Part shown: in pieces, positions 1 to 64,000 of the stretch | Layout of the letters: every line of letters starts with the position of its first letter | How positions within the stretch are numbered: position 1 is the stretch's first letter | Origin: Flavobacteriales bacterium | GTDB lineage: Bacteria; Bacteroidota; Bacteroidia; Flavobacteriales_D; Sanyastnellaceae | Assembly: GCA_027491075.1 (NCBI GenBank) | Contig: JAIXWX010000022.1 | Coordinates: 62,001-126,000 of the forward strand | Reading direction: 5' to 3' | DNA length: 64,000 bases | Notes under the pieces: model-generated | Told to the model about the DNA's origin: nothing | What the model saw: the letters and a program-made list of their open reading frames with translations, nothing else | Database searches by the model: none | Made by a program: the position numbers and the translations under genes

Positions 1-324
1 AGCGATGATCAAATAGTCATAGTACAGTTCTCCTATAGTGGTACAAATTGTATTTGATTCTGCCTTTATCTCCAGTACTTCGGTCATTCGAAAATAGAAG
101 TCCTTTTTTCCAGAGAATATTTTTCTAAACGGATAAGCTATGCTTCCAGGTTCTAATCCCGCTGTAGCTACTTGATAAAACAAGGGTTGAAACGCATGGT
201 AATTCTGTTTGTCGAGAAGTACCAATTGAAACCCAGCATTCGCCATAGACTTGGCGAAATGTAATCCTCCAAAACCACCACCGACAATGACAATTCTCTT
301 TTTACTTTCATTGGGTATATTCAT
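1..324 (-). CDS. ndh: Type II NADH dehydrogenase (NAD(P)/FAD-dependent oxidoreductase), N-terminal part, cut by the window start
   Basis: The gene runs off the left edge; 108 codons are visible from an ATG at 322-324. The protein starts with a short basic lead and then the dinucleotide-binding motif IVIVGGGFGG, followed by LHFAKSMANAGF and the NYHAFQPLFYQVATAGLEP block, which is typical of NDH-2 enzymes that pass electrons from NADH to quinone without pumping protons. It acts at the inner face of the cytoplasmic membrane. It lies downstream of a tRNA gene on the same strand, separated by a terminator. The family call is firm from the FAD motif and the NYHxFQPLLYQVAT block; the C-terminal NADH and membrane-anchor parts cannot be seen. 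Confidence 0.88.
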   Translation of the reverse strand, partial: MNIPNESKKRIVIVGGGFGGLHFAKSMANAGFQLVLLDKQNYHAFQPLFYQVATAGLEPGSIAYPFRKIFSGKKDFYFRMTEVLEIKAESNTICTTIGELYYDYLIIA

Positions 325-373
325 ACGGGATTCGGTCTTGAAATTTGTGTGAAATTAATTTGAATAAAATAAA

Positions 374-408
374 AAAAGCCTGAAAGTCTAAAAAACTTTC
401 AGGCTTTT
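374..408 (-). terminator. Rho-independent terminator of the tRNA gene
   Basis: A perfect 14-bp stem (374-387 with 395-408) closes a 7-base loop. On the minus strand it is followed by a T-rich run, so it should end transcription of the tRNA gene before ndh. Confidence 0.85.
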
Positions 409-409
409 G

Positions 410-483
410 TAGCGGGAGGGGGGCACGATCCCCCGACCTCATGATTATGAATCATGCGCTCTAACCAGCTGAGCTACCCCGCC
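410..483 (-). tRNA. tRNA-Met (anticodon CAT)
   Basis: The minus strand folds as a complete 74-nt cloverleaf: acceptor stem GGCGGGG/TCCCGCT with G-U pairs at both ends, D arm with AGCTGGTTAGA, anticodon stem CATGA/TCATG around loop TTCATAA, T stem GGGGG/CCCCC and discriminator A. The anticodon is CAT. It lacks the C1-A72 mismatch and the three G-C anticodon-stem pairs of initiator tRNA, so it is the elongator form; an Ile tRNA with a modified CAU cannot be fully excluded. The 3' CCA is not encoded. Confidence 0.95.
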
Positions 484-499
484 ATTTGTTAAGCGGGCG

Positions 500-507
500 C
501 AAATATA
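500..507 (-). promoter_or_regulatory. -7 promoter element of tRNA-Met
   Basis: On the minus strand this reads TATATTTG, a perfect match to the Bacteroidota TAnnTTTG element, 16 bases before the 5' end of the mature tRNA. This fits a short processed leader. Confidence 0.7.
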
Positions 508-584
508 ATTCTTTTTCTCATTTTGCTATGATTGATCAATAAAAAATAGTATCCTTGCATCACTAACCTTATACTCAAGGCCAT

Positions 585-968
585 ATGCTCGTCGAAAACA
601 AAATGGAACTCGAATACATTATTCGCACCAGTGATCACATCCTCTACAACTGTATTTCCTCTCCAAGTGGTCTAGAAGATTGGTTTGCTGATGAAGTAAA
701 TATTAGAGGAGAGGTATTTACATTCAAATGGGAAGGCGAAGAAAGAAAGGCTCAGCTTGTTTCTACGAAAAAAAATCAAAGCGTTAAATTTCATTGGCTC
801 GACGAAGGAAAAGAAAAGACATTCTTCGAAATGAAAATCAAGATTGACGACATGACTGGCGAAGTGGCACTCATCGTCACTGATTTTTATGAGGATGGAG
901 AAATGGACGAACAAAAAATGCTCTGGGACAGCGCTGTTGAAAATCTAAGAAGAGTGATCGGAGGTTAA
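585..968 (+). CDS. START-like (SRPBCC fold) domain protein
   Basis: A 127-residue soluble protein made of a single START-like/AHSA1-type fold: an ELEYIIRTSDHILYNCISSPSGLEDWFAD start, a GEVFTFKW strand and a long C-terminal helix ending in LRRVIGG. These small proteins are conserved across Bacteroidota; the ligand is unknown and the family is expected to bind a hydrophobic molecule in a cavity. The start at 585 gives the family's usual short lead before the first strand; an internal ATG at 603 is possible. A near-consensus promoter TATCCTTG lies at 550-557. Its stop overlaps the stop of the convergent methyltransferase gene by four bases. Confidence 0.8.
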   Translation: MLVENKMELEYIIRTSDHILYNCISSPSGLEDWFADEVNIRGEVFTFKWEGEERKAQLVSTKKNQSVKFHWLDEGKEKTFFEMKIKIDDMTGEVALIVTDFYEDGEMDEQKMLWDSAVENLRRVIGG

Positions 969-1690
969 CCCCACTTGGTATACAATTCAAAAGTCAAGTT
1001 GCGATATGCTTCAGAAAATTCTCCTTGACTTTTCTCAATCAGAAGACTCTCCATCAATGGTTCGGGCTCTGAACCCCGGGAAAACTGAACGAGCGCCCGA
1101 GAAGATTCCTTGTAGGGTCTAGTAAAAACATGACATACTTTTCTAGGAAAGAAACCAGAGGCTTGAGCAGCAAAGGACCATCGCTTCAATTCTGATGTAG
1201 GAAAAATCAATGAAATTTTACCATCTGGCAGTAATACAGAACGAGATTTTTCCATAAAAGCTTCCGCCGGCAGAGAGTCATCATGACGAGCCGCCGAACG
1301 AATGGGATTCGCTGCCCGTAGAGACTGAGTAAAATAAGGCGGATTTGATATAATATGGTCAAACTTCTCTCCTGTCGATATCTTTAAAAAATCACCCCTA
1401 TAGATCTTCAGCCTACTATGCCATAGGGAGTTTTCAAAGTTCAATTTTGCATCTTCCGCGCTGCCCTCATCCATTTCAATGGCTTCTATCAAAGCACTAT
1501 GATTCCTCTGAGCGCAGATTAGTGCAATTACACCAGTACCACTACCTACATCGAGGATATGTTTGGCAGAGCCAACATCGGCCCATGCCGCCAGCAACAC
1601 TCCATCCGTCCCTACACGCATAGCGCTTCTTGACTGATAAACGTCAAACTGCTTGAAACGAAAAGGTTTTCCGTGCAACTCTGGCAACAT
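965..1690 (-). CDS. trmN6: tRNA1(Val) (adenine-37-N6)-methyltransferase
   Basis: 241 residues of a class I SAM-dependent methyltransferase. The start FRFKQFDVYQSRSAMRVGTDG is the family signature, motif I is ILDVGSGTGVIAL, and the catalytic motif ISNPPYF marks an N6-adenine enzyme (TrmN6/YfiC), which modifies A37 of tRNA-Val. It is the last gene of the paaJ-paaY run, three bases after the paaY stop, so co-transcription is likely although the functions are unrelated. The length matches the family. The alternative, a different N6-adenine methyltransferase of the same fold, is less likely given the N-terminal motif. Confidence 0.88.
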   Translation of the reverse strand: MLPELHGKPFRFKQFDVYQSRSAMRVGTDGVLLAAWADVGSAKHILDVGSGTGVIALICAQRNHSALIEAIEMDEGSAEDAKLNFENSLWHSRLKIYRGDFLKISTGEKFDHIISNPPYFTQSLRAANPIRSAARHDDSLPAEAFMEKSRSVLLPDGKISLIFPTSELKRWSFAAQASGFFPRKVCHVFTRPYKESSRALVQFSRGSEPEPLMESLLIEKSQGEFSEAYRNLTFELYTKWG

Positions 1691-1693
1691 ATA

Positions 1694-2290
1694 TTATTTA
1701 CTCTGATTCCAAGTTTTGTAATTTACGTGTTGTTCCTTTCTATCAACAGGTATTTCTCTAAGTGGTTCACAAGGATGAAGACTTCTATAACAATCCTCAG
1801 GCAATTGCTGATAGAGTTTTGTGCCTTGCTTCTTCCATTCTAACATTTCATCAGATACTTGCTTTACAACTTTAGCGGGAGAACCAACAACTACGCTTCT
1901 CTCTGGGATGACGGTATCTGCGGGAACGAAACACAAAGATCCAATGATTGACTCCTTCCCTACTACCACATTATCCATGATCACTGCATTCATGCCCACT
2001 AAGCTATCTCTTCCAATGCGGGCTCCATGTATTATTGCACCATGGCCAATGTGCGAATTAATTTCCAGCACAACGGTTACCCCAGGAAACATATGAATAG
2101 TACAGTTCTCCTGGACATTACAACCATCCTCTATAATGATCTGGCCCCAGTCTCCACGAATGGCTGCGCCAGGACCGATGTATACGTTCTTGCCAATGAT
2201 AACATTTCCAGTCACCGTTGCGTTGGGATGCACAAACGCTGATTCGTGAACCACTGGTTTAAATCCATTAAATTCAAAAATATTGGCCAT
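1694..2290 (-). CDS. paaY: PaaY-like hexapeptide-repeat protein (gamma carbonic anhydrase fold)
   Basis: 198 residues from the chosen ATG at 2290. The centre is a left-handed beta helix of hexapeptide repeats (VTGNVIIGKNVYIGPGAAIRGD and onward), with histidines in NCTIHMF, HIGHGAIIHGA that match the metal ligands of gamma-class carbonic anhydrases. PaaY proteins are thioesterases that clear dead-end CoA esters in phenylacetate breakdown. The start is two bases after the paaJ stop; an upstream in-frame ATG would lie inside paaJ and is rejected. Pairing with paaJ supports the PaaY role over a generic carbonic anhydrase. The rest of the paa pathway is not in this window. Confidence 0.8.
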   Translation of the reverse strand: MANIFEFNGFKPVVHESAFVHPNATVTGNVIIGKNVYIGPGAAIRGDWGQIIIEDGCNVQENCTIHMFPGVTVVLEINSHIGHGAIIHGARIGRDSLVGMNAVIMDNVVVGKESIIGSLCFVPADTVIPERSVVVGSPAKVVKQVSDEMLEWKKQGTKLYQQLPEDCYRSLHPCEPLREIPVDRKEQHVNYKTWNQSK

Positions 2291-2292
2291 AC

Positions 2293-3495
2293 TTAAACTC
2301 TTTCTATCACCATTGCAAAACCCTGTCCTACTCCAATGCACATAGAACACAGCGCATATTTCGCATTGCCTTCAGCTAATTGAAGAGACGCCGTAATCGC
2401 CAATCGTGCTCCACTCATTCCCAAAGGATGTCCAAGAGCTATTGCTCCTCCATTTGGATTCAGTCTCGGATCGTTGTCAGCAATACCTAGCTGTCGGGTG
2501 CAAGCCAAAACTTGAGCTGCGAAGGCCTCATTTATTTCTATAACATCTATTTGATCCATTGTCAGACCTGCCCTTTTTAAAGCCAACTTCGACGCTTCAA
2601 CAGGCCCTATTCCCATAATCCTTGGAGGACACCCTGCAACAGCTGAGGCTAAGATCCTTGATTGAGGCGCAAGATTGGATTTCTTCAAACCCTGCTCAGA
2701 GCACACAATTAATCCGGCTGCACCATCATTCAAACCAGATGCATTTCCAGCTGTAACAGTACCTCCGTTTCGGAAAGCAGCTTTTAGCTTAGATAAACCT
2801 TCATGCGTAGAGTTTGACTTTATAAACTCATCAGAAGAAAATACCACTGGTTCTCCTTTCTTTTGAGGAATATTAATCGGAACTATCTCCTTTGCAAAAC
2901 GTCCGCTCTCATTTGCTATTGCTGCCTTTTGTTGAGACCAAAGAGCAAAAATATCTTGATCTTCTCTGGTGATCGAAAACATTTCAGCAAGGTTCTCTGC
3001 GGTCTCTCCCATTGCTTCCACACCATACAACTCTTTCATCTTTGGGTGTGCAAATCTCCATCCAAAAGAGGTATCAAACATCTGCGCATCTCTGCCAAAA
3101 GGAGTGGATGTTTTGCTTATCACCCAAGGCCCACGTGTCATATGTTCAACTCCTCCCGCTATAATGATATCTCCTTCATTACAGTGATTAATTCTGGCCG
3201 CCTGCGCTACAGCACTTAAGCCCGACGCACAAAGCCTATTGGTAGTTTCTCCAGGAACGTCCACTGGAAATCCAGCTAAGAGCAAAGCCATCCTTGCTAT
3301 GTTTCTATTGTCTTCTCCCGCCTGATTTGCACAACCTAAAACAACATCTGATACCGATGATGGGTCAAGAGAGGGATACTTATCTAGAAGTGACCTTAAT
3401 ACATGAGCAGCCAAGTCATCCGTTCTGATGGGAGCTAAAGTACCAGCAAAATTCCCTATTGCCGTTCTAACGCCACCCACGATATATGAATTCAT
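2293..3495 (-). CDS. paaJ: 3-oxoadipyl-CoA thiolase
   Basis: 400 residues, the full thiolase length. The nucleophile Cys89 sits in [10 protein letters not shown], and the C-terminal half has [16 protein letters not shown] (catalytic His) and [10 protein letters not shown] (second Cys). The block [21 protein letters not shown] is characteristic of the PaaJ/PcaF group, which splits 3-oxoadipyl-CoA into succinyl-CoA and acetyl-CoA at the end of phenylacetate or aromatic catabolism. It heads the paaJ-paaY-trmN6 operon and is divergent from surE. A broader beta-ketothiolase role cannot be excluded without the other pathway genes. Confidence 0.85.
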
Positions 3496-3509
3496 AAATT
3501 AAGTTTTGA

Positions 3510-3517
3510 CAAATATG
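3510..3517 (-). promoter_or_regulatory. Likely -7 promoter element of the paaJ operon
   Basis: The minus strand reads CATATTTG, one mismatch from TAnnTTTG, 14 bases before the paaJ start codon. Confidence 0.45.
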
Positions 3518-3588
3518 TAAAATCCTTTCTTAACATTGAGATGGTTAAAGACAAAATAACCAAAAGATTCGCAAGCTCAAATGCCCTG

Positions 3589-3596
3589 TATATTTG
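3589..3596 (+). promoter_or_regulatory. -7 promoter element of surE (leaderless arrangement)
   Basis: TATATTTG, a perfect TAnnTTTG match, followed by exactly four bases and then ATG at 3601. Initiation about four bases after the element would start the mRNA at or beside the start codon. This also decides the surE start over the upstream in-frame ATG at 3541. Confidence 0.7.
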
Positions 3597-3600
3597 TGAC

Positions 3601-4368
3601 ATGAGCAAACCGCTAATATTAGTGACAAATGATGACAGCATTTATTCTAAGGGAATAAAATCTCTCATTGAGGCTGTTCTTCCTTTGGGTGATGTAGTCG
3701 TGGTAGCGCCTGATAGTCCTCAAAGCGGGATGGGACACGCTGTTACAATACATGGAATTTTACGAGTCAATGAAGAAAAAATTTTCCCAGGAGTAAAGGC
3801 CTACTCCACGAGTGGTACCCCAGTAGATTGTGTAAAACTAGCTATAGGAAGTGTTTTAGACCGCAAACCAGACTTGTTGGTTAGTGGTATCAACCATGGT
3901 TCTAACTCCAGCATCAATGTAATTTATAGCGGTACGATGTCCGCAGCAGTAGAGGGCGCAGTGGAAGGCATTCCCTCGGTGGGCTTCTCTTTGTTGGATC
4001 ATGATCACGATGCAGATTTCAGAGCTTCGCAAAAAGTGGTTCGCACCATTGCCGAGAATATTTTAAATGATGGAAAATTACCCGAGGGAATTTGTCTAAA
4101 TGTGAATATACCTAAGGGTGCTCCAGAAGAAATTAAAGGTATTCGTATCTGTCGTCAGGCTAAAGCATATTGGGAAGACAATTTTGATCACCGCAAAGAT
4201 CCAATGGGAAAACCCTACTACTGGATGCTTGGCGAATTCAAAAATTTCGACAAAGGAGAAGACACCGATGAATTCGCTTTGAAAAACAATTTTGTTTCTG
4301 TAGTCCCCGTTCAGTACGATTTAACAGCATATCACGCTATTTCACACCTGCAACAATGGAACCTATAA
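3601..4368 (+). CDS. surE: 5'/3'-nucleotidase SurE
   Basis: 255 residues from ATG 3601. The start KPLILVTNDDS carries the metal-binding Asp pair (residues 11-12), followed by VVVVAPDSPQSGMGHAVT, the LVSGINHGSN motif and the YSGTMSAAVEGA block, all diagnostic of SurE, a metal-dependent nucleotidase acting on nucleoside monophosphates in the cytoplasm. A 20-residue upstream extension is possible in frame but includes the -7 promoter element, so the shorter form is preferred. It is the first gene of an operon with a small membrane protein, lpxB and a SpoIID-like gene. Confidence 0.93.
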   Translation: MSKPLILVTNDDSIYSKGIKSLIEAVLPLGDVVVVAPDSPQSGMGHAVTIHGILRVNEEKIFPGVKAYSTSGTPVDCVKLAIGSVLDRKPDLLVSGINHGSNSSINVIYSGTMSAAVEGAVEGIPSVGFSLLDHDHDADFRASQKVVRTIAENILNDGKLPEGICLNVNIPKGAPEEIKGIRICRQAKAYWEDNFDHRKDPMGKPYYWMLGEFKNFDKGEDTDEFALKNNFVSVVPVQYDLTAYHAISHLQQWNL

Positions 4369-4667
4369 CCATCAAAGAAAAACTCGATAAATTTTGGATA
4401 GGTGCCGTTCTTGGCATCCTAGGAGCATTGATAGGCTTTCTTGTTTTTGGAGCCATTTGGTCCATTTCCAACGATGTAACATTTAAATATTTCTATAAAG
4501 ATGTGTTCCTTGGAACGCGCTACTACACGGATAAAATAATTACCATCAGTATTCTTTTAGACGTGGTGTTGTTCTTTTTATTCATGCAACTTCATTGGTA
4601 TAACCTCTGTAAAGGACTCCTTGCAGTAGTAATTTCCACGGTACCCTTAGTTATCTACTTTTATTGA
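4356..4667 (+). CDS. Small membrane protein of unknown function
   Basis: 103 residues with three hydrophobic stretches (about residues 15-36, 60-78 and 84-103), so three membrane spans. The family is not recognised, although small proteins in this slot between surE and lpxB recur in Bacteroidota. It overlaps surE by 13 bases, and its TGA stop shares one base with the lpxB ATG, so translation of the three genes is likely coupled. A role in envelope or lipid A work is only inferred from the position. Confidence 0.75.
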   Translation: MEPITIKEKLDKFWIGAVLGILGALIGFLVFGAIWSISNDVTFKYFYKDVFLGTRYYTDKIITISILLDVVLFFLFMQLHWYNLCKGLLAVVISTVPLVIYFY

Positions 4668-5752
4668 TGAAACTCTATATTATCTCTGGAGAAGCTAGTG
4701 GTGATCTGCATGGCTCTAATCTCATTAAAGCGATAAAAAAAAACCATCCAAACACTCTTATTCGAGCTTGGGGTGGAGATTTGATGCGTAATGCTGGCGC
4801 AGACGTAGTAAAAGATTATCGTGAACTTGCCTTTATGGGATTCTCAGAAGTCGTAATGAATCTGAGAACCATTTTTAGAAATATTGATTACTGTAAAAAA
4901 GATATCCTAGCTTTTAAACCTGATACCATCGTTCTCATTGATTATCCGGGATTCAATCTACGAATAGCAGAATGGGCGAAGAAGGAAGGCTTCAGAGTGG
5001 TGTACTATATCAGTCCACAAATCTGGGCATGGAAACAAGGACGCATTAAAAAGATTAAGGCATATGTCGATGAAATGTGTGTTGTTCTACCCTTTGAGAA
5101 AGATTTCTATGCGCGCTTCAACATGGATGTTCATTTTGTCGGACATCCGCTTTTGGATGAAATAAAAGAGATTCCTGAAAAAGACCGAAAGAAACAAATT
5201 GCGCTGCTTCCTGGATCAAGAAAACAAGAAATCAATGCCATGCTTCCGCTGATGTTGAAAGTTGCTTCAAACTTTAAAGATTATGAAGTTCTTATTGCGG
5301 GTGCACCAGGACAATCCCCAGAGTTTTACGAACCCTTCATTACAGGAAGTAATGTCAAACTTGTTTTTGGGAAAACCTACGAAATTCTAAAATCCTCTGC
5401 AGCTGGATTGGTTACTAGCGGAACAGCAACTCTAGAAGCGGGGTTGTTTAAAATGCCACAAGTTGTTTGTTATAAAGGAAGCACTATCTCTTATTGGATT
5501 GCTCGCCAATTGGTCAAGATCAAATATATTTCCTTAGTAAACCTTATTTTAGATAAACCTTCCGTCAAAGAGCTCATACAACATGATTTTAATGAGAAGA
5601 CTTTGCATGAAGAACTTGAGAAATTGTTGTTTTCTCAAGAAAGAAGAAATCAATTGGATTCAGATTATCAAGCTCTTTATGAAAAGCTGGGCGGCGGAGG
5701 TGCTTCCGAAAAAACTGCCAACGTGGTGTTGAAAAGTACTTCGGCGGACTAA
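4667..5752 (+). CDS. lpxB: Lipid-A-disaccharide synthase
   Basis: 361 residues. LpxB joins UDP-2,3-diacylglucosamine and lipid X to make the lipid A disaccharide at the inner membrane. The start KLYIISGEASGDLHGSNL, the FMGFSEVV motif, the YYISPQIWAWKQGR block and VGHPLLDE are clear signatures of family GT19, and IALLPGSRKQEI begins the C-terminal nucleotide-sugar half. The ATG at 4667 overlaps the preceding TGA; the TTG three bases earlier is not needed. It shows that the cell makes lipid A and therefore has an outer membrane. Confidence 0.95.
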   Translation: MKLYIISGEASGDLHGSNLIKAIKKNHPNTLIRAWGGDLMRNAGADVVKDYRELAFMGFSEVVMNLRTIFRNIDYCKKDILAFKPDTIVLIDYPGFNLRIAEWAKKEGFRVVYYISPQIWAWKQGRIKKIKAYVDEMCVVLPFEKDFYARFNMDVHFVGHPLLDEIKEIPEKDRKKQIALLPGSRKQEINAMLPLMLKVASNFKDYEVLIAGAPGQSPEFYEPFITGSNVKLVFGKTYEILKSSAAGLVTSGTATLEAGLFKMPQVVCYKGSTISYWIARQLVKIKYISLVNLILDKPSVKELIQHDFNEKTLHEELEKLLFSQERRNQLDSDYQALYEKLGGGGASEKTANVVLKSTSAD

Positions 5753-5786
5753 AATGCTTGCTTGCTCTAGATTTAACTTCGCAAAC

Positions 5787-6938
5787 ATGCGGGGAGGATT
5801 CATATTCATACTAGTATTATTTTCCACACTTGTATATGCTAATGATCCACTAAAAATTGGATTGTTTCATGGGCAAGAATTTCTTCGTGCTAGCTTTACT
5901 GTGGTTAAAGGCCAAATGGAGGTAGTCGTCGATGGTGAAGCATTATTGAAGCTTCAACCCGGGGATCAATTCGATATGAGCACCGCTTCTGGACAATTGT
6001 GTTTCATTAAGGGAGAATTACAAAAAAAATCATCGAGTCGAATAGTAATTCGGTCCATTATTCCAACTCTGTTTAAAATTCAAATAGCCGGTTTCAAGGC
6101 TACACAAAGACTCTACGAAGGTGACTTGTTGGTCACCAAAGTGGGCTCTCGTCTGCAACTCACGAATATACTTCCTTTGGAAAACTATGTTTCAGGAGTG
6201 GTTGAAGCGGAAGGAGGCGCACGGCATACAATGGAATACTACAAGGTTCAATGCATTATTAGCCGAACTTATGCTACAGCCAATTTAAGAAGACATGAAG
6301 CAGAAGGATTCCACCTATGTGATGCCACCCATTGTCAAGTGTATCATGGTGTATCACGTCATGAACCGCTAATTAAAATCGCCACACAAGAGACAGAAGA
6401 CATTGTGATTGTAGACCAGAATATCGATTTAATTACGGCTGCTTTCCATAGCAATTGTGGTGGTCACACTAACAATGCCGAAGACGTGTGGAGCAAACCT
6501 CTCTCCTATTGTATTGGAAAAAAAGACACCTTTTGCTTGGTGATGCCCAACAGTAACTGGGAGAAATCCGTTGAGAAAACACAGTGGATGGGATATTTAA
6601 ATAAGAAAAAGTATCCTTTAGAAGATAGTAGTTCCGCTAGTGCCGTTGCCTATTTTCCTTCGGAAAAAGAATTGTATTTTGCGGACAGTAGTTTAAAAAT
6701 TCCAAACAAAGTCATTCGGCAGGACTTCAAGCTTAAATCGGCTTATTTCTCCGTTCATCAAAATGGTGATAAAGTAACCTTTATTGGTCAGGGATTCGGC
6801 CATGGTGTTGGATTATGCCAAGAAGGGGCCATCAGAATGGCTTCTTTGGGGTATACCTACAAAGACATCATTCATTTCTACTACACGGATGTCCATCTTA
6901 TTCCTCTGCGGTTCAGATGGTTTTTCGCCGCCGAATAG
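5787..6938 (+). CDS. SpoIID/LytB domain protein, secreted
   Basis: 383 residues from ATG 5787, with an N-terminal signal peptide (GGFIFILVLFSTLVYA). The SpoIID/LytB domain is shown by the LENYVSGVVEAEGG block, the QCIISRTYATANLRRH motif, SNCGGHTNNAEDVW and the closing GQGFGHGVGLCQEGA. In spore formers SpoIID is a lytic transglycosylase acting on stem-peptide-free glycan; in Bacteroidota the homologues probably act on periplasmic peptidoglycan, an inference. An ATG 11 codons upstream at 5754 is possible but would put charged residues before the signal. It is the last gene of the surE-lpxB operon. Confidence 0.85.
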   Translation: MRGGFIFILVLFSTLVYANDPLKIGLFHGQEFLRASFTVVKGQMEVVVDGEALLKLQPGDQFDMSTASGQLCFIKGELQKKSSSRIVIRSIIPTLFKIQIAGFKATQRLYEGDLLVTKVGSRLQLTNILPLENYVSGVVEAEGGARHTMEYYKVQCIISRTYATANLRRHEAEGFHLCDATHCQVYHGVSRHEPLIKIATQETEDIVIVDQNIDLITAAFHSNCGGHTNNAEDVWSKPLSYCIGKKDTFCLVMPNSNWEKSVEKTQWMGYLNKKKYPLEDSSSASAVAYFPSEKELYFADSSLKIPNKVIRQDFKLKSAYFSVHQNGDKVTFIGQGFGHGVGLCQEGAIRMASLGYTYKDIIHFYYTDVHLIPLRFRWFFAAE

Positions 6939-6989
6939 TTCATTAACACTATTTTAGATATCGAATAGGTTATGAATAAAGTCAATTCA

Positions 6990-6997
6990 TAATTTTG
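6990..6997 (+). promoter_or_regulatory. -7 promoter element of the PDZ protein gene
   Basis: TAATTTTG, a perfect TAnnTTTG match, 35 bases before the ATG at 7033. Confidence 0.6.
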
Positions 6998-7032
6998 ATT
7001 CTAATCGTTGTTAATCCGTAAAGCATGTTCCA

Positions 7033-8583
7033 ATGGAAGTAAGAGTTTTCGTTTTTGCTATTCTCTATTTCTTATGCCCTCTCATGTATTCTCAAACCAA
7101 GGCAAAGGTGCGTATTCATACATTCGAAAATGGTAAGCAAATACGTACTGAAGAAAGAGAACTAAACGTTCCTAATGGAATGGATATGTCAGAGTTGCTA
7201 TCAAAAATGGATATCTGGGACGAATTCGGGTCGAACCACTCTCAAACAGAATATGAAATTCAAATAGAGCAAGAATCGCTCAGCTCGAATAATGAGCACT
7301 TCAAATATGGAGGAGCCCAATTGGGTGTAATGGTAAGAAAATGCACTAAAAGATCTGGTGCGGAAATAACCGAGATACTTCCAGGAAGCAATGCAATTGA
7401 GGCAGGTTTAGAAATTGGAGACATCATAGTTAAAGCAGATGATGTTCCTATTGGGACAGAAACTCAGCTAGTAGAGTTTATTCGGACGAAAGTACCCGGT
7501 GATCTAGTGAAAGTTGAATTTATCCGCGGAAGAAAAAAGAAGCAAGTCAAAGTTAGGTTGACCCCTGCTGAAAGTGATCAACGGAGTAAAAATCAGGAAG
7601 GCAAAGGCGCACCGCACTACTTGTTTCCAGAGTTTAAAATAGAGTCTGATTCCATTTTCATTCTCAGACCCAATGAGCAGTTTTCCAAAGATTCTATTGG
7701 TATTGGCCAACCATTCACTTGGAATCAAGAGGGATTTGAAATAAAGGAGATGCCATTTTTAGGTGTAACCCCTGGACCAGAAACTAGTCTTGGGGCTTCA
7801 ATTGGAACTATTGAACCAAACTCTACAGCAGAAAAAATGGGATTAAAGTCCGGCGATATCATTGTCGCGTTTAATGACGAGCAAATAAGAAACTTCGAAA
7901 TGCTGCGCTCAGCCGTTGGAAAGCGAAAACCAGGGGATGATATTGAAGTGAAGATTCTTCGAGACTCTCGAGAAAGAATCCTTAAGGGGAGTTTGGGAAG
8001 CAAATCAAGCAGTTCAAGCGATGATTTTCGCATTTTTCACAATTTCAAAGGAATGGATGAGCAAGGAAATCTGAACTACAATTATGAGTTTGATCTGGAT
8101 TCTGAAGAAATAGAAAAACAACTTGAGCAATTATTAGAACAACTAGAACAGAAACAGTCTCAGATCGAAAAGAAAAAAGAAGAATTGCAATATCAGTTCA
8201 AGGATGGAAAGTCGAGCCTCAATTACGAAAGTGCTTTCGATATTACCATAGACGAAATAAACTATGCTGATCTTGAAATTGTAAACAAAAAGGCAGAACC
8301 AAAATTAAATGTTCAGAACACCCTAATATTTGAGAGAATTAGTTTCTATCCAAACGTGTCGGAAGGTTACATGCAACTCTCATTTGTTCCAAAAGATCAA
8401 GGAGATATTACCGTAGTTGTATACGATACAAGTGGCAATAAAATTTATTATGAAGTACTTTCCGGTAGTTTCGGAGAATACAGCAATCAAATTGATCTCT
8501 CCGATCGCCCATGGGGTAATTACTACATTCAAATTCTTCAGAATGGAAATACTTATTCGAAGAAAATTGTAAAATCCGAATAA
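7033..8583 (+). CDS. Secreted two-PDZ-domain protein with T9SS type A sorting domain
   Basis: 516 residues: signal peptide (1-20, cleaved near MYSQ), PDZ domain 1 (about 95-178, with LGVMV and GLEIGDIIVKADD), PDZ domain 2 (about 240-322, with FLGVTPGPE and GLKSGDIIVAFND), a Glu/Gln/Lys-rich coiled coil (about 356-390) and a C-terminal T9SS sorting domain (about 436-516, FYPNVSEG through YYIQILQNG). There is no trypsin-like protease domain, so it is not a DegP/HtrA enzyme. It is probably an exported or surface-anchored binding protein that recognises peptide C-termini. It has its own promoter and converges on a yigZ-like gene. Confidence 0.85.
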   Translation: MEVRVFVFAILYFLCPLMYSQTKAKVRIHTFENGKQIRTEERELNVPNGMDMSELLSKMDIWDEFGSNHSQTEYEIQIEQESLSSNNEHFKYGGAQLGVMVRKCTKRSGAEITEILPGSNAIEAGLEIGDIIVKADDVPIGTETQLVEFIRTKVPGDLVKVEFIRGRKKKQVKVRLTPAESDQRSKNQEGKGAPHYLFPEFKIESDSIFILRPNEQFSKDSIGIGQPFTWNQEGFEIKEMPFLGVTPGPETSLGASIGTIEPNSTAEKMGLKSGDIIVAFNDEQIRNFEMLRSAVGKRKPGDDIEVKILRDSRERILKGSLGSKSSSSSDDFRIFHNFKGMDEQGNLNYNYEFDLDSEEIEKQLEQLLEQLEQKQSQIEKKKEELQYQFKDGKSSLNYESAFDITIDEINYADLEIVNKKAEPKLNVQNTLIFERISFYPNVSEGYMQLSFVPKDQGDITVVVYDTSGNKIYYEVLSGSFGEYSNQIDLSDRPWGNYYIQILQNGNTYSKKIVKSE

Positions 8584-8598
8584 TTCATACAATAATTA

Positions 8599-8736
8599 GG
8601 GTTTCCTTTAGTTAACTAATCGAAACCCGATGCAAGGAAAATGTAGTTACTGCCAATGGATAATTGGCGTGCTATCAAAGGGAGAGGCAGGCAGTACGAC
8701 AGTTTGAAATTTTCGGTAGTAACTACCCAGCATCGG
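8599..8736. repeat. Nested inverted repeats between two convergent genes
   Basis: The 162-bp gap holds no supported gene but is highly structured. GGGTTTC (8599-8605) pairs with GAAACCC (8622-8628). CCGATGC (8627-8633) pairs with GCATCGG (8730-8736) and encloses a 12-bp stem, 8643-8654 with 8715-8726 (one G-U). An inner hairpin GCCAAT/ATTGGC (8652-8657/8663-8668) and an alternative pairing TACTGCC/GGCAGTA (8648-8654/8690-8696) compete with the long stem. It may be a bidirectional 3' end structure or a small RNA; there is no clear T tract and no -7 element beside it. Confidence 0.5.
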
Positions 8737-8745
8737 TAAAGTCTT

Positions 8746-9339
8746 TTAGTTCAAGACCTCAACATTGGCAGGGAGCTTTTTCAAAAGGGCTTCTTTTTTT
8801 TCTACTGCCAAAAGGAACAATATCTTTTCGCTTCCATCCACATTTTGAATGGATTCAATTTTTTTATAGTTAAAAAGTTTGAGGGCTTTCATTACGTGCG
8901 GTTTCTCATTGTACCCAAATTGAAGACCAATTTTAGTCATAACCAATTTCTGCTCTTTCCCAGATGATTCCAGCACCAGTGAGGCCGCTGTCTTGTAAGC
9001 ATCAATAAGTCCACTGGTTCCTAGTTTTACCCCGCCAAAATAGCGAACAACTATAACCAATACGTTCGTTAATCCAAACGACTGAATTTGTCCAAGTATC
9101 TGTTTGCCTGCTGTTCCCGAGGGTTCACCATCATCAGAAGATCTATAAAAATCTAGATTGGCTCCTATTCTAAAGGCATAACATACATGATTAGCAAGCG
9201 AGTGTTCCTCTCGCATAGACTTCAATATAGCCTTCACTTCCTCCTCGGAGTCTACTTCATAAGAAAATCCATAATGCTTGCTACCACTTACCTTGTAAAG
9301 CGATTCCGCCTTTATCCTTATTGTAAAATAAGAGGTCAA
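8746..9339 (-). CDS. YigZ/IMPACT family protein
   Basis: 197 residues. The N-terminal IMPACT domain has SKHYGFSYEVDSEEEVKAIL, the NHVCYAFRIG motif, the SDDGEPSGTAGKQIL block and VLVIVVRYFGGVKLGTSGLI, which together define the YigZ/UPF0029 family; the C-terminal part is the DUF1949-like domain. The biochemical role is not settled; eukaryotic IMPACT controls the translation-linked kinase GCN2. It overlaps the upstream 133-residue hypothetical gene by four bases (ATGA), so the two are translationally coupled. The call to family is firm, function unknown. Confidence 0.9.
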   Translation of the reverse strand: MTSYFTIRIKAESLYKVSGSKHYGFSYEVDSEEEVKAILKSMREEHSLANHVCYAFRIGANLDFYRSSDDGEPSGTAGKQILGQIQSFGLTNVLVIVVRYFGGVKLGTSGLIDAYKTAASLVLESSGKEQKLVMTKIGLQFGYNEKPHVMKALKLFNYKKIESIQNVDGSEKILFLLAVEKKEALLKKLPANVEVLN

Positions 9340-9737
9340 GAAATAGGATTAAGAATTACCGAGAAAACGGTGATAGAGTTTGGATCCCTATCATAATACA
9401 GTTTATCCAGTGCACCAATTACATTTTTTGCTCTGAAATAAGAAGTATGTAAAACATTCTCTTCTTTCATAGACCATTGAATGGTATAACTGCTTTCCGC
9501 CTCCTTGTAATTCTTCACATACTCCAGCATAAACCTTAAGGCTTCAATCGACGATGTACCTTCAGAGGTGTGAAACAAGAAACTTTGATTGTGCCGAGGG
9601 CTCGCAGTAATAAGTCTGAGTAAAGTTGTTCTACCACGATCCTCAAATTGAAAAATAAGGCTATTCTGACCTAGTCCTATATACTTTCCAATTTCCGCTT
9701 GCAAATTGGCTATCTCAATATTCTTGTCTACTGTCAT
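9336..9737 (-). CDS. Conserved hypothetical protein, 133 residues
   Basis: A soluble protein with no signal peptide or membrane span and no family that I recognise. It has a short N-terminal helix (KNIEIANLQAEIGKYIG) and mixed alpha/beta content with several aromatic strands (QFEDRGRTTLLRLI, YTIQWSMK). The ATG at 9737 is chosen over one seven codons upstream because the latter adds a non-conserved hydrophobic lead; this choice is uncertain. It is 23 bases downstream of the capD-like gene and overlaps the yigZ-like gene by four bases, so it is probably in one operon with both. Confidence 0.65.
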   Translation of the reverse strand: MTVDKNIEIANLQAEIGKYIGLGQNSLIFQFEDRGRTTLLRLITASPRHNQSFLFHTSEGTSSIEALRFMLEYVKNYKEAESSYTIQWSMKEENVLHTSYFRAKNVIGALDKLYYDRDPNSITVFSVILNPIS

Positions 9738-9760
9738 TTTAAAAAGAATAAAGGACAAAG

Positions 9761-11632
9761 TTAGCGATCCAGATTCTCAAATACTGAATTATTCGATAAA
9801 TATTCAGGAATCATCGACTTTAGCTTACTTACTAGTACTTCGTTGTTCTGATGAGAAAACAAATCGATTAGCTCTTTAACATTTGCATTTACATCATCAA
9901 AAGAATTCGCTCTCACCTTTGCAATTACAATTTTGGGATGTGGTGTTGAGATGGTGTTCTCTTTATCGCTTAAGACTTCTTCAAAGAGTTTTTCTCCTGG
10001 TCTCAACCCAGTGAACTTAATTTGAATATCTTTTTCTACCTCCAATCCAGAGAGTTTAATCATATTCAATGCTAGGTCCACTATGCGCACACTTTCCCCC
10101 ATATCGAAAGCAAAGATCTCTCCCCCTTTTCCCATTTGACACGCTTGCAATACCAATTGCACGGCTTCGGGAATTGTCATAAAATATCTTGTAATTTCTG
10201 GGTGGGTAATAGTGATAGGTCCACCCTGCTCTATCTGTTTTTTAAATATTGGAATAACACTTCCATTGCTGCCAAGTACATTTCCAAAACGAGTGGTTAT
10301 AAATGCCGTTGATGATTGATCGTTTTTAGATTGAACATACATTTCTGCCACTCTCTTTGTAGATCCCATTACACTAGTAGGATTCACAGCCTTATCGGTA
10401 CTAATGAGAATAAATTTTTTGGTTCCAAATTCCTCTGCTAAGTCAGCCAAAACTTTTGTACCCTTCACATTTGTTAGTACAGCCTCAGTAGGATTGTTTT
10501 CCATCAAAGGGACATGCTTATAGGCACTGGCGTGAAAAACTAGTTCTGGCTTAAAATACTCCATCACCCTCTTCATCCTATCTTCTTGTCTGACATCGGC
10601 AATGACAATATCAATAACTCCACTCAAATCCTTCTCGTGGAGTTCATTGTCTAAATCAAACAATGCAGATTCTGCTTGATCCAACAATATCAATTTCCGA
10701 GGTTCATAGCTTAGGCATTGCCTTGCAAGCTCACTTCCAATACTACCAGCGGCTCCAGTGATAAGTATTACTTTGTCTTTGAACTCATCAGTCAACTCGG
10801 CATCGTCTAAATCTATGGTGTCTCTTCCCAATAAATCTTCAATTCGTATATCCCTGATTTGCTTATTGCTTAATTCCCCTCCAATCCAACGAGAGGCCGG
10901 TGGAATTTGACGCACTCTTACGTTATAGTTAAGCGCTTCGGCAATAATTTCTGATCTTCTCTTTTGTGATAGAGAAGTTATTGCAAGGACTATTTCATCT
11001 ACTTTTCCTGAGGAAAGAAAGTCGCTTAATCTAGGAGCGTGATATATATCTGTACCTTCTAATTTTTTTCCTGTTTTGGATTTGTCATCATCAAAGAAAG
11101 CAATGACCTCCGCGTCACTACTTGAATCTCGATCCATTGTTCGTTTGGTAATCATTCCTCCCTCGCCTGCCCCAAAAATGACTACTCTTTTCCGTACTTT
11201 CGAAGGAGTTTTTAACTCCAGATATAGCACTTTGACTGCTATTCTGCTTACAATCATTGCAAACAATGATAGCAAATACTCTATGATTATGATAGAGTTC
11301 GGCAGAAGATATTTCCCATCTACATAATGAAAAAAAAGTTGATTCAACAGCCCGAAAGCAACACTACCGGTGGATAGCACAATAAAAATGCGCATAGTAT
11401 CCTGAGTGCTGGTATATCGAATTATCCCCGCATACGTTCTTCCTAGAATAAACGACAACGCCCTGATACCAAGAAAAATGGGAAAAAAAGCTTTTGCCAG
11501 TTCAATCTCCAATGAAGGAATATTGAATTCAAAACGTATGAGATAAGCAAGAACAAATGCAAAAGAACAAACCCCAAGGTCGACCATAAAAATGATCCAC
11601 CTCGGGGTATTTCTGTTTGGCAGTATCTTCAT
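9761..11632 (-). CDS. Membrane-bound nucleotide-sugar 4,6-dehydratase (CapD/FlaA1/WbpM type)
   Basis: 623 residues. Four membrane segments occupy about residues 13-135, then a first Rossmann domain (VVIFGAGEGGM, 150-160) and a second SDR domain with VILITGAAGSIGSEL (288-302). The active site is STDK (411-414) with VMGSTKR (421-427): Met replaces the usual Tyr, as is normal for this long dehydratase group, and Lys426 is kept. These enzymes make 4-keto-6-deoxy sugars from UDP-N-acetyl sugars for O-antigen or capsule. It lies six bases after atoB on the same strand; no other polysaccharide gene is near, which is common for this gene in Bacteroidota. Confidence 0.88.
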   Translation of the reverse strand: MKILPNRNTPRWIIFMVDLGVCSFAFVLAYLIRFEFNIPSLEIELAKAFFPIFLGIRALSFILGRTYAGIIRYTSTQDTMRIFIVLSTGSVAFGLLNQLFFHYVDGKYLLPNSIIIIEYLLSLFAMIVSRIAVKVLYLELKTPSKVRKRVVIFGAGEGGMITKRTMDRDSSSDAEVIAFFDDDKSKTGKKLEGTDIYHAPRLSDFLSSGKVDEIVLAITSLSQKRRSEIIAEALNYNVRVRQIPPASRWIGGELSNKQIRDIRIEDLLGRDTIDLDDAELTDEFKDKVILITGAAGSIGSELARQCLSYEPRKLILLDQAESALFDLDNELHEKDLSGVIDIVIADVRQEDRMKRVMEYFKPELVFHASAYKHVPLMENNPTEAVLTNVKGTKVLADLAEEFGTKKFILISTDKAVNPTSVMGSTKRVAEMYVQSKNDQSSTAFITTRFGNVLGSNGSVIPIFKKQIEQGGPITITHPEITRYFMTIPEAVQLVLQACQMGKGGEIFAFDMGESVRIVDLALNMIKLSGLEVEKDIQIKFTGLRPGEKLFEEVLSDKENTISTPHPKIVIAKVRANSFDDVNANVKELIDLFSHQNNEVLVSKLKSMIPEYLSNNSVFENLDR

Positions 11633-11638
11633 TGATGA

Positions 11639-12817
11639 TTAAATCAGCTCCAAAACCATTGCACTCGCTCCTCCTCCACCGTTGCAGATACCCGCGCCGC
11701 CCCACTTAGCGTTATTTTGCTTTAAAACATGAATTAAAGTAACAATAATCCTCGCACCACTGCATCCAAGGGGATGACCTAGTGATACGGCACCTCCATT
11801 CACATTTACTTTGGCAGGATCTAAATCCATTTTCTGCATATTCACAATTCCAACCACAGAAAATGCCTCGTTCAATTCAACAAATTCAAGGTCTTTCATA
11901 GAGATACCTGCTTTAGAAACTGCCTTTGGCAGGGCTAGCGATGGCGTTGTTGTGAACCATTCTGGTGCTTGCTCAGCGTCGGCATATGATGCAATACGCG
12001 CTAGAGGCTTCAGTCCAAGTGCGTTCATTTTTTCCTCTGACATGAGTACAACAGCCGCGGCACCATCATTCATGGTTGAAGCGTTCGCAGCAGTTACTGT
12101 TCCTTCTTTGGAAAAAACGGGTTTCAATTGGGGGATCTTGTCGAAGTTAACACTTTTGTATTCTTCATCTTCTCCAAACAAAACAACGTCACCCTTTCTT
12201 CCAACCATTTCAACAGGTACAATCTCATCTTTAAACCTTCCTTCGCTCCATGCTTTTGCAGATCTTTTATATGACTCAATTGCGAATGCATCTTGATCCT
12301 CTCTTGAAATATTACACTCTTTTGCACACATATCAGCGGCATTGCCCATGGCATAGTTGTGATATACATCAGTCAGGCCATCTTTAGCCAATCCGTCGAT
12401 CATGCTTACATTGCCATATTTGTTTCCCCATCTCAAGTTCTCCGAATAAAAGGGAACATTAGACATACTCTCCATTCCGCCGGCTACAATAACATCTGCA
12501 TCCCCGAGCATAATACTTTGAGCTGCTTGCATTATTGCTTTCATACCAGAGGCACAAACCTTATTTACCGTTGTGCAATGAACTGAATCTGGCAAGCCCG
12601 CAAACTTGGCAGCCTGACGAGCAGGAGCTTGGCCCAGGTTTGCCTGAAGTACAGAACCCATTAACACTTCTTGTACTTCTTTTGGATCAAGTTGAATCTT
12701 GTCCAGCGCGCCCTTAATAGCAATAGCTCCCAGTTTAGTTGCGCTCATTGAGGCCAGCGAACCTCCAAAACTGCCCATAGGCGTTCTTACAGCTGAAACG
12801 ATAAATACTTTTTTCAT
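11639..12817 (-). CDS. atoB: Acetyl-CoA C-acetyltransferase (thiolase II)
   Basis: 392 residues from ATG 12817. Nucleophile Cys88 lies in NKVCASGMKA; GGAVSLGHPLGCSGAR carries the catalytic His and GICNGGGGASA the second Cys. The length and the SVLQANLGQAPARQAA block fit the acetoacetyl-CoA thiolase group, which condenses two acetyl-CoA (or cleaves acetoacetyl-CoA), used in fatty acid breakdown or isoprenoid and polyester supply. The longer reading frame reaching 13072 overlaps the metalloprotease start and adds a non-thiolase lead, so it is rejected. It heads the minus-strand run with the capD-like gene. Confidence 0.92.
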   Translation of the reverse strand: MKKVFIVSAVRTPMGSFGGSLASMSATKLGAIAIKGALDKIQLDPKEVQEVLMGSVLQANLGQAPARQAAKFAGLPDSVHCTTVNKVCASGMKAIMQAAQSIMLGDADVIVAGGMESMSNVPFYSENLRWGNKYGNVSMIDGLAKDGLTDVYHNYAMGNAADMCAKECNISREDQDAFAIESYKRSAKAWSEGRFKDEIVPVEMVGRKGDVVLFGEDEEYKSVNFDKIPQLKPVFSKEGTVTAANASTMNDGAAAVVLMSEEKMNALGLKPLARIASYADAEQAPEWFTTTPSLALPKAVSKAGISMKDLEFVELNEAFSVVGIVNMQKMDLDPAKVNVNGGAVSLGHPLGCSGARIIVTLIHVLKQNNAKWGGAGICNGGGGASAMVLELI

Positions 12818-12930
12818 TGTCATTGAATGTGGCAGTAAAAGTAAGAAAGTTAGGCCTTGTAACCATTTTTTGACCTTCAGAGTATAAGCACCTGCCTGCC
12901 TCCAATTCCCTATAAATAAAAACAGGCACA

Positions 12931-15900
12931 ATGATGATGAAAACAAGTATAAAAATCTCGATTCTGTTTGTTCTTTCAGTGCTATCCACTGTGTCATTGT
13001 CTGCACAAGTAAAAAGTTGTGGTCATGATCATAAACATGATAGTTTAATTGCCCATGACCCGCGATTTTCAAGAAGTCTTTGGCAACTTGAAATGGCTGT
13101 AGAAAAACACATGGCCATACCAGAGGCTGAAAGATCAGAAACAGTTTATACTTTACCAGTAGTAGTACACATCATTCATGAGGGAGAGCCTATTGGAACT
13201 GGTTCTAATATATCTGATGCACAAGTTTTCTCCGCAATTACCGCATTAAATAATGACTTCAGACGAGTAGCTGGAACCGTTGGTTTTGGCGACGGCGTGG
13301 ACATTGGTATAGAATTTTGTTTAGCGAGCCGTAATCCGCAAGGTCAACCCACCAATGGTATAGTTCGCGTAAATGGAAGTTCTGTACCATTATATGCAGA
13401 ACAAGGTATTGAGTCCACGGGAAGCGCTGGTGCAAGCGAAGAAGCTGTCAAGGCTTTGAGCACATGGCCCCGATCTAGCTACGTAAACATTTGGATAGTA
13501 AATGAAATAGAGAATAATGATGGCGGTTCCGGTGTACAGGGATATGCATATTTTCCATTTAACAACCCCGTTGATGGAATCGTAGTCCTATTTAATGCCT
13601 TCGGTACCGTTGGAAATCTAAAATCATACACGGATATGAACCGAACACTAACCCATGAAATGGGCCACTATTTAGGTTTATATCACACCTTTCATACAAC
13701 AACTTCCTGCAATCAAGAAATCGACTGTACTGTTTCTGGGGACCGGGTTTGCGATACTCCTGTTACGGTTTCACAAACTTTTTGTACTACCCCAGCTTGT
13801 AGCGGAACTCAACAAGTAGAAAACTACTTGGACTATACTCCAGAATCGTGTCAAAACATGTTTACCCCTGGACAAAAAACAAGAATGAGGGCTACCCTGG
13901 AGACACAAAGAACGAGCATGACCACCAGTATGGGTTGTATGCCAGTATTCACACGAGATGCAGGTATAACTGCAGTATTGAATCCTAATAACACTACCAG
14001 CTGTAACACATCGTATACACCACAAGTTACACTTGCGAATTTTGGAAGTGTAGCTTTGACAACGGTGACCATCAATTACAATGCGAATGGACAAGGAAAC
14101 AGTACATTTAGCTGGACAGGTAACTTAGCTCCTGGGGCATCCACCAATGTAACCCTGCCTGCATTTACAGTTGGTTTAGGAGTGCATACATTCTACGCCT
14201 GGACCACAAGTCCAAACGGGCAATCTGATGAGAACAATAATAACAATCAATCCACTTCAACTTTCACCGTGACCACTGGAACAGGATTGACATTGACCGT
14301 TCAAGTAGACTTTTTTGGAGCTGAAACCACATGGGAAATTGTGAATGCTCAAGGAGTGGTGATGGATTCCGGCGGACCTTATCAAAACAATGTTCAAGGC
14401 ACCATTTATACAGAACCACTTTGTCTTCCCAACGGATGCTATGATCTCATATTTCATGACTCCTATGGCGACGGTATGGGATTCACGAATGGACAGTTCA
14501 ATCTCTATAACGCCAATAACGTAGTACTTGTGAATGAAACCGGCAACTGGGGCGATGTAAGTGTGAATGAGTTCTGCGTAACCGGAGCGCCAGAAGGAAG
14601 CGCGCCAACAGCCATGTTTGGCGCGAATGACAATCAAATCTGCATGGGTAGTGGTGTTAACTTCACCTATACTGGAACAGGTAATCCAAATTCCTACAAC
14701 TGGATATTTGAAGGAGCATCTACTGCCACCTCTTCCTCTTCAAACCCGTCCAACATTGTATACCAAAATACAGGAACATTTGATGTTACATTAACTGTAA
14801 CCAATCAATATGGCAGTAATACGTACAATTGTAACAATTGTATTACGGTGGTTGCTGCACCAACCATTACTACCAATGCAATTGCACCTACATGTTTTGG
14901 TGGCAGCAATGGCAGTATATCTACGACATTGAGCGGCGGAAACGCTCCATTCAACTATACTTGGAGCAACGGCGGAACCACTAGCAGCATTGGGAACTTA
15001 TCCGCTGGAAACTATAACATCACCGTAACCGATGCACAGGGCTGCATAAGAACTGCCACCGCGAACATAACTTCACCTACTGCGATGTCAATCACTGGTA
15101 CAATTCTAGCTCCAAGTTGCAGTGGCGCAAGCAATGGATCTATAGTAGTGAGTGTCACAGGTGGAACCGGCAACAAAACCTATATGTGGAATAATGGTTC
15201 TACAACACCAACTGTAACTGGTCTCACAGCAGGAACATATGTCGTAGCTGTTACTGATGCCAACGGATGTTCGGCTAATCAAAGTTTCGTGGTTTCACAA
15301 CCTGCGCCATTACAAGTGTCTGTATTTACAAGCGAAGTCAGCTGTTTTGGATTGAGTGACGGTAATGCTGTTGCAAGTGCGACCGGCGGCACAGGTAACG
15401 TTTCCTATTCATGGAATACTGGGGCAACTCAAAATTTTTTAGCAAATCTTTCTCAAGGAACCTACATCGTTACAGCAACCGACGCCAACGGATGCACGGA
15501 CACAGAAAGTGTGCTCATCAATCAACCTGATATGCTTGTAGCTAATGTGATCGTCGTTTCTGAAGAAACATGCGCAGGTAATGACGGGAGCGCCATTGTT
15601 GAAGCTCAAGGCGGAAATGGTGACTATTACATAGTTTGGAGCAATGGTACTGAAAGTGCGACTATTGAAAACGTGAGTGCAGGAGAGTACCTTGTAAGTA
15701 TAGCTGATCAATTGGGATGTTATATCAATACTAGCATTGTAATACCCTACGATTGCCAAGCTGGTGTTCCTCAAACCAAATTAGTAGCCACCGACTGTGG
15801 TGCATCAGGCCTAGGATTGAATAGCATTGTTTCATGCGAGCCAGTTGAGAATGCCGCTATGTACCAATGGAAGTTTACCACGGGAACCGGGGTGCTGATT

Positions 15901-16614
15901 TCTGAAGACTTCACCATAGACAATCAGTTTTTGCTTTCGCAATCAAATGCTATCGAGTTAAACATGAATATGCTCGTAACTGTGAAAGCCTTAGTAGAAA
16001 ATAACTGGGGAGCATATGGAGAGGCTTGCAGTATTCAAATGCAGGTTGACTTGTCTCCTACCGCTTTGTCAGAGTCATCTTGTTCTGCTTCTTTAGTAAA
16101 TTGGAATTCTAGCATTGAGGCAAACGAAATACCTGGAGCAATATCCTATGAGTGGACTTTTTCATCTTCTACAGGAGAAATAATAGTGCAAACCAATCAA
16201 CCAACACTAGAGCTAGTGCAATCGCTAGATCTTCAAGAGAATATCGCTTATGAAGTTTCTGTAAGAGCATTTTTAATGAATGGAATGTGGACGGAAGATG
16301 GTGTAAGTTGTACCGTGACCATTCAGATGATCGTTGGAGTTGATGAGGAAGATGCCGATAACTCCGTGATCGTATATCCGAATCCTGGTGATGGAAGATT
16401 TATTCGATTGTCTTTTGATGCTATACAAGGAGAAGTATCTAAGAATATCTCTGTCTATAGTTTGAGCGGTTCCTTGGTAGAAACTATTTCTGTAGCGAAT
16501 ACCGATAAAGCTGATGTGGAACACAATTTCACTCAACCATTGTCCACAGGTATGTATGTGCTTAGATACACCATCAACAATTCACCACAAGAAGAAAAAT
16601 TCATTGTGAAGTAA
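12931..16614 (+). CDS. Secreted M43-type zinc metalloprotease with PKD and SprB repeats and a T9SS sorting domain
   Basis: 1227 residues. Order: signal peptide (1-25, cleaved after LSAQ), short propeptide, M43 metalloprotease domain with the zinc motif HEMGHYLGLYH starting at His242 and Cys-rich loops typical of cytophagalysin/pappalysin enzymes, a CARDB-like adhesion domain (about 338-447), a PKD domain (about 558-645), four SprB-type repeats (about 648-945, each with a G-G-x-P/N-Y-x-W-x-N-G core and TDAxGC end), further beta domains, and a T9SS type A sorting domain (last 75 residues, VIVYPNPGDGRF to KFIVK). It should be exported and fixed to the cell surface or released, to digest proteins. 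It is monocistronic and followed by a strong terminator. Confidence 0.92.
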   Translation: MMMKTSIKISILFVLSVLSTVSLSAQVKSCGHDHKHDSLIAHDPRFSRSLWQLEMAVEKHMAIPEAERSETVYTLPVVVHIIHEGEPIGTGSNISDAQVFSAITALNNDFRRVAGTVGFGDGVDIGIEFCLASRNPQGQPTNGIVRVNGSSVPLYAEQGIESTGSAGASEEAVKALSTWPRSSYVNIWIVNEIENNDGGSGVQGYAYFPFNNPVDGIVVLFNAFGTVGNLKSYTDMNRTLTHEMGHYLGLYHTFHTTTSCNQEIDCTVSGDRVCDTPVTVSQTFCTTPACSGTQQVENYLDYTPESCQNMFTPGQKTRMRATLETQRTSMTTSMGCMPVFTRDAGITAVLNPNNTTSCNTSYTPQVTLANFGSVALTTVTINYNANGQGNSTFSWTGNLAPGASTNVTLPAFTVGLGVHTFYAWTTSPNGQSDENNNNNQSTSTFTVTTGTGLTLTVQVDFFGAETTWEIVNAQGVVMDSGGPYQNNVQGTIYTEPLCLPNGCYDLIFHDSYGDGMGFTNGQFNLYNANNVVLVNETGNWGDVSVNEFCVTGAPEGSAPTAMFGANDNQICMGSGVNFTYTGTGNPNSYNWIFEGASTATSSSSNPSNIVYQNTGTFDVTLTVTNQYGSNTYNCNNCITVVAAPTITTNAIAPTCFGGSNGSISTTLSGGNAPFNYTWSNGGTTSSIGNLSAGNYNITVTDAQGCIRTATANITSPTAMSITGTILAPSCSGASNGSIVVSVTGGTGNKTYMWNNGSTTPTVTGLTAGTYVVAVTDANGCSANQSFVVSQPAPLQVSVFTSEVSCFGLSDGNAVASATGGTGNVSYSWNTGATQNFLANLSQGTYIVTATDANGCTDTESVLINQPDMLVANVIVVSEETCAGNDGSAIVEAQGGNGDYYIVWSNGTESATIENVSAGEYLVSIADQLGCYINTSIVIPYDCQAGVPQTKLVATDCGASGLGLNSIVSCEPVENAAMYQWKFTTGTGVLISEDFTIDNQFLLSQSNAIELNMNMLVTVKALVENNWGAYGEACSIQMQVDLSPTALSESSCSASLVNWNSSIEANEIPGAISYEWTFSSSTGEIIVQTNQPTLELVQSLDLQENIAYEVSVRAFLMNGMWTEDGVSCTVTIQMIVGVDEEDADNSVIVYPNPGDGRFIRLSFDAIQGEVSKNISVYSLSGSLVETISVANTDKADVEHNFTQPLSTGMYVLRYTINNSPQEEKFIVK

Positions 16615-16651
16615 GATATAGGGTGGAGACCAATTTACTTTGGTCGTAGTA

Positions 16652-16685
16652 AAAAGCCCTTTGGAATTCGTTCCAAAGGGCTTTT
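16652..16685. terminator. Bidirectional terminator between the metalloprotease gene and the sugar operon
   Basis: A perfect 14-bp stem (16652-16665 with 16672-16685) with a 6-base loop, bordered by A and T runs on either side, sits between two convergent genes and can serve both strands. Confidence 0.88.
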
Positions 16686-16710
16686 GAATTTCTTAAGAAA
16701 AAAAGAAGAT

Positions 16711-17361
16711 CTAATTGAACCGTTTCAACAATTCGAGACTCGCCTGTTTCATGCTTTCTATAACAACATCTGCTTTTTGAAGAATGTCTTCATTTCCTAC
16801 TCCAACACAATGAAAACCTCCATCTTTGGCTGCCTCTACCCCAGAAATTGCATCTTCAAAAACGACGCATTGATCCGGTTTTAGTCCAAGGTCAGAAGCT
16901 CCTTTAAGAAATACCTCTGGGTTAGGTTTTGATAAATGAATTTTATTTCCGTCAATTATTGCGCTGAAGTAGTGCATTATTCCCAACTTTTCAAGAATTA
17001 AAATCGAATTCTTGCTGGAAGATCCCAACGCAATCTTAATATCATTTTCTTTTAGTTCTTTTAAAAAATCAGCGACACCAGGAAGCATCTCAGAAGGGTC
17101 TACTCCTTCCACATAATCTAAGTACCACTTATTCTTTAGCTCCATGAGTTCCAGTTTTTTCTGATTATTCAATTGAATATTTCCCCATGTGAGAATCTTC
17201 TCCAGACTGTCAACTCTGCTTACACCTTTCAATTGTTCATTTTGGGTCTCTGTGAATGGAATGCTTAGTGAATCAGCCAGTCGTTGCCAAGCTTTAAAAT
17301 GAAACTTAGCAGTGTCAACGATGACACCATCCATATCAAAAATACATGCTCTAATCTTCAT
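16711..17361 (-). CDS. pgmB: Beta-phosphoglucomutase family HAD hydrolase
   Basis: 216 residues of a HAD enzyme with a helical cap. The nucleophile motif FDMDGVIVDTA (Asp9 and Asp11) continues into KFHFKAWQRLA, which is the substrate-contact pattern of beta-phosphoglucomutase; LGSSSKN is motif II, SKPNPEVFL motif III and FEDAISGVEAA motif IV. Beta-PGM turns beta-glucose-1-phosphate, released by maltose or trehalose phosphorylases, into glucose-6-phosphate. It is the last gene of the pfkA-gapA-kinase-pgmB operon, one base after the kinase stop, which supports the sugar role over a generic phosphatase. No disaccharide phosphorylase is seen nearby. Confidence 0.85.
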   Translation of the reverse strand: MKIRACIFDMDGVIVDTAKFHFKAWQRLADSLSIPFTETQNEQLKGVSRVDSLEKILTWGNIQLNNQKKLELMELKNKWYLDYVEGVDPSEMLPGVADFLKELKENDIKIALGSSSKNSILILEKLGIMHYFSAIIDGNKIHLSKPNPEVFLKGASDLGLKPDQCVVFEDAISGVEAAKDGGFHCVGVGNEDILQKADVVIESMKQASLELLKRFN

Positions 17362-17362
17362 A

Positions 17363-18223
17363 CTAGGCTGTATGGAATTTGAACTTTAAATGATAATTTA
17401 CCAAACCATCTATTGGTTTGCGAATAATTTGTCCAAGGCGAATGCCTGTTTCTTTAGCGGCTTCTTGCAAACAATCTTCAAAATAATGTCCGATGCTACC
17501 TACGAAATGTACAGGGACATCTTTCCAATTACTAAAGCACTTTACATGAATATTAATGAAATGAATCATCCCTTTAGTGACCCATTGCTTTACATGCGGA
17601 TGATGTCTATGCTCTCCAATGAACTTCATGAATCCGGCTAAGTAAACGTTTGCGTTAGGTTCACGATAGACTCTTGAAATGATTTCATCTTTGGAAGGTG
17701 CGTGATACGTTTCAAATGCCTCTCTCAAATCCGCAGGAAGTTTTTTGTAAAAATACTCTTGTAATAGAATTTTGCCGAAATAGCTTCCGCTTGCCTCATC
17801 TCCCAATATGTATGCTAATGAAGGAACTTCTTCGTACACTTCTTTCCCATCAAAGAAGCACGAGTTACTACCTGTTCCAAGAATGCAAGCAATACAAGGT
17901 TCTCCGTCATAGGTACTCATTGCAGAACCAACAAGATCGTGATCCACCAAGATATCTGCGTTAATGAACACCCGTTTCAAACCTGCATTCATGATATCAC
18001 ACATTTCCTTGGTGCTACTTCCAGCTCCATAGAAGAAAATCTGCTTAACATCACTAGCAATGTTATTCAACTCAACATTGGATCGAAGTGCATTTTCGAT
18101 GACATCCTCACTATGGAAATAAGGATTCAGACCCATGGTTTGGTAATTTCCTAGACGTGTTCCTTTTTCGTCTATCAGGGCCCAATCGCATTTAGTGGAA
18201 CCGCTGTCAGCAATTAAAATCAT
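17363..18223 (-). CDS. BadF/BadG/BcrA/BcrD-family kinase, probable N-acetylglucosamine kinase-like
   Basis: 286 residues of an ASKHA-fold ATPase. Phosphate-binding loop 1 is ADSGSTKCDWALID, and ILGTGSNSCF is phosphate loop 2, with YILGDEASGSYFG after it; these fit the group that includes mammalian GlcNAc kinase and bacterial sugar kinases often called N-acetylglucosamine kinase. The exact sugar cannot be read from the sequence. It lies 21 bases after gapA and one base before pgmB, within an operon that channels sugar phosphate into glycolysis. The 286-residue length matches the Bacteroidota members. Confidence 0.78.
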   Translation of the reverse strand: MILIADSGSTKCDWALIDEKGTRLGNYQTMGLNPYFHSEDVIENALRSNVELNNIASDVKQIFFYGAGSSTKEMCDIMNAGLKRVFINADILVDHDLVGSAMSTYDGEPCIACILGTGSNSCFFDGKEVYEEVPSLAYILGDEASGSYFGKILLQEYFYKKLPADLREAFETYHAPSKDEIISRVYREPNANVYLAGFMKFIGEHRHHPHVKQWVTKGMIHFINIHVKCFSNWKDVPVHFVGSIGHYFEDCLQEAAKETGIRLGQIIRKPIDGLVNYHLKFKFHTA

Positions 18224-18244
18224 TATAAAACTATTTAGCAGTGA

Positions 18245-20235
<1,991 letters not shown>

Positions 20236-20282
20236 GTTGTTTCAATATTCTTTTTAGTGGTCTTTTCTCAGACGGAGCGAAC

Positions 20283-20303
20283 TTAGTGTATATTTTACAC
20301 TTA
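20283..20303. promoter_or_regulatory. Candidate operator 1 in the pfkA leader
   Basis: TTAGTGTA, five bases, TACACTTA: an inverted repeat whose inner arms AGTGTA/TACACT (20285-20301) are perfect. It lies just downstream of the pfkA -7 element and matches operator 2 exactly 95 bp away. I infer binding by the adjacent NrtR-type protein. Confidence 0.6.
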
Positions 20304-20317
20304 CCCAACTAAAAGTC

Positions 20318-20325
20318 CAAAAATA
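20318..20325 (-). promoter_or_regulatory. -7 promoter element of the pfkA operon
   Basis: The minus strand reads TATTTTTG, a perfect TAnnTTTG match, 82 bases before the pfkA start. Operator 1 would lie inside the first transcribed bases. Confidence 0.6.
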
Positions 20326-20373
20326 TTGTGAATTTGGTCAAATTGAGTATTTATAAACCAAGTCTTATTCTCT

Positions 20374-20381
20374 TATCTTTG
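20374..20381 (+). promoter_or_regulatory. -7 promoter element of the NUDIX regulator gene
   Basis: TATCTTTG, a perfect TAnnTTTG match, 26 bases before ATG 20408. Operator 2 overlaps it, which fits autorepression. It rules out the GTG at 20381 as a start codon. Confidence 0.7.
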
Positions 20382-20398
20382 TGTTCGAAATACACTTA
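20377..20398. promoter_or_regulatory. Candidate operator 2 at the NUDIX regulator promoter
   Basis: CTTTGTGTT, then CGAAA, then TACACTTA. It shares the spacing and the right arm of operator 1, and the left arm GTGT pairs with ACAC. It covers the end of the -7 element and the expected transcription start. Confidence 0.6.
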
Positions 20399-20407
20399 GC
20401 CTTGACC

Positions 20408-21124
20408 ATGAATCATTCCTCTTCAAGCCCATCGACACCTATGGATGTGTCTGTAGACTGTGTCGTCTTCGGGTTTGATGACCAAAAACTAAAAATTCTT
20501 CTCATTGAGCAGCGTCAGCCTGCCGATGGCTCGACCATCAAATTGCAAAAAGCGCTTCCTGGAGATCTTGTAAAGGACAATGAAAGTCTTGACGAAGCGG
20601 CAAGACGCGTTCTTTTGGAATTAACATCTTTGGAAGGTATTTACCTGAAACAATTCCAAGCATTTGGTGACCCCAATCGTGTGCGTGGGCTAAAAGATCA
20701 GGAGTGGCTGAGAAGCTTCCGCAATAACCCCGAGCGCCGTGTTATGACGGTTGGGTATTATTCCCTCGTGAAAATGGAGGATTTTAATCCAAAGGCGGCA
20801 TCTTTTGCTGGAAAAGCACAATGGATAGATGTTTACAAAGTACCATTGCTTGCGTTTGACCACAACGAAATCATCGATGATGCATTAAAAATGCTTCGTC
20901 ATGAATTGGTTGCTGACAATATAGGTTTCGAGCTTCTGCCAGACAAGTTTACCCTTTCTCAGTTGCAACGCCTACACGAAATTATTCTTGATAAAAAACT
21001 AGATAAGCGTAACTTTAGAAAGAACATTTTGAAAAATGAGCGTGTAACAGCCTTGAACGAAAAGCAAAAAGGCGTGCTTCACAAGCCCGCCCAATTGTTT
21101 ACTTTCAATAAAGTGGAGGAATAA
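20408..21124 (+). CDS. NUDIX-domain protein with C-terminal winged helix, NrtR-type transcriptional regulator
   Basis: 238 residues from ATG 20408. The N-terminal half is a NUDIX fold (DVSVDCVVFGFDDQKLKILLIEQ through AQWIDVYKVPLLAFDH), but the NUDIX box region (LPGDLVKDNESLDEAARRVLLELT) lacks the REUXEE glutamates needed for hydrolysis. The C-terminal part (LLPDKFTLSQLQRLHEIILDKKLDKRNFRKNIL) is the winged helix of the NrtR family, as in the Bacteroides arabinose regulator AraR. So it should bind a sugar or nucleotide ligand and DNA rather than hydrolyse. It is divergent from pfkA, and two matching palindromes lie between them. Control of the glycolytic operon is inferred. Confidence 0.85.
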   Translation: MNHSSSSPSTPMDVSVDCVVFGFDDQKLKILLIEQRQPADGSTIKLQKALPGDLVKDNESLDEAARRVLLELTSLEGIYLKQFQAFGDPNRVRGLKDQEWLRSFRNNPERRVMTVGYYSLVKMEDFNPKAASFAGKAQWIDVYKVPLLAFDHNEIIDDALKMLRHELVADNIGFELLPDKFTLSQLQRLHEIILDKKLDKRNFRKNILKNERVTALNEKQKGVLHKPAQLFTFNKVEE

Positions 21125-22195
21125 TCAAGACACTCGATTATTCCATCCATGTATGTCTTTTTCTAATCCACGTTTCAATCCATCCAAATAATTGGAAACT
21201 TTAGGTGCAAACTCCCATTGATCGTAAGGTCTGAGTGAATAGTCCTTTCCCTCGAAATGGATTACTCTGATGGGGGCAATGGTAGCAGCTGTTCCTGCTC
21301 CGAACGCTTCGCTCAACTCGTTGTTTTCAAGCAGTTGTAGTACTTCTTTAACGGATACCTTTCTCTCTTCGACATTGTAGCCCCAATCCTTTGCGATGGC
21401 AAGCACACTATCTCTGGTCACTCCATCCAATATACTATCGCTTACTAATGGTGTAAATATCGTGTTGCCAGAACGAAAGATAACGTTCATTGTTCCACTT
21501 TCCTCGAAGTACTCATGGCTTTGTCCGTCCGTCCAAAGGATTTGATTGTATCCTTGCTCTTGCGCCAGTTTCGTCGGCCACAGGCTTGCAGCGTAGTTTC
21601 CCGCAGCTTTCGCATGCCCTGTTCCTCCCTTTGCTGCGCGCGTAAAGTTCTTCTCAATTTTAACCTTGATCTCTCCTGTATAATATTTTCCAACAGGACA
21701 CGTGAAGACTACAAATAAATAACTTTCAGAAGGCTTAACACCTACGTATTCATCTGTTGCAAACATGTGCGGGCGGATGTATAGAGACTCTCCTTCCCCC
21801 ATCGGAATCCATTCTTTGTCAAGATCTACCAACTGTTTCACACATTCAACAAAAAGCTCTTCAGGCATTTCTGGCATGCAAAGTCTTCTTGCACTGCTGT
21901 TCAGTCGCGCAGCATTCTTCTCCGGACGGAAAATGAATACCTCGTTACTTTCATTTTTATATGCTTTTAACCCTTCGAATAGAGCTTGACCATAATGCAA
22001 AGCACTTATTGCAGGGCTCATGGAAATAGGACCGTATGGAACAATGCGGGGTTTATGCCAACTCCCATTGTTGAATTCCATGATACACATGTGATCCGAA
22101 AAAATTTTCCCAAAACCTAAGTTTTCCCAATCCACTTGGTTTACTCGGGTTTGTTCTGTTTTTTGGGTCTCAATCGGTTGCAGGGTTGCTATCAT
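21125..22195 (-). CDS. ilvE: Branched-chain amino acid aminotransferase
   Basis: 356 residues, fold type IV PLP enzyme of the longer (BCAT-like) subgroup. The PLP lysine is Lys196 in GHAKAAGNYAAS; other signatures are LHYGQALFEGLKAY, IRPHMFATDE, and ILDGVTRDSVL near the C-terminal phosphate-binding site, plus AFGAGTAATIAPI. It moves the amino group between glutamate and the keto acids of Leu, Ile and Val. It is monocistronic, abutting the stop of the convergent NUDIX gene. A near-consensus -7 element lies exactly four bases before its ATG, suggesting a leaderless mRNA. Confidence 0.94.
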   Translation of the reverse strand: MIATLQPIETQKTEQTRVNQVDWENLGFGKIFSDHMCIMEFNNGSWHKPRIVPYGPISMSPAISALHYGQALFEGLKAYKNESNEVFIFRPEKNAARLNSSARRLCMPEMPEELFVECVKQLVDLDKEWIPMGEGESLYIRPHMFATDEYVGVKPSESYLFVVFTCPVGKYYTGEIKVKIEKNFTRAAKGGTGHAKAAGNYAASLWPTKLAQEQGYNQILWTDGQSHEYFEESGTMNVIFRSGNTIFTPLVSDSILDGVTRDSVLAIAKDWGYNVEERKVSVKEVLQLLENNELSEAFGAGTAATIAPIRVIHFEGKDYSLRPYDQWEFAPKVSNYLDGLKRGLEKDIHGWNNRVS

Positions 22196-22199
22196 TAAG

Positions 22200-22207
22200 C
22201 AAAAATT
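22200..22207 (-). promoter_or_regulatory. Likely -7 element of ilvE (leaderless arrangement)
   Basis: The minus strand reads AATTTTTG, one mismatch from TAnnTTTG, then exactly four bases (CTTA) and ATG. It has the same geometry as surE and ribBA. Confidence 0.45.
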
Positions 22208-22328
22208 ATTTGATTGAATCTCCTTATAGCATATGAAAGCTCATTTTGTTTCAATGCTTCAGGCAAATGTAGGATTTAGAGATACTTCTAAAGAATTAAA
22301 TGTCCTAATTTTCTAAAAATACAATCCG

Positions 22329-23009
22329 TTAAGTAGAAAGAGGACTGAATAAGAATTTATTAGGACTAACCAACTGCGCTTTCACGGCGTACATGACGAT
22401 AGCAGCTGTATTATTCACGCCAAGTTTCTGCATGATATTCTTTCTGTGTGTGTTCACTGTATGCGGGGACAAAAACAATTTTTCAGCGATTTCATTATTG
22501 GTATAGCCCTCTGCAATCATGGTGATGATCTCTATCTCTCGCTCACTAATTACCACTGGCTCACAATTCAACTCCTGAATATCTAGATCATTTACATCGA
22601 TAGATTCCTGACGTATGGTTTCTAGAATTTGGCCGCAAAAGAATCGCCCACCTGATGCTGTCTCGCGAATGCTTTCCACGATTTCATGCACATCACAATC
22701 TTTTTTTATGTAAGAGGTGACTCCCGCGCGCAATGCATTTACTATGGTAATTCCTGACTGCTCTCCAGTGATCGCGACTATTTTAACCTGCGGATTCTTT
22801 CTTAAAATTTTAGAAACCACATCAATAGAAAATCCTTTAGAAGCAAAATCTACGAGCGTAACATCTGTTTGAAAAGAATCCATCATCTGAAGGAGTTGGA
22901 CCTCTGAACTCGCTTCTCCTAAAACCTCTAAGTCGTCAAATTGCCTAAGAATGCTGTGAAGCCCTGTTCTTATCAGCATATTACTATCGGCGATTATGAC
23001 TCTTTTCAT
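22329..23009 (-). CDS. NarL/FixJ-type response regulator (receiver plus LuxR HTH)
   Basis: 226 residues. The receiver domain (1-120) starts VIIADSNMLIRTGL, with the phospho-acceptor Asp in DVTLVDFAS, the Thr in AITGE and Lys in YIKKD. The LuxR-type DNA-binding domain (about 150-210) has ISEREIEIITMIAEGYTNNEIAEKLFLSPHTVNTHRKNIMQKLG, a standard helix-turn-helix. No histidine kinase gene is close, so it is an orphan; in Bacteroidota such regulators often answer to unlinked kinases. A GATATTTG element sits exactly four bases before the ATG. Confidence 0.92.
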   Translation of the reverse strand: MKRVIIADSNMLIRTGLHSILRQFDDLEVLGEASSEVQLLQMMDSFQTDVTLVDFASKGFSIDVVSKILRKNPQVKIVAITGEQSGITIVNALRAGVTSYIKKDCDVHEIVESIRETASGGRFFCGQILETIRQESIDVNDLDIQELNCEPVVISEREIEIITMIAEGYTNNEIAEKLFLSPHTVNTHRKNIMQKLGVNNTAAIVMYAVKAQLVSPNKFLFSPLST

Positions 23010-23013
23010 TGCA

Positions 23014-23021
23014 CAAATATC
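23014..23021 (-). promoter_or_regulatory. Likely -7 element of the response regulator gene (leaderless arrangement)
   Basis: The minus strand reads GATATTTG, one mismatch from TAnnTTTG, then four bases (TGCA) and ATG. Confidence 0.45.
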
Positions 23022-23099
23022 TTATGTAAAACGTGTCTAAATAACATTTTCACGAGGACTATTTGTTCACGGAATTGTCATTTTTTAAACAAAAAAACA

Positions 23100-24893
23100 C
23101 TACATCCTCTCTACTGTATTAATTCCCAGAAGCTTAAATGAGTTTCTCACCACAAGTCCCACTTTCTGTGTCAATTGAACACGAAATGTTCTTAAATCCT
23201 TGTTTTCTTCTCTTAGAATTGGGAAGTCATGGTAAAACGAGTTGAATTCCTTCACTAATTCGTAAGTATAATTAGCAATGAGGCTTGGGTTATAGGTATT
23301 ACCTGATTCCTTAAGAACAAGAGGAAAATCATGCAGTTTGGCAAGTAGGTTTAGCTCCACTTCATTGATTGGTCCATTGTAATCTACACGTCGAGAAATG
23401 GGGCCAAAGTTCTCTTCGAATTTTCTGAGTATGGCTCTCGTTCTAACATAGGTATACAAAATAAAAGGCCCTGTATTTCCTGCAAAGTCTATACTCTCCT
23501 TAGGGTTGAAAAGCATATTTTTGATTGGGTCCACTTTAAGCAAGAAATACTTCAAAGCCGCCATACCAATGTAGTGGTACACTCCTTCTTTTTCGTTTTC
23601 TGTGAGCCCTTCCAGTTTGCCTTGCTCCATTGCTACTTCTCTTGAAACATTCTGCATTTCAAGCATCAAATCATCTGCGTCGACCACAGTCCCCTCTCTA
23701 CTTTTCATTTTCCCTTCGGGCAATTCTACCATGCCATAGGAAAGATGGTAGCACTTGTCCGCTTGGTCGAAGCCTAGTTTTTTGAGAATCTTGAAAAGCA
23801 CCTTAAAATGGTATTCTTGTTCGTTGCCCACCGTATAGATTTGATACGATGTCTCCGGAAAATCGCGAAATCGGAGAAGAGCGGTGCCAATGTCTTGAGT
23901 AATATACATGGCGGTACCATCCTTTCTTAGTAGTGCTTTTTGATCTAGCCCTTCATTTGTAAGATCCACCCAAATAGAACCGTCTTCTTTTCTAAAAAAA
24001 ACTCCTTTATCAGCCCCATGGATGACTTCTTCTTTACCGAGCAGATAAGTATCACTTTCAAAATAGACTTTATCGAAAGAAACTTCCATTTTTTCAAACG
24101 AAGCATTAAAACCTTCGTATACCCATGAGTTCATTTTCTCCCATAGCGAATATACCTCTGGATCTTTTGCCTCCCATTTAATAAGCAACTCTTGTGCTTC
24201 AAGAATGACTGGAGCCATTTTAGCGGCTTCTTCAGAAGTTCTTCCAGCATCAATCAATTGTTTCTGCTGCTCTTTATAAAGCTTATCAAATTCAACATAG
24301 TACTTACCAACGAGCTTATCTCCTTTCAACCCAGAGGATTCTGGAGTTTCGCCATTTCCCATTTTCATCCAAGCCAACATAGACTTGCAAATGTGAATTC
24401 CACGATCATTTATGATCTGAACATTGACAACCGAATGACCATTCGCCTCGAGAATCTTGCTGACGGAATATCCGAGAAAAATATTTCGCAAGTGCCCCAG
24501 ATGCAAGGGTTTGTTGGTATTGGGAGATGCAAATTCAACCATTACCAAAGGTTTTATGCCCTTTTTCTCAAAGCCAAATTCCTCATCTTGCATGGCCTTA
24601 TCAAAAAAGTCCAACCAATAAGATTCAGCAATCTCAAGATTTAGAAATCCTTTTACCACGTTAAATCCTTTCACTTGATTTAAATGCTCTAATAAGAAAC
24701 TTCCAATGGCTTCACCTGTTTGATCTGGGGAAAGTTTAGAAATTTTCGCCAATGGAAAAACCACAACAGTGAAGTTTCCTTTGAATTCTTTTCTGGTTTT
24801 TTGAAGTTGAATAAGGCTAGGATCAGGAAGCACCCCATATAACGATTGCACCGCCTCTGTCACCCCATTAGCCAAAACAGAAAGAATATTCAT
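23100..24893 (-). CDS. argS: Arginyl-tRNA synthetase
   Basis: 597 residues, a class Ia synthetase. The N-terminal Add1 domain precedes the HIGH-type motif in NKPLHLGHLRN; the KMSKS-equivalent region is KMKSREGTVVDADD, and the C-terminal DALR anticodon-binding domain ends LGINTVERM. The length matches Bacteroidota ArgS. It charges tRNA-Arg in the cytoplasm. It is divergent from ribBA, and the promoter elements of the two genes are only six bases apart. Confidence 0.97.
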   Translation of the reverse strand: MNILSVLANGVTEAVQSLYGVLPDPSLIQLQKTRKEFKGNFTVVVFPLAKISKLSPDQTGEAIGSFLLEHLNQVKGFNVVKGFLNLEIAESYWLDFFDKAMQDEEFGFEKKGIKPLVMVEFASPNTNKPLHLGHLRNIFLGYSVSKILEANGHSVVNVQIINDRGIHICKSMLAWMKMGNGETPESSGLKGDKLVGKYYVEFDKLYKEQQKQLIDAGRTSEEAAKMAPVILEAQELLIKWEAKDPEVYSLWEKMNSWVYEGFNASFEKMEVSFDKVYFESDTYLLGKEEVIHGADKGVFFRKEDGSIWVDLTNEGLDQKALLRKDGTAMYITQDIGTALLRFRDFPETSYQIYTVGNEQEYHFKVLFKILKKLGFDQADKCYHLSYGMVELPEGKMKSREGTVVDADDLMLEMQNVSREVAMEQGKLEGLTENEKEGVYHYIGMAALKYFLLKVDPIKNMLFNPKESIDFAGNTGPFILYTYVRTRAILRKFEENFGPISRRVDYNGPINEVELNLLAKLHDFPLVLKESGNTYNPSLIANYTYELVKEFNSFYHDFPILREENKDLRTFRVQLTQKVGLVVRNSFKLLGINTVERM

Positions 24894-24912
24894 AGTTTAT
24901 GAACGGATATAA

Positions 24913-24943
24913 TTTGAAGTGCAAACTTAACCCAATACCTTTG
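24913..24943 (+). promoter_or_regulatory. Promoter of ribBA with -33 and -7 elements
   Basis: TTTG (24913-24916), a 19-base spacer, then TACCTTTG (24936-24943), the full Bacteroidota consensus with ideal spacing. Four bases follow, then ATG 24948, so the mRNA should be leaderless. This leaves no room for an FMN riboswitch. Confidence 0.8.
24922..24929 (-). promoter_or_regulatory. -7 promoter element of argS
   Basis: The minus strand reads TAAGTTTG, a perfect match, 28 bases before the argS start. It sits inside the spacer of the ribBA promoter, so the two promoters should compete for polymerase. Confidence 0.65.
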
Positions 24944-24947
24944 CATT

Positions 24948-26081
24948 ATGACAACAATAGCAGTGAAAGAAAAGCTTGATACCATTCAAGAGGCCATAGA
25001 CGATATTCGCAACGGGAAGGTCGTGATTGTAGTGGATGATGAAGACCGTGAGAACGAGGGTGATTTTATTACCGCTGCCAGAAATGTTACCCCTGAAGTG
25101 ATCAATTTCATGAGCAAATTCGGCCGTGGTTTGATCTGCGCGGCTCTCACCGAGGAGAGATGCGAAAAATTAGAATTGGATTTAATGGTAAGTAGAAATA
25201 CAGATCCAAATAAAACCGCATTTACTATATCCGTGGACTTGTTGGGGCATGGTTGCACGACTGGAATCAGCGCTCACGATCGTTCTAAGACTGTTCAAGC
25301 ATTAATTCATCCTGACACTCAACCTTCTGATTTGGGAAGGCCAGGCCATATTTTCCCTCTCATTGCAAAATCTGGAGGTGTTCTTCGACGTACAGGGCAT
25401 ACCGAAGCGACCGTTGACTTGTCTCGACTTGCAGGATTTGAGTCTGCGGGTGTTCTGGTGGAAATTATGAATGACGACGGATCGATGGCGCGTCTGCCTC
25501 AATTACTGGAGATTGCTACCAAACTCGATCTAAAGATTATTTCCATAAAAGACTTAATAGCTTATCGACTGCAGACAGAAACCTTAATCGAAAAGGTTGA
25601 TTCTATGTCCTTTCGCACTCGATATGGATCTTTTGAAATGCATGTATTTCGCCAGATAATCGAAAACAAAGAGCACATAGCGTTAGTCAAAGGCAACTGG
25701 TCGCCAATGGAGAGTATACCTGTGCGTGTGCACAGCTGCAACTTTATCGGAGATGTTTTTGGTTCTTTAGAATTTGGAAAGGAGGATTTGCTTCACAGAG
25801 CCATGCAGTTCATTGAGAATGAGGGAAAAGGTGTTGTTGTGTATATGAATCACCTTCAACGAAACCACAACCTTACCGATGAACTAAGAGCACTTCGCAA
25901 CTTACAAACGAATCAAGAAGCATCAGGGAGCGCAACTATGGATTCAAGAGATTATGGGATTGGAGCGCAGATATTGCGTCACTTAGGGGTACAAAAAATG
26001 AAGCTACTCACCAATAATCCTACAAAAAGGACAGGTTTGATTGGTTACGGATTAGAGATTACTGGAAGTCAAGAGATTTAA
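24948..26081 (+). CDS. ribB: 3,4-dihydroxy-2-butanone-4-phosphate synthase fused to a degenerate GTP cyclohydrolase II domain
   Basis: 377 residues. The N-terminal RibB domain (1-205) is intact: DDEDRENEGDF (30-40), STxTDPNKTAF-like substrate loop, HIFPLIAKSGGVLRRTGHTEA. It makes the four-carbon unit of riboflavin from ribulose-5-phosphate. The C-terminal domain has the GTP cyclohydrolase II layout (VRVHSCNFIGDVFGS, LLTNNPTKRTGLIGYGL), but the three zinc cysteines and the EGRGIGL-type catalytic loop are gone (GSLEFGKED and YMNHLQRNHNL instead). So the second activity is almost surely lost and a separate ribA is expected elsewhere. Confidence 0.9.
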   Translation: MTTIAVKEKLDTIQEAIDDIRNGKVVIVVDDEDRENEGDFITAARNVTPEVINFMSKFGRGLICAALTEERCEKLELDLMVSRNTDPNKTAFTISVDLLGHGCTTGISAHDRSKTVQALIHPDTQPSDLGRPGHIFPLIAKSGGVLRRTGHTEATVDLSRLAGFESAGVLVEIMNDDGSMARLPQLLEIATKLDLKIISIKDLIAYRLQTETLIEKVDSMSFRTRYGSFEMHVFRQIIENKEHIALVKGNWSPMESIPVRVHSCNFIGDVFGSLEFGKEDLLHRAMQFIENEGKGVVVYMNHLQRNHNLTDELRALRNLQTNQEASGSATMDSRDYGIGAQILRHLGVQKMKLLTNNPTKRTGLIGYGLEITGSQEI

Positions 26082-26118
26082 GATGCTTTTCTGACCAAGC
26101 TCAAGTTGTATCAACAAA

Positions 26119-26142
26119 AAAAGTCCCTGGAAAGGGACTTTT
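26119..26142. terminator. Bidirectional terminator between ribBA and rpmE2
   Basis: AAAAGTCCCT (26119-26128), GGAA loop, AGGGACTTTT (26133-26142). It is a perfect 10-bp stem between convergent genes, with A runs on one side and T on the other. Confidence 0.85.
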
Positions 26143-26163
26143 CAGTATTAAAAAGAATCAATA

Positions 26164-26421
26164 TTATTTCTTAGAGAACTTGGCGTAACGCGTCTTAAAC
26201 TTGTCGATACGACCAGCAGTGTCAACGAGCGTTACTTTTCCTGTATAGAATGGATGAGAGGTGTGTGAAATTTCCATCTTAACCAGTGGATATTCGTTAC
26301 CGTCTTCCCAAGTGATAGAATCCTTGGTTTCAGCGGTTGACTTTCCGAGGAATGCATATTCGTTAGACATGTCCTTGAAAACGACCAATCTATATTTTTC
26401 TGGGTGAATTCCTTTTTTCAT
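26164..26421 (-). CDS. rpmE2: 50S ribosomal protein bL31, type B
   Basis: 85 residues. MKKGIHPE at the start, SxTHPFYTGK-like block and a basic [12 protein letters not shown] tail define bL31. It lacks the CxxC zinc motif, so it is the type B (C-minus) form, which in other bacteria serves as the zinc-independent ribosomal version; in Bacteroidota it is commonly the main copy. It has its own promoter with well-spaced elements and ends in a shared terminator. Confidence 0.95.
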
Positions 26422-26447
26422 CTTCTAAAAATTTTCTGAACGGGCGG

Positions 26448-26477
26448 CAAATATACAATGAATTTCCTAATTTCCAA
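26448..26477 (-). promoter_or_regulatory. Promoter of rpmE2
   Basis: The minus strand reads TATATTTG at 26448-26455, 26 bases before the start codon, with a TTG 19 bases further upstream (26475-26477), as expected for a -33 element. Confidence 0.7.
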
Positions 26478-26499
26478 CAAATAGTCTACTTTTTTACAA

Positions 26500-26530
26500 G
26501 AAAAATCCCTGGTCGTTCCAGGGATTTTTC
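26500..26530. terminator. Terminator downstream of the SPOR-like gene
   Basis: A perfect 13-bp stem (26500-26512 with 26518-26530) with a 5-base loop. On the minus strand it should end transcription of the 26619-28103 gene before rpmE2. The rest of the 197-bp gap holds only the rpmE2 promoter. Confidence 0.8.
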
Positions 26531-26618
26531 AGACTAAATTACCTAAACAAATTCTATATTAATTAACCAAAATTACTACATGAATACCGTTGTATTCTAC
26601 CGTAGTAGTATTCTAATC

Positions 26619-28103
26619 TTATTGATACCACTGTTGTTTTGTGATCAACAATGCCTCTTGCACTGTGATTCTTTCGCCATTATTGTAGGCTGTCACGAAC
26701 GGCCCTGGAAGAGTATTGTAAGAACTCTTTAATCTCTCTCGCTCATCTCTTGCATTCTTGTATTCTTCGAACTTTCCTGTGGTGTATTTCACCCAACCCT
26801 CATGATTCTCAATATTAAACTGTTCTCCGAAGCTATGGCGCTGCTTAAAGTATGTTTTATTAACAACGCGGTGTGCGGCAAGGATTTGCACCTTGTAATT
26901 AACACCTACTTCGGCTGAAGGGGTGTTTGAAATTCTGTTCGCAGCATTCGCTTGTGATTTAGCCCCTTCTTTAGGTGTCTTTGCACTTTCTTTAACTTCT
27001 TTAGGCTTGGTTGAAGCTAAATCCTGATTAGGATTAGACCGAGTTTCCGTTTTTTGTGTTTTCTCATCTTTCACTTCCTTGGAAGGACTTGGGGAAACAG
27101 GCTTCACATTGTTCTGAGCCAATACTGGAGATGAAGTGGCTCCCGATCCAGCGTTAACAATTCCAATTTCTTTCGGATTGTTGTTCTCTACAAAAGCTAA
27201 CTTTCCGGTTACTTCTGGATTATCCATCAGAGCAGAGATCGTCGTTATTTTATAGCTGAACTCGATAACAGAAGCATTTGGGATTTCGAACCACACGAAC
27301 TTGATGGTGTTCTTATCAGCTGTCACAGTAGCACCTGCATCTTGGATTTTTTCTGTTTTTGACAAGGCTGGGCCGTTCTCAACAATCTTAGCGAATCCTT
27401 TAATATTGCTGTTTACGATACGTACATCTACACGAAACTCGTTATCAGAAATTCTAGAAATTCTTCTTTCGCATAGAAGTTCTTGGGAATTGCTGGCAAC
27501 GTTCGTTGTTTCCGGTTGTTCTTTTTCCGCTACATCAACCGACTGCGTATTCTTTAGTGGTTTAGCTTCTTCCCCGCTGCCATTATTCCTAACTTCATTA
27601 TTGGCATTTCCTTCAATTTTTGTTTGTTCTGTGATCTGTCCTTCTTGGCTTGCATTGGTCTGAGTCACAGCGGCATCTTTGCTCACGAAAATATGTTCAG
27701 TTGGTATGACGTAATCAATTCGTTCGTTATTATTGATGTAGCTAAATGTTCCTCTCGCCTCATACTTTCCTGTCATCGATTCTGGACATTCCAAATAGTA
27801 ACTTACCTTAAAAGACGGCTCGGTTGGTAAAGTCATCCATACGAGACGGACCTTTTTATCCGAAAAAGTAAAAGACCCTCCCTTGGTTTCACCTGGAGTG
27901 GCAACGAATCCCTCTGGAAGTACAATCTCCATTTTAGCAAAACCCTGAACATCGTTCTTCGTAACAGTAACTTCAACCAACGTAGGAGTGCCAGGAGCCA
28001 TGTTATCAGGAACTATATTTTCAATAGTAATGTTATTGGCGGTGAAGTAATGAAGAAAGAACAGCCCGATAAAGTTGATTAGTACAATGGTTGCTTTGAT
28101 CAT
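26619..28103 (-). CDS. Exported protein with two copies of an unknown beta domain and a C-terminal SPOR-like domain
   Basis: 494 residues. After an N-terminal hydrophobic segment (1-20) come two related domains (about 43-130 and 224-316). Both share a GFAK motif, a later VWxxxP motif (VWMTLP / VWFEIP), a SYY or SYK strand and an asparagine-rich turn (INNNER / ENNNPK) near the end. Between and after them are long low-complexity linkers rich in Lys, Glu, Ser, Asn. The C-terminus (about 403-475, YKVQILAAHR to VTAYNNGERI) resembles a SPOR domain, which binds denuded septal peptidoglycan. So it is probably periplasmic and cell-wall associated. The domain pair is not one I recognise. Confidence 0.75.
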   Translation of the reverse strand: MIKATIVLINFIGLFFLHYFTANNITIENIVPDNMAPGTPTLVEVTVTKNDVQGFAKMEIVLPEGFVATPGETKGGSFTFSDKKVRLVWMTLPTEPSFKVSYYLECPESMTGKYEARGTFSYINNNERIDYVIPTEHIFVSKDAAVTQTNASQEGQITEQTKIEGNANNEVRNNGSGEEAKPLKNTQSVDVAEKEQPETTNVASNSQELLCERRISRISDNEFRVDVRIVNSNIKGFAKIVENGPALSKTEKIQDAGATVTADKNTIKFVWFEIPNASVIEFSYKITTISALMDNPEVTGKLAFVENNNPKEIGIVNAGSGATSSPVLAQNNVKPVSPSPSKEVKDEKTQKTETRSNPNQDLASTKPKEVKESAKTPKEGAKSQANAANRISNTPSAEVGVNYKVQILAAHRVVNKTYFKQRHSFGEQFNIENHEGWVKYTTGKFEEYKNARDERERLKSSYNTLPGPFVTAYNNGERITVQEALLITKQQWYQ

Positions 28104-28227
28104 GATTAATTTCGGGTTAGAGTCCTACTTTTGACAATCCAAAATTGACAATAAGCGAACAAGCATTCGGGAGAAAAAAATGTAGTTTCAAACACTAAAA
28201 TGTGAATTGTGTAAAACAGATTTGTGT

Positions 28228-28235
28228 TTCCTTTG
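28228..28235 (+). promoter_or_regulatory. Likely -7 element of xerD (leaderless arrangement)
   Basis: TTCCTTTG, one mismatch from TAnnTTTG, then four bases and GTG 28240; a TTG lies 18 bases upstream. A second, perfect TACTTTTG at 28126-28133 could also drive xerD with a longer leader. Confidence 0.45.
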
Positions 28236-28239
28236 CTTC

Positions 28240-29151
28240 GTGATTTGGCAAATACATATCAAAGCTTTCTCTGCTTATTTGCGATTGGAGAAAGGACTGA
28301 GCGATCATTCTGTTGAAGCTTACATACATGATGTGAAAAAACTCGAACAGTTTATCGAAGGCACTGGCTCAAGCTTGCCATTGAAAGAGATCGACGCCGA
28401 AACCATTCGTCTTTTCTTAAAAGACATTACTGAACTTGGATTGGGTGCTACTACTCAAGCACGAATTCTATCTGGGTTAAAGTCATTCTTCAATTTTCTT
28501 CTCCTAGAACAAGTTATTCAGACTGATCCTACTGAACTTATTGAGGCCCCGCGAGTGGGAAGAAAACTCCCTGAAGTGTTGACAGTTATAGAAATAGAAG
28601 GGTTAATTGAAAAATTTGATTTGTCGAAACCTGATGAAATTCGAAGCAAAGCGATTCTGGAGGTACTTTATGGTTGTGGTTTGCGCGTCAGTGAGTTAAC
28701 GGAATTAAAAATTTCCAATATTCACTTCGATCAGGAATATATAAAGGTGATTGGAAAAGGTAATAAGGAGCGTTTGGTTCCCATTGGGAATGTTGCTATT
28801 GAGTCGATAAAAGACTACATGGCAACCGTTCGAAATTATATTCCTGTAGCTCCTGGGGAGGAAGATCATCTATTTTTAAACATGCGCGGTAAGCGATTAT
28901 CGAGAATGTCTATTTTTAACTTCATAAAGGAAATTGCACAAAAGGCAGGAATAAAAAAGATCATAAGTCCGCACACATTCAGACATTCATTCGCAACACA
29001 TTTGGTAGAGGCTGGAGCTGATTTGAGATCTGTTCAGGAAATGCTCGGGCACTCGAGTATAACCACTACTGAAATCTATACACATCTAGATAGACAACGT
29101 CTAAGAGAAGAAGTACTATCTTTCCACCCCCGTTATAAAAACTCATTATGA
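28240..29151 (+). CDS. xerD: Tyrosine recombinase XerD
   Basis: 303 residues from a GTG start. The core-binding domain (about 5-95) and the catalytic domain carry the full set: Arg149 in GLRVSEL, Lys174 in GKGNKER, His245 and Arg248 in HTFRHSF, His271 in LGHSS, nucleophile Tyr280 in EIYTHL. Length and the LxxLSxxTxxAY-type start fit housekeeping XerD, which resolves chromosome dimers at dif with XerC. The GTG start gives the usual N-terminus (IWQIHIKAF) and is four bases after a -7-like element; the TTG at 28207 would lie upstream of it. There are no att sites or phage genes nearby, so it is not a mobile-element integrase. It overlaps the next gene by four bases. Confidence 0.92.
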   Translation: MIWQIHIKAFSAYLRLEKGLSDHSVEAYIHDVKKLEQFIEGTGSSLPLKEIDAETIRLFLKDITELGLGATTQARILSGLKSFFNFLLLEQVIQTDPTELIEAPRVGRKLPEVLTVIEIEGLIEKFDLSKPDEIRSKAILEVLYGCGLRVSELTELKISNIHFDQEYIKVIGKGNKERLVPIGNVAIESIKDYMATVRNYIPVAPGEEDHLFLNMRGKRLSRMSIFNFIKEIAQKAGIKKIISPHTFRHSFATHLVEAGADLRSVQEMLGHSSITTTEIYTHLDRQRLREEVLSFHPRYKNSL

Positions 29152-30440
29152 TCAACACTATTCGTGGAATTCTATTTGTAATTGCTTTTGCGAATTCAGT
29201 CTGTGCTTTTTCTCAAATCAAGGTGATGTCATACAATCTATTGAATTTTCCTACCGGGAACTTTCAAGGACGTGTTGATACATTGGAAAAAATCATCAAC
29301 TACTATCGACCTGATCTATTCATGATTCAAGAATTGAAGACCGCTCAGGGATTGACTGATGTCACAAATATGATGAATGATCTTGATTATGGAGTTTTTG
29401 CTTCTACAACCTATCTTCCTCAACAAAGCAATCAAGGGTCCACTTTTCCACTACAACAAGCAATGGTTTACAATACCAATATGTTTGGATTGGTCACGGA
29501 ATCATTCATCGAAACTGAAGTGAGAGATATCAATCGCTTCACGTTGTATCTAAAAACAGTTGATCTTGCTTTAACTGAGGACACGGTGTTTTTGCATGTA
29601 TTCGTTACCCATCTAAAAAGTTCTCAGGGCGCCGAAAACGAAGCTTTACGTTTTCAAATGGTACAAGCCTTTAATACCTATCTGAGCAATTTTATGTCAC
29701 CAGATGATCTTATTATTTTCTGCGGTGATTTCAACTTGTACTCGAACCAAGAACCAGCATACATCGCCATGACCAATGAGGATAATTCACTTTACATGGT
29801 AGATCCTCTTGCGTCTTTAGGAAATTGGGATGTTTCGAATTTTCCTCACAAAGAAATTCTTACACAAAGTACCCGCACTTCGTCGTTAATGAATGACGGA
29901 GCTGGAGGGGGTGTTGACGATCGATTTGATTTTATTATGTTCTCCCCTGCTCTCATGTCAACGAACTCGCCTGTATATTATCTAGCAGAAAGTTATAAGT
30001 CCTTAGGTAATAACGGAGATTGCTTTAATCAAAACATCACTGCATGCGATGAAGGAAATGAAGTACCCTTCTCGATACTGCGTTCTATGTATTTTATGAG
30101 TGATCACCTACCACAAGTGTGCGAACTCGGGTTGCAGGTAGAGCTGAATTCAGCGTCAACCATTGACCTTTCGCCTCGTGCACGTTTTAAATTCTGCTCG
30201 GCCCATCCCAGTTCTACTAGTCCATTGTGCGTAAAAGTATTAGGCACTGAAACCATAAACGGAAGTATGCGCGTAATCAACTCTTTAGGTCAAATTCAGC
30301 AAACCCGTTCATTTATAAAGAGTAGCGCTGAGGAAACAATTTTCATCTCAAGTGAACAATTTGTCCCGGGGGTGTATTTGTTAGAGTTAGTTGATGGTAA
30401 CGAGGTAATTGCTTCCTACCGTTTCCTCGTCATTCACTAA
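29148..30440 (+). CDS. Secreted endonuclease/exonuclease/phosphatase-family protein with T9SS-like C-terminus
   Basis: 430 residues. A signal peptide (1-22, ending CAFSQ) is followed by an EEP domain: IKVMSYNLLNF, the FMIQELK metal-binding Glu, VFVTHLKS, IIFCGDFNLY and the closing MSDHLPQ His. The C-terminal 80 residues (VKVLGTETINGSMRVINSLGQIQ to VYLLELVDG) look like a T9SS sorting domain. So it is probably an extracellular nuclease or phosphodiesterase; the substrate is not readable. The start overlaps the xerD stop (ATGA), and the stop overlaps the next start (TAATG). Confidence 0.85.
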   Translation: MINTIRGILFVIAFANSVCAFSQIKVMSYNLLNFPTGNFQGRVDTLEKIINYYRPDLFMIQELKTAQGLTDVTNMMNDLDYGVFASTTYLPQQSNQGSTFPLQQAMVYNTNMFGLVTESFIETEVRDINRFTLYLKTVDLALTEDTVFLHVFVTHLKSSQGAENEALRFQMVQAFNTYLSNFMSPDDLIIFCGDFNLYSNQEPAYIAMTNEDNSLYMVDPLASLGNWDVSNFPHKEILTQSTRTSSLMNDGAGGGVDDRFDFIMFSPALMSTNSPVYYLAESYKSLGNNGDCFNQNITACDEGNEVPFSILRSMYFMSDHLPQVCELGLQVELNSASTIDLSPRARFKFCSAHPSSTSPLCVKVLGTETINGSMRVINSLGQIQQTRSFIKSSAEETIFISSEQFVPGVYLLELVDGNEVIASYRFLVIH

Positions 30441-31042
30441 TGAAAACACTTACAGGAAAAGTCCGTGCTGTTCAGCGCGTGTATTTAAAACTCGATAGAG
30501 AAATTGCTAAGTTTCAAGCAGACTCAGGAATGCATTGCCTTTCTGGATGCGGTGAATGTTGTAAGAAACCTGATATTGAAGCCACACCACTAGAATTTCT
30601 TCCGCTTGCGTTGCATCTTTTTGATATGGGTAAAGCGATGGATTTTCTTTTAGAGTTAAAGGAGAATAAATCTTCTACCTGTCACGTGTTTCGGCCCTAT
30701 GTTACCAACTTCGGAGGGCTTTGCAGTCAATATCCATATCGTGGGCTTATCTGTAGATTATTCGGTTTTACGGCAAGAAGAGATAAAGAAGGAAAGCCGG
30801 AGCTTGTTACTTGTAAATTAATAAAAACACATCAAGAAAACGAATACAATCAAGCCATTGAGAATATCAAGAATGGAAAAAAGATTCCGATAATGAGCGA
30901 CTTTTATTCCCGATTGACTTCCATCGATCCTTCTCTTTCACAGTTTTACCCAATCAATCAAGCTATGGAAAAGTCTGTGGAAATAGTGTTGCAATATTAT
31001 GCATATCGAAGAAGAAGAAAACCGAGCAAAACATCTGAATAG
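30440..31042 (+). CDS. YkgJ-family cysteine-cluster protein
   Basis: 200 residues. The cluster HCLSGCGECCKKPDIEATPLEF at about 32-53, with further Cys in TCHVFRP, LCSQYP, ICRLFG and VTCKL, is the metal-binding pattern of the YkgJ/CxxCxxCC family, thought to bind zinc or iron. Molecular role unknown. It is coupled to the preceding nuclease gene by a one-base overlap and is followed 18 bases later by an SRPBCC gene. Confidence 0.82.
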   Translation: MKTLTGKVRAVQRVYLKLDREIAKFQADSGMHCLSGCGECCKKPDIEATPLEFLPLALHLFDMGKAMDFLLELKENKSSTCHVFRPYVTNFGGLCSQYPYRGLICRLFGFTARRDKEGKPELVTCKLIKTHQENEYNQAIENIKNGKKIPIMSDFYSRLTSIDPSLSQFYPINQAMEKSVEIVLQYYAYRRRRKPSKTSE

Positions 31043-31060
31043 AATTGTGGTTTTATCAGC

Positions 31061-31522
31061 ATGAAGATACATGCATTGGAAAAGAAAGTCTTGCTCAAAG
31101 CAGACCTTGATACTGTTTGGGAATTTTTCTCTACCCCATATAATCTCAATGAAATCACTCCTCCAGACATGAGTTTTGAGATTCTGACTGATTTGCAGGG
31201 TAAAAAAATGTTTCCTGGGATGATCATTAATTATAAGGTGCGTCCATTACTCAACATTCCACTTCGTTGGACAACCGAAATCACCCACTGCGAAGAAAAA
31301 AAGTACTTCGTCGATGAACAGCGGTTCGGCCCATATTCGTTTTGGCATCACTTGCATAAATTTGAACTCAAGGATCAAGGCGTAGAAATGACAGATCTTG
31401 TGCATTTCGGTCTTCCTTTCGGGCCCGTCGGAGATATCGTGAATGCGATCTATGTGGAAAATCGACTGAAGCAAATCTTTGAATACCGAAATGCTATTAT
31501 AGAGAAAAGATTCAATAGATAA
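31061..31522 (+). CDS. SRPBCC-family (START/Bet v 1-like) protein
   Basis: 153 residues. The fold is seen from the start KVLLKADLDTVWEFFSTPYNLNEITPPDMSFEIL, the PLLNIPLRWTTEIT strand, FVDEQRFGPYSFWHHLHKFE and the C-terminal helix. Proteins of this type are often annotated as cell-division inhibitor-like or cyclase/dehydrase; a hydrophobic ligand is expected but unknown. It is part of the xerD-led run on the plus strand. Confidence 0.82.
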   Translation: MKIHALEKKVLLKADLDTVWEFFSTPYNLNEITPPDMSFEILTDLQGKKMFPGMIINYKVRPLLNIPLRWTTEITHCEEKKYFVDEQRFGPYSFWHHLHKFELKDQGVEMTDLVHFGLPFGPVGDIVNAIYVENRLKQIFEYRNAIIEKRFNR

Positions 31523-31558
31523 GTAAAACCTTTCGGTAGCGAATTCGTAGAACCAACT

Positions 31559-32191
31559 ATGAAATCCTTCGCTTCCTTCATTTTGTTTTCAATCTTTTCT
31601 TCTTTTGCTATTTCCCAAAGCATCAAATCATTAGATTATGCTAGGGACTACGCGAAATCTGGAGTTCACGTTCGCCATTGTTTTGAAGTAAAGTTCTCTG
31701 ATCATGACATCGATAGCATCCCGCTCAGTACAAGTCGCTTTGATGCCCAAGGAAGAATCATAGAGCATACTGATTTCTTTGCCGGAGGCAGAAAACTCTG
31801 CATACAAACGTTTCACTATGGATCTAACGGAACACTAGAAAGTTCAAGTGTTTCCCATGCATTCAACAATTGGGAAATCATCGATCTCATGCATATATAT
31901 GACAGCAAGGGCAAGTTGATCCGCAGAGAATGCCCTATCGAGATACGCAATTTTTGGAAGATGGAACGATATGTTTACGATTCGTCCTCGAAGATTAAAG
32001 AGGTAATTTGGAGTCGTGACAAGGAAGGAATTCTTGAAGATTATAAAATGGAAACCTACTCTACAGCGATTCATGGAGGAGAAAATACACCAAACTACGT
32101 CCATGACACCAATGGATTATTGTTAATCCATCGCATCATGGACGATTCAGGAGTTGCGCAACGGCAGAAGGTATATCTGTATGAATACTAA
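31559..32191 (+). CDS. Exported hypothetical protein with short repeat-like strands
   Basis: 210 residues with a signal peptide (1-19, ending FAISQ). The mature part has repeated segments of the form FDAQGRI, HYGSNGTLES, IYDSKGKL, VYDSSSKI, VHDTNGLL, each an aromatic/Asp turn followed by Gly, like the YD or RHS-type short repeats of exported Bacteroidota proteins. I do not recognise a named family and give no function. Its stop overlaps the convergent ettA stop by four bases. Confidence 0.7.
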   Translation: MKSFASFILFSIFSSFAISQSIKSLDYARDYAKSGVHVRHCFEVKFSDHDIDSIPLSTSRFDAQGRIIEHTDFFAGGRKLCIQTFHYGSNGTLESSSVSHAFNNWEIIDLMHIYDSKGKLIRRECPIEIRNFWKMERYVYDSSSKIKEVIWSRDKEGILEDYKMETYSTAIHGGENTPNYVHDTNGLLLIHRIMDDSGVAQRQKVYLYEY

Positions 32192-33876
32192 CCGCGCACC
32201 AATTTTTTGTACTTAATTCTATGAGGATTAACATCTCCCAAACGCTTGATCTTATTCTCCTCATACTCACTAAATGTTCCTTCAAAGAAATAAACTTGCG
32301 AGTCCCCTTCAAACGCTAGAATATGCGTACAGATTCGATCTAAGAACCATCTATCGTGCGATATAACTACCGCACAGCCCGCGAAACTTTCGATTCCTTC
32401 TTCTAATGCTCTAAGTGTATTAACGTCGATATCATTGGTAGGCTCGTCCAGCAGAAGCACATTGGCCTCTGTTTTAAGTGTCATGGCCAAGTGGAGTCTG
32501 TTCCTTTCTCCACCCGACAACACCGATACTTTCTTTTGTTGATCCGCTCCGGCAAAATTGAATTTACTGCAGTAGGCTCTGGAATTTATCGACTGTCCTC
32601 CTACTTCTATCACCTCATTGCCTCCAGAAATTACCTCATAAACTGATTTCTCGGGATCTACATCCTTATGTCTTTGGTCAACGTAACCGATTCTCACGGT
32701 TTCACCAATGGTGATCGTTCCTCCATCCTGACTCTCCTCATTCATAATCATTCTGAAAAGTGTAGTCTTTCCAGCACCGTTAGGACCGATAACACCAACG
32801 ATTCCCGCTGGCGGAAGTTTAAACGAGAGATTTTCTATAAGCAATTTTTCCTCAAACCCCTTAGTTACACCATCAAAGATGATAACCTCACTACCCAAAC
32901 GTGGCCCGTTCGGAATCGGGATTTCCAATTTCGCTTCTTTTTCTCTCTCCCCTTCGGCCATCATGCGGTCGTAATTTTGAAGACGTGCTTTGTTCTTTGC
33001 ATGTCTGCCTTTGGGGTTCATTCGCACCCACTCCAACTCTCTTTCCAACATTTTCTTTCTCTTACTCTCTTGCTTCTCCTCTTGAGCTAATCGCTTCGCT
33101 TTTTGTTCTAACCAAGAAGAATAATTTCCTTGATAGGGAATACCTTCCCCGCGATCCAATTCCAAAATCCAACCGGCTACATTATCTAAGAAGTATCTAT
33201 CGTGAGTAACAGCCAAAACAGTTCCTTGATATTGTTGTAAATGTTGCTCGAGCCACAGTACGCTTTCTGCATCCAAGTGGTTGGTTGGTTCATCAAGAAG
33301 AAGTACATCCGGTTGCTGAAGCAATAATCGGCACAATGCTACCCTTCTTCTTTCTCCACCTGACAACACACCGATTTTTGAATCCTCTGGGGGACAGCGC
33401 AAAGCATCCATTGCTATATTTAGTTTGGTGTCAAGATCCCACCCACCAAGAGATTCAATTCTATCCTGAACTTCCGCTTGGCGATCCATCAACTTCTGCA
33501 TTTTATCTGGATCGTTGAGAATTTCTTCATCCATGAACTTCATGTTGATCTCTTCATACTCCTTCAAAGCATCTGTAATTGGTTTAACCCCCTCTTCTAC
33601 GATTTCTCGAACCGTTTTTTGTTCATCCAATTGAGGCTCTTGCGGTAGGTAACCAACACTATATCCAGGACTCCAAACCACATCGCCTTGAAAGCTCTGA
33701 TCTAAACCTGCAATGATCTTCATCACAGTAGACTTTCCCGCTCCATTCATACCTAAGATACCAATCTTGGCACCGTAATAAAAACTAAGGTAGATATCCT
33801 TTATAATGTGTTTTCCTTGTGGGGTGTACTTATTGACCCCCACCATAGAGAATATGATTTTTTTATCTTCTGACAT
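32188..33876 (-). CDS. ettA: Energy-dependent translational throttle protein EttA (ABC-F)
   Basis: 562 residues with two ABC ATPase domains: Walker A GMNGAGKST and GPNGAGKTT, signatures LSGGERRRVAL and LSGGERNRLHL, Walker B LLLDEPTNHLD and LLLDEPTNDID. The linker (RKKMLERELEWVRMNPKGRHAKNKARL) and the arm insertion in domain 1 fit EttA, which binds the ribosomal E site and gates the first peptide bond according to ATP/ADP. There is no membrane domain. Upstream lies TATCTTCG, a variant -7 element shared with two other genes. Confidence 0.95.
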   Translation of the reverse strand: MSEDKKIIFSMVGVNKYTPQGKHIIKDIYLSFYYGAKIGILGMNGAGKSTVMKIIAGLDQSFQGDVVWSPGYSVGYLPQEPQLDEQKTVREIVEEGVKPITDALKEYEEINMKFMDEEILNDPDKMQKLMDRQAEVQDRIESLGGWDLDTKLNIAMDALRCPPEDSKIGVLSGGERRRVALCRLLLQQPDVLLLDEPTNHLDAESVLWLEQHLQQYQGTVLAVTHDRYFLDNVAGWILELDRGEGIPYQGNYSSWLEQKAKRLAQEEKQESKRKKMLERELEWVRMNPKGRHAKNKARLQNYDRMMAEGEREKEAKLEIPIPNGPRLGSEVIIFDGVTKGFEEKLLIENLSFKLPPAGIVGVIGPNGAGKTTLFRMIMNEESQDGGTITIGETVRIGYVDQRHKDVDPEKSVYEVISGGNEVIEVGGQSINSRAYCSKFNFAGADQQKKVSVLSGGERNRLHLAMTLKTEANVLLLDEPTNDIDVNTLRALEEGIESFAGCAVVISHDRWFLDRICTHILAFEGDSQVYFFEGTFSEYEENKIKRLGDVNPHRIKYKKLVRG

Positions 33877-33898
33877 GTTATGTGAAAATTAGCGTCTG

Positions 33899-33906
33899 CG
33901 AAGATA
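33899..33906 (-). promoter_or_regulatory. Variant -7 element (TATCTTCG) of ettA
   Basis: The minus strand reads TATCTTCG 22 bases before the ettA ATG. The same octamer lies 22 bases before fdhF-like (61553-61560) and 18 bases before aat (47548-47555). Confidence 0.45.
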
Positions 33907-33921
33907 AAGATTCGAAGATGA

Positions 33922-35199
33922 TCAAGACTTGTAAAGTTCCAACAATGTAATTTCAGGAGGCATTCCCACTCTTCCTGGGAAGCCAATGAATCCAAATCCA
34001 CGATTGATATATAGTTTTTGATCTGCCTCCGAATAAAGTCCTCCCCATCTTTTATAACGAAGACTTACAGGAGAAAGCTTTATACCTAAAGAAGGTAGTT
34101 CTAAGCCGAACTGCATTCCATGTGTATGACCTGATAGCGTCAGAGCAACATTGGCTTTACCAAGCACTTGTTCCTCCCAATGTGTTGGATCGTGAGAAAG
34201 TAGAATTTTAAACTCGTCTTCCTGAGAACCTTCTAAAGTCTTTTTGAAATCACCGTATTGCTGAAATCCTTTACCCCAATTCTCCATTCCTAATAAACGA
34301 ATACTCTCACCGTCTTTTTCTAACAATACATTCTCATTTCGAAGAAGAGTGAACCCCATCATCTGGTGAATATGGATCAAAGCAGCTAAGTTTTCTTTCT
34401 TCTTTTCTTTAATTTCAGGAGAGTTCCCTTGAAAACCATAATCTCCGTAATCATGATTTCCCAGAATAGAAAACTTTCCATTCTTGGCCTTTAGACCAGA
34501 GAAAGTGGAAACCCAAGGCTCAGCTTCATAAGCGAAGTTATTGACCATATCTCCTGTGAAGAAAATATAATCAGGTTCTAGTTGATTGATCATTTCGATG
34601 GCTTCCTTGACTTCCGCTTCGCTGTTATCCAGGAAACTCCCCAAGTGGGTATCGCTTATTTGAACAATGCGTATACCGTTGAAAGCAGTAGGTAGGTCTG
34701 GAAAAGAAAGTTTCTCTCCCAAAACACGAAATGCATATTTTCCCTTTGTCACTCCATATAGGACACTGCCCATCATCACCGCGCCTGCGGCAAGACCAAT
34801 TTGATTGAAAAACTGCATCCGGTTCATACGTTCGTGTGGCTCCGAGTCAAGTGAGGAGCGAAAAGAGTTTACAATCCACTGGTAAAACTGAACTAAATCA
34901 TTTAAAAAATGGAAAATGAAAAAGATCATTTTAGGAATGAGGAAGACAAAAGAAAAACCCGCCAAAAAGGTGAATAACCAGTAATTTCTATCTGCTTGCA
35001 ACTTTTCAAATTGAATCAATACCACTGCAAACATCAATACCGTAATCACCGACGGAATCCACCAGCTCCATCTCGCCAACCTCTTCCAAGGCATTTCAAG
35101 ATTGATAGTTAATTGACGAATCCCCAAATAGCCATAAACATCTATAAGAAAAATAATGACCGTTATTGCTGTAAAAAAAACAAGGGCTTTCGACGACAT
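33922..35199 (-). CDS. Membrane-anchored metallophosphoesterase
   Basis: 425 residues. Four hydrophobic segments (about 4-24, 45-65, 75-98, 135-150) precede a calcineurin-like phosphoesterase domain with all motifs: QISDTHLG, FTGDMVN, GNHDYGD, LSHDPTHW, LSGHTHGMQFG. It resembles the YkuE/YaeI-type enzymes, some of which act on lipid pyrophosphates or UDP-diacylglucosamine; the substrate here is not known. The catalytic domain probably faces the periplasm. It stands 45 bases upstream of ettA and has a perfect -7 element of its own. Confidence 0.88.
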   Translation of the reverse strand: MSSKALVFFTAITVIIFLIDVYGYLGIRQLTINLEMPWKRLARWSWWIPSVITVLMFAVVLIQFEKLQADRNYWLFTFLAGFSFVFLIPKMIFFIFHFLNDLVQFYQWIVNSFRSSLDSEPHERMNRMQFFNQIGLAAGAVMMGSVLYGVTKGKYAFRVLGEKLSFPDLPTAFNGIRIVQISDTHLGSFLDNSEAEVKEAIEMINQLEPDYIFFTGDMVNNFAYEAEPWVSTFSGLKAKNGKFSILGNHDYGDYGFQGNSPEIKEKKKENLAALIHIHQMMGFTLLRNENVLLEKDGESIRLLGMENWGKGFQQYGDFKKTLEGSQEDEFKILLSHDPTHWEEQVLGKANVALTLSGHTHGMQFGLELPSLGIKLSPVSLRYKRWGGLYSEADQKLYINRGFGFIGFPGRVGMPPEITLLELYKS

Positions 35200-35216
35200 A
35201 CTTAATAATTGGTGGG

Positions 35217-35224
35217 CAAAATTA
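35217..35224 (-). promoter_or_regulatory. -7 promoter element of the metallophosphoesterase gene
   Basis: The minus strand reads TAATTTTG, a perfect match, 17 bases before the start codon. The remaining intergenic DNA to 35472 holds a short palindrome GATAG-T-CTATC (35375-35385) and otherwise nothing I recognise. Confidence 0.65.
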
Positions 35225-35472
35225 CAGGGTAAAGAAGTGAGAGTGCTTTATTTTAAGTTAATTCATCACTTTTTTAATTTAAAATAACCATTAAGAGACT
35301 TCAAGTGTTCAAAAAAACTACTCTACCGAAGCAACAGAGGATCGGCACCATATCGGTTTTAATCGCTTTTTATAGATAGTCTATCGAGAGTATTAGTTTG
35401 AAAATATCTACAAATCATTTTAGAAAAGAACATATAGAATTTAGTGAATTACAGAAGAAACCCGATCCTTCG

Positions 35473-35480
35473 CATCTTTG
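35473..35480 (+). promoter_or_regulatory. Likely -7 element of the NlpC/P60 gene (leaderless arrangement)
   Basis: CATCTTTG, one mismatch from TAnnTTTG, then exactly four bases and ATG 35485. It supports this start over a TTG at 35398. Confidence 0.45.
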
Positions 35481-35484
35481 CAAT

Positions 35485-36267
35485 ATGGGTCCAAGTAGAT
35501 ATGCAGTATGCGAGTTGTCAGTTGTGCCAATGCGCAAAGAACCTTCTGATAAGTCGGAAATGGTCAACCAAGTGATTTTTGGTGAGATAATGATCATTCT
35601 AGATGAAAATGAAAAGTGGTATTTTATTGAATTAATGCACGACAAGTATCAAGGTTGGATAGACAAAAAACAAATCTCTCCAATGAATGAAATATTGCCT
35701 GGCAAGGCTCTCATAGTGACCTCTCCATTAATGGCAGTAAAAAACTGGTCACAGGGATTTTCCTTTTTGCCGGCAGGCGCAATGATTTTCTTAAAAAATG
35801 CCACCACCATAACCACAGGATTATCCGAGTTTACTGCGACAGAAGATGAAATAAAACATGCCACAGCAAAGGCCGATATTGCTTTGGCCAGTATGATGTT
35901 TTTAGATACCCCATATCTTTGGGGGGGACGCACCTTAATGGGTATTGACTGCAGTGGATTTTCTCAAATTGTGTTTAGAATGTCAGGTATCTCTATTCCC
36001 CGAGATGCATATCAGCAGGCAGAAATTGGTGACGACATTGCATTTGTTGAGGAAGCTCTAACGGGTGATTTAGCCTTTTTTGAAAACGCTGAATCTAAGA
36101 TCATTCATGTGGGAATCATCTTAAGTCAAAAGGAAACAGCAATCAAAAGTATCATTCATGCTTCGGGCAAGGTGAGAATAGACAAGTTGGATCATCAAGG
36201 GATTTTCAATGAGGAAACCAAGCAATACTCACACAAACTAAGATTGATTAAGCGCGTTAGAGTTTGA
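35485..36267 (+). CDS. NlpC/P60 (C40) cysteine hydrolase with N-terminal SH3-like region
   Basis: 260 residues from ATG 35485. The N-terminal half (AVCELSVVPMRKEPSDKSEMVNQVIFGE, WYFIELMHDKYQGWI) is an SH3-like domain; the C-terminal NlpC/P60 domain has catalytic Cys in GIDCSGFSQ, then His in IIHVGIIL and a polar residue in IIHASGKV. Such enzymes cut the gamma-D-Glu to diamino acid bond of peptidoglycan stem peptides, often in recycling. No signal peptide is visible, so it may act in the cytoplasm on muropeptides. A longer frame from TTG 35398 is possible but spans the -7-like element. It overlaps the convergent ferredoxin gene by 11 bases. Confidence 0.88.
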   Translation: MGPSRYAVCELSVVPMRKEPSDKSEMVNQVIFGEIMIILDENEKWYFIELMHDKYQGWIDKKQISPMNEILPGKALIVTSPLMAVKNWSQGFSFLPAGAMIFLKNATTITTGLSEFTATEDEIKHATAKADIALASMMFLDTPYLWGGRTLMGIDCSGFSQIVFRMSGISIPRDAYQQAEIGDDIAFVEEALTGDLAFFENAESKIIHVGIILSQKETAIKSIIHASGKVRIDKLDHQGIFNEETKQYSHKLRLIKRVRV

Positions 36268-37360
36268 GTCTGGGATTTTTTCCGTTCTCCAGTTTTAATA
36301 CCCCTCTAGGACAAACAGCGCTGCAAACACCACAGCCTACACAAGAAGCTCTTACGATGTTTTCTCCTCTTTGGGCATACGCTCTTACATCTATTCCCAT
36401 TTCACAATAGGTACTGCAATTTCCACAACTGATACATTGACCACCATTGGTAGTTATTCTAAATCTTGAAAAAATTCTCTGCTGAATGCCCAGAATTGCG
36501 GCCATAGGACAACCAAATCGGCACCATACCCTAGATCCAAGAATCGGATAAAAGCCCGTTCCAATAACACCACTAAATAAGCTTCCAATAAAGAACCCAT
36601 ACCATTTAGCGTATGATTGAGAAACAGCGCCCAACAAAGCACCTTGCTGATACGAGTTTACCCAAAGTAATACTGTCAATCCTACCACCAACACCAAAAC
36701 TGAATAAATGATTCTTCTCTCCCACTTCCAAGCCGTAACATTCTTATTAGAAAGATGTCTGAAAGAGTCACCCGCAGTTTCCGCTAACGCACCGCACCCA
36801 CAAACCCAACTGCAATACCAACGTTTCCCAAAATAATATGTCAAGATTGGTGTAGCAATTAAGGCCATCATCACTGCCCAAAAAACCATAAACATCCCTA
36901 ACTCGCCTTGATTCCAAAATTGCATTAAATCAGAAGGAAAAAGGTATTCTTTTTTCAAGGGCCAGAAATAAGAAAAATAAAACTCAGGAGCCTGCATCTT
37001 GACAAGAAATGCTGGTATTAAAAAAGCAAGAATAAGCTGCACGGCCATTAAAACCAGTGTGCGATAAAGATGATACTTGTTGTTTTTATATTTTCTAATG
37101 AAAACAATCCCGAATCCAAGCACCGCGAACGTGTACATAAATGAATATAAAAACCACTGATCAGATGGCCTATTGCGCATTACATGACTTAACCCGTCCA
37201 AAAGACTGATGATTCCTTCCAAAGATTCGGGTAGCCAATACAGTAAGCAGTAAAAACCAGTAATCATCACTCCCACAATCCATGCAGAACCTCCCCGGTT
37301 AGAAATGCTTCTAAACCATACGCCATTGTTATTAATCTGAGGTACACTTATTGTTTTCAT
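36257..37360 (-). CDS. Polytopic membrane 4Fe-4S ferredoxin protein (NapH/NosR-related)
   Basis: 367 residues. About six hydrophobic segments, with two membrane-edge cysteine motifs (WYCSWVCGCGALAE and CRFGCPMAA), are followed by a C-terminal two-cluster ferredoxin domain (CISCGNCSTYCEMGI, CVGCGVCSAVCPRGV). This resembles the NapH/NosR/CcoG-type redox membrane proteins that carry electrons between quinol or cytoplasmic donors and the periplasm. The first membrane motif lacks the usual CP. The start at 37360 overlaps the stop of the upstream FAD reductase gene by four bases; an ATG nine codons upstream lies inside that gene. The pair looks like one electron-transfer unit of unknown end acceptor. 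Confidence 0.82.
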   Translation of the reverse strand: MKTISVPQINNNGVWFRSISNRGGSAWIVGVMITGFYCLLYWLPESLEGIISLLDGLSHVMRNRPSDQWFLYSFMYTFAVLGFGIVFIRKYKNNKYHLYRTLVLMAVQLILAFLIPAFLVKMQAPEFYFSYFWPLKKEYLFPSDLMQFWNQGELGMFMVFWAVMMALIATPILTYYFGKRWYCSWVCGCGALAETAGDSFRHLSNKNVTAWKWERRIIYSVLVLVVGLTVLLWVNSYQQGALLGAVSQSYAKWYGFFIGSLFSGVIGTGFYPILGSRVWCRFGCPMAAILGIQQRIFSRFRITTNGGQCISCGNCSTYCEMGIDVRAYAQRGENIVRASCVGCGVCSAVCPRGVLKLENGKNPRLKL

Positions 37361-38640
37361 GCAATAGACGATTGTAGCAAGTTCCAATTCATTTTTTCTA
37401 GACGGACTTGAAACTCAGGTTCGAAATTTATCTCCTTGAAATGATTCAAAAAGTAGGACTGAGAAATCTTTTTTGAAATCCACTCATTCGCCACTTCATG
37501 TCGAAGGCGAAATCCTAGTCCTAAAATCCCCATTAATTGATCATCTTCATTGAATTCTGCTCTCACACTTTGCGATTTTAGCTCCCCATAAAGAGAGGAA
37601 TGCACGTCTTTTCCAACTGAGCCATAAACCTGATACTCTAGGTCAAAAAACTTAGCCGAATTGAACCATATACCTGGGAGATATTCTTCAGATATGCCAC
37701 AAATATTCTTTCCCGCGACTTCTCCCATCATCTTAGCAGTGTACCAAACGGGTTCATTAGAAAGTCTTCCGATTTGAGGATTTCGTAGGGAAACACAATC
37801 TCCAATGGCAAAAACATCAGGTATGGTAGTCCTCATAAAACCATCAACCTTATACCCTCGATTGATTTCTGGATAAACATCAAAGTCAATATCCACACGA
37901 GGTTCTACACCAATAGTAACACCTAAAAACTCAGTACTGATTTCCTGGCCATTCGACAATAGAACAGATTCAATTGTATTTGACTTACTGATTATCTGAT
38001 CAACGGTATTGTTCACAATGAGATCTATACCTTTGCTTTTTATATGTTCACTAATCAGATTTGACTCCCTTTCAGGCAGCTGACTTCTCCAGTAGCTTGG
38101 CTCTTTAATGACCATTGTCACCTCGATTTGCTCTGCATGAAGCATTTCAGCAAGTTCAATCCCAATAAGCCCTCCACCAGTAACAATAGCATGCTTGATT
38201 TTAGGGCGTCGGTACTTCAATCCTTTGGTATAACCGGCAATGTATTCAACATCTTGCTTTGAGTAGAGCCCCGAAACACCCTCGAGATTTTGTTGCCACC
38301 ACAGAGGTTTGCGAAAATTACTTCCTGTTGCAAGTACCAGTTGATCGTAGGTTATGATCTCTCCACTTGTTAAAACTAGAGTTTTACTTTCAGAAATAAC
38401 TTTTTGTACGTGCGCCAGTTTCAGGTCAATTTTGTTTTTCTTCCAAAAATCCTTCTCATAAGGTTCCAAATGTTCCCATTTCATGTGTCCCATGTACCAA
38501 TACATAAGCGCAGTTCGAGAGAAGAAATGCTCTGCTTCAGAGGAGACTACTGTAACCTGTGCGTTAGAAAGTTTGCGGATAGTTCGCGCGGCGGTTATTC
38601 CTGCAATGCCATTTCCGATAATAACAACGCGCTGTTTCAT
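37357..38640 (-). CDS. FAD/NAD(P)-dependent oxidoreductase (NirB/rubredoxin reductase type)
   Basis: 427 residues. FAD motif VVIIGNGIAGITAARTIR at the start, ATGS in VLATGSNFRKPL, NAD motif AIVTGGGLIGIELAEML mid-protein, and the second FAD motif VFAIGDC. It has the pyridine nucleotide-disulfide fold of ferredoxin, rubredoxin or nitrite reductase flavoproteins, with about 100 extra C-terminal residues (GIWFNSAKFFDLEYQVYG onward). It is translationally coupled to the membrane ferredoxin gene. I infer that it delivers NAD(P)H electrons to that protein. Confidence 0.85.
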   Translation of the reverse strand: MKQRVVIIGNGIAGITAARTIRKLSNAQVTVVSSEAEHFFSRTALMYWYMGHMKWEHLEPYEKDFWKKNKIDLKLAHVQKVISESKTLVLTSGEIITYDQLVLATGSNFRKPLWWQQNLEGVSGLYSKQDVEYIAGYTKGLKYRRPKIKHAIVTGGGLIGIELAEMLHAEQIEVTMVIKEPSYWRSQLPERESNLISEHIKSKGIDLIVNNTVDQIISKSNTIESVLLSNGQEISTEFLGVTIGVEPRVDIDFDVYPEINRGYKVDGFMRTTIPDVFAIGDCVSLRNPQIGRLSNEPVWYTAKMMGEVAGKNICGISEEYLPGIWFNSAKFFDLEYQVYGSVGKDVHSSLYGELKSQSVRAEFNEDDQLMGILGLGFRLRHEVANEWISKKISQSYFLNHFKEINFEPEFQVRLEKMNWNLLQSSIA

Positions 38641-38668
38641 TGAGGTAAAGCTATGAAAAAGTATTCAC

Positions 38669-38676
38669 TATTTTTG
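38669..38676 (+). promoter_or_regulatory. -7 promoter element of mtaB
   Basis: TATTTTTG, a perfect TAnnTTTG match, 19 bases before ATG 38696. Confidence 0.65.
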
Positions 38677-38695
38677 TGGCCCGAAATTCATCCGA

Positions 38696-40006
38696 ATGAA
38701 TCAGTATAAAAAAGTAGCCTTTCACACGCTAGGGTGCAAATTGAACTTTGCGGAAACAAGCGCTATCGCCCGACATTTCAGCGAAGCTGGATATGCTCGT
38801 GTAGAAATGGAAGAACATCCGGATGTCTTAGTAATTAACACATGCAGTGTTACGGATCAAGCAGATAAAAAGTGTAGAAACATCGTCAGCCGGGCAATTC
38901 GGTATAATCCTGGAGTCTTTGTCGCAGTAGTTGGTTGCTATGCCCAATTAAAGCCACAAGAGATAGCCAATATTGAAGGTGTAAACATAGTGCTTGGGGC
39001 CAATGAGAAATTTAATATTGTGGAACGCGTCGAGCAACAAAGCGTCGATGTTAAAGGAAGGATGTTGGTTGGAGAAATTAAAGATGTGAAAGCTTTTATT
39101 CCTTCTTATAGCAAAGGGGACCGCACACGTACATTTTTGAAAGTTCAAGATGGTTGCAATTATTTCTGTGCATTTTGTACCATTCCCCTAGCTAGAGGAA
39201 GATCTCGCAGTGCAACAATCGAAGAGACGCTTCTTCAAGCTCAACACGCCATTCAATCGGGAGCGAAAGAAATTGTACTCACGGGAGTGAATATTGGGGA
39301 TTTTGGGACCGCTCACGGTGAGACACTTCTTGAATTGATAAAAAGATTAGATGCTCTTGAGGGAGTGGAACGCTATCGTATATCCTCCATTGAGCCTAAT
39401 TTATTGAGCAATGAAATTATCGATTTCGTTGCGATTTCGAAGAAGTTCATGCCGCATTTCCATATTCCATTGCAAAGTGGTAGCGATACCATACTTCAAG
39501 CAATGAGAAGGAGGTATAGAACCGAACTTTATAGAGAACGCGTTGCTTTCATCCGTAAGCGTATGCCTGATGCTTGCATTGGCGTGGATGTAATAGTTGG
39601 TTTTCCATCCGAATCAGATGAGCTATTTCAAGAAACTAGGATGTTCTTAACGGAATTAGATGTAAACTATCTCCATGTATTCACATACAGTGAAAGAGAC
39701 AATACAACGGCTCTTAGAATACAGGAAGTAGTGCCCATGCCCATTCGGCATGAGAGAAACAAGATTTTAAGACTTTTAAGTGAGAAGAAAAAAAATGTGT
39801 TTTATCAAGCGCACTTGGGAGTCACTAGATCCGTACTTTGGGAAGGAGAAAATGATGAAGGAACTATGAGTGGCTTCACCGATAACTATGTGAAAGTAAG
39901 AAGACCATTCGATGCAAGTCTCGTGAACACTATTAGTGCTGAAACAATTGTTAAATTCGATTCAGAGGGAAATGGAATGATATCTACCGAAACCATTTTG
40001 GCATAA
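38696..40006 (+). CDS. mtaB: tRNA t6A37 methylthiotransferase MtaB
   Basis: 436 residues. The N-terminal UPF0004 domain has FHTLGCKLNFAE, VINTCSVTDQADKKCR and VVGCYAQ (three cluster cysteines); the radical-SAM motif is CNYFCAFC, followed by IPLARGRSRS; a TRAM domain closes the protein. The TLGCKLN start (rather than TxGCQMN) separates MtaB from MiaB. It adds methylthio to t6A at position 37 of ANN-decoding tRNAs. It is monocistronic with a perfect promoter and a strong terminator. Confidence 0.92.
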   Translation: MNQYKKVAFHTLGCKLNFAETSAIARHFSEAGYARVEMEEHPDVLVINTCSVTDQADKKCRNIVSRAIRYNPGVFVAVVGCYAQLKPQEIANIEGVNIVLGANEKFNIVERVEQQSVDVKGRMLVGEIKDVKAFIPSYSKGDRTRTFLKVQDGCNYFCAFCTIPLARGRSRSATIEETLLQAQHAIQSGAKEIVLTGVNIGDFGTAHGETLLELIKRLDALEGVERYRISSIEPNLLSNEIIDFVAISKKFMPHFHIPLQSGSDTILQAMRRRYRTELYRERVAFIRKRMPDACIGVDVIVGFPSESDELFQETRMFLTELDVNYLHVFTYSERDNTTALRIQEVVPMPIRHERNKILRLLSEKKKNVFYQAHLGVTRSVLWEGENDEGTMSGFTDNYVKVRRPFDASLVNTISAETIVKFDSEGNGMISTETILA

Positions 40007-40081
40007 AGATTGAAAAAGATATAATACCAAACGTTCTAGTTTGGTTTGGTTTATATCTAATTTGGTTAAGGTTTAAAAGAT

Positions 40082-40110
40082 AAGCCCCCGGAAACGTTCG
40101 GGGGCTTTTT
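40082..40110 (+). terminator. Terminator of mtaB, shared with the convergent T9SS gene
   Basis: A 9-bp G+C-rich stem (40082-40090 with 40099-40107) followed by a T run to 40110. Confidence 0.88.
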
Positions 40111-40135
40111 CTATTAAGAAGACATTTTTTTGAGC

Positions 40136-40972
40136 TTATAACTTATTAAACCTTAAAGTTCTAACCTCATCGTCAGAAGTAATTCTAACGAAGTACACAC
40201 CTCTTACCAAATCGCTTACGAGAACTTCTGCCACTTGGCCTTCTCCACTCACAAAAATCTGAGAACGCTTGACCAACTTGCCTGCGAAGTCTAATATGTC
40301 GAGAGTAACCTGATCATTAACTAATCCACTAAATGCGATATTCACCTGATTTCCTGAAGCTGGGTTAGGATAAACGTTTGCGTTCCAGCCTCCCGAAACT
40401 TCTAAACTCGGAGCGGATAGTTCCACTGTACTAAATGACATTTCGTCAAGTTTAACCACAGAACCAGCTGTAGTTGTAGTGAGACTACCATTCGCACCGA
40501 CGATTGCAAATCCTAACGTAGCTTGGTTCACACTTGCGGATACTCCAGAACCTGTAACAGGAATAGTAATCTCAATATAATCAGGATAGTTCTCTGAAAT
40601 GTTCAAAGTGACTGTTCCCGTTGGGGTAGTTCCATCACTGAATGTAGCAGTTACTTGCAACTGATTACTTCCTGCAAACGAAGACTTCATCCAAAAAGAA
40701 ATCGACTCGGGCGTATAAGAAATGGGTATATTTAATTGCGTCATGGTACCTGGTATGTTTCCGAAAGCACTCGGCAGCACATCTAACTGAGCAGCAGAAC
40801 TTCCTTGAAAAGCATCGGATGTTTGAGTTACAGGAGTCAAAAAATTAGGAATATTGGTTGTTTCCCAGCCCGTTGGCTGTCCTCCAGTCCATTCTTCAAA
40901 ACCTGGATTGACAATTTGAGCTTGAAGGCTCATAAAACAAATAGACGCCGCGAGGGTAAAAATTCTTTTCAT
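40136..40972 (-). CDS. Secreted protein with T9SS type A sorting domain
   Basis: 278 residues. A signal peptide (1-18, ending SLQAQ) is followed by a jelly-roll-like domain (NPGFEEWTGGQPTGWETTN, SISFWMKSSF), which resembles the PCMD or carbohydrate-binding modules found on exported Bacteroidota proteins. The C-terminal 75 residues (NVYPNPASGNQVNIAFSG to VYFVRITSDDE) are a clear T9SS type A sorting domain. It is probably exported to the surface, where it could bind glycans; the ligand is unknown. It is monocistronic. Confidence 0.85.
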   Translation of the reverse strand: MKRIFTLAASICFMSLQAQIVNPGFEEWTGGQPTGWETTNIPNFLTPVTQTSDAFQGSSAAQLDVLPSAFGNIPGTMTQLNIPISYTPESISFWMKSSFAGSNQLQVTATFSDGTTPTGTVTLNISENYPDYIEITIPVTGSGVSASVNQATLGFAIVGANGSLTTTTAGSVVKLDEMSFSTVELSAPSLEVSGGWNANVYPNPASGNQVNIAFSGLVNDQVTLDILDFAGKLVKRSQIFVSGEGQVAEVLVSDLVRGVYFVRITSDDEVRTLRFNKL

Positions 40973-41122
40973 GTCCGAATAGAGGTTTAATTTTATTTAG
41001 CTAAAGTAGCATTTATCTATAAAATTATGACAAAAATTACGGTGAAGGCACCTGATTAAAGTCAAGGTGGCAGTAATTGCCGATTGGCATACGCGTTGAC
41101 ATGCAGAGGGAAATTTTTAAAT

Positions 41123-42988
41123 ATGCAAAAAGGTACCATTTCTGTTCAAACCGAGAACATTTTTCCAATTATCAAAAAGTTTCTCTACTCTGACCACGAA
41201 ATATTCCTTCGAGAATTGGTCTCCAACGCCGTAGACGCGTGTCAAAAAGTAAAGACACTTTCATCCTTGGGGGAGGTATCTCCTGTTGATGGAAAATTAC
41301 AAGTTAAAATATCTATCAATAAAGAAGCAAAAACCCTTACCATCAGCGATAATGGAATAGGGATGACAGCAGAGGAAATCGATCGATATATCAACCAAAT
41401 TGCATTCAGTGGGGCAGAAGAATTTGTAAATAAATACAAAGACGCACAAATTATTGGGCATTTCGGTCTAGGATTCTATTCTGCCTTTATGGTAGCGTCT
41501 AAAGTTGAAATTCAAACCTTATCAAGAAAACCCGCAAGTGAACCTGTACAATGGGAATGTGATGGTTCGCCGCAGTTTGTTCTTGGAAAAGGAAACAGAA
41601 CTATTCCTGGAACAGACATCATTCTTCACATAGCAGCCGACTCAGAAGAGTTCTTAGAAGAATCAAGAATCGAAGGTATATTGAATAAATACTGCAAGTT
41701 CATGCCTGTCGATATTGTCTTTGGAACCACAACAAGATATGAAGAGGCCGAGGCAGAAGGCGATGAAAAGAAGGAATCTGTCGCCATCGAAGAAGATCAA
41801 ATCATTAATAATACTTCTCCAGCATGGACAAAAAAGCCCGTTGATCTACAAGATCAGGATTACATGGACTTCTATAGAGAGTTATATCCCATGACTTTCG
41901 AAGATCCGTTGTTTCATATTCATATCAATGTTGATTATCCTTTTAATTTGACAGGAATACTTTATTTCCCAAAACTTAAAAATCAATTTGAAGCACAGAA
42001 AAATAAAGTACAACTTTATAGCAACCAAGTATTCATCACCGATGAGGTGAAGAACATTCTCCCAGAGTTTTTGACCATGCTTCACGGGGTGGTCGATTCT
42101 CCAGACATACCACTGAATGTAAGCAGAAGCTATTTACAAGAGGATGCCAACGTAAAGAAGATATCCTCACACATTACTAAAAAGGTAGCAGATAAACTTC
42201 AATCCATGTTCAACAACGATCGACCAGACTTTGAAAAGAAGTGGGACGACATTGGAATATTCATTCAATATGGATTCCTCACAGATGATAAGTTTTCTGA
42301 AAAAGCGGCAAATTTTATTTTATATAAAGATTCAGACAATGCCTACCACAATCTTGATGAACTCCAAAAAAACCTGGAGCTATTGCAAAAAGATAAAGAC
42401 GGAAACACGGTGGTGTTGTATGCACAAAATTTCGAGGAACAACACAGTGCCATTGAATCTGCTAAAGAAAGAGGCTATAAAGTAGTTCTTTTAGATTCTC
42501 CACTTACCGCTCCATTTCTTTCAAAAATTGAAGAAAAGAATCCGAAACTTCGATTTAAGCGAGTGGACGCCGATGTTTTGGAGAAACTTATTCCAAAAGA
42601 TGACTTACTGCCCTCTTCCCTTTCAGAGGAAGATATAAAAACCATCAAACCCATTATTGAAAGTACTATTGATCAGAAGAAATTTCGATTGGAGTTTGAA
42701 AGTTTGAGTCCTACGGACGCTCCTTTTACAATTACGCAGAATGAATTTATGCGCAGAATGAAAGAACAAAGCGCGTTAGGTGGGGGTGGCTTTTACGGTA
42801 CTTTGCCTGATTCATATAGCTTGGTGGCCAACTCCAACCATTCGTTAATGCAAACTCTTCTTAAAGATGGTGAATCAGGTCAATCAAAGTTGAAACAAGC
42901 ACTAGATCTTGCATTGTTATCCAAAGGATTGCTCAAGGGATCTGATCTTACGGAATTTATAAAGAGAAATTTTGATGAGTTGAACTAA
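41123..42988 (+). CDS. htpG: Molecular chaperone HtpG (Hsp90)
   Basis: 621 residues from ATG 41123. The GHKL ATPase domain has FLRELVSNAVDAC, ISDNGIGMTAEEI, GHFGLGFYSAFMV and the later IPLNVSRSYLQED middle-domain motif. HtpG is the bacterial Hsp90, a cytoplasmic ATP-driven chaperone. An upstream in-frame ATG at 41084 adds 13 non-conserved residues and is rejected. No CIRCE or clear -7 element was found in the 150 bp upstream. It is followed 38 bases later by lemA on the same strand. Confidence 0.95.
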   Translation: MQKGTISVQTENIFPIIKKFLYSDHEIFLRELVSNAVDACQKVKTLSSLGEVSPVDGKLQVKISINKEAKTLTISDNGIGMTAEEIDRYINQIAFSGAEEFVNKYKDAQIIGHFGLGFYSAFMVASKVEIQTLSRKPASEPVQWECDGSPQFVLGKGNRTIPGTDIILHIAADSEEFLEESRIEGILNKYCKFMPVDIVFGTTTRYEEAEAEGDEKKESVAIEEDQIINNTSPAWTKKPVDLQDQDYMDFYRELYPMTFEDPLFHIHINVDYPFNLTGILYFPKLKNQFEAQKNKVQLYSNQVFITDEVKNILPEFLTMLHGVVDSPDIPLNVSRSYLQEDANVKKISSHITKKVADKLQSMFNNDRPDFEKKWDDIGIFIQYGFLTDDKFSEKAANFILYKDSDNAYHNLDELQKNLELLQKDKDGNTVVLYAQNFEEQHSAIESAKERGYKVVLLDSPLTAPFLSKIEEKNPKLRFKRVDADVLEKLIPKDDLLPSSLSEEDIKTIKPIIESTIDQKKFRLEFESLSPTDAPFTITQNEFMRRMKEQSALGGGGFYGTLPDSYSLVANSNHSLMQTLLKDGESGQSKLKQALDLALLSKGLLKGSDLTEFIKRNFDELN

Positions 42989-43026
42989 TTTATATCATCT
43001 TTACCCTATCAAAAACACTATTAATA

Positions 43027-43620
43027 ATGAATAAAGTAGCAGTAGTCATAGGAGCCTTGTTGCTTCTAATAGCCGGAAGTTTCGCCATTTTTTATTTTTA
43101 TGGTACGCAGATTTATGATGGAGCAGTCAAACGAGATGAAGCGGCGAAGCAAACCTGGGCGAATGTGCAAAGCGATTATCAGCGTAGAGCAGATTTGATT
43201 CCAAACCTCGTTGCCACCGTGCAAGGAGCGGCTGAAAACGAAAAAGACATTCTCACACAAGTTATCAATGCCAGGGCCGGAATTAGTAATGCACAAACTC
43301 CTCAGGAGATGGATCAGCAAGCTTCTATTCTCAACAGAAGTATAGCAGTCATTTTCGAGCGATATCCTGAAATCCGTTCTACCGAAAATTTTGGAATGCT
43401 ACAAATACAGTTGGAAGGTACCGAAAACAGGATTAAAAAATCCAGAGATGATTACAATGCTGCGGTAAAAGACTTTAATGAATATGTAAGAGGCTTCTGG
43501 AGAAGCAAGGCCCTTTCTTTCGTTGCAGGCGAAGACGATGATTTCAAGAAAAAAGAAATGTTTGAGGCCAAAGAAGGTAGTGAAAACGCTCCACAGGTGG
43601 ACTTTTCAAAACCAAAATAA
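43027..43620 (+). CDS. lemA: LemA family protein
   Basis: 197 residues. One N-terminal membrane segment (about 4-24) leads into the LemA core: YDGAVKRDEAAKQTWANVQSDYQRRADLIPNLVATVQGAA, followed by coiled helices and IKKSRDDYNAAVKDFNEYVR. The function is not settled; LemA proteins sit with TPM-domain proteins in many bacteria, as here. The C-terminal tail is acidic (FVAGEDDDFKKKEMFE). It starts a tight run of lemA, two TPM genes and a TerB/J gene. Confidence 0.92.
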   Translation: MNKVAVVIGALLLLIAGSFAIFYFYGTQIYDGAVKRDEAAKQTWANVQSDYQRRADLIPNLVATVQGAAENEKDILTQVINARAGISNAQTPQEMDQQASILNRSIAVIFERYPEIRSTENFGMLQIQLEGTENRIKKSRDDYNAAVKDFNEYVRGFWRSKALSFVAGEDDDFKKKEMFEAKEGSENAPQVDFSKPK

Positions 43621-43627
43621 CGAAGCA

Positions 43628-44071
43628 TTGAAAGCAGAAGAAATATTTAATGAAGACGCATTGCGTTTATTAGGTGAGCAAATTGCCGAAGCAGAGAAGC
43701 AAACCTCTGGAGAAATACGCGTGCACATAGAAGATGAGTGTTCTATTGATCCTGTGGATCGGGCATGGCATATTTTCTACAAACTAGAAGTGGATAAGAC
43801 AGATCTTCGCTGCGGGATTATGATTTATCTTGCTGTTGAAGATCATAAGTTTGCTGTTATTGGAGATCAAGGTATACATCAAAAAGTTGGAATGGACTTT
43901 TGGAATGCCGTTCGAGACAGTATGTTAGTGCATCTTCAAAATGGCAAGTTCATCCATGCTCTGGCTGAAGGTATCAAAGAGACTGGAGAACAATTGAGAA
44001 CATTTTTTCCGCGAAGCCATAATGATGAAAACGAACTCTCCAATGACGTTTCTATGGGAGGTTTTCAATGA
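43628..44071 (+). CDS. TPM-domain protein, cytoplasmic
   Basis: 147 residues from a TTG at 43628, seven bases after the lemA stop. The TPM domain starts LGEQIAEAEKQTSGEIRVHIED and continues GIMIYLAVEDHKFAVIGDQGIHQKVG. There is no signal peptide or membrane span. The frame is open upstream to an ATG at 43523 inside lemA, but that lead (basic, non-TPM) is not expected; the TTG start is chosen because it gives the usual short lead. TPM domains occur in phosphatases and in photosystem repair proteins; the role is unknown here. It overlaps the next gene by four bases. Confidence 0.75.
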   Translation: MKAEEIFNEDALRLLGEQIAEAEKQTSGEIRVHIEDECSIDPVDRAWHIFYKLEVDKTDLRCGIMIYLAVEDHKFAVIGDQGIHQKVGMDFWNAVRDSMLVHLQNGKFIHALAEGIKETGEQLRTFFPRSHNDENELSNDVSMGGFQ

Positions 44072-44904
44072 GGCACATTCTAGTTTTCACAGGACTATTA
44101 CTTATACACTTTGCTGGTTTGAAGGCGCAGGATAATAACTGCTTTCCTACGAAAGAGCTCAAATTGGTCTACGATGAAGCGGACATTCTCACAGAGGATC
44201 AAGAGACCCAACTCAATAAAGATTTAATTGCTTTCGATGACAGTACATCCAATCAAATTCTGATTGTTACGACCAATGACTTATGTGGAATGGATAAATC
44301 ACAATATGCCATTTCCATTGGAGATTTATTTGGTGTGGGACAAAGCAAAGAGAAGAACGGAATAGTATTGTTGGTAAAACCAAAACAAGTCGACTCCAAA
44401 GGCGAAACATTTATTGCCATTGGTCGCGGTTTAGAAGGAGCCATTCCCGACGCAGGTGCCTATTTGATTGTTGAGCGCGAGCTTATTCCCAATTTCAAAC
44501 AAAACAAATACTACGAAGGTATTACCTCTGCGACAGCAGTATTGAAGTCTTTGGCATCAAAGGAATTCACTATTGGTGAATATGGAAATAAACGCAAGAA
44601 GAGTCAGGTCAATTTCAACCAAATAGGTTTGATCGTGGGATTGGTTTTTTGTGTTTTTGTTCTTGTCCTTGTCGTAAAAATCAGACAAGCCAAGAAGTAC
44701 GCATTGAGAAACAATGTTTCCTTTTACACGGCCTGGATACTTTTGAATGAAATTCAGCGCAGGCAATGGAACTCTCGAGGAGGCTATACTGGTGGAGGAT
44801 TTAGAGGATTTGGAGGCGGTGGATTCAGCGGCGGCGGTGGGGGCGGATTTGGTGGCTTCGGCGGAGGTAGTTTTGGTGGTGGAGGTGCCGGAGGCAGTTG
44901 GTAA
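44068..44904 (+). CDS. TPM-domain membrane protein with Gly-rich tail (YgcG-like)
   Basis: 278 residues: signal peptide (1-20, ending LKAQ), periplasmic TPM domain (LVYDEADILTEDQETQLNKDL, QILIVTTNDL, KNGIVLLVKPK, FIAIGRGLEGAIPDA), a membrane span (about 188-208) and a Gly-rich, Ser/Phe-containing tail (from about 233). This is the YgcG/TPM_phosphatase layout that partners LemA. The start overlaps the preceding stop (ATGA). The Gly-rich tail is a protein feature, not a DNA repeat of interest. Confidence 0.88.
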   Translation: MRHILVFTGLLLIHFAGLKAQDNNCFPTKELKLVYDEADILTEDQETQLNKDLIAFDDSTSNQILIVTTNDLCGMDKSQYAISIGDLFGVGQSKEKNGIVLLVKPKQVDSKGETFIAIGRGLEGAIPDAGAYLIVERELIPNFKQNKYYEGITSATAVLKSLASKEFTIGEYGNKRKKSQVNFNQIGLIVGLVFCVFVLVLVVKIRQAKKYALRNNVSFYTAWILLNEIQRRQWNSRGGYTGGGFRGFGGGGFSGGGGGGFGGFGGGSFGGGGAGGSW

Positions 44905-44920
44905 AAATTAATACACGATT

Positions 44921-45685
44921 ATGAGTTTTGGAAAATGGATAGGTGGAGCACTCGGTTGGGCCGTTGGGGGACCAATTGGGGGGCTGTTGGGCTTCGCCTT
45001 TGGATACATTATGGATGATAAATCTGCCAACGTCACCACTCAAGATAGAAGAAACTATAACCCCCGTCAAGACCCAAGATATCAATCCCACAGGCATCAT
45101 ACCAGGCCGGGAGACTTTGCTAGTGCGCTTTTGGTTTTATCCGCTGCGGTGATGAAGGCTGATGGAAAACACATGCGAAGTGAACTCGATTTCATCCGTG
45201 AATTCTTCAAAAAACAGTTCGGTGAAAATGCTGCGAATGCGCACATGAACCAACTCAAGGAGCTGTTGAACAAAGACATTCCTTTAAAAGAAGTGTGTGA
45301 TCAAATTCGTTACTTCATGGAGCACAGCATGCGCCTTCAATTGGTACACTATCTCTATGGAGTAGCCCATTCAGATGGTCAAGTAGTGGATTCAGAAATT
45401 CGTATCCTAGAACAAATCGCCCAGTACTTAGGAGTTTCACAAAAGGATGCGGATTCTCTCAAGGCAATGTTTTATAAAAGCATTAGCAGCGCCTACAAAG
45501 TTCTGGAAATAGATGAACAAGCAACGGACGAGGAGGTTAAAAAAGCGTATCGAAAGATGGCGATGAAATTCCACCCTGATAAAGTGCGCGGTTTAGGAGA
45601 ACTTCATGAAAAGGCCGCAGCTGAAAAATTTCGATCCGTTCAAGATGCCTACGAAACCATCAAAGAGCATCGCGGGATGAAATAA
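44921..45685 (+). CDS. TerB-like and J-domain protein (DjlA-like)
   Basis: 254 residues. A Gly-rich N-terminal segment (GKWIGGALGWAVGGPIGGLLGFAFGYIMD, about 4-32) may insert in or lie along the membrane; then comes a TerB-like helical domain (ASALLVLSAAVMKADGKHMRSELDFI and VAHSDGQVVDSEIRIL), then a C-terminal J domain (YKVLEIDEQATDEEVKKAYRKMAMKFHPDK) with the HPD motif that stimulates DnaK. This is the DjlA architecture. The position after htpG, lemA and the TPM genes suggests a membrane-linked protein-quality role, an inference. Its end overlaps the convergent plsC gene by 26 bases. Confidence 0.9.
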   Translation: MSFGKWIGGALGWAVGGPIGGLLGFAFGYIMDDKSANVTTQDRRNYNPRQDPRYQSHRHHTRPGDFASALLVLSAAVMKADGKHMRSELDFIREFFKKQFGENAANAHMNQLKELLNKDIPLKEVCDQIRYFMEHSMRLQLVHYLYGVAHSDGQVVDSEIRILEQIAQYLGVSQKDADSLKAMFYKSISSAYKVLEIDEQATDEEVKKAYRKMAMKFHPDKVRGLGELHEKAAAEKFRSVQDAYETIKEHRGMK

Positions 45686-46385
45686 TCCTGTTTCTAGCTA
45701 AATCAGCGATTTGCTCTACAGTGAGGTGTTGAAACTCTTCGGGCTGAATAATCTCATTGAAATGCACCTTCACCGTGCCCGAGTTCAACGAAAAGGTACC
45801 ATTGGGTGTTATCTTCTCAGTTCCCTTGATTGTTACGGGCACTATACCTATGTTGTTTTCTTTGGCAATAAGAAAGCTTCCTCTTTTAAAGATTCCGATA
45901 GTACCATCCTTTGATCGAGTACCTTCAGGAAATGAAATAACATTTCTGCCAGACTTAATGCTCTCCCCTGCTCTTCTCATACTTTCCATGGAGCTTTCCT
46001 TATTCTTTCGATCAATAAATATCATTCCGCTTACGGTCATGTAATGCCCCATGATTGGTATTTTCTTCAATTCTATTTTAGCGATATAAAACAACGCTAC
46101 TGGGCAGGCCCGACACATCGCCGCAATATCAAACAACGATGCATGATTGGCTACGTAGATGTATTTGCCTTTTCGGTCCAGGTTTTCCAATCCAGATGAT
46201 TTGACTCTTACCAGAGCCACAGCGCAGACAAAGGGACTCCAAACGTAATGCTCCAATATGAGCATAATTGCTCTGCGTTGTTGGGTTAGAATGATAAAGA
46301 CGATTCCGATGATTCCACAAAACGCCGTCCACAGGACGATAAGCAAGGCCTGAATTAGCGTTATAAATGCTAAGATATACTTCAT
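45660..46385 (-). CDS. plsC: 1-acyl-sn-glycerol-3-phosphate acyltransferase
   Basis: 241 residues. An N-terminal membrane region (about 1-60) leads into the acyltransferase motifs NHASLFD (the HX4D catalytic motif), GMIFIDR and FPEGTRSKDG. It makes phosphatidic acid from lysophosphatidic acid at the inner membrane. The ATG at 46385 is 41 bases from the start of the divergent BamA-like gene. Its last 26 bases overlap the TerB/J gene on the other strand, so both ends of the two proteins are encoded there. Confidence 0.92.
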   Translation of the reverse strand: MKYILAFITLIQALLIVLWTAFCGIIGIVFIILTQQRRAIMLILEHYVWSPFVCAVALVRVKSSGLENLDRKGKYIYVANHASLFDIAAMCRACPVALFYIAKIELKKIPIMGHYMTVSGMIFIDRKNKESSMESMRRAGESIKSGRNVISFPEGTRSKDGTIGIFKRGSFLIAKENNIGIVPVTIKGTEKITPNGTFSLNSGTVKVHFNEIIQPEEFQHLTVEQIADLARNRIISSRDAL

Positions 46386-46414
46386 AGAAAATGCAAGATG
46401 CTAAAAAGGAGCGC

Positions 46415-46422
46415 TACTTTTG
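46415..46422 (+). promoter_or_regulatory. -7 promoter element of the BamA-like gene (leaderless arrangement)
   Basis: TACTTTTG, a perfect match, then exactly four bases and ATG 46427. It decides this start over the upstream ATG at 46391. Confidence 0.65.
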
Positions 46423-46426
46423 CGAA

Positions 46427-47515
46427 ATGCCGCGAATACTTCCTATCGTTCTAATCGCTACCATTGTCTTTGTAGGAGCCTCAGGTAAAGTATTTGCCAG
46501 TAAGGACGACTCTCTAAAGAACTCAATAATAGCCTATCCAGTTGGTTTCTATTTGCCAGAAACTCGTTTCGGTGCAGGAGTGGCTGGAGCATTTAACTTC
46601 AGATTCAACAAGAAAGACAAAGTCAGTCCCCCTTCCCAACTTCAATTCGGTGTGGCGTATACGCAGAATAGGCAGTTCCTACTTTATCTACCTTTTGATT
46701 TTTATTTCCGAGAAAGAAAGCATCAACTGAGTGGTGAACTTGGATATTATCAATACCTCTTCTTCTACTATGGGACCAGCAAGTTTCCGCAAAAAAAGAG
46801 AGAGGTCTATGAAATAGACTTTCCCAGGTTAAGAATTCAATACACGTATAAACTTAGAAATCACTTGTTTTCTGGTTTGAAATACTGGTGGGATCGTTAT
46901 CACAATGGAAGATTTGAACCCGAGGGAGAACTCATAAAAGGACGAGTTCCAGGAGTATCGACGCTTGGGTCAACGGGAGGGTTGGGAATGTTCTTTCTAT
47001 ATGATAACAGAGATAATGTCTATTGTTCCAAAAAAGGAGTTTTCATAGAAGCTAGCACAATGATTCATGACGCTTACACTATTTCAGACTATCGTTTTCA
47101 AAGGTGGCGCGTGGATGCTAGATACTTTCATACTTCTGGCAAAAAATCCAGTTTTGCCTTTCAAGGGTTTGCAGATATGCTTTCGGGAAATGTTCCATTC
47201 TTTCAAATGAACGTGCTGGGCAATTCAAAAAGGATGCGTGGCTACGTCGAAGGCCGATATCGGGGTCACCAGATGATTCTTTTTCAATCGGAATGGCGGT
47301 GGTTTCCTTTCGAGAGATGGGGGGCTACACTATTCGGTTCACTCGGAAGTGTTGAACACAATTTCTCAAATCATCGAATAGGAAGCTTTATTTCGGCTGG
47401 TGGCGTTGGATTACGTTTCATTTTTGATCAGGAAAAGCGAATTCATATTCGATTGGACTATGCACTTGGCAGAGATAGTCAAGCTGTTTATTTTACCATT
47501 GGAGAATCATTTTAG
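46427..47515 (+). CDS. BamA/TamA-family outer membrane beta-barrel protein
   Basis: 362 residues with a signal peptide (RILPIVLIATIVFVGASGKVFA) and then a single surface-antigen (D15/Omp85-like) barrel, with alternating strand pattern (HQLSGELGYYQYLFFYYG, FVxQ-type FQSEWRWFPF) and the barrel-closing GVGLRFIFDQEKRIHIRLDYALG. No POTRA domains precede it, so it is the short barrel-only type and not the main BamA. Its role in the outer membrane is unknown. The upstream ATG at 46391 is rejected because it lies before the -7 element. Confidence 0.85.
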   Translation: MPRILPIVLIATIVFVGASGKVFASKDDSLKNSIIAYPVGFYLPETRFGAGVAGAFNFRFNKKDKVSPPSQLQFGVAYTQNRQFLLYLPFDFYFRERKHQLSGELGYYQYLFFYYGTSKFPQKKREVYEIDFPRLRIQYTYKLRNHLFSGLKYWWDRYHNGRFEPEGELIKGRVPGVSTLGSTGGLGMFFLYDNRDNVYCSKKGVFIEASTMIHDAYTISDYRFQRWRVDARYFHTSGKKSSFAFQGFADMLSGNVPFFQMNVLGNSKRMRGYVEGRYRGHQMILFQSEWRWFPFERWGATLFGSLGSVEHNFSNHRIGSFISAGGVGLRFIFDQEKRIHIRLDYALGRDSQAVYFTIGESF

Positions 47516-47547
47516 TAGTTTCTCATTTTGTGGAAAGTAGTATCGTA

Positions 47548-47555
47548 TATCTTCG
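47548..47555 (+). promoter_or_regulatory. Variant -7 element (TATCTTCG) of aat
   Basis: TATCTTCG lies 18 bases before ATG 47574. It is the same octamer as upstream of ettA and the fdhF-like gene. Confidence 0.4.
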
Positions 47556-47573
47556 ATGCGAAAATAAATCACT

Positions 47574-48245
47574 ATGCCGATTTATCAATTGGATGATGAC
47601 ATATGGTTTCCTCCTCATGGTGCATCCGAGATTGATATTCTAGCGGTGGGTGGAGATTTGAAAGCAGAACGCCTTATTACAGCTTATGCTAGCGGAATAT
47701 TTCCTTGGTACGACGAGCCCGGTGAGATTTATTGGTGGAGTCCGCACGCACGTTGCATCCTGTTTACCCAGGAATTGCGTGTGTCAAAATCCATGAGAAA
47801 TGTACTCAATCGCAGGGATTTTCGAGTGACTATGGACACCTCCTTCAATGCCGTTGTAGAGGGCTGTCGCTCTGGAGAACGAGTAAACAATACTTGGATT
47901 CACAATGAAGTAGTAGCGGCCTATAAAGAACTTTTTGCACTGGGATTAGCTCACTCCGTAGAAGTTTGGCGAGATAATAAGTTAATTGGCGGCTTATACG
48001 GTGTTTCGTTGGGACATGCATTTTTCGGAGAAAGTATGTTTACTACAGAGAATAACGCCAGCAAAATCGCATTGATTTATTTATCTCGATGGATGAAAGA
48101 AATGGGATGGAAACTTATCGATTGTCAAGTTTACAATGACCATCTTGGCTCATTAGGTGCGAAGAACATTCCTAGGGAGGACTTCCTTTCTCTGTTAGAA
48201 ATAGAATTGAAATATCCTACGCTGAAAGGTCCATGGAAGTTCTAA
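47574..48245 (+). CDS. aat: Leucyl/phenylalanyl-tRNA--protein transferase
   Basis: 223 residues. FPPHGASEIDILAVGGDLKAERLITAYASGIFPWYDEPGEIYWWSP at the start, then RVNNTWIHNEVVAAYKELFALGLAHSVEVW and GGLYGVSLGHAFFGESMF, are the family's signature blocks. It moves Leu or Phe from tRNA to N-terminal Lys/Arg of proteins, marking them for ClpAP/ClpS degradation (N-end rule). It overlaps the following NUDIX gene by 13 bases. Confidence 0.96.
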   Translation: MPIYQLDDDIWFPPHGASEIDILAVGGDLKAERLITAYASGIFPWYDEPGEIYWWSPHARCILFTQELRVSKSMRNVLNRRDFRVTMDTSFNAVVEGCRSGERVNNTWIHNEVVAAYKELFALGLAHSVEVWRDNKLIGGLYGVSLGHAFFGESMFTTENNASKIALIYLSRWMKEMGWKLIDCQVYNDHLGSLGAKNIPREDFLSLLEIELKYPTLKGPWKF

Positions 48246-48877
48246 ACCCAACCTCTATCCGTGCAGCGCTTCAAGAACCCCTACTTGGAGAGTTAGCCCA
48301 CGGCAAAATGATGAGTTATAAAAGGGCTTTAGCTAAAGAAGCTATGCATTTCGACCCCCCGCCTAAAATCAGTGCGGTAATGATGCTTTTGTATTTTCAA
48401 GAAGATGCATTGCATACGCTATTTATGAAGCGTCCAGAAAATCAGGGAGTTCACAGTGGACAGATCAGTTTTCCCGGAGGTAAAAAAGAAGACGCAGACA
48501 TTTCTTTGCTTGACACCGCTTTGAGAGAAACCAAAGAAGAAATCGGTCTTTCACAAGAATATATAGAACCGTTGGGAAAGCTTTCTGAAATATACATTCC
48601 TCCCAGCAACTTCATAGTGCATCCGTATGTAGGGTTTGTAAAGGAGCTTCCACAGCTTATCCCAAGTCCAGATGAAGTAAAAGAAATTATATCCTTTCCG
48701 GTTCTAAGGCTCTTCGATGACTCTATTGTTTCTAAGAAGCAAATTTTCATCCCTAAGTACCAATCACAAGTAGAAGTACCCGTTTTTGATATTCATGGTC
48801 ACGCGCTTTGGGGTGCCACGGCCATGATGATATCCGAATTCAAAATGATGCTCGAAAATTATTCTAATTCCAAATGA
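48233..48877 (+). CDS. CoA pyrophosphatase-type NUDIX hydrolase
   Basis: 214 residues. The start MSYKRALAKEAMHFDPPPKISAVMMLLY and the UPF0035-type block HSGQISFPGGKKEDAD, running into the NUDIX box ALRETKEEIGL, indicate the CoA diphosphatase (NudL/YeaB-like) group, which cuts CoA and derivatives to phosphopantetheine and 3',5'-ADP. It overlaps aat, so the two are co-transcribed. Confidence 0.88.
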   Translation: MEVLNPTSIRAALQEPLLGELAHGKMMSYKRALAKEAMHFDPPPKISAVMMLLYFQEDALHTLFMKRPENQGVHSGQISFPGGKKEDADISLLDTALRETKEEIGLSQEYIEPLGKLSEIYIPPSNFIVHPYVGFVKELPQLIPSPDEVKEIISFPVLRLFDDSIVSKKQIFIPKYQSQVEVPVFDIHGHALWGATAMMISEFKMMLENYSNSK

Positions 48878-48920
48878 ACGCAATGTGTAGACGGCTGTAA
48901 TCACCTCTGAAACGAAACAG

Positions 48921-49976
48921 ATGAAACAAGGATTTGTCATATTTCTATTATTCTACAGCGCATTACTTTATGGGCAAGCCCCATCAGCAGAGTCCAAGGC
49001 GCTTGAATTAAACTATGAAACTTCAAGGCTTCAAAGTAACGTGGTGCTAGATCAAAAGAAGTACTGGAAACAAGCAGCAGAAAGTCAGTCAAACAATGAG
49101 CAAGCTTGGTTGAATTACTTTGAAGCAACTCGAGTTTCTTTTGTTTCTTCCAATAGCCGCGTCTATAGTTCTTCGGAGAAAAAAGAACTAGAAACCATAG
49201 CCGCACAGGTTTCAACAAGTCTTCCTCAAAGCTACTGCCACTATTACATTCAGTATATGTTGATTGAAAAGCAAGACGATTCATGGCCTTATTTATTGAA
49301 AGCTACTGAGATTCGCTCAAGCCCTGACCTACTGGATGATCTAGTTTGTTATTACAGCATCTTAAAAAATAGCAGCGGATTGAGTCAAGCTATTAGCCAG
49401 CTTCACTCAAGTGGTCAAATTAACTCCGAATTGTTGGAGTATAACCAAAATGTTCTGAATAGCATAGAACAATATGGGGTGCTCATTACTTATGGATTCG
49501 CCGACACATACCCGATATTGATATTGCAAGAAGTCTATGGATTTCGAAAAGACGTTCAGATCATTTGTTTGGATTGGATTAAAAGCAATAAATACAAGGT
49601 TGAACTTCAAAACAGATATGGATTAAGTCTTGATGGACTCAAGAGTGAATCTGAAGCATTGAAAGGTTGCTTGAAAATTGAGTCCTATCCCTATGTTGGG
49701 CTAACCCTGCCTCCATCTTTGATAAAGCCATACCTCGATGATTTGTATTGTACAGGACTTGCTCTAAAATATTCTAGCGAACCTGTTTCGAATATAAATA
49801 ACATCGCATTCAACTGGTCTCTTTTTAAGAAAAAGCACATTCGGGCATCAGAAGATATCAATGTAAACTATTTAGTTCCTCTCAGCCTTTTGATAGACTA
49901 TTATCAAAAAAGAAACGAACCTATTCCTGCGGATATTCAAGAGTCTCTTAACTATCTAAACAATCGCTTCAAATAG
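48921..49976 (+). CDS. Secreted hypothetical protein with a DUF2723-like motif
   Basis: 351 residues with a signal peptide (1-19, ending YGQA). The N-terminal part is helical and TPR-like (YWKQAAESQSNNEQAWLNYFEATR). At 187-222 the segment ITYGFADTYPILILQEVYGFRKDVQIICLDWI closely parallels the FTNGDNDTFPLWYLQEVEG-xR-DV motif near the C-terminal soluble part of large DUF2723 membrane proteins, but the membrane part is absent. The function is unknown. It is followed eight bases later by the ECF sigma gene and may be part of that unit. Confidence 0.72.
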   Translation: MKQGFVIFLLFYSALLYGQAPSAESKALELNYETSRLQSNVVLDQKKYWKQAAESQSNNEQAWLNYFEATRVSFVSSNSRVYSSSEKKELETIAAQVSTSLPQSYCHYYIQYMLIEKQDDSWPYLLKATEIRSSPDLLDDLVCYYSILKNSSGLSQAISQLHSSGQINSELLEYNQNVLNSIEQYGVLITYGFADTYPILILQEVYGFRKDVQIICLDWIKSNKYKVELQNRYGLSLDGLKSESEALKGCLKIESYPYVGLTLPPSLIKPYLDDLYCTGLALKYSSEPVSNINNIAFNWSLFKKKHIRASEDINVNYLVPLSLLIDYYQKRNEPIPADIQESLNYLNNRFK

Positions 49977-49984
49977 ACTAGCAC

Positions 49985-50602
49985 ATGATTTTTAAATCAT
50001 CCAATAGCCTTGAGAAGCTGCCAGATGAGCATCTAATGCGACTGGTGCAAGAGAAGAATGCCAAAGCATTTGAGATCTTATACGATCGCTACAGCAAATT
50101 ACTATTTAGTTATTTCTTAAGAATGTTGAGGAGGGACAGAGAAAAAGCAGAAGACTTTGTACAAGATTTATTTTCCAAAATAATAAGAAAGCCTGAGAGC
50201 TTTGATTCCGAAAGAAACTTTAAGACTTGGCTTTATAGTGTAGCACACAACATGTGCAAGAATGAATATGCCAAGCACGATGTGCGCAAGGATGCACATA
50301 GGGATATTGCATACAGACATGACGCTACAGAGCTTCAAAATACCGCCACAGAAATAGACAGAGCGACCTTTCAGGAAGCATTAAAAGCAGCGTTGATAGA
50401 ATTGGATACTGTAAAACAGACCACCTTTGAACTCCGTTTCCATCAAGAACTGAGCATACAAGAAATTAGTGAAGTTATGGAGTGTAGCGAAGGGACAGTT
50501 AAGTCGAGAATTTTCTACACCTTGAAATTTCTAAATGAAAAACTAAAACACTTTAAACATATCGTACCTTATTTAATTATGATTCTAACGAAACTCCAAT
50601 GA
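49985..50602 (+). CDS. ECF-type RNA polymerase sigma factor
   Basis: 205 residues. Region 2 is FEILYDRYSKLLFSYFLRML, REKAEDFVQDLFSKI; region 4 is FELRFHQELSIQEISEVMECSEGTVKSRIFYTLKFL, a helix-turn-helix. This is a sigma-70 family ECF factor that should direct polymerase to a small regulon. The next gene, a membrane protein overlapping by four bases, is a probable anti-sigma partner. Confidence 0.92.
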   Translation: MIFKSSNSLEKLPDEHLMRLVQEKNAKAFEILYDRYSKLLFSYFLRMLRRDREKAEDFVQDLFSKIIRKPESFDSERNFKTWLYSVAHNMCKNEYAKHDVRKDAHRDIAYRHDATELQNTATEIDRATFQEALKAALIELDTVKQTTFELRFHQELSIQEISEVMECSEGTVKSRIFYTLKFLNEKLKHFKHIVPYLIMILTKLQ

Positions 50603-51435
50603 AAACTCCAGAGAAATACGATCCAGAAGATATTGAGTCATTGATGTTGCATAAGCAATTCAGTGAGTTATATCCTGAAGAAAAAGAGTTTGTCCTTCGT
50701 CATTTAGAAAGTGAAGAAGAATACACGAGCATGCGATTGATGATGATCGAGTTGAAGGATATTGTGCGAGAAGAAGGACAAGAAACTCCTGACAAGCGTA
50801 TTAAGGCAGCTTTGCTAAAAGAGTTTAATAGCGGAGAGAAGAAATCAATCGTGGTTTGGCTCAACAGCTTATTTATTTCTCCGACTCCCATGTATCGACG
50901 ACCAGCCTTTTATGGCATGGCAGCAGTATTTATAGGAGTGATTGGTTTCGTATTCTTCTTCAACAGCAACGATTCAACGCGGGCTCAATTAGCCGATAAC
51001 GTTTCATCCAAAGACAGTTTAACTCCCCAAGCCCTCCCCGATTCATCCGCAAACACCTTCGTGGAAATTCCTAAGGTTGATACTTCTAATGCCAGCGTTC
51101 TTCCTAAGCCAGTGGTGAAGTTAGCAATGGCAAAAACAGTTAATTTAGAGAATTCCTACTCAACCGTAGCAGATAATGCTTCGCCACTAGAGGAAAACGC
51201 TCCATCGAATATTCAAATGGGGGATGAATCCGAAAGCCTCTCAAAGACCTATGCGGAGCAAGCGATAGTTTCAACAAGTGCAGGAGAAATTCAAAGCAAA
51301 TCGGCTTTATCCAAAGCAAAAGATCTGAAAGAACTCGAAAGTGTTAGTGACAATATAGTTACTTCTAGTGTTTCCACTAGTTCGAGTATGAAACAAAGTA
51401 AAATCTCCTTAGAAAAGCTATTCACCGCGAGATAG
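50599..51435 (+). CDS. Probable anti-sigma factor, single-span membrane protein
   Basis: 278 residues: a cytoplasmic acidic N-terminus (about 1-93, LMLHKQFSELYPEEKEFVLRHLESEEEY), one membrane span (about 104-121, FYGMAAVFIGVIGFVFFF) and a long, low-complexity extracytoplasmic part rich in Ser, Asp, Thr. No zinc HxxxCxxC motif is present, so it is not a classical ZAS anti-sigma. The role is inferred from the ATGA overlap with the ECF sigma gene and the single-span layout. Confidence 0.72.
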   Translation: MKTPEKYDPEDIESLMLHKQFSELYPEEKEFVLRHLESEEEYTSMRLMMIELKDIVREEGQETPDKRIKAALLKEFNSGEKKSIVVWLNSLFISPTPMYRRPAFYGMAAVFIGVIGFVFFFNSNDSTRAQLADNVSSKDSLTPQALPDSSANTFVEIPKVDTSNASVLPKPVVKLAMAKTVNLENSYSTVADNASPLEENAPSNIQMGDESESLSKTYAEQAIVSTSAGEIQSKSALSKAKDLKELESVSDNIVTSSVSTSSSMKQSKISLEKLFTAR

Positions 51436-51437
51436 CG

Positions 51438-52199
51438 CTATGCTTTTTTAAACTTTTGAATAGCTGCTCTTGTAAAGTCTGATAGCACTAATTTACCGCT
51501 AATACCAGCTCTTTGGGGTAGAAGTTCTTCCCAGTGATCGGTTCCTTGCCAGAAGATTCTCTTTAACTCCATCATAGCCTCAGGATTGCTCGTTGCAAGT
51601 TTATTCGCCAGATCGTTTATAGCGTTATCCAATTCCACTTCCGTTTCGAAAACCTCAGAGTAAAGTCCTTTTTCTCTTGCCCATTGAGCGCTTTGCCATT
51701 CTGAAGCATTAATAGCAAGTTGAGACATGGCCGACATTCCCATTTTCCTTTCCACAGCAGGTCCAACCACAAAAGGTCCAATTCCCACGGCCAGTTCACT
51801 CAATTTGACAGATGCCTTCGTAGTAGCCATGCAATAATCTACGGACGCAGCAAGTCCCACTCCGCCTCCAACAGCTTTTTGATGGACCCTTCCTATGATA
51901 AGTTTATTGGACTTTCTCATTGCATTTATTACCAATGCGAACCCATTAAAGAATCGGGTTCCCATTTCCATGTTCTCTATGCTCAAGAGCTCATCAAAGC
52001 TAGCACCAGCGCAAAAAGCTTTTTCCCCTTTGCTCTGAAGGATTACCACTTTCACATCATCTCGGTTTGACACCTCAGTTATTGTTGATGCCAATTTTCT
52101 TAGCAATTCTCCTGGAAGAGAGTTGCTTTGTGGATGAAAGAATTCAATTCTAGCAATCGATTCATTTACAAACACTTCTACAGTGCCATTGAGTTCCAT
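51438..52199 (-). CDS. Enoyl-CoA hydratase/isomerase family protein (crotonase fold)
   Basis: 253 residues from ATG 52199. The oxyanion-hole segments are KGEKAFCAGASFDELL and HQKAVGGGVGLAASVDYCMA, then the ELAVGIGPFVVGPAV block. Members hydrate or isomerise enoyl-CoA; methylglutaconyl-CoA hydratase-like activity is possible, but the substrate cannot be read. The upstream in-frame start at 52277 is rejected because a perfect -7 element lies at 52215-52222, inside that extension. It is monocistronic, two bases from the convergent anti-sigma gene stop. Confidence 0.85.
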   Translation of the reverse strand: MELNGTVEVFVNESIARIEFFHPQSNSLPGELLRKLASTITEVSNRDDVKVVILQSKGEKAFCAGASFDELLSIENMEMGTRFFNGFALVINAMRKSNKLIIGRVHQKAVGGGVGLAASVDYCMATTKASVKLSELAVGIGPFVVGPAVERKMGMSAMSQLAINASEWQSAQWAREKGLYSEVFETEVELDNAINDLANKLATSNPEAMMELKRIFWQGTDHWEELLPQRAGISGKLVLSDFTRAAIQKFKKA

Positions 52200-52214
52200 A
52201 GGAATAATTTGGGA

Positions 52215-52222
52215 CAAATCTA
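52215..52222 (-). promoter_or_regulatory. -7 promoter element of the crotonase gene
   Basis: The minus strand reads TAGATTTG, a perfect match, 15 bases before ATG 52199. It fixes the start of this gene. Confidence 0.68.
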
Positions 52223-52271
52223 TAAAATTCTTATATTGCGGTAACCTTAACCATTTAACCAAAATACGTGC

Positions 52272-52583
52272 ATGCAAACAAATCGGGATGGACTCCGCTA
52301 CGCTGTGCAGGAGTTTTTAAATGATGTGATCGAACAAGGGTTTCATCATTTGGTGAATTATCCACAATCAGACAACGAGCTGAGTTTGATAATAAAAGAA
52401 GCCACAGAGGAATTGAATTATCAATTGCTTCGAATAGATTCACATCAGTTTCCTAATGGTAGCAAAGAGTTGGTGGATCATTATATGGCCATTTCAAAGG
52501 ACACACAAAAAATTTCATTGGAATTACTATCTCGACTGCAACGCGTTCAAGAGAGAGACATTCCTAGGTTGAGAAGGGTATGA
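52272..52583 (+). CDS. Hypothetical soluble protein, 103 residues
   Basis: A helical, charged protein with no signal peptide or membrane span (YAVQEFLNDVIEQGFHHLVNYP, ISLELLSRLQRVQERDIPRL). I recognise no family. The start is at an ATG after a weak upstream region (TATATTGC, 52232-52239, poor). It stands alone between the divergent crotonase gene and the TPR-like gene, 45 bases upstream of the latter. Confidence 0.55.
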   Translation: MQTNRDGLRYAVQEFLNDVIEQGFHHLVNYPQSDNELSLIIKEATEELNYQLLRIDSHQFPNGSKELVDHYMAISKDTQKISLELLSRLQRVQERDIPRLRRV

Positions 52584-52598
52584 AAGGTTTAATTTATA

Positions 52599-52606
52599 TA
52601 CCTTTG
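52599..52606 (+). promoter_or_regulatory. -7 promoter element of the TPR-like gene
   Basis: TACCTTTG, a perfect TAnnTTTG match, 22 bases before ATG 52629. Confidence 0.65.
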
Positions 52607-52628
52607 CGCACCTTTTTAAGAATTACCT

Positions 52629-53150
52629 ATGAAGTCCATTGATGGAAGAATTGTGAAGATTGCTCTTTCTGCTGCGTCATTAGCTTACACTATATACTTA
52701 TTTATAGATGGAAGTTGGATCAGCGGCATTTTTATGACCCTTCTTACAGCACTATTGGTGTTATTAGTATTTCGCAGCATGCGTTTAGTGCTTGCCTTCT
52801 TGCAGATACGCCAACAAAAGATGGATAAGGCAAAAGCTTGGTTAGAGCGGGTCAATCCAAATCACTTGTGGAAAAACCAAAAAGGATATTATTACTTCCT
52901 GATGGGTTCAGTGGATGTTCAAAAGAACAGTTTAAGTAAAAGCGAAGAGTATTTTAGAAAAGCCCTTAGTCACGGGTTAAGAATGGATCACGACAAGGCC
53001 GCTGTATATTTGAATTTGGCTGTAATTCTTGCCAATAAAAGAAAAAAGCGCGAGGCCACGCACGCGCTGAATGAAGCTAAAAAATTCGATGCAAAAGGAT
53101 ACCTTAAAAAGGATATCAAAGAGGTCGGCAAATTCGTCAACAGTATTTAA
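52629..53150 (+). CDS. Membrane protein with TPR-like C-terminus
   Basis: 173 residues. Two hydrophobic segments (about 9-26 and 31-60) are followed by TPR-like helices (AKAWLERVNPNHLWKNQKGYYYFLMGSVDVQKNSLSKSEEYFRKAL, AVYLNLAVILANKRKKREATHALNEAKKFD). The family is not named, but small membrane-TPR proteins of this form are frequent in Bacteroidota. TPR helices mediate protein contacts; partner unknown. It ends six bases before the convergent hypothetical gene. Confidence 0.72.
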   Translation: MKSIDGRIVKIALSAASLAYTIYLFIDGSWISGIFMTLLTALLVLLVFRSMRLVLAFLQIRQQKMDKAKAWLERVNPNHLWKNQKGYYYFLMGSVDVQKNSLSKSEEYFRKALSHGLRMDHDKAAVYLNLAVILANKRKKREATHALNEAKKFDAKGYLKKDIKEVGKFVNSI

Positions 53151-53156
53151 AAAAGG

Positions 53157-53864
53157 CTATTCTTTATTGTAAGCCTCCACAGCAAAGAATCGTGCATCTG
53201 ACTTCTTATTTTCTAATAAATAAGAAGAACCTCCAACGACGATACCCACTGCCATGACCGGTGAAAACCTTACGTCGTCATTGCTTTGACGAAGAATATC
53301 GTATGCAATTAAACCAGCGCCTGTTGCGATTAATCCAATTTGCAAAAACTTATACGTTTGAAAAAGGCGAAGCTCTTTGAGCGCTTGTTCATTGTCGCTC
53401 ATATCTGCCTTTAAATTTTTATAACTTGCTTTTTGAATAGAACCATCCAATTTGGTGTAATATTGAAACACCTCCCCTGAAGCCAATAGGTCACTCTTCT
53501 CCTTTTCTGAGCTCTTGTCGATGGGTAAGTCATCACCGCCATAAAACTCCATATCTATTTCTTCAAAAATTGAAATTTTACCCGATTTGATTCTCAAAGC
53601 GTAACGTTCCGACTTATCGCCATAGATCTTGTTGAGGTTTGCAAAATATCCGTGGTTATTTTCAAGAAATTGTACCAGGTAAGACTCAAACTTCTTTCCG
53701 TCCAATTCGAATGAAGGAGTTTTCATAATAGGATTTACGTACAACAACTTTTCTCCAGATATTGATTCTCCTGAATAAAGTTTAACGGAATGATTTTCTG
53801 TTTTTTGAGAAAATGCATAGAAAGAGATCAGTAGAGTGCTAAGAATGAGAGCTAACTTGTTCAT
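53157..53864 (-). CDS. Exported hypothetical protein
   Basis: 235 residues with a signal peptide (1-19, ending FYAFSQ) and a late hydrophobic segment (about 173-190, LQIGLIATGAGLIAYDIL) and another (about 203-216). The central part (VKLYSGESISGEKLLYVNPIMKTPSFELDGKKF) suggests a beta domain. No family or function is recognised. It is transcribed alone on the minus strand, convergent with the TPR-like gene. Confidence 0.65.
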   Translation of the reverse strand: MNKLALILSTLLISFYAFSQKTENHSVKLYSGESISGEKLLYVNPIMKTPSFELDGKKFESYLVQFLENNHGYFANLNKIYGDKSERYALRIKSGKISIFEEIDMEFYGGDDLPIDKSSEKEKSDLLASGEVFQYYTKLDGSIQKASYKNLKADMSDNEQALKELRLFQTYKFLQIGLIATGAGLIAYDILRQSNDDVRFSPVMAVGIVVGGSSYLLENKKSDARFFAVEAYNKE

Positions 53865-53916
53865 AAAGGGTGGAATTAACGGGACTTTCTACGACCAAAT
53901 TAGAGAAAAGTTTCAG

Positions 53917-54585
53917 TTAACCTTCAATCTTATTTTGGACATACCTATTTATTATTTTGCTTACCTCTTCACCCCTATCAAATGCACTAAAATGTCCACC
54001 TCCTTCGAGTATAAACGGCGACTTCATTTTTCGATAATCGAAAAGTATATCCTTTGTTCCGATAATCTGAATAAACTCTCCGAAAGGATCTTCTTTGTTT
54101 GTCCATTCTAGAACAGCACCCACGCTGAAATGCACGAATCGCGGGCCAAGCTTTTCAATCATGTCGTAGAACATACTTCGTTGTTGTTCGTTTTTGAAAC
54201 CCATGAATGTATCCGCCAATTTGTACAACTTAGGAATATTATGAGGTTTCACGGCCTTATGTATCCTCAGACGTCTAACTGTTTTGAGTAATCTAGGAAA
54301 TTGATGCACCCCTGTTGGGGCACTCACTAAAACCGTCAGTTTTGGTTTTATAATTCGGCTTAATTCAACGGCCATCATTCCTCCCATGGAGGAGCCAATT
54401 ATGATATTGTTCTCGGTTTGAATTCTTTGAGCAATAAACAATGCATACTCAGATAGACTTTTAGCATCGCCGTGATCTGTCCATTCTAGATAGTGAATGA
54501 CCCCATTTTGCAGATTGAAGTTCTCAAATATTCTTCTATCCGCACCCATTCCTGGTATGAGATAATAATTATACTTCGCTTCCAT
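53917..54585 (-). CDS. Alpha/beta-hydrolase fold protein
   Basis: 222 residues. The start YYLIPGMGADRRIFENF is the oxyanion-hole strand, the nucleophile Ser lies in IIIGSSMGGMMAVEL, the acid Asp probably in IGTKDILF and the His in EGGGHFSAFDR. Substrate unknown; Bacteroidota homologues are annotated only as alpha/beta hydrolases. Its start codon is 18 bases from the divergent pyrR start, and its -7 element (54608-54615) lies inside the first pyrR codons. Confidence 0.82.
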   Translation of the reverse strand: MEAKYNYYLIPGMGADRRIFENFNLQNGVIHYLEWTDHGDAKSLSEYALFIAQRIQTENNIIIGSSMGGMMAVELSRIIKPKLTVLVSAPTGVHQFPRLLKTVRRLRIHKAVKPHNIPKLYKLADTFMGFKNEQQRSMFYDMIEKLGPRFVHFSVGAVLEWTNKEDPFGEFIQIIGTKDILFDYRKMKSPFILEGGGHFSAFDRGEEVSKIINRYVQNKIEG

Positions 54586-54587
54586 AT

Positions 54588-54595
54588 TATATTTG
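54588..54595 (+). promoter_or_regulatory. -7 promoter element of pyrR
   Basis: TATATTTG, a perfect match, eight bases before ATG 54604. The leader would be only a few bases, so no attenuator can precede pyrR. Confidence 0.7.
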
Positions 54596-54603
54596 CTTCC
54601 GCG

Positions 54604-55143
54604 ATGGCAAACTTAACGCTCGTTGATAACAAACATCTTGGCCTGATAATTAACAGGCTTTGCTATCAGTTGATTGAAGATCACGGTACGTTTAACGACA
54701 CCGTATTGCTTGGTCTTCAACCTAGAGGGGTTTTCTTCGCTGAAAGAATCGTGGAAAAGTTAAAGACTATTTCGCCAAAGGCCAATATAAAATATGGTAA
54801 AGTAGATCCCACTTTTTATCGTGATGATTTTAGAAGAAGTGACAAGACCTTGCTTGCTCAGCCAACAGAAATACCTTATGATTTAGAAGGAAAGAAAGTT
54901 GTTTTAATGGATGATGTGCTCTATACTGGACGCACCATTCGCGCTGGGATAGAGTGTCTTTTAGAATATGGTCGTCCGTCATCCATTGAGTTGATGGTAC
55001 TAATAGACAGACGGCTCAGTCGCGAACTGCCTATTGAACCTACCTATTTAGGTTTAAGTGTTGATAGTTATGACAATCAGAAAGTAAAGGTGATTTGGAA
55101 TGGCGAATCTGGAGATAAAGTTCAGCTACTAACCGATAAGTAA
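54604..55143 (+). CDS. pyrR: PyrR, uracil phosphoribosyltransferase / pyrimidine regulator
   Basis: 179 residues from ATG 54604. The PRTase motif VVLMDDVLYTGRTIRAGIE, the LLGLQPRGVFFAERI block and VMVLIDRRLSRELPIEP-type segment (ELMVLIDRRLSRELPI) define PyrR. In Gram-positive bacteria it binds pyr mRNA leaders and also has uracil phosphoribosyltransferase activity. The frame is open upstream to 54493, but that lead crosses the promoter and lacks homology-like features. It is three bases upstream of pyrB, so pyrimidine control is likely, but the short leader argues against self-attenuation. Confidence 0.93.
   Translation: MANLTLVDNKHLGLIINRLCYQLIEDHGTFNDTVLLGLQPRGVFFAERIVEKLKTISPKANIKYGKVDPTFYRDDFRRSDKTLLAQPTEIPYDLEGKKVVLMDDVLYTGRTIRAGIECLLEYGRPSSIELMVLIDRRLSRELPIEPTYLGLSVDSYDNQKVKVIWNGESGDKVQLLTDK
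54608..54615 (-). promoter_or_regulatory. -7 promoter element of the alpha/beta-hydrolase gene, inside pyrR
   Basis: The minus strand reads TAAGTTTG, a perfect match, 22 bases before the hydrolase ATG. It overlaps the start of pyrR, so the two promoters face each other. Confidence 0.6.
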
Positions 55144-55146
55144 TAA

Positions 55147-56100
55147 ATGAACCGCACCCTTAGTGTCAAGCATTTACTGGGAATAAAAGACCTCACCAAA
55201 GAGGACATTGAGCTTATATTTTCTCAGGCCGATGAGTTCAAAGAAGTATTAAATAGGCCGATTAAAAAAGTTCCTTCCCTGCGAGATGTTACCATAGCTA
55301 ATCTTTTTTTTGAAAACTCCACTCGCACAAGATTGAGTTTCGAGCTAGCCGAGAAGCGGTTGAGTGCCGATATCGTGAATTTTTCAGCCTCCACTTCCTC
55401 TGTAAAAAAGGGCGAGACTTTGGTAGACACCGTCAACAATATATTGGCGATGAAAGTTGACATGGTGGTCATGAGGCACAGTGCTCCTGGAAGTTGCCTT
55501 TTTCTTAGTAAACATATAGACGCAGCCATTGTGAATGCCGGAGATGGAACTCATGAGCATCCAACTCAAGCATTGCTCGATGCATACTCGATAAGAGAAA
55601 AGCTTGGTTCATTGAAAGGCAAGAAAGTGGCCATCATTGGTGATATAACACACAGCCGGGTTGCACTTTCAAACATTTATTGTCTAAAGAAACTGGGTGC
55701 TGAAGTGATGGTATGCGGGCCAAGCACTATGATACCCAAGCACATTCAATCTTTGGGTGTGAAGGTAGAGCACAGCTTACGCAATGCATTAGAGTGGTGT
55801 GATGTTGCGAACATGTTACGGATTCAATTGGAGCGTCAAGAAGTGAGTGTCCCCTATTTCCCCTCTTTGCGCGAGTACAGCATGCAATATGGACTGACTA
55901 AGGAAATTCTCGAAGGGCTTTCAAAGAAGGTAGTGGTGATGCATCCTGGTCCTATCAACCGCGGGGTAGAAATAACCAGTGAAGTGGCCGATCACACTCA
56001 AAGCATCATTCTGGAACAAGTTGAGAATGGCGTTGCTATTCGCATGGCAGTCATATATCTTCTGGCTCAAACACGTAGAACCGAAAAGGAAGTTGTATAA
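55147..56100 (+). CDS. pyrB: Aspartate carbamoyltransferase catalytic chain
   Basis: 317 residues. Carbamoyl-phosphate motif FENSTRTRLSFE, then MVVMRHSAPG, DGTHEHPTQALLD and MHPGPINRGVEI are all present. It makes carbamoyl-aspartate, the committed step of pyrimidine synthesis. A separate regulatory chain (PyrI) is not seen next to it, and the length fits the catalytic chain used with PyrR. It is three bases after pyrR. Confidence 0.96.
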   Translation: MNRTLSVKHLLGIKDLTKEDIELIFSQADEFKEVLNRPIKKVPSLRDVTIANLFFENSTRTRLSFELAEKRLSADIVNFSASTSSVKKGETLVDTVNNILAMKVDMVVMRHSAPGSCLFLSKHIDAAIVNAGDGTHEHPTQALLDAYSIREKLGSLKGKKVAIIGDITHSRVALSNIYCLKKLGAEVMVCGPSTMIPKHIQSLGVKVEHSLRNALEWCDVANMLRIQLERQEVSVPYFPSLREYSMQYGLTKEILEGLSKKVVVMHPGPINRGVEITSEVADHTQSIILEQVENGVAIRMAVIYLLAQTRRTEKEVV

Positions 56101-56113
56101 AGAGAAAATTGTG

Positions 56114-56121
56114 TATATTTG
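56114..56121 (+). promoter_or_regulatory. -7 promoter element of the STAS gene
   Basis: TATATTTG, a perfect match, 17 bases before ATG 56139, with TTG 18 bases upstream (56093-56095). Confidence 0.68.
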
Positions 56122-56138
56122 GAGCAAACCGCCAATCT

Positions 56139-56504
56139 ATGAAGTTTGAAGTTGAAAACAGGGATAAAGTAGTGATAATCAAGTCCAAAATTGAAAAGCT
56201 GGATGCCATTCACGCTCCCGAGTTAAAGAGTGAAATTGTCATGCAAAGCAAATCAGGCCATAAAAATTTGGTTATGGACTTGTCAGATACCCGTTATATC
56301 GATTCCTCAGGTCTCAGTGCAGTGCTCGTTGCCAATCGCTCATGCAGAGATAACAATGGAACTTTTGTTCTTTGTGGCCTTCAAGAAAGCGTTAAGAAAT
56401 TGATCAGTATCTCACAATTAGATAGTGTTTTGAAAATAACCCCAACCCTCAATGAAGCCGTTGATTTGGTTTACATGGAGGAAGTTGAAAGAGATTTACA
56501 ATAA
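56139..56504 (+). CDS. STAS-domain protein (anti-sigma factor antagonist type)
   Basis: 121 residues, a single STAS domain: VVIIKSKIEKLDAIHAPELKSEI, then the phosphorylatable-type Ser in DTRYIDSSGLSAVLVANRSC, and FVLCGLQESVKKLISISQLD. It looks like SpoIIAA/RsbV-class proteins that switch partner kinases. No RsbW-like kinase or sigma-B gene is near, so its target is unknown. The ATG at 56139 is used because an upstream in-frame ATG at 56109 would lie across the -7 element. It is four bases from the following T9SS gene. Confidence 0.9.
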   Translation: MKFEVENRDKVVIIKSKIEKLDAIHAPELKSEIVMQSKSGHKNLVMDLSDTRYIDSSGLSAVLVANRSCRDNNGTFVLCGLQESVKKLISISQLDSVLKITPTLNEAVDLVYMEEVERDLQ

Positions 56505-56508
56505 TTGT

Positions 56509-57321
56509 ATGAAAAAAATTTTACTCTCCTTTTTTGCTCTTTACTTATCAGCGCAGTCATTTGGACAGTGCGATCCTTCTGCCTATGATTGGGCGGGAGC
56601 CGCTTTTGGTGTTTCTCCGAATCCTACGATTGGTGAAGTGTTTGATAATGGTGTTTTAGATCAACCCTACACTGAACAGATTTATGTGAAGGCACCAACC
56701 TTGGCAGGTGATATTCCTGGAGCTCCGGCACTTTTCGCCATGGTTCCAATCGATTCACTGTCGTTAACTGGCATTCAGTTTAGCCTTGGAGGCACATGGA
56801 CGAACTTGAGCGTGCTGGGTTTGACAGTTACATGCAACAACGCAGGAGTTAGTCCTATTGAATGTAATTTCTATCCAGGAGGATCATATTGCGGAGATAT
56901 CTCTGGTACTCCAACCATTGCAGGAACTTTTCCTGTAAAAATAGATGCCATTGGGTATGTTAATTTCTTTGGATCACAAGCAATCCCTTACTCATTTGAA
57001 AATTACCAAATCATAATTACTGATGGTACTGTAAATATTCTAGAACAAGCCGAAGCAAACATTGCGCTTTCATTGAGCAGTGCTCAACCGAATCCTGCCA
57101 ATAACAATACAGTGATTCACTTTGACCTTCCACAAAGTGGAAGTGCGCAGGTGCTCGTTTATAATCTTTTGGGTGAAACCGTATTAAGCCGCACGGTGAG
57201 TGGCAAGAAAGGAACTAACACTTTCACCATTGAAACTGAGAATTGGAAGAATGGAGTTTATCTCTACTCTCTCCAAGTAGGTGACAAGAGAATCACCAAA
57301 AAATTGATGGTTCAGCATTAA
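56509..57321 (+). CDS. Secreted protein with T9SS type A sorting domain
   Basis: 270 residues from ATG 56509. A signal peptide (1-18, ending SFGQ) precedes a beta-rich domain (about 20-180) with the segment FKxxYVNFFGSQ-like (IDAIGYVNFFGSQAIPYSF), and the last 75 residues (SSAQPNPANNNTVIHFDLPQSG to VYLYSLQVGDKRITKKLMV) form a T9SS type A sorting domain. It should be exported across the outer membrane; the role is unknown. It is probably co-transcribed with the STAS gene and ends at a strong terminator. Confidence 0.85.
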   Translation: MKKILLSFFALYLSAQSFGQCDPSAYDWAGAAFGVSPNPTIGEVFDNGVLDQPYTEQIYVKAPTLAGDIPGAPALFAMVPIDSLSLTGIQFSLGGTWTNLSVLGLTVTCNNAGVSPIECNFYPGGSYCGDISGTPTIAGTFPVKIDAIGYVNFFGSQAIPYSFENYQIIITDGTVNILEQAEANIALSLSSAQPNPANNNTVIHFDLPQSGSAQVLVYNLLGETVLSRTVSGKKGTNTFTIETENWKNGVYLYSLQVGDKRITKKLMVQH

Positions 57322-57338
57322 ACTCCAACAATACAGTG

Positions 57339-57369
57339 AACCGTTGCTGAAAAGCAACGGTTTTTTTTT
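57339..57369 (+). terminator. Terminator after the STAS-T9SS operon
   Basis: AACCGTTGCT (57339-57348), GAAA tetraloop, AGCAACGGTT (57353-57362), then a run of nine T to 57369. It ends only two bases before the rnz ATG at 57372. Confidence 0.9.
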
Positions 57370-57371
57370 AT

Positions 57372-58280
57372 ATGACATTTGAAGTTCTCATTTTAGGATG
57401 TGGTGCGGCTACTCCCACTAGTCGCCACAACCCCTCATCACAGCTTGTCAATATTCATGACAAGCTATTCCTAGTAGATTGCGGAGAGGGCACACAAATG
57501 GAACTTAGAAGGAATAAAGTAAAATTCCAAAAGATCCAGCATATCTTCATTTCACACCTTCATGGAGATCACTATTTGGGATTATTGGGGCTCATAAGTA
57601 GTATGCACTTATTGGGGCGAAAAAGTACGCTTCACTTGTACGGGCCGGCAGAGTTGAAAGAGTTGGTGGAGCTCAATCTTCGTGTGAGTCAAACTTATTT
57701 GGATTATCCATTGGTCTATCATATCACAGATGAAAAGCGTCAAATAAAGCTTTTTGAAGATAAGAGTTTAGAAGTGCACAGCTTTCCCCTCAAGCACCGA
57801 ATTCCCTGCACTGGGTTCTTATTTATGGAAAAGCAGAAGCAGCATAAGATACACAAGGATATCATCGTCGAATATCGGCTTTCTCCTTCTCAAATAATTC
57901 AATTAAAAAAAGGAGAAAATGTGGAGACCAATCGAGGAATTTTGACCGTCGAGCAAGCCTGTATATTGGCCGAAAAACCCAAATCATACGCGTACTGCAG
58001 CGATACCATGTATTGGGAACGTCTAGTTGATTTTATATCCGGAATTGATCTTATTTATCATGAGAGTACCTTTCTTAATAGTGAGAAAGAAAGAGCCAAA
58101 CAAACGTATCATTCCACCGCTGAACAAGCGGCGAAGATGGCTGCATTGCTGGGGGCTAAGAAATTAATTCTCGGTCATTACAGTTCTCGATATACCGATT
58201 TACAGCCTTTCATTGAACAAGCAAAGCCCTTTTTCGAAAATGTAATTCTCGCAGATGAAGGAATGGTGGTTGCGCTCTAA
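57372..58280 (+). CDS. rnz: Ribonuclease Z
   Basis: 302 residues of the metallo-beta-lactamase fold. The zinc motif SHLHGDHYLG (His62, His64, Asp66, His67), the FxLGxGAxTP-type start (VLILGCGAATPTS), HRIPCTGF and the C-terminal LILGHYSSRY identify RNase Z, which removes tRNA 3' trailers. This matters here because the tRNA seen in this window has no encoded CCA. The ATG lies two bases after the T run of a terminator and no -7 element was found, so how it is transcribed is unclear. Confidence 0.95.
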   Translation: MTFEVLILGCGAATPTSRHNPSSQLVNIHDKLFLVDCGEGTQMELRRNKVKFQKIQHIFISHLHGDHYLGLLGLISSMHLLGRKSTLHLYGPAELKELVELNLRVSQTYLDYPLVYHITDEKRQIKLFEDKSLEVHSFPLKHRIPCTGFLFMEKQKQHKIHKDIIVEYRLSPSQIIQLKKGENVETNRGILTVEQACILAEKPKSYAYCSDTMYWERLVDFISGIDLIYHESTFLNSEKERAKQTYHSTAEQAAKMAALLGAKKLILGHYSSRYTDLQPFIEQAKPFFENVILADEGMVVAL

Positions 58281-59224
58281 CGACCTCCCCTGTTCATTTT
58301 TTGTCGCTTAATAAAATATTGCAAGAGGATATTGTTATAACCCTCATTGATATCCGCCTCCACGAAATCTATAGCGTAAGCGCCACACTTCAATTTCAAC
58401 TCCGTTTTAAACTTTTCGAAATTGGCTTTATAGGTTTCCCTAATATCTGCAGGATTCACTTTTATTTCGGCACCACTTTCCAGATCGATGAATGTATATG
58501 GTCGGTTCTCAAAATCAAACAGCTCTTCCTTCTTTTTATCTGTTACATGAAAAAGAATGACTTCATGCTTGTTATGCTTTAAATGTTGAAGTGCAGAAAA
58601 CAGCTCTTCAGATTTGGCGCTATTATCCATCATATCAGAAAAAATAACCACCAGTGATCTGCGATGAATACTTTCTGCTATTTCGTGGAGCGTATCCACA
58701 ACCATAGAGGTTTTCTTTTCCTCTGCTCCAATGCTGTTGAGTTTTCTTTCTAGCTCACTAAACAGATAATTGATATGCGTACCGCTGCTTCCCGCTCTGG
58801 TATTAACTTCTATTTTATCAGAAAAGATACTCAGCCCCACTGCGTCCCTTTGGTTTTTTAGCATTTCAATAAGCGTTGCAGCCCCATAGATGGAGAATTT
58901 GATTTTGCTCATTTCATTGCTTTCTGCGCTCACCGCATCCGGGAAGTACATACTTGAAGAAACATCCAAAAGGATGTGGCAGCGTAGGTTTGTTTCCTCT
59001 TCGTACCTTTTCACGAAATGTTTCTCGGTGCGTGCAAGGAGTTTCCAATCCAGATGCCTTGTCGATTCGCCAGAATTATATTGTCTGTGTTCGGCAAATT
59101 CTACAGAGAATCCATGAAATGGACTTTTATGCATCCCTGTTATAAATCCTTCTACCGCTTGCTTTGCCAACAATTCAAGTTTGCTCAAGCTTTGAATATC
59201 TCTTCTATCAATTTGAATCGGCAT
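58277..59224 (-). CDS. DUF58 domain protein (VWA-like)
   Basis: 315 residues. The start ELLAKQAVEGFITGMHKSPFHGFSVEFAEHRQYNSGESTRHLDWKLLART is the DUF58 signature; then DVSSSMYF is a MIDAS-type metal motif. These proteins are part of MoxR-type chaperone and CoxE-like systems; in Bacteroidota they often sit with a MoxR ATPase, which is absent here. The stop overlaps the convergent rnz stop. It is 11 bases after the FdhF-like gene, on the same transcript. Confidence 0.9.
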   Translation of the reverse strand: MPIQIDRRDIQSLSKLELLAKQAVEGFITGMHKSPFHGFSVEFAEHRQYNSGESTRHLDWKLLARTEKHFVKRYEEETNLRCHILLDVSSSMYFPDAVSAESNEMSKIKFSIYGAATLIEMLKNQRDAVGLSIFSDKIEVNTRAGSSGTHINYLFSELERKLNSIGAEEKKTSMVVDTLHEIAESIHRRSLVVIFSDMMDNSAKSEELFSALQHLKHNKHEVILFHVTDKKKEELFDFENRPYTFIDLESGAEIKVNPADIRETYKANFEKFKTELKLKCGAYAIDFVEADINEGYNNILLQYFIKRQKMNRGGR

Positions 59225-59235
59225 AATGCTTTTTC

Positions 59236-61530
59236 TTATAATTTTTCTATTCTTACAGGGACGAACTTACTCATAGGAGTATTGCTTTTATCCGCAGTTG
59301 CCTTTAAAGGAACTAGACAATTGGTTTCTGGAAAATAGGTAGCGATGTTTCCTTTTGGGATGTCAAAAGGAATTACATGAAAATGGTTGGCTCTTCTTTC
59401 AACACCGTCTTGATCACTGATCAAATTCACCAATTCTTTATCTCTTAGTCCTAACAAGGCAATATCCTTTCTATTCATGAGTACTACCCTTCTTTCATTT
59501 TTAATTCCTCTGTATCGGTCATTTAAACCGTAGATAGTAGTGTTGTACTGATCATGGCTTCTGATGGTCATCATCACAAAATACCCTGGACCAACGTCAA
59601 TATTGGGAAGGTCAACTGGCGAGAAATGTGCTTTTTTATCCGCAGTAGTGAACTCTCCATTTCTAGGGCCGTTTGGCAAATAAAATCCATCTTTCGCTCT
59701 GACTCTTTGGTTGAAGTTATCAAATCCAGGAATGACTGCTTCTATCTCGTTTCTGATAAGGTCATAATTTGACTTCCACTCAGACCAATTCAACGAAAAT
59801 TTCTTACCGAATAAACGCTCGGCCAGATCACAAATGATTGCTGGTTCTGATTTTAAATGAGGGCTAGCTGGTGTGAGATTGCCTCTTGAAGTATGTACGA
59901 CTCCCATGCTATTCTCTACAGTAACAAATTGTTCAATACCATTTTGAACATCTCGTTCAGTTCGACCCAAACATGGAAGAATTAAGGCGTGTTCTCCAGT
60001 TACGATATGCGCTCGATTCAGTTTTGTAGAAACATGAACCGTAAGTCCGCATTTCTGCATTGCTTTTCCTGTAAATTCAGAATCAGGAGTAGCGGAAATG
60101 AAATTTCCTCCCATTGCTACGAATACCTTTACTTTTCCCTGATCCATTGCCTCAATGGCCTCCACTACATCGTAGCCATGTTTTCTTGGGGCGCTAAATT
60201 TGAAATGGCCATCCAGTCTATTTAAAAATTCCTCCTTGGGTTTTTCATAGATTCCCATGGTGCGATCGCCTTGTACATTGCTATGGCCTCTAACAGGACA
60301 GAGCCCTGCACCTTCTATTCCTATCGCTCCTCGAAGAAGATGAATATTAACGATTTCCTTGATCGCATTCACCGCATGTTTATGCTGCGTGATGCCCATA
60401 GCCCAACAAGAAATGATTTTCTTATTGGCACTCAATAATACTGCAACCTTGAGGATTAACTCTTCTTCAACTCCACACATCTGCAAAGCCTTATTGTAGT
60501 CAAGGCTGCGAATCGTGTGAATGAAATCTTCAAATCCAAGGGTATTTTTCTCAATAAAATTTTTGTCCACCACCACTCCATTATGGCGTTCATTCTCTTT
60601 CAACATGTGCCATAATATCAACTTTAAAAGAGGAATATCAGAGCCAATTTTTACTTGTAAAAAATAATCGGCGATTTTTGTACCTCCTTTCAAAACATTA
60701 ATTGGACTCTGAGGATCTACAAACTTTGTTGTACCAGTTTCTGGTAGCGGATTTATGTGGACTACCTTACCTCCGTTTGCTTTACACTTTTGCAGTGCAG
60801 AAAGCATTCTTGGATGATTTGTACCAGGATTTTGACCGATAACTAAGACTACTTCTGCTTTATAAATATCTTCAAGCGTCACTGTACCTTTTCCTATGCC
60901 AATGGTTTCACCTAGTCCTACCCCACTGCTTTCGTGACACATATTGCTGCAATCAGGAAGGTTGTTGGTGCCGTAGAGCCTTACCATTAACTGATAAAGA
61001 AATGCTGCTTCATTGCTCGTTCGACCTGAAGTATAAAATACGGCTTCATCTGGACTGCACTGATTGAGTTCCAAGGCCAATAGGTCAAATGCCTTATTCC
61101 AAGAAATGGGTTCGTAAAAAGAAGCACCTTTTGGTAAATACATTGGATGTGTAATTCTGCCGCTTTTTCCAATTTTATAATCGCTCCAATAGCTCATTTC
61201 TTCGACACTATGTTCGGCGAAAAAACCCACATCACATTTTCGTTCTGTTGCCTCTTCAGCGATTGCTTTTGCTCCGTTCTCGCAGTATTCTCCAAGAGAC
61301 GATCGATGAGGTGGTTCAGGCCAAGCACAACCAGGACAGTCAATCCCATCTCTTTGGTTTAACTTGCTCAATGCCTTGAGTCCCTTCCATAGGCCCGTTT
61401 CTTCCGCAATATGCTTCATGGCAACAGTCACGCCCATGATGCCTGCGGCAGCGTTGGATGTTCCTGTGAGTTCTAGTCCAGTAAGTTCCTCAGGGGGAAC
61501 GATTTTCACACGTCTTGGAACGTAGGTCAT
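59236..61530 (-). CDS. FdhF/YdeP-family molybdopterin oxidoreductase
   Basis: 764 residues. The family features are a CPGCAWP motif with CENGAKA (Cys65, 68, 83), YTSGRTSNEAAFLYQL, the molybdenum-ligand Cys198 in SNMCHESSG (Cys, not selenocysteine), GQNPGTNHPRM, and the C-terminal SHDQYNTTIYGLNDRYRG. It lacks the classical N-terminal 4Fe-4S pattern of FdhF. YdeP-like enzymes belong to the DMSO reductase superfamily; formate or acid-resistance roles are debated. A cofactor-supply locus is not in the window. It is 11 bases upstream of the DUF58 gene and has the TATCTTCG element. Confidence 0.88.
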   Translation of the reverse strand: MTYVPRRVKIVPPEELTGLELTGTSNAAAGIMGVTVAMKHIAEETGLWKGLKALSKLNQRDGIDCPGCAWPEPPHRSSLGEYCENGAKAIAEEATERKCDVGFFAEHSVEEMSYWSDYKIGKSGRITHPMYLPKGASFYEPISWNKAFDLLALELNQCSPDEAVFYTSGRTSNEAAFLYQLMVRLYGTNNLPDCSNMCHESSGVGLGETIGIGKGTVTLEDIYKAEVVLVIGQNPGTNHPRMLSALQKCKANGGKVVHINPLPETGTTKFVDPQSPINVLKGGTKIADYFLQVKIGSDIPLLKLILWHMLKENERHNGVVVDKNFIEKNTLGFEDFIHTIRSLDYNKALQMCGVEEELILKVAVLLSANKKIISCWAMGITQHKHAVNAIKEIVNIHLLRGAIGIEGAGLCPVRGHSNVQGDRTMGIYEKPKEEFLNRLDGHFKFSAPRKHGYDVVEAIEAMDQGKVKVFVAMGGNFISATPDSEFTGKAMQKCGLTVHVSTKLNRAHIVTGEHALILPCLGRTERDVQNGIEQFVTVENSMGVVHTSRGNLTPASPHLKSEPAIICDLAERLFGKKFSLNWSEWKSNYDLIRNEIEAVIPGFDNFNQRVRAKDGFYLPNGPRNGEFTTADKKAHFSPVDLPNIDVGPGYFVMMTIRSHDQYNTTIYGLNDRYRGIKNERRVVLMNRKDIALLGLRDKELVNLISDQDGVERRANHFHVIPFDIPKGNIATYFPETNCLVPLKATADKSNTPMSKFVPVRIEKL

Positions 61531-61552
61531 TGCAATTTACAATTTATTATTT

Positions 61553-61560
61553 CGAAGATA
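61553..61560 (-). promoter_or_regulatory. Variant -7 element (TATCTTCG) of the FdhF-like gene
   Basis: The minus strand reads TATCTTCG, 22 bases before the ATG at 61530, the same element and spacing as ettA. Confidence 0.45.
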
Positions 61561-61570
61561 ACAAAAGAAG

Positions 61571-61578
61571 TAGTTTTG
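61571..61578 (+). promoter_or_regulatory. -7 promoter element of the inositol monophosphatase gene (leaderless arrangement)
   Basis: TAGTTTTG, a perfect TAnnTTTG match, then exactly four bases and ATG 61583. Confidence 0.65.
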
Positions 61579-61582
61579 TACT

Positions 61583-62380
61583 ATGACTTCTCAAGAATTA
61601 CAAGATTTAACCAACAATGTGATTGAATTAAGTCGATCAATTGGCGAATGGATGATTTCGCAGAGGATCGATAAACATATGGCCGAAATAAAGACGGAGA
61701 ATAACTTGGTCACTTATGTTGACAAAGAAAGTGAGCGACGTTTTGTTGAGGGACTTCAAATGCTCCTTCCTGAAGCTGGTTTTGTAGCAGAGGAAGGTAG
61801 TGGAACGCCCAAGCCAGGAGGTTTGAACTGGGTGATTGATCCATTAGACGGCACCACCAACTTCGTTCACGGTGTGCCTGTTTGGTGCACCAGTATTGGT
61901 CTAACGGATGAAAACGAGTCCATTTTAGGGGTGATTTTCGATCCAAATAGAAACGAAATGTTTAGCGCATCCAGAGGAAATGGTGCTTTTTTGAACGGTC
62001 AGAAAATAGAGGTCTCTAGCATAAATATTCTATCTGCATCATTGTTAGCGACGGGGTTTCCTTATGATGATTTTGGAAGAGAAGAGCCATATATGCATTT
62101 GTTCAAAAAGTTAATGCGCTCCACAAGGGGTATGAGAAGATTAGGCAGTGCAGCATTGGATATGGCGTGGACAGCTTGTGGCAGATTCGAAGGATTCTAT
62201 GAATACGGTCTTAATCCGTGGGATGTCGCTGCGGGTGTTGTCATCATAAAAGAAGCTGGCGGAAAAGCGACAGAATTTAACGGTGGAGATAATCCAGTTT
62301 TTGGAGAGGACTTGAACTGTACCAATGGGCATATTCATGCAGAACTCGAAGAAGTAATTTCCCTATTCTTTTCTAAATAA
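61583..62380 (+). CDS. Inositol monophosphatase family protein
   Basis: 265 residues. Metal-binding motifs FVAEEGSG, WVIDPLDGTTNFVHG and the C-terminal NPWDVAAGVVIIKEAGG identify the family, which dephosphorylates myo-inositol phosphate, and in some members 3'-phosphoadenosine phosphate or fructose bisphosphate. Which substrate is used here cannot be told; a SuhB-like role is possible. It is monocistronic, divergent from the FdhF-like gene and convergent with the receptor gene. Confidence 0.93.
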   Translation: MTSQELQDLTNNVIELSRSIGEWMISQRIDKHMAEIKTENNLVTYVDKESERRFVEGLQMLLPEAGFVAEEGSGTPKPGGLNWVIDPLDGTTNFVHGVPVWCTSIGLTDENESILGVIFDPNRNEMFSASRGNGAFLNGQKIEVSSINILSASLLATGFPYDDFGREEPYMHLFKKLMRSTRGMRRLGSAALDMAWTACGRFEGFYEYGLNPWDVAAGVVIIKEAGGKATEFNGGDNPVFGEDLNCTNGHIHAELEEVISLFFSK

Positions 62381-62407
62381 AAAAAGCCATTCTACTTAAA
62401 GAACGGC
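62381..62407 (-). terminator. Terminator of the TonB-dependent receptor gene
   Basis: Stem 62386-62393 with 62400-62407 (one mismatch), followed on the minus strand by a seven-T run. It lies between two convergent genes and also gives a weaker signal on the plus strand. Confidence 0.75.
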
Positions 62408-62431
62408 CCTTTTACGAATTTTAGAAAATAG

Positions 62432-64000
62432 TTAGATTCTATAGGTGACATTGAAATTGAACAATCGTCCTGGACGGATCGTTTGCCAATCGTATTGTTG
62501 ACCTTTGAACTCATAGTATTTCTTAATTTCTACATCAAGAATATTTCTGGCTTGAACTCCCACTGTAAAGTGTTTTCCAATGGTTTTCGAAGCAGTGAAG
62601 TCTAACAAACCAACGGCCTGATCGTAGATATCGGGGGTTCCACCCTTTGTCACAAGGAAGAGCTTTGGACCTTGTAGGTTGTATGCTAGATTTAGATTTA
62701 ACCCATTCGCTCTTACATAAGAAATATAGGCATTAACGATATAAGGAGCTTGGCCAAATAAAGGACGATATTCTTTGTGCGAAGGGTTAGTTGCTCTGAT
62801 TTGTGCCAATTCATCATCCACAATAGTTGTGCGAGAAACGATGTAAGAAAAATTCACCCCAACACTCAGCGGTGCCGGATTGCCCTCACGACCACGGATA
62901 ATGGCTTTTTTACCTTCTAATTCAAAACCATATACTACAGAACGAGATACATTCTCCCAAGTCAACTCAATGTTTGCTGCATTTGGATTGGTTACCAACT
63001 CAATTGGGTTGGTGAAGTCTTTATAGAATACACCTACGGAGTATATTTCTCCAGGATTTGGGAAGTGTTCAAATCGAACATCGATGTTATCCACACTCAC
63101 CATATCCAGTTCTGGATTTCCAGTCAATTGAGTTTGTGTTTCAAAATCGAATGTTGAAAATGGTGCTTTTTCGAGGAAGCTAGGTCTTGCGAGCGTTTTA
63201 TTATATCCAAAGCGCAGATTTGTAATTTTTCTATCAGACTCACTGAGCTGCCAGTTTACGTTCACAGATGGAAGGACATTCAATTCATCCAGCTTGCCGA
63301 TAAACTCTTTTCTCAATTCTTCATTCAAAAGAGGATCTTCCAACTTTCGGCTTTCAAGTAACATGTCTGTTTTTTCCAGACGTGTACCAGCAACGATTCT
63401 GACATTTTTTAGAACATTAAAATCTGCCATTAAGTAAGTACTGATCACCTGTTGATTTGCGGTATATGAATTTTGAAGTTCTGTATCTTCTCTAACGTAT
63501 AGATAAGGACTATTCGAACCAGGATTTACTGTGAAATTAGAAGGATTGAAATAATTCACTGGATTTCCGTCGTAAGTAATACCATCTGCAATAAAGCTGT
63601 AACGTTGTTCATTCAAAACTCTGGTAGCAAAAGTTCTTCCCGCGCCAAACATGAACTTTGTATCACCTCCAATCAGATTATCCATTGGTAATTCTACATC
63701 TACGTGGGTATCTAACATAGATTCATCCATTTGACGGAAGTAACGTGTTGGAGAAGGATACAAGTTATCTAAAACAGCATATTGTAATTGACCTGCTTCC
63801 GTCTGTTCAATTGTGAAACCTGGGAAATATTCCTCTAGGTTTTCGCCGTCAGCAATGTAAGCAAGAGCTTGAGCGGTAACATCGTTTCCATTGGCGTCCA
63901 AGTAAAGCGTTTGTGCAGGCATTTCTTCATAGCTATTGAAAAACACCCTTAAATCAGGTGTGTCCTGCTTGCCCCGAGTATAAGATCCAATCCACGAAAC
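62432..64000 (-). CDS. TonB-dependent receptor, C-terminal beta-barrel portion, cut by the window end
   Basis: 522 codons are visible and the frame stays open to the last base (VSWIGSYTRGKQDTPDLRVF continues in from beyond 64000), so the GTG at 63946 is not the start. The part seen is a large outer membrane barrel: NVLPSVNVNWQLSESDRKITNLRFGYNKTLARPSF, ENxDxRFEHFPNPGEIYSVGVFYKDFTNPIE, FELEGKKAI, and the terminal strand FNFNVTYRI. It resembles the carboxypeptidase-regulatory-like, OmpR-fold receptors of Bacteroidota. The plug and TonB box lie outside the window, so the substrate is unknown. Confidence 0.88.
   Translation of the reverse strand, partial: VSWIGSYTRGKQDTPDLRVFFNSYEEMPAQTLYLDANGNDVTAQALAYIADGENLEEYFPGFTIEQTEAGQLQYAVLDNLYPSPTRYFRQMDESMLDTHVDVELPMDNLIGGDTKFMFGAGRTFATRVLNEQRYSFIADGITYDGNPVNYFNPSNFTVNPGSNSPYLYVREDTELQNSYTANQQVISTYLMADFNVLKNVRIVAGTRLEKTDMLLESRKLEDPLLNEELRKEFIGKLDELNVLPSVNVNWQLSESDRKITNLRFGYNKTLARPSFLEKAPFSTFDFETQTQLTGNPELDMVSVDNIDVRFEHFPNPGEIYSVGVFYKDFTNPIELVTNPNAANIELTWENVSRSVVYGFELEGKKAIIRGREGNPAPLSVGVNFSYIVSRTTIVDDELAQIRATNPSHKEYRPLFGQAPYIVNAYISYVRANGLNLNLAYNLQGPKLFLVTKGGTPDIYDQAVGLLDFTASKTIGKHFTVGVQARNILDVEIKKYYEFKGQQYDWQTIRPGRLFNFNVTYRI

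Follow-up and report, generated by a model that had tools for sequence, protein, structure and literature searches.

We consider it probable that two palindromes lying between pfkA and a divergent regulator gene of the NrtR/AraR family in a Flavobacteriales genome are operators of that regulator, which may act as a Cra-like repressor/activator released from its sites by a hexose or hexose phosphate. The window, meaning the whole stretch of DNA analysed, is 64,000 nucleotides long and belongs to a genome (G000) of 3.02 Mb that is 99.7% complete.

The first palindrome (copy 1, 20283-20303, unstranded) reads TTAGTGTATATTTTACACTTA and has the form TTAGTGTA-N5-TACACTTA; seven of its eight arm positions pair and it deviates from AAGTGTANNNNNTACACTT at a single position. 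The second (copy 2, 20378-20398, unstranded) reads TTTGTGTTCGAAATACACTTA, with five of eight arm positions paired and three mismatches to AAGTGTANNNNNTACACTT; its right arm is identical to that of copy 1 and its left arm is weaker and degenerate. The original prediction had described two near-identical palindromes: both are real, but copy 2 begins one base later than proposed, at 20378, and "near-identical" is generous. The predicted centre-to-centre distance of 95 bp, within an intergenic region of 172 bp, is correct. Dinucleotide shuffling of this region (n=5000) produced a site with at most one mismatch in 1 shuffle, and such a site plus a second with at most three mismatches in 0/5000, counts which serve as a guide only because the consensus was picked after the genome was seen. 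A bare perfect palindrome with 8-bp arms and a 5-bp spacer arose in 39/5000 shuffles, copy 1 itself being imperfect. Conservation provides stronger and independent support than these counts, since in an alignment of the spacer with two congeners (G001 and G002) the longest conserved blocks are both sites with their flanks, the -7 boxes included. The second copy is weaker in the congeners too (3 mismatches in G002, 4 in G001) and is conserved within the genus only, as judged from three species, so the proposed autoregulation through copy 2 is supported inside the genus but not beyond it. Elsewhere in the window a weak match to the motif occurs at 52680-52700 (3 mismatches), which is taken as chance.

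Flavobacterial promoters carry a -7 box of the form TAnnTTTG at -12 to -5 (excerpts of PMC9723704). From this consensus and the congener alignment, the putative -7 box of the regulator is TATCTTTG at 20374-20381 on the plus strand; the centre of copy 2 lies 14 bp after the first base of this box, and the copy covers both the box and the predicted start site. On the minus strand, TAAGTTCG at 20278-20285, overlapping the pfkA-side end of copy 1, is the better candidate for the pfkA -7 box, because TAAGTTCG or TAAGTTTG recurs there in relatives; a candidate -33 element (TTG) is found at 20308-20306, 20 bp before TAAGTTCG, so that copy 1 would lie between the -33 and -7 boxes of pfkA. The earlier placement of copy 2 over the regulator's -7 box thus stands, but the pfkA box then proposed, TATTTTTG, is not conserved in the two congeners and is probably wrong.

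The regulator (20408-21124, plus strand, 238 aa) was characterized by profile search, alignment and structure modelling as a NUDIX-like domain followed by an NrtR/AraR winged helix, with its start taken as the ATG at 20408 (the open reading frame list starts at GTG 20381). It matches NrtR_WHD (1.2e-23), NUDIX (5.2e-07) and AraR_C (9.4e-07), the first two above the Pfam cut-offs, and this domain order places it in the NrtR family, bearing out the earlier assignment of a NUDIX domain with an NrtR-type winged helix. Its best solved relatives are BtAraR (5bs6, E 3.2e-38) and Shewanella NrtR, and the structure model (pLDDT 83.9, pTM 0.79) superposes on BtAraR with Z 22.9 and rmsd 3.8 over 208 aligned residues, and on SoNrtR with Z 20.0 and rmsd 2.9 over 195. 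Set against the NUDIX box consensus GX5EX7REUXEEXGU (excerpts of PMC4666351), the regulator reads DLVKDNESLDEAARRVLLELTSL: two of the four box glutamates are replaced (V68, L72) and two are kept (E59, E71), so the claim that the catalytic glutamates are missing is half right, and both box glycines are replaced.

It is, in our view, very likely that this protein binds the sites described here. The recognition helix, DKRNFRK, is identical to that of BtAraR, whose DNA-reading residues Lys179, Arg180, Asn181 and Lys184 are matched by K200, R201, N202 and K205; R201, N202, F203 and R204 are invariant across 18 aligned orthologues, and position 205 is Arg in some of them. The wing residues Lys204 and Arg205 of BtAraR are not kept, being H225 and K226 in the regulator, both invariant in the same 18 sequences. 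The DNA in the BtAraR crystal holds GTGT-N7-ACAC (PMC4666351, in excerpt), and as both this core and the recognition helix are shared, the link between protein and palindrome does not depend on gene neighbourhood alone. As for the ligand pocket, Arg34, Arg86 and His131 form the L-arabinose pocket of BtAraR according to the same excerpts. Equivalents of Arg86 and His131 are kept (R91, H152). The residue matching Arg34, where the alignment could be off by one position, is Gln in the family of the window, and other families of the order have Arg there. A 15-residue insert follows R91, with D97, W100, L101 and R105 invariant in the 18 orthologues. We read these residues as a pocket that would still be built around a sugar, but remodelled.

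Transcribed away from the regulator on the minus strand is an operon whose first gene is pfkA, for ATP 6-phosphofructokinase (19252-20235; TIGR02482, 418.4 bits, cut-off 371.35), followed by gapA, for type I glyceraldehyde-3-phosphate dehydrogenase (18245-19228; TIGR01534, 444.8 bits, cut-off 367.2), a sugar-kinase-like gene (17363-18223) and pgmB, for beta-phosphoglucomutase (16711-17361; TIGR01990, 241.9 bits, cut-off 189.4). The kinase-like gene has a weak NagK_SO3507 match below cut-off and, at E 0.001, matches no Pfam family. Since no ROK or Glk-type kinase was found in this genome, nor in 17 of the 19 others searched alongside, it is a candidate glucokinase.

The position of this operon beside the regulator was followed in two partly overlapping sets of loci (some assemblies are the same): a first set of 80 contigs, 77 with enough upstream sequence, and a second of 58 usable loci of relatives, counted without 10 loci that were the second in their genome and without four loci with less than 150 bp upstream (L083, L281, L293, L312). 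The divergent neighbour in the first set is pfkA at 30 loci, gapA at 3, the kinase gene at 29 and none of these at 15, so that one of the three adjoins the regulator in 62/77. A site with at most two mismatches occupies the spacer in 26/30 pfkA, 3/3 gapA, 7/29 kinase and 2/15 remaining loci, with the reversed control at 0 throughout; at three mismatches these figures become 27/30, 3/3, 18/29 and 3/15 (control 0, 0, 2 and 1). The second set gave 35/40 for pfkA, 1/5 for the kinase gene and 0/13 for other neighbours at two mismatches (reversed control 0), and 37/40, 2/5 and 4/13 at three (control 4, 0 and 1). In these as in the other fractions reported here the counts are not independent events, because the genomes are related. 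Genus g9 offers a separated arrangement (G010, L099), in which the regulator lies about 3 kb from pfkA: pfkA retains its own site and none is found beside the regulator at up to four mismatches, so that the site follows pfkA, as expected for an operator of that operon. The pfkA-adjacent arrangement reaches from Flavobacteriales to Marivirga sericea (L316, with pfkA, kinase gene and site). Where the two genes are still neighbours in relatives the site is thus usually kept (the 26/30 and 35/40 pfkA loci), and the predicted control of pfkA-gapA-kinase-pgmB is strongly supported by this conservation, whose absence the original prediction had named as grounds for rejecting it.

Copy 1 belongs to a genome-wide motif, AAGTGTA-N5-TACACTT, a palindrome of the GTGT-N7-ACAC type. 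A scan of the window's genome with AAGTGTANNNNNTACACTT at up to one mismatch, a check proposed with the original prediction, found 11 sites against 1 for the reversed pattern. The sites related to central metabolism lie at the pfkA operon, IPExxDY-pyk, pckA/ftcD and pdhA, and those related to starch and sugar at genes for an alpha-amylase, a CBM48/CBM20-type starch protein, a GH31 glucosidase and an MFS sugar transporter; further sites accompany a TonB-dependent receptor adjoining an amylase-like gene, a large secreted protein and a divergent pair of secreted-protein genes (ftcD, the second amylase and the secreted proteins were named by eye). No NAD-metabolism genes were recognised among the regulator's neighbours or at these 11 sites, several genes having been read by eye. 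In related aquatic bacteria of other genera the candidate targets again include pyk, pckA, pdhA and genes for amylase, starch protein, transporter and TonB receptor, and NADP-glutamate dehydrogenase, monomeric isocitrate dehydrogenase and the PDH E1 beta subunit are added; gene context was covered for the sites of relatives apart from loci L117-L140, and in part for L116 and L141. It is thus highly probable that the regulator is a genome-wide regulator of central carbon metabolism, and the earlier proposal that it controls its neighbouring operon was right but too narrow, since the motif precedes many central-metabolism and starch genes.

Two sites have neighbours of other kinds. In the window's genome the pckA site (L005) is some 40 bp ahead of ftcD (glutamate formimidoyltransferase, by eye), which runs on the opposite strand; the site could serve that gene instead of pckA, and histidine breakdown may thus be a target. 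At L158 (G035) a palindrome stands upstream of a putative phosphosulfolactate synthase gene (ComA, by eye), which is odd for a sugar regulon.

The number of sites follows the presence of the regulator gene. Across 120 genomes, minus 5 ambiguous ones and G000, the mean was 2.9 sites in 78 genomes with an orthologue and 0.69 in 36 without, and the reversed control did not differ (1.5 and 1.25); the association has p 1.6e-6 overall and 7e-4 both inside and outside the family, values in which relatedness is ignored. Upstream regions were compared in 30 chosen genomes, 22 with an orthologue and 8 without, pyk being found in 29. Sites with at most two mismatches preceded pyk in 8/21, pckA in 7/22 and pdhA in 9/22 of the orthologue-bearing genomes (24/65), compared with 0/8 for each gene (0/24) where the orthologue is absent; the reversed control gave 0/21, 0/22 and 2/22 with the orthologue and 0/8 each without. 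Within the orthologue-bearing group, pyk in 13/21, pckA in 15/22 and pdhA in 13/22 had no site at this threshold, the pckA misses including L217, with no upstream sequence, and L189, with only 140 bp. The bare core GTGT-N7-ACAC occurred upstream in 25/64 cases with the orthologue and 0/24 without (L217 left out; reversed control 0/64 and 1/24). One genus contains both states: G013 has 11 sites and G042, 99% complete and without the regulator gene, has 0. G042 can be seen as a natural loss, in which the regulator and all strict-motif sites are absent and pyk, pckA and pdhA remain.

This wide regulon shows in about half of the genera of the window's family, 11/21 having a genome with at least four strict sites. 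Genera g3, g5, g10 and g11 have 0-2 strict sites per genome, and lineages of this kind call for a motif model of their own. The reversed control reaches 8 against 9 for the motif in G010, and exceeds the motif in G021, G036 and G053. The strict motif as a universal operator was thus rejected, as it fails in several genera in which the core GTGT-N7-ACAC persists at some genes. In g3, g5 and g10 (L235, L236 and L237 at pdhA; L215 at pckA) the core is kept with other flanks, TCGTGT..ACACGA or the like, as if the operator had drifted by lineage; G004 carries TCGTGT..ACACGA at both pdhA and pckA, and G006 at pdhA.

When the distance from the palindrome centre to a TAnnTTTG box on the target strand is measured, two classes of site result. 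In the occlusion class of the window's genome the box lies at +8 for pfkA (TAAGTTCG), +9 for the amylase, +13 for the starch protein, +25 for the TonB receptor and +29 for GH31; no exact TAnnTTTG was found near the pyk, MFS and L027 sites of this genome, and pyk of relatives has a box or near box, where seen, at +12 to +24. For the pfkA, kinase, gapA and pyk sites of relatives a -7-like box follows at 5-30 bp in 38/78, against 7/78 in an equal interval upstream, with matches at +8 favoured because the TA of the box can be shared with the palindrome end; for the other 40/78 no -7 box was recognised in that range. The sites at pckA, pdhA, gdhA and icd have an exact TAnnTTTG at 36-125 bp, a wide interval, in 21/25, compared with 5/78 of the occlusion class. 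These position counts leave out sites with more than two mismatches and repeated flanks and were not thinned to one per genus. The pckA sites lie at +109, 110, 110, 111, 120 and 121 in 6/8 sequences, and in the window's genus at +177 (window genome, with a near-match box at +110) and +266 (congener G002). Those of gdhA lie at +86, 86, 87, 98 and 99 (5/5), those of icd at +69 (an exact box in one, a near box in the other), and those of pdhA at +42 to +47 in 6/10 and otherwise at +29, +38, +101 and +101, of which 29 and 38 adjoin the occlusion range. The pairs 110/120.5 and 86/98.5 are separated by about one helical turn, which suggests, for a small number of sequences, a role for the side of the helix on which the site lies.

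According to the proposed mechanism, a regulator dimer would bind GTGT-N7-ACAC palindromes (AAGTGTA-N5-TACACTT) ahead of many genes. At pfkA-gapA-kinase-pgmB, pyk, the starch-use genes and, within this genus, the regulator gene itself, the site would fall between or on the promoter boxes, a position from which RNA polymerase would be kept off and transcription repressed; at pckA, gdhA, icd and most pdhA genes it lies clear upstream of the promoter, which points, less strongly, to activation. The ligand-free protein would accordingly hold down sugar intake and glycolysis and activate pckA, gdhA, icd and possibly pdhA. When the cells grow on starch or glucose, a hexose or hexose phosphate would enter the NUDIX-like pocket and move the winged helices, and the DNA would be released, as homology with BtAraR and its release by L-arabinose would predict. 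That the protein both represses and activates seems to us slightly less than evenly probable, and activation is a poor fit at pdhA, as PDH is also needed on sugar.

An alternative is that the same protein with the same regulon is purely a repressor, the sites at pckA, gdhA, icd and pdhA acting on unrecognised upstream promoters or bending the DNA. It would agree with BtAraR, for which L-arabinose is a negative effector that frees the protein from DNA (PMC4666351, in excerpt), and with the pdhA sites at 29 and 38 bp, and the positions of sites alone do not tell activation from repression. However, in 8/8 pckA sequences a TAnnTTTG box precedes the gene start by 33-48 bp, and in 6/8 the site lies 109-121 bp upstream of that box; the upstream neighbours are in tandem at seven loci (pckA L142 and L148; gdhA L109 and L146; icd L145; pdhA L006 and L116), so that these sites serve no divergent gene. 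We judge pure repression unlikely on this evidence, while still granting it some weight.

The remaining readings fare worse. Several genera of the family show the site at the neighbouring operon only, and the first-set contigs show it, or were examined, only there, as would be expected if the regulator controlled nothing but pfkA-gapA-kinase-pgmB and itself and all other sites were chance; this is very improbable given the 11 genome sites against 1 control, the recurrence of target genes in several genera and the absence of upstream sites in all 24 cases lacking the regulator gene. That another protein binds the motif, be it a Crp-type protein, an unknown factor or the one same-family paralogue in this genome (45% identical), is about as improbable. 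The paralogue's helix reads DKGNFRK, with Gly replacing the intercalating Arg, its upstream palindrome reads TTGT-N7-ACAA, G008 and G027, whose only matches are of the paralogue type, contain 0 and 1 motif, and motif number tracks the orthologue. The paralogue itself (L016:1571-2311, G000:C7), with its palindrome TAATTGTATAAAATACAAAAA, lies between secreted-protein-like genes and has the look of a sister regulator in which helix and operator changed in step. As for the original suggestion that a distance of 95 bp, or nine helical turns, would allow looping, here considered as a repression loop, both copies are indeed kept in three species of the genus, at 94, 95 and 97 bp, but outside it the second copy is absent or found at other spacings (e.g. 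32-36, 55, 69 or 115 bp), and no loop is needed because each copy alone already covers a promoter. Looping is thus very improbable, and it was rejected outside the genus.

Returning to the preferred reading, in which a ligand releases a regulator of many promoters, the chances that this ligand is a hexose or hexose phosphate appear about even. Glucose, glucose 6-phosphate or a nearby hexose phosphate would be favoured, because the candidate regulon runs from starch to pyruvate and the genes most often divergent from the regulator are pfkA and a sugar-kinase-like gene that may encode a glucokinase. It had been predicted that the protein senses a sugar or a nucleotide, of which the sugar is retained in this form. 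A nucleotide is unlikely, and ADP-ribose in particular is disfavoured, since the SoNrtR contacts described in the excerpts of PMC4666351 are not kept in the alignment of the regulator.

To our knowledge, the switch of Bacteroidota between sugar and amino-acid carbon is poorly understood. If the present reading is true, this switch could be approached through a single, testable regulator whose 21-bp operator is defined, as could the question of how central metabolites came to be recognised by a NUDIX pocket. As a tentative extension, slightly less likely than not, the NUDIX fold may have been recruited in Bacteroidota as a counterpart of Cra, released by a hexose or hexose phosphate, which would repress starch use and glycolysis from between promoter boxes, activate pckA, gdhA, icd and pdhA from sites placed in phase with the helix, some 40-120 bp above the -7 box, and so decide which way central carbon flows.

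Cra is a LacI-family protein, and the regulator carries no LacI-family domain, its only matches being NUDIX, NrtR_WHD and AraR_C. In E. coli, Cra (FruR) is a repressor of glycolytic genes and an activator of gluconeogenic and oxidative ones, and sugar catabolites displace it (excerpts of PMC3146397), and its targets overlap with those proposed here at pfkA, pyk, pckA and icd. This is a functional likeness and not relatedness: fold and operator differ, and the suggested resemblance to dual control comes from site positions. Among the central-carbon regulators of Proteobacteria, HexR and CceR likewise act over glycolysis and gluconeogenesis, HexR including pckA (PMC5507952, in excerpt), but they belong to another phylum and to the RpiR and LacI families, and respond to 2-keto-3-deoxygluconate-6P and gluconate-6P. 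For B. thetaiotaomicron, sugar-by-sugar regulators plus Crp are described (excerpts of PMC3878776).

The closest known system is BtAraR (BT0354), the L-arabinose regulator of Bacteroides thetaiotaomicron and a member of the NrtR family, with which the regulator shares the NUDIX-like domain and winged helix, the DKRNFRK helix, the equivalents of the sugar-holding Arg86 and His131 (R91, H152) and, here as a sequence motif, the operator core GTGT-N7-ACAC (PMC4666351 Table 2). It differs in the insert after R91, the Gln at the Arg34 equivalent and His-Lys in the wing for Lys204-Arg205, and no arabinose genes lie beside it, its candidate targets being glycolysis, starch use and gluconeogenesis. XylR (BT0791), of the same family and phylum, is a sugar regulator by genome context (PMC3878776; PMC4666351, both in excerpt); it is likened here by family and context, not by sequence, and unlike the present regulator it is assigned to xylose genes. 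SoNrtR, which binds ADP-ribose and represents the NrtR of NAD metabolism, has fold and domain order in common with the regulator (Z 20.0), whereas its ADP-ribose contacts, as given in the excerpts of PMC4666351, are not kept and no NAD genes were recognised beside the regulator. Within the parts of the literature covered, which excluded subscription journals and RegPrecise, no NrtR-family member was found over pfkA, pyk and pckA. Family, operator core and mechanism of release by sugar are thus already known from AraR and, by context, XylR; what we call new is a subfamily marked by an insert of its own and by a candidate regulon in central carbon metabolism, Cra-like in its proposed working and outside the family of Cra.
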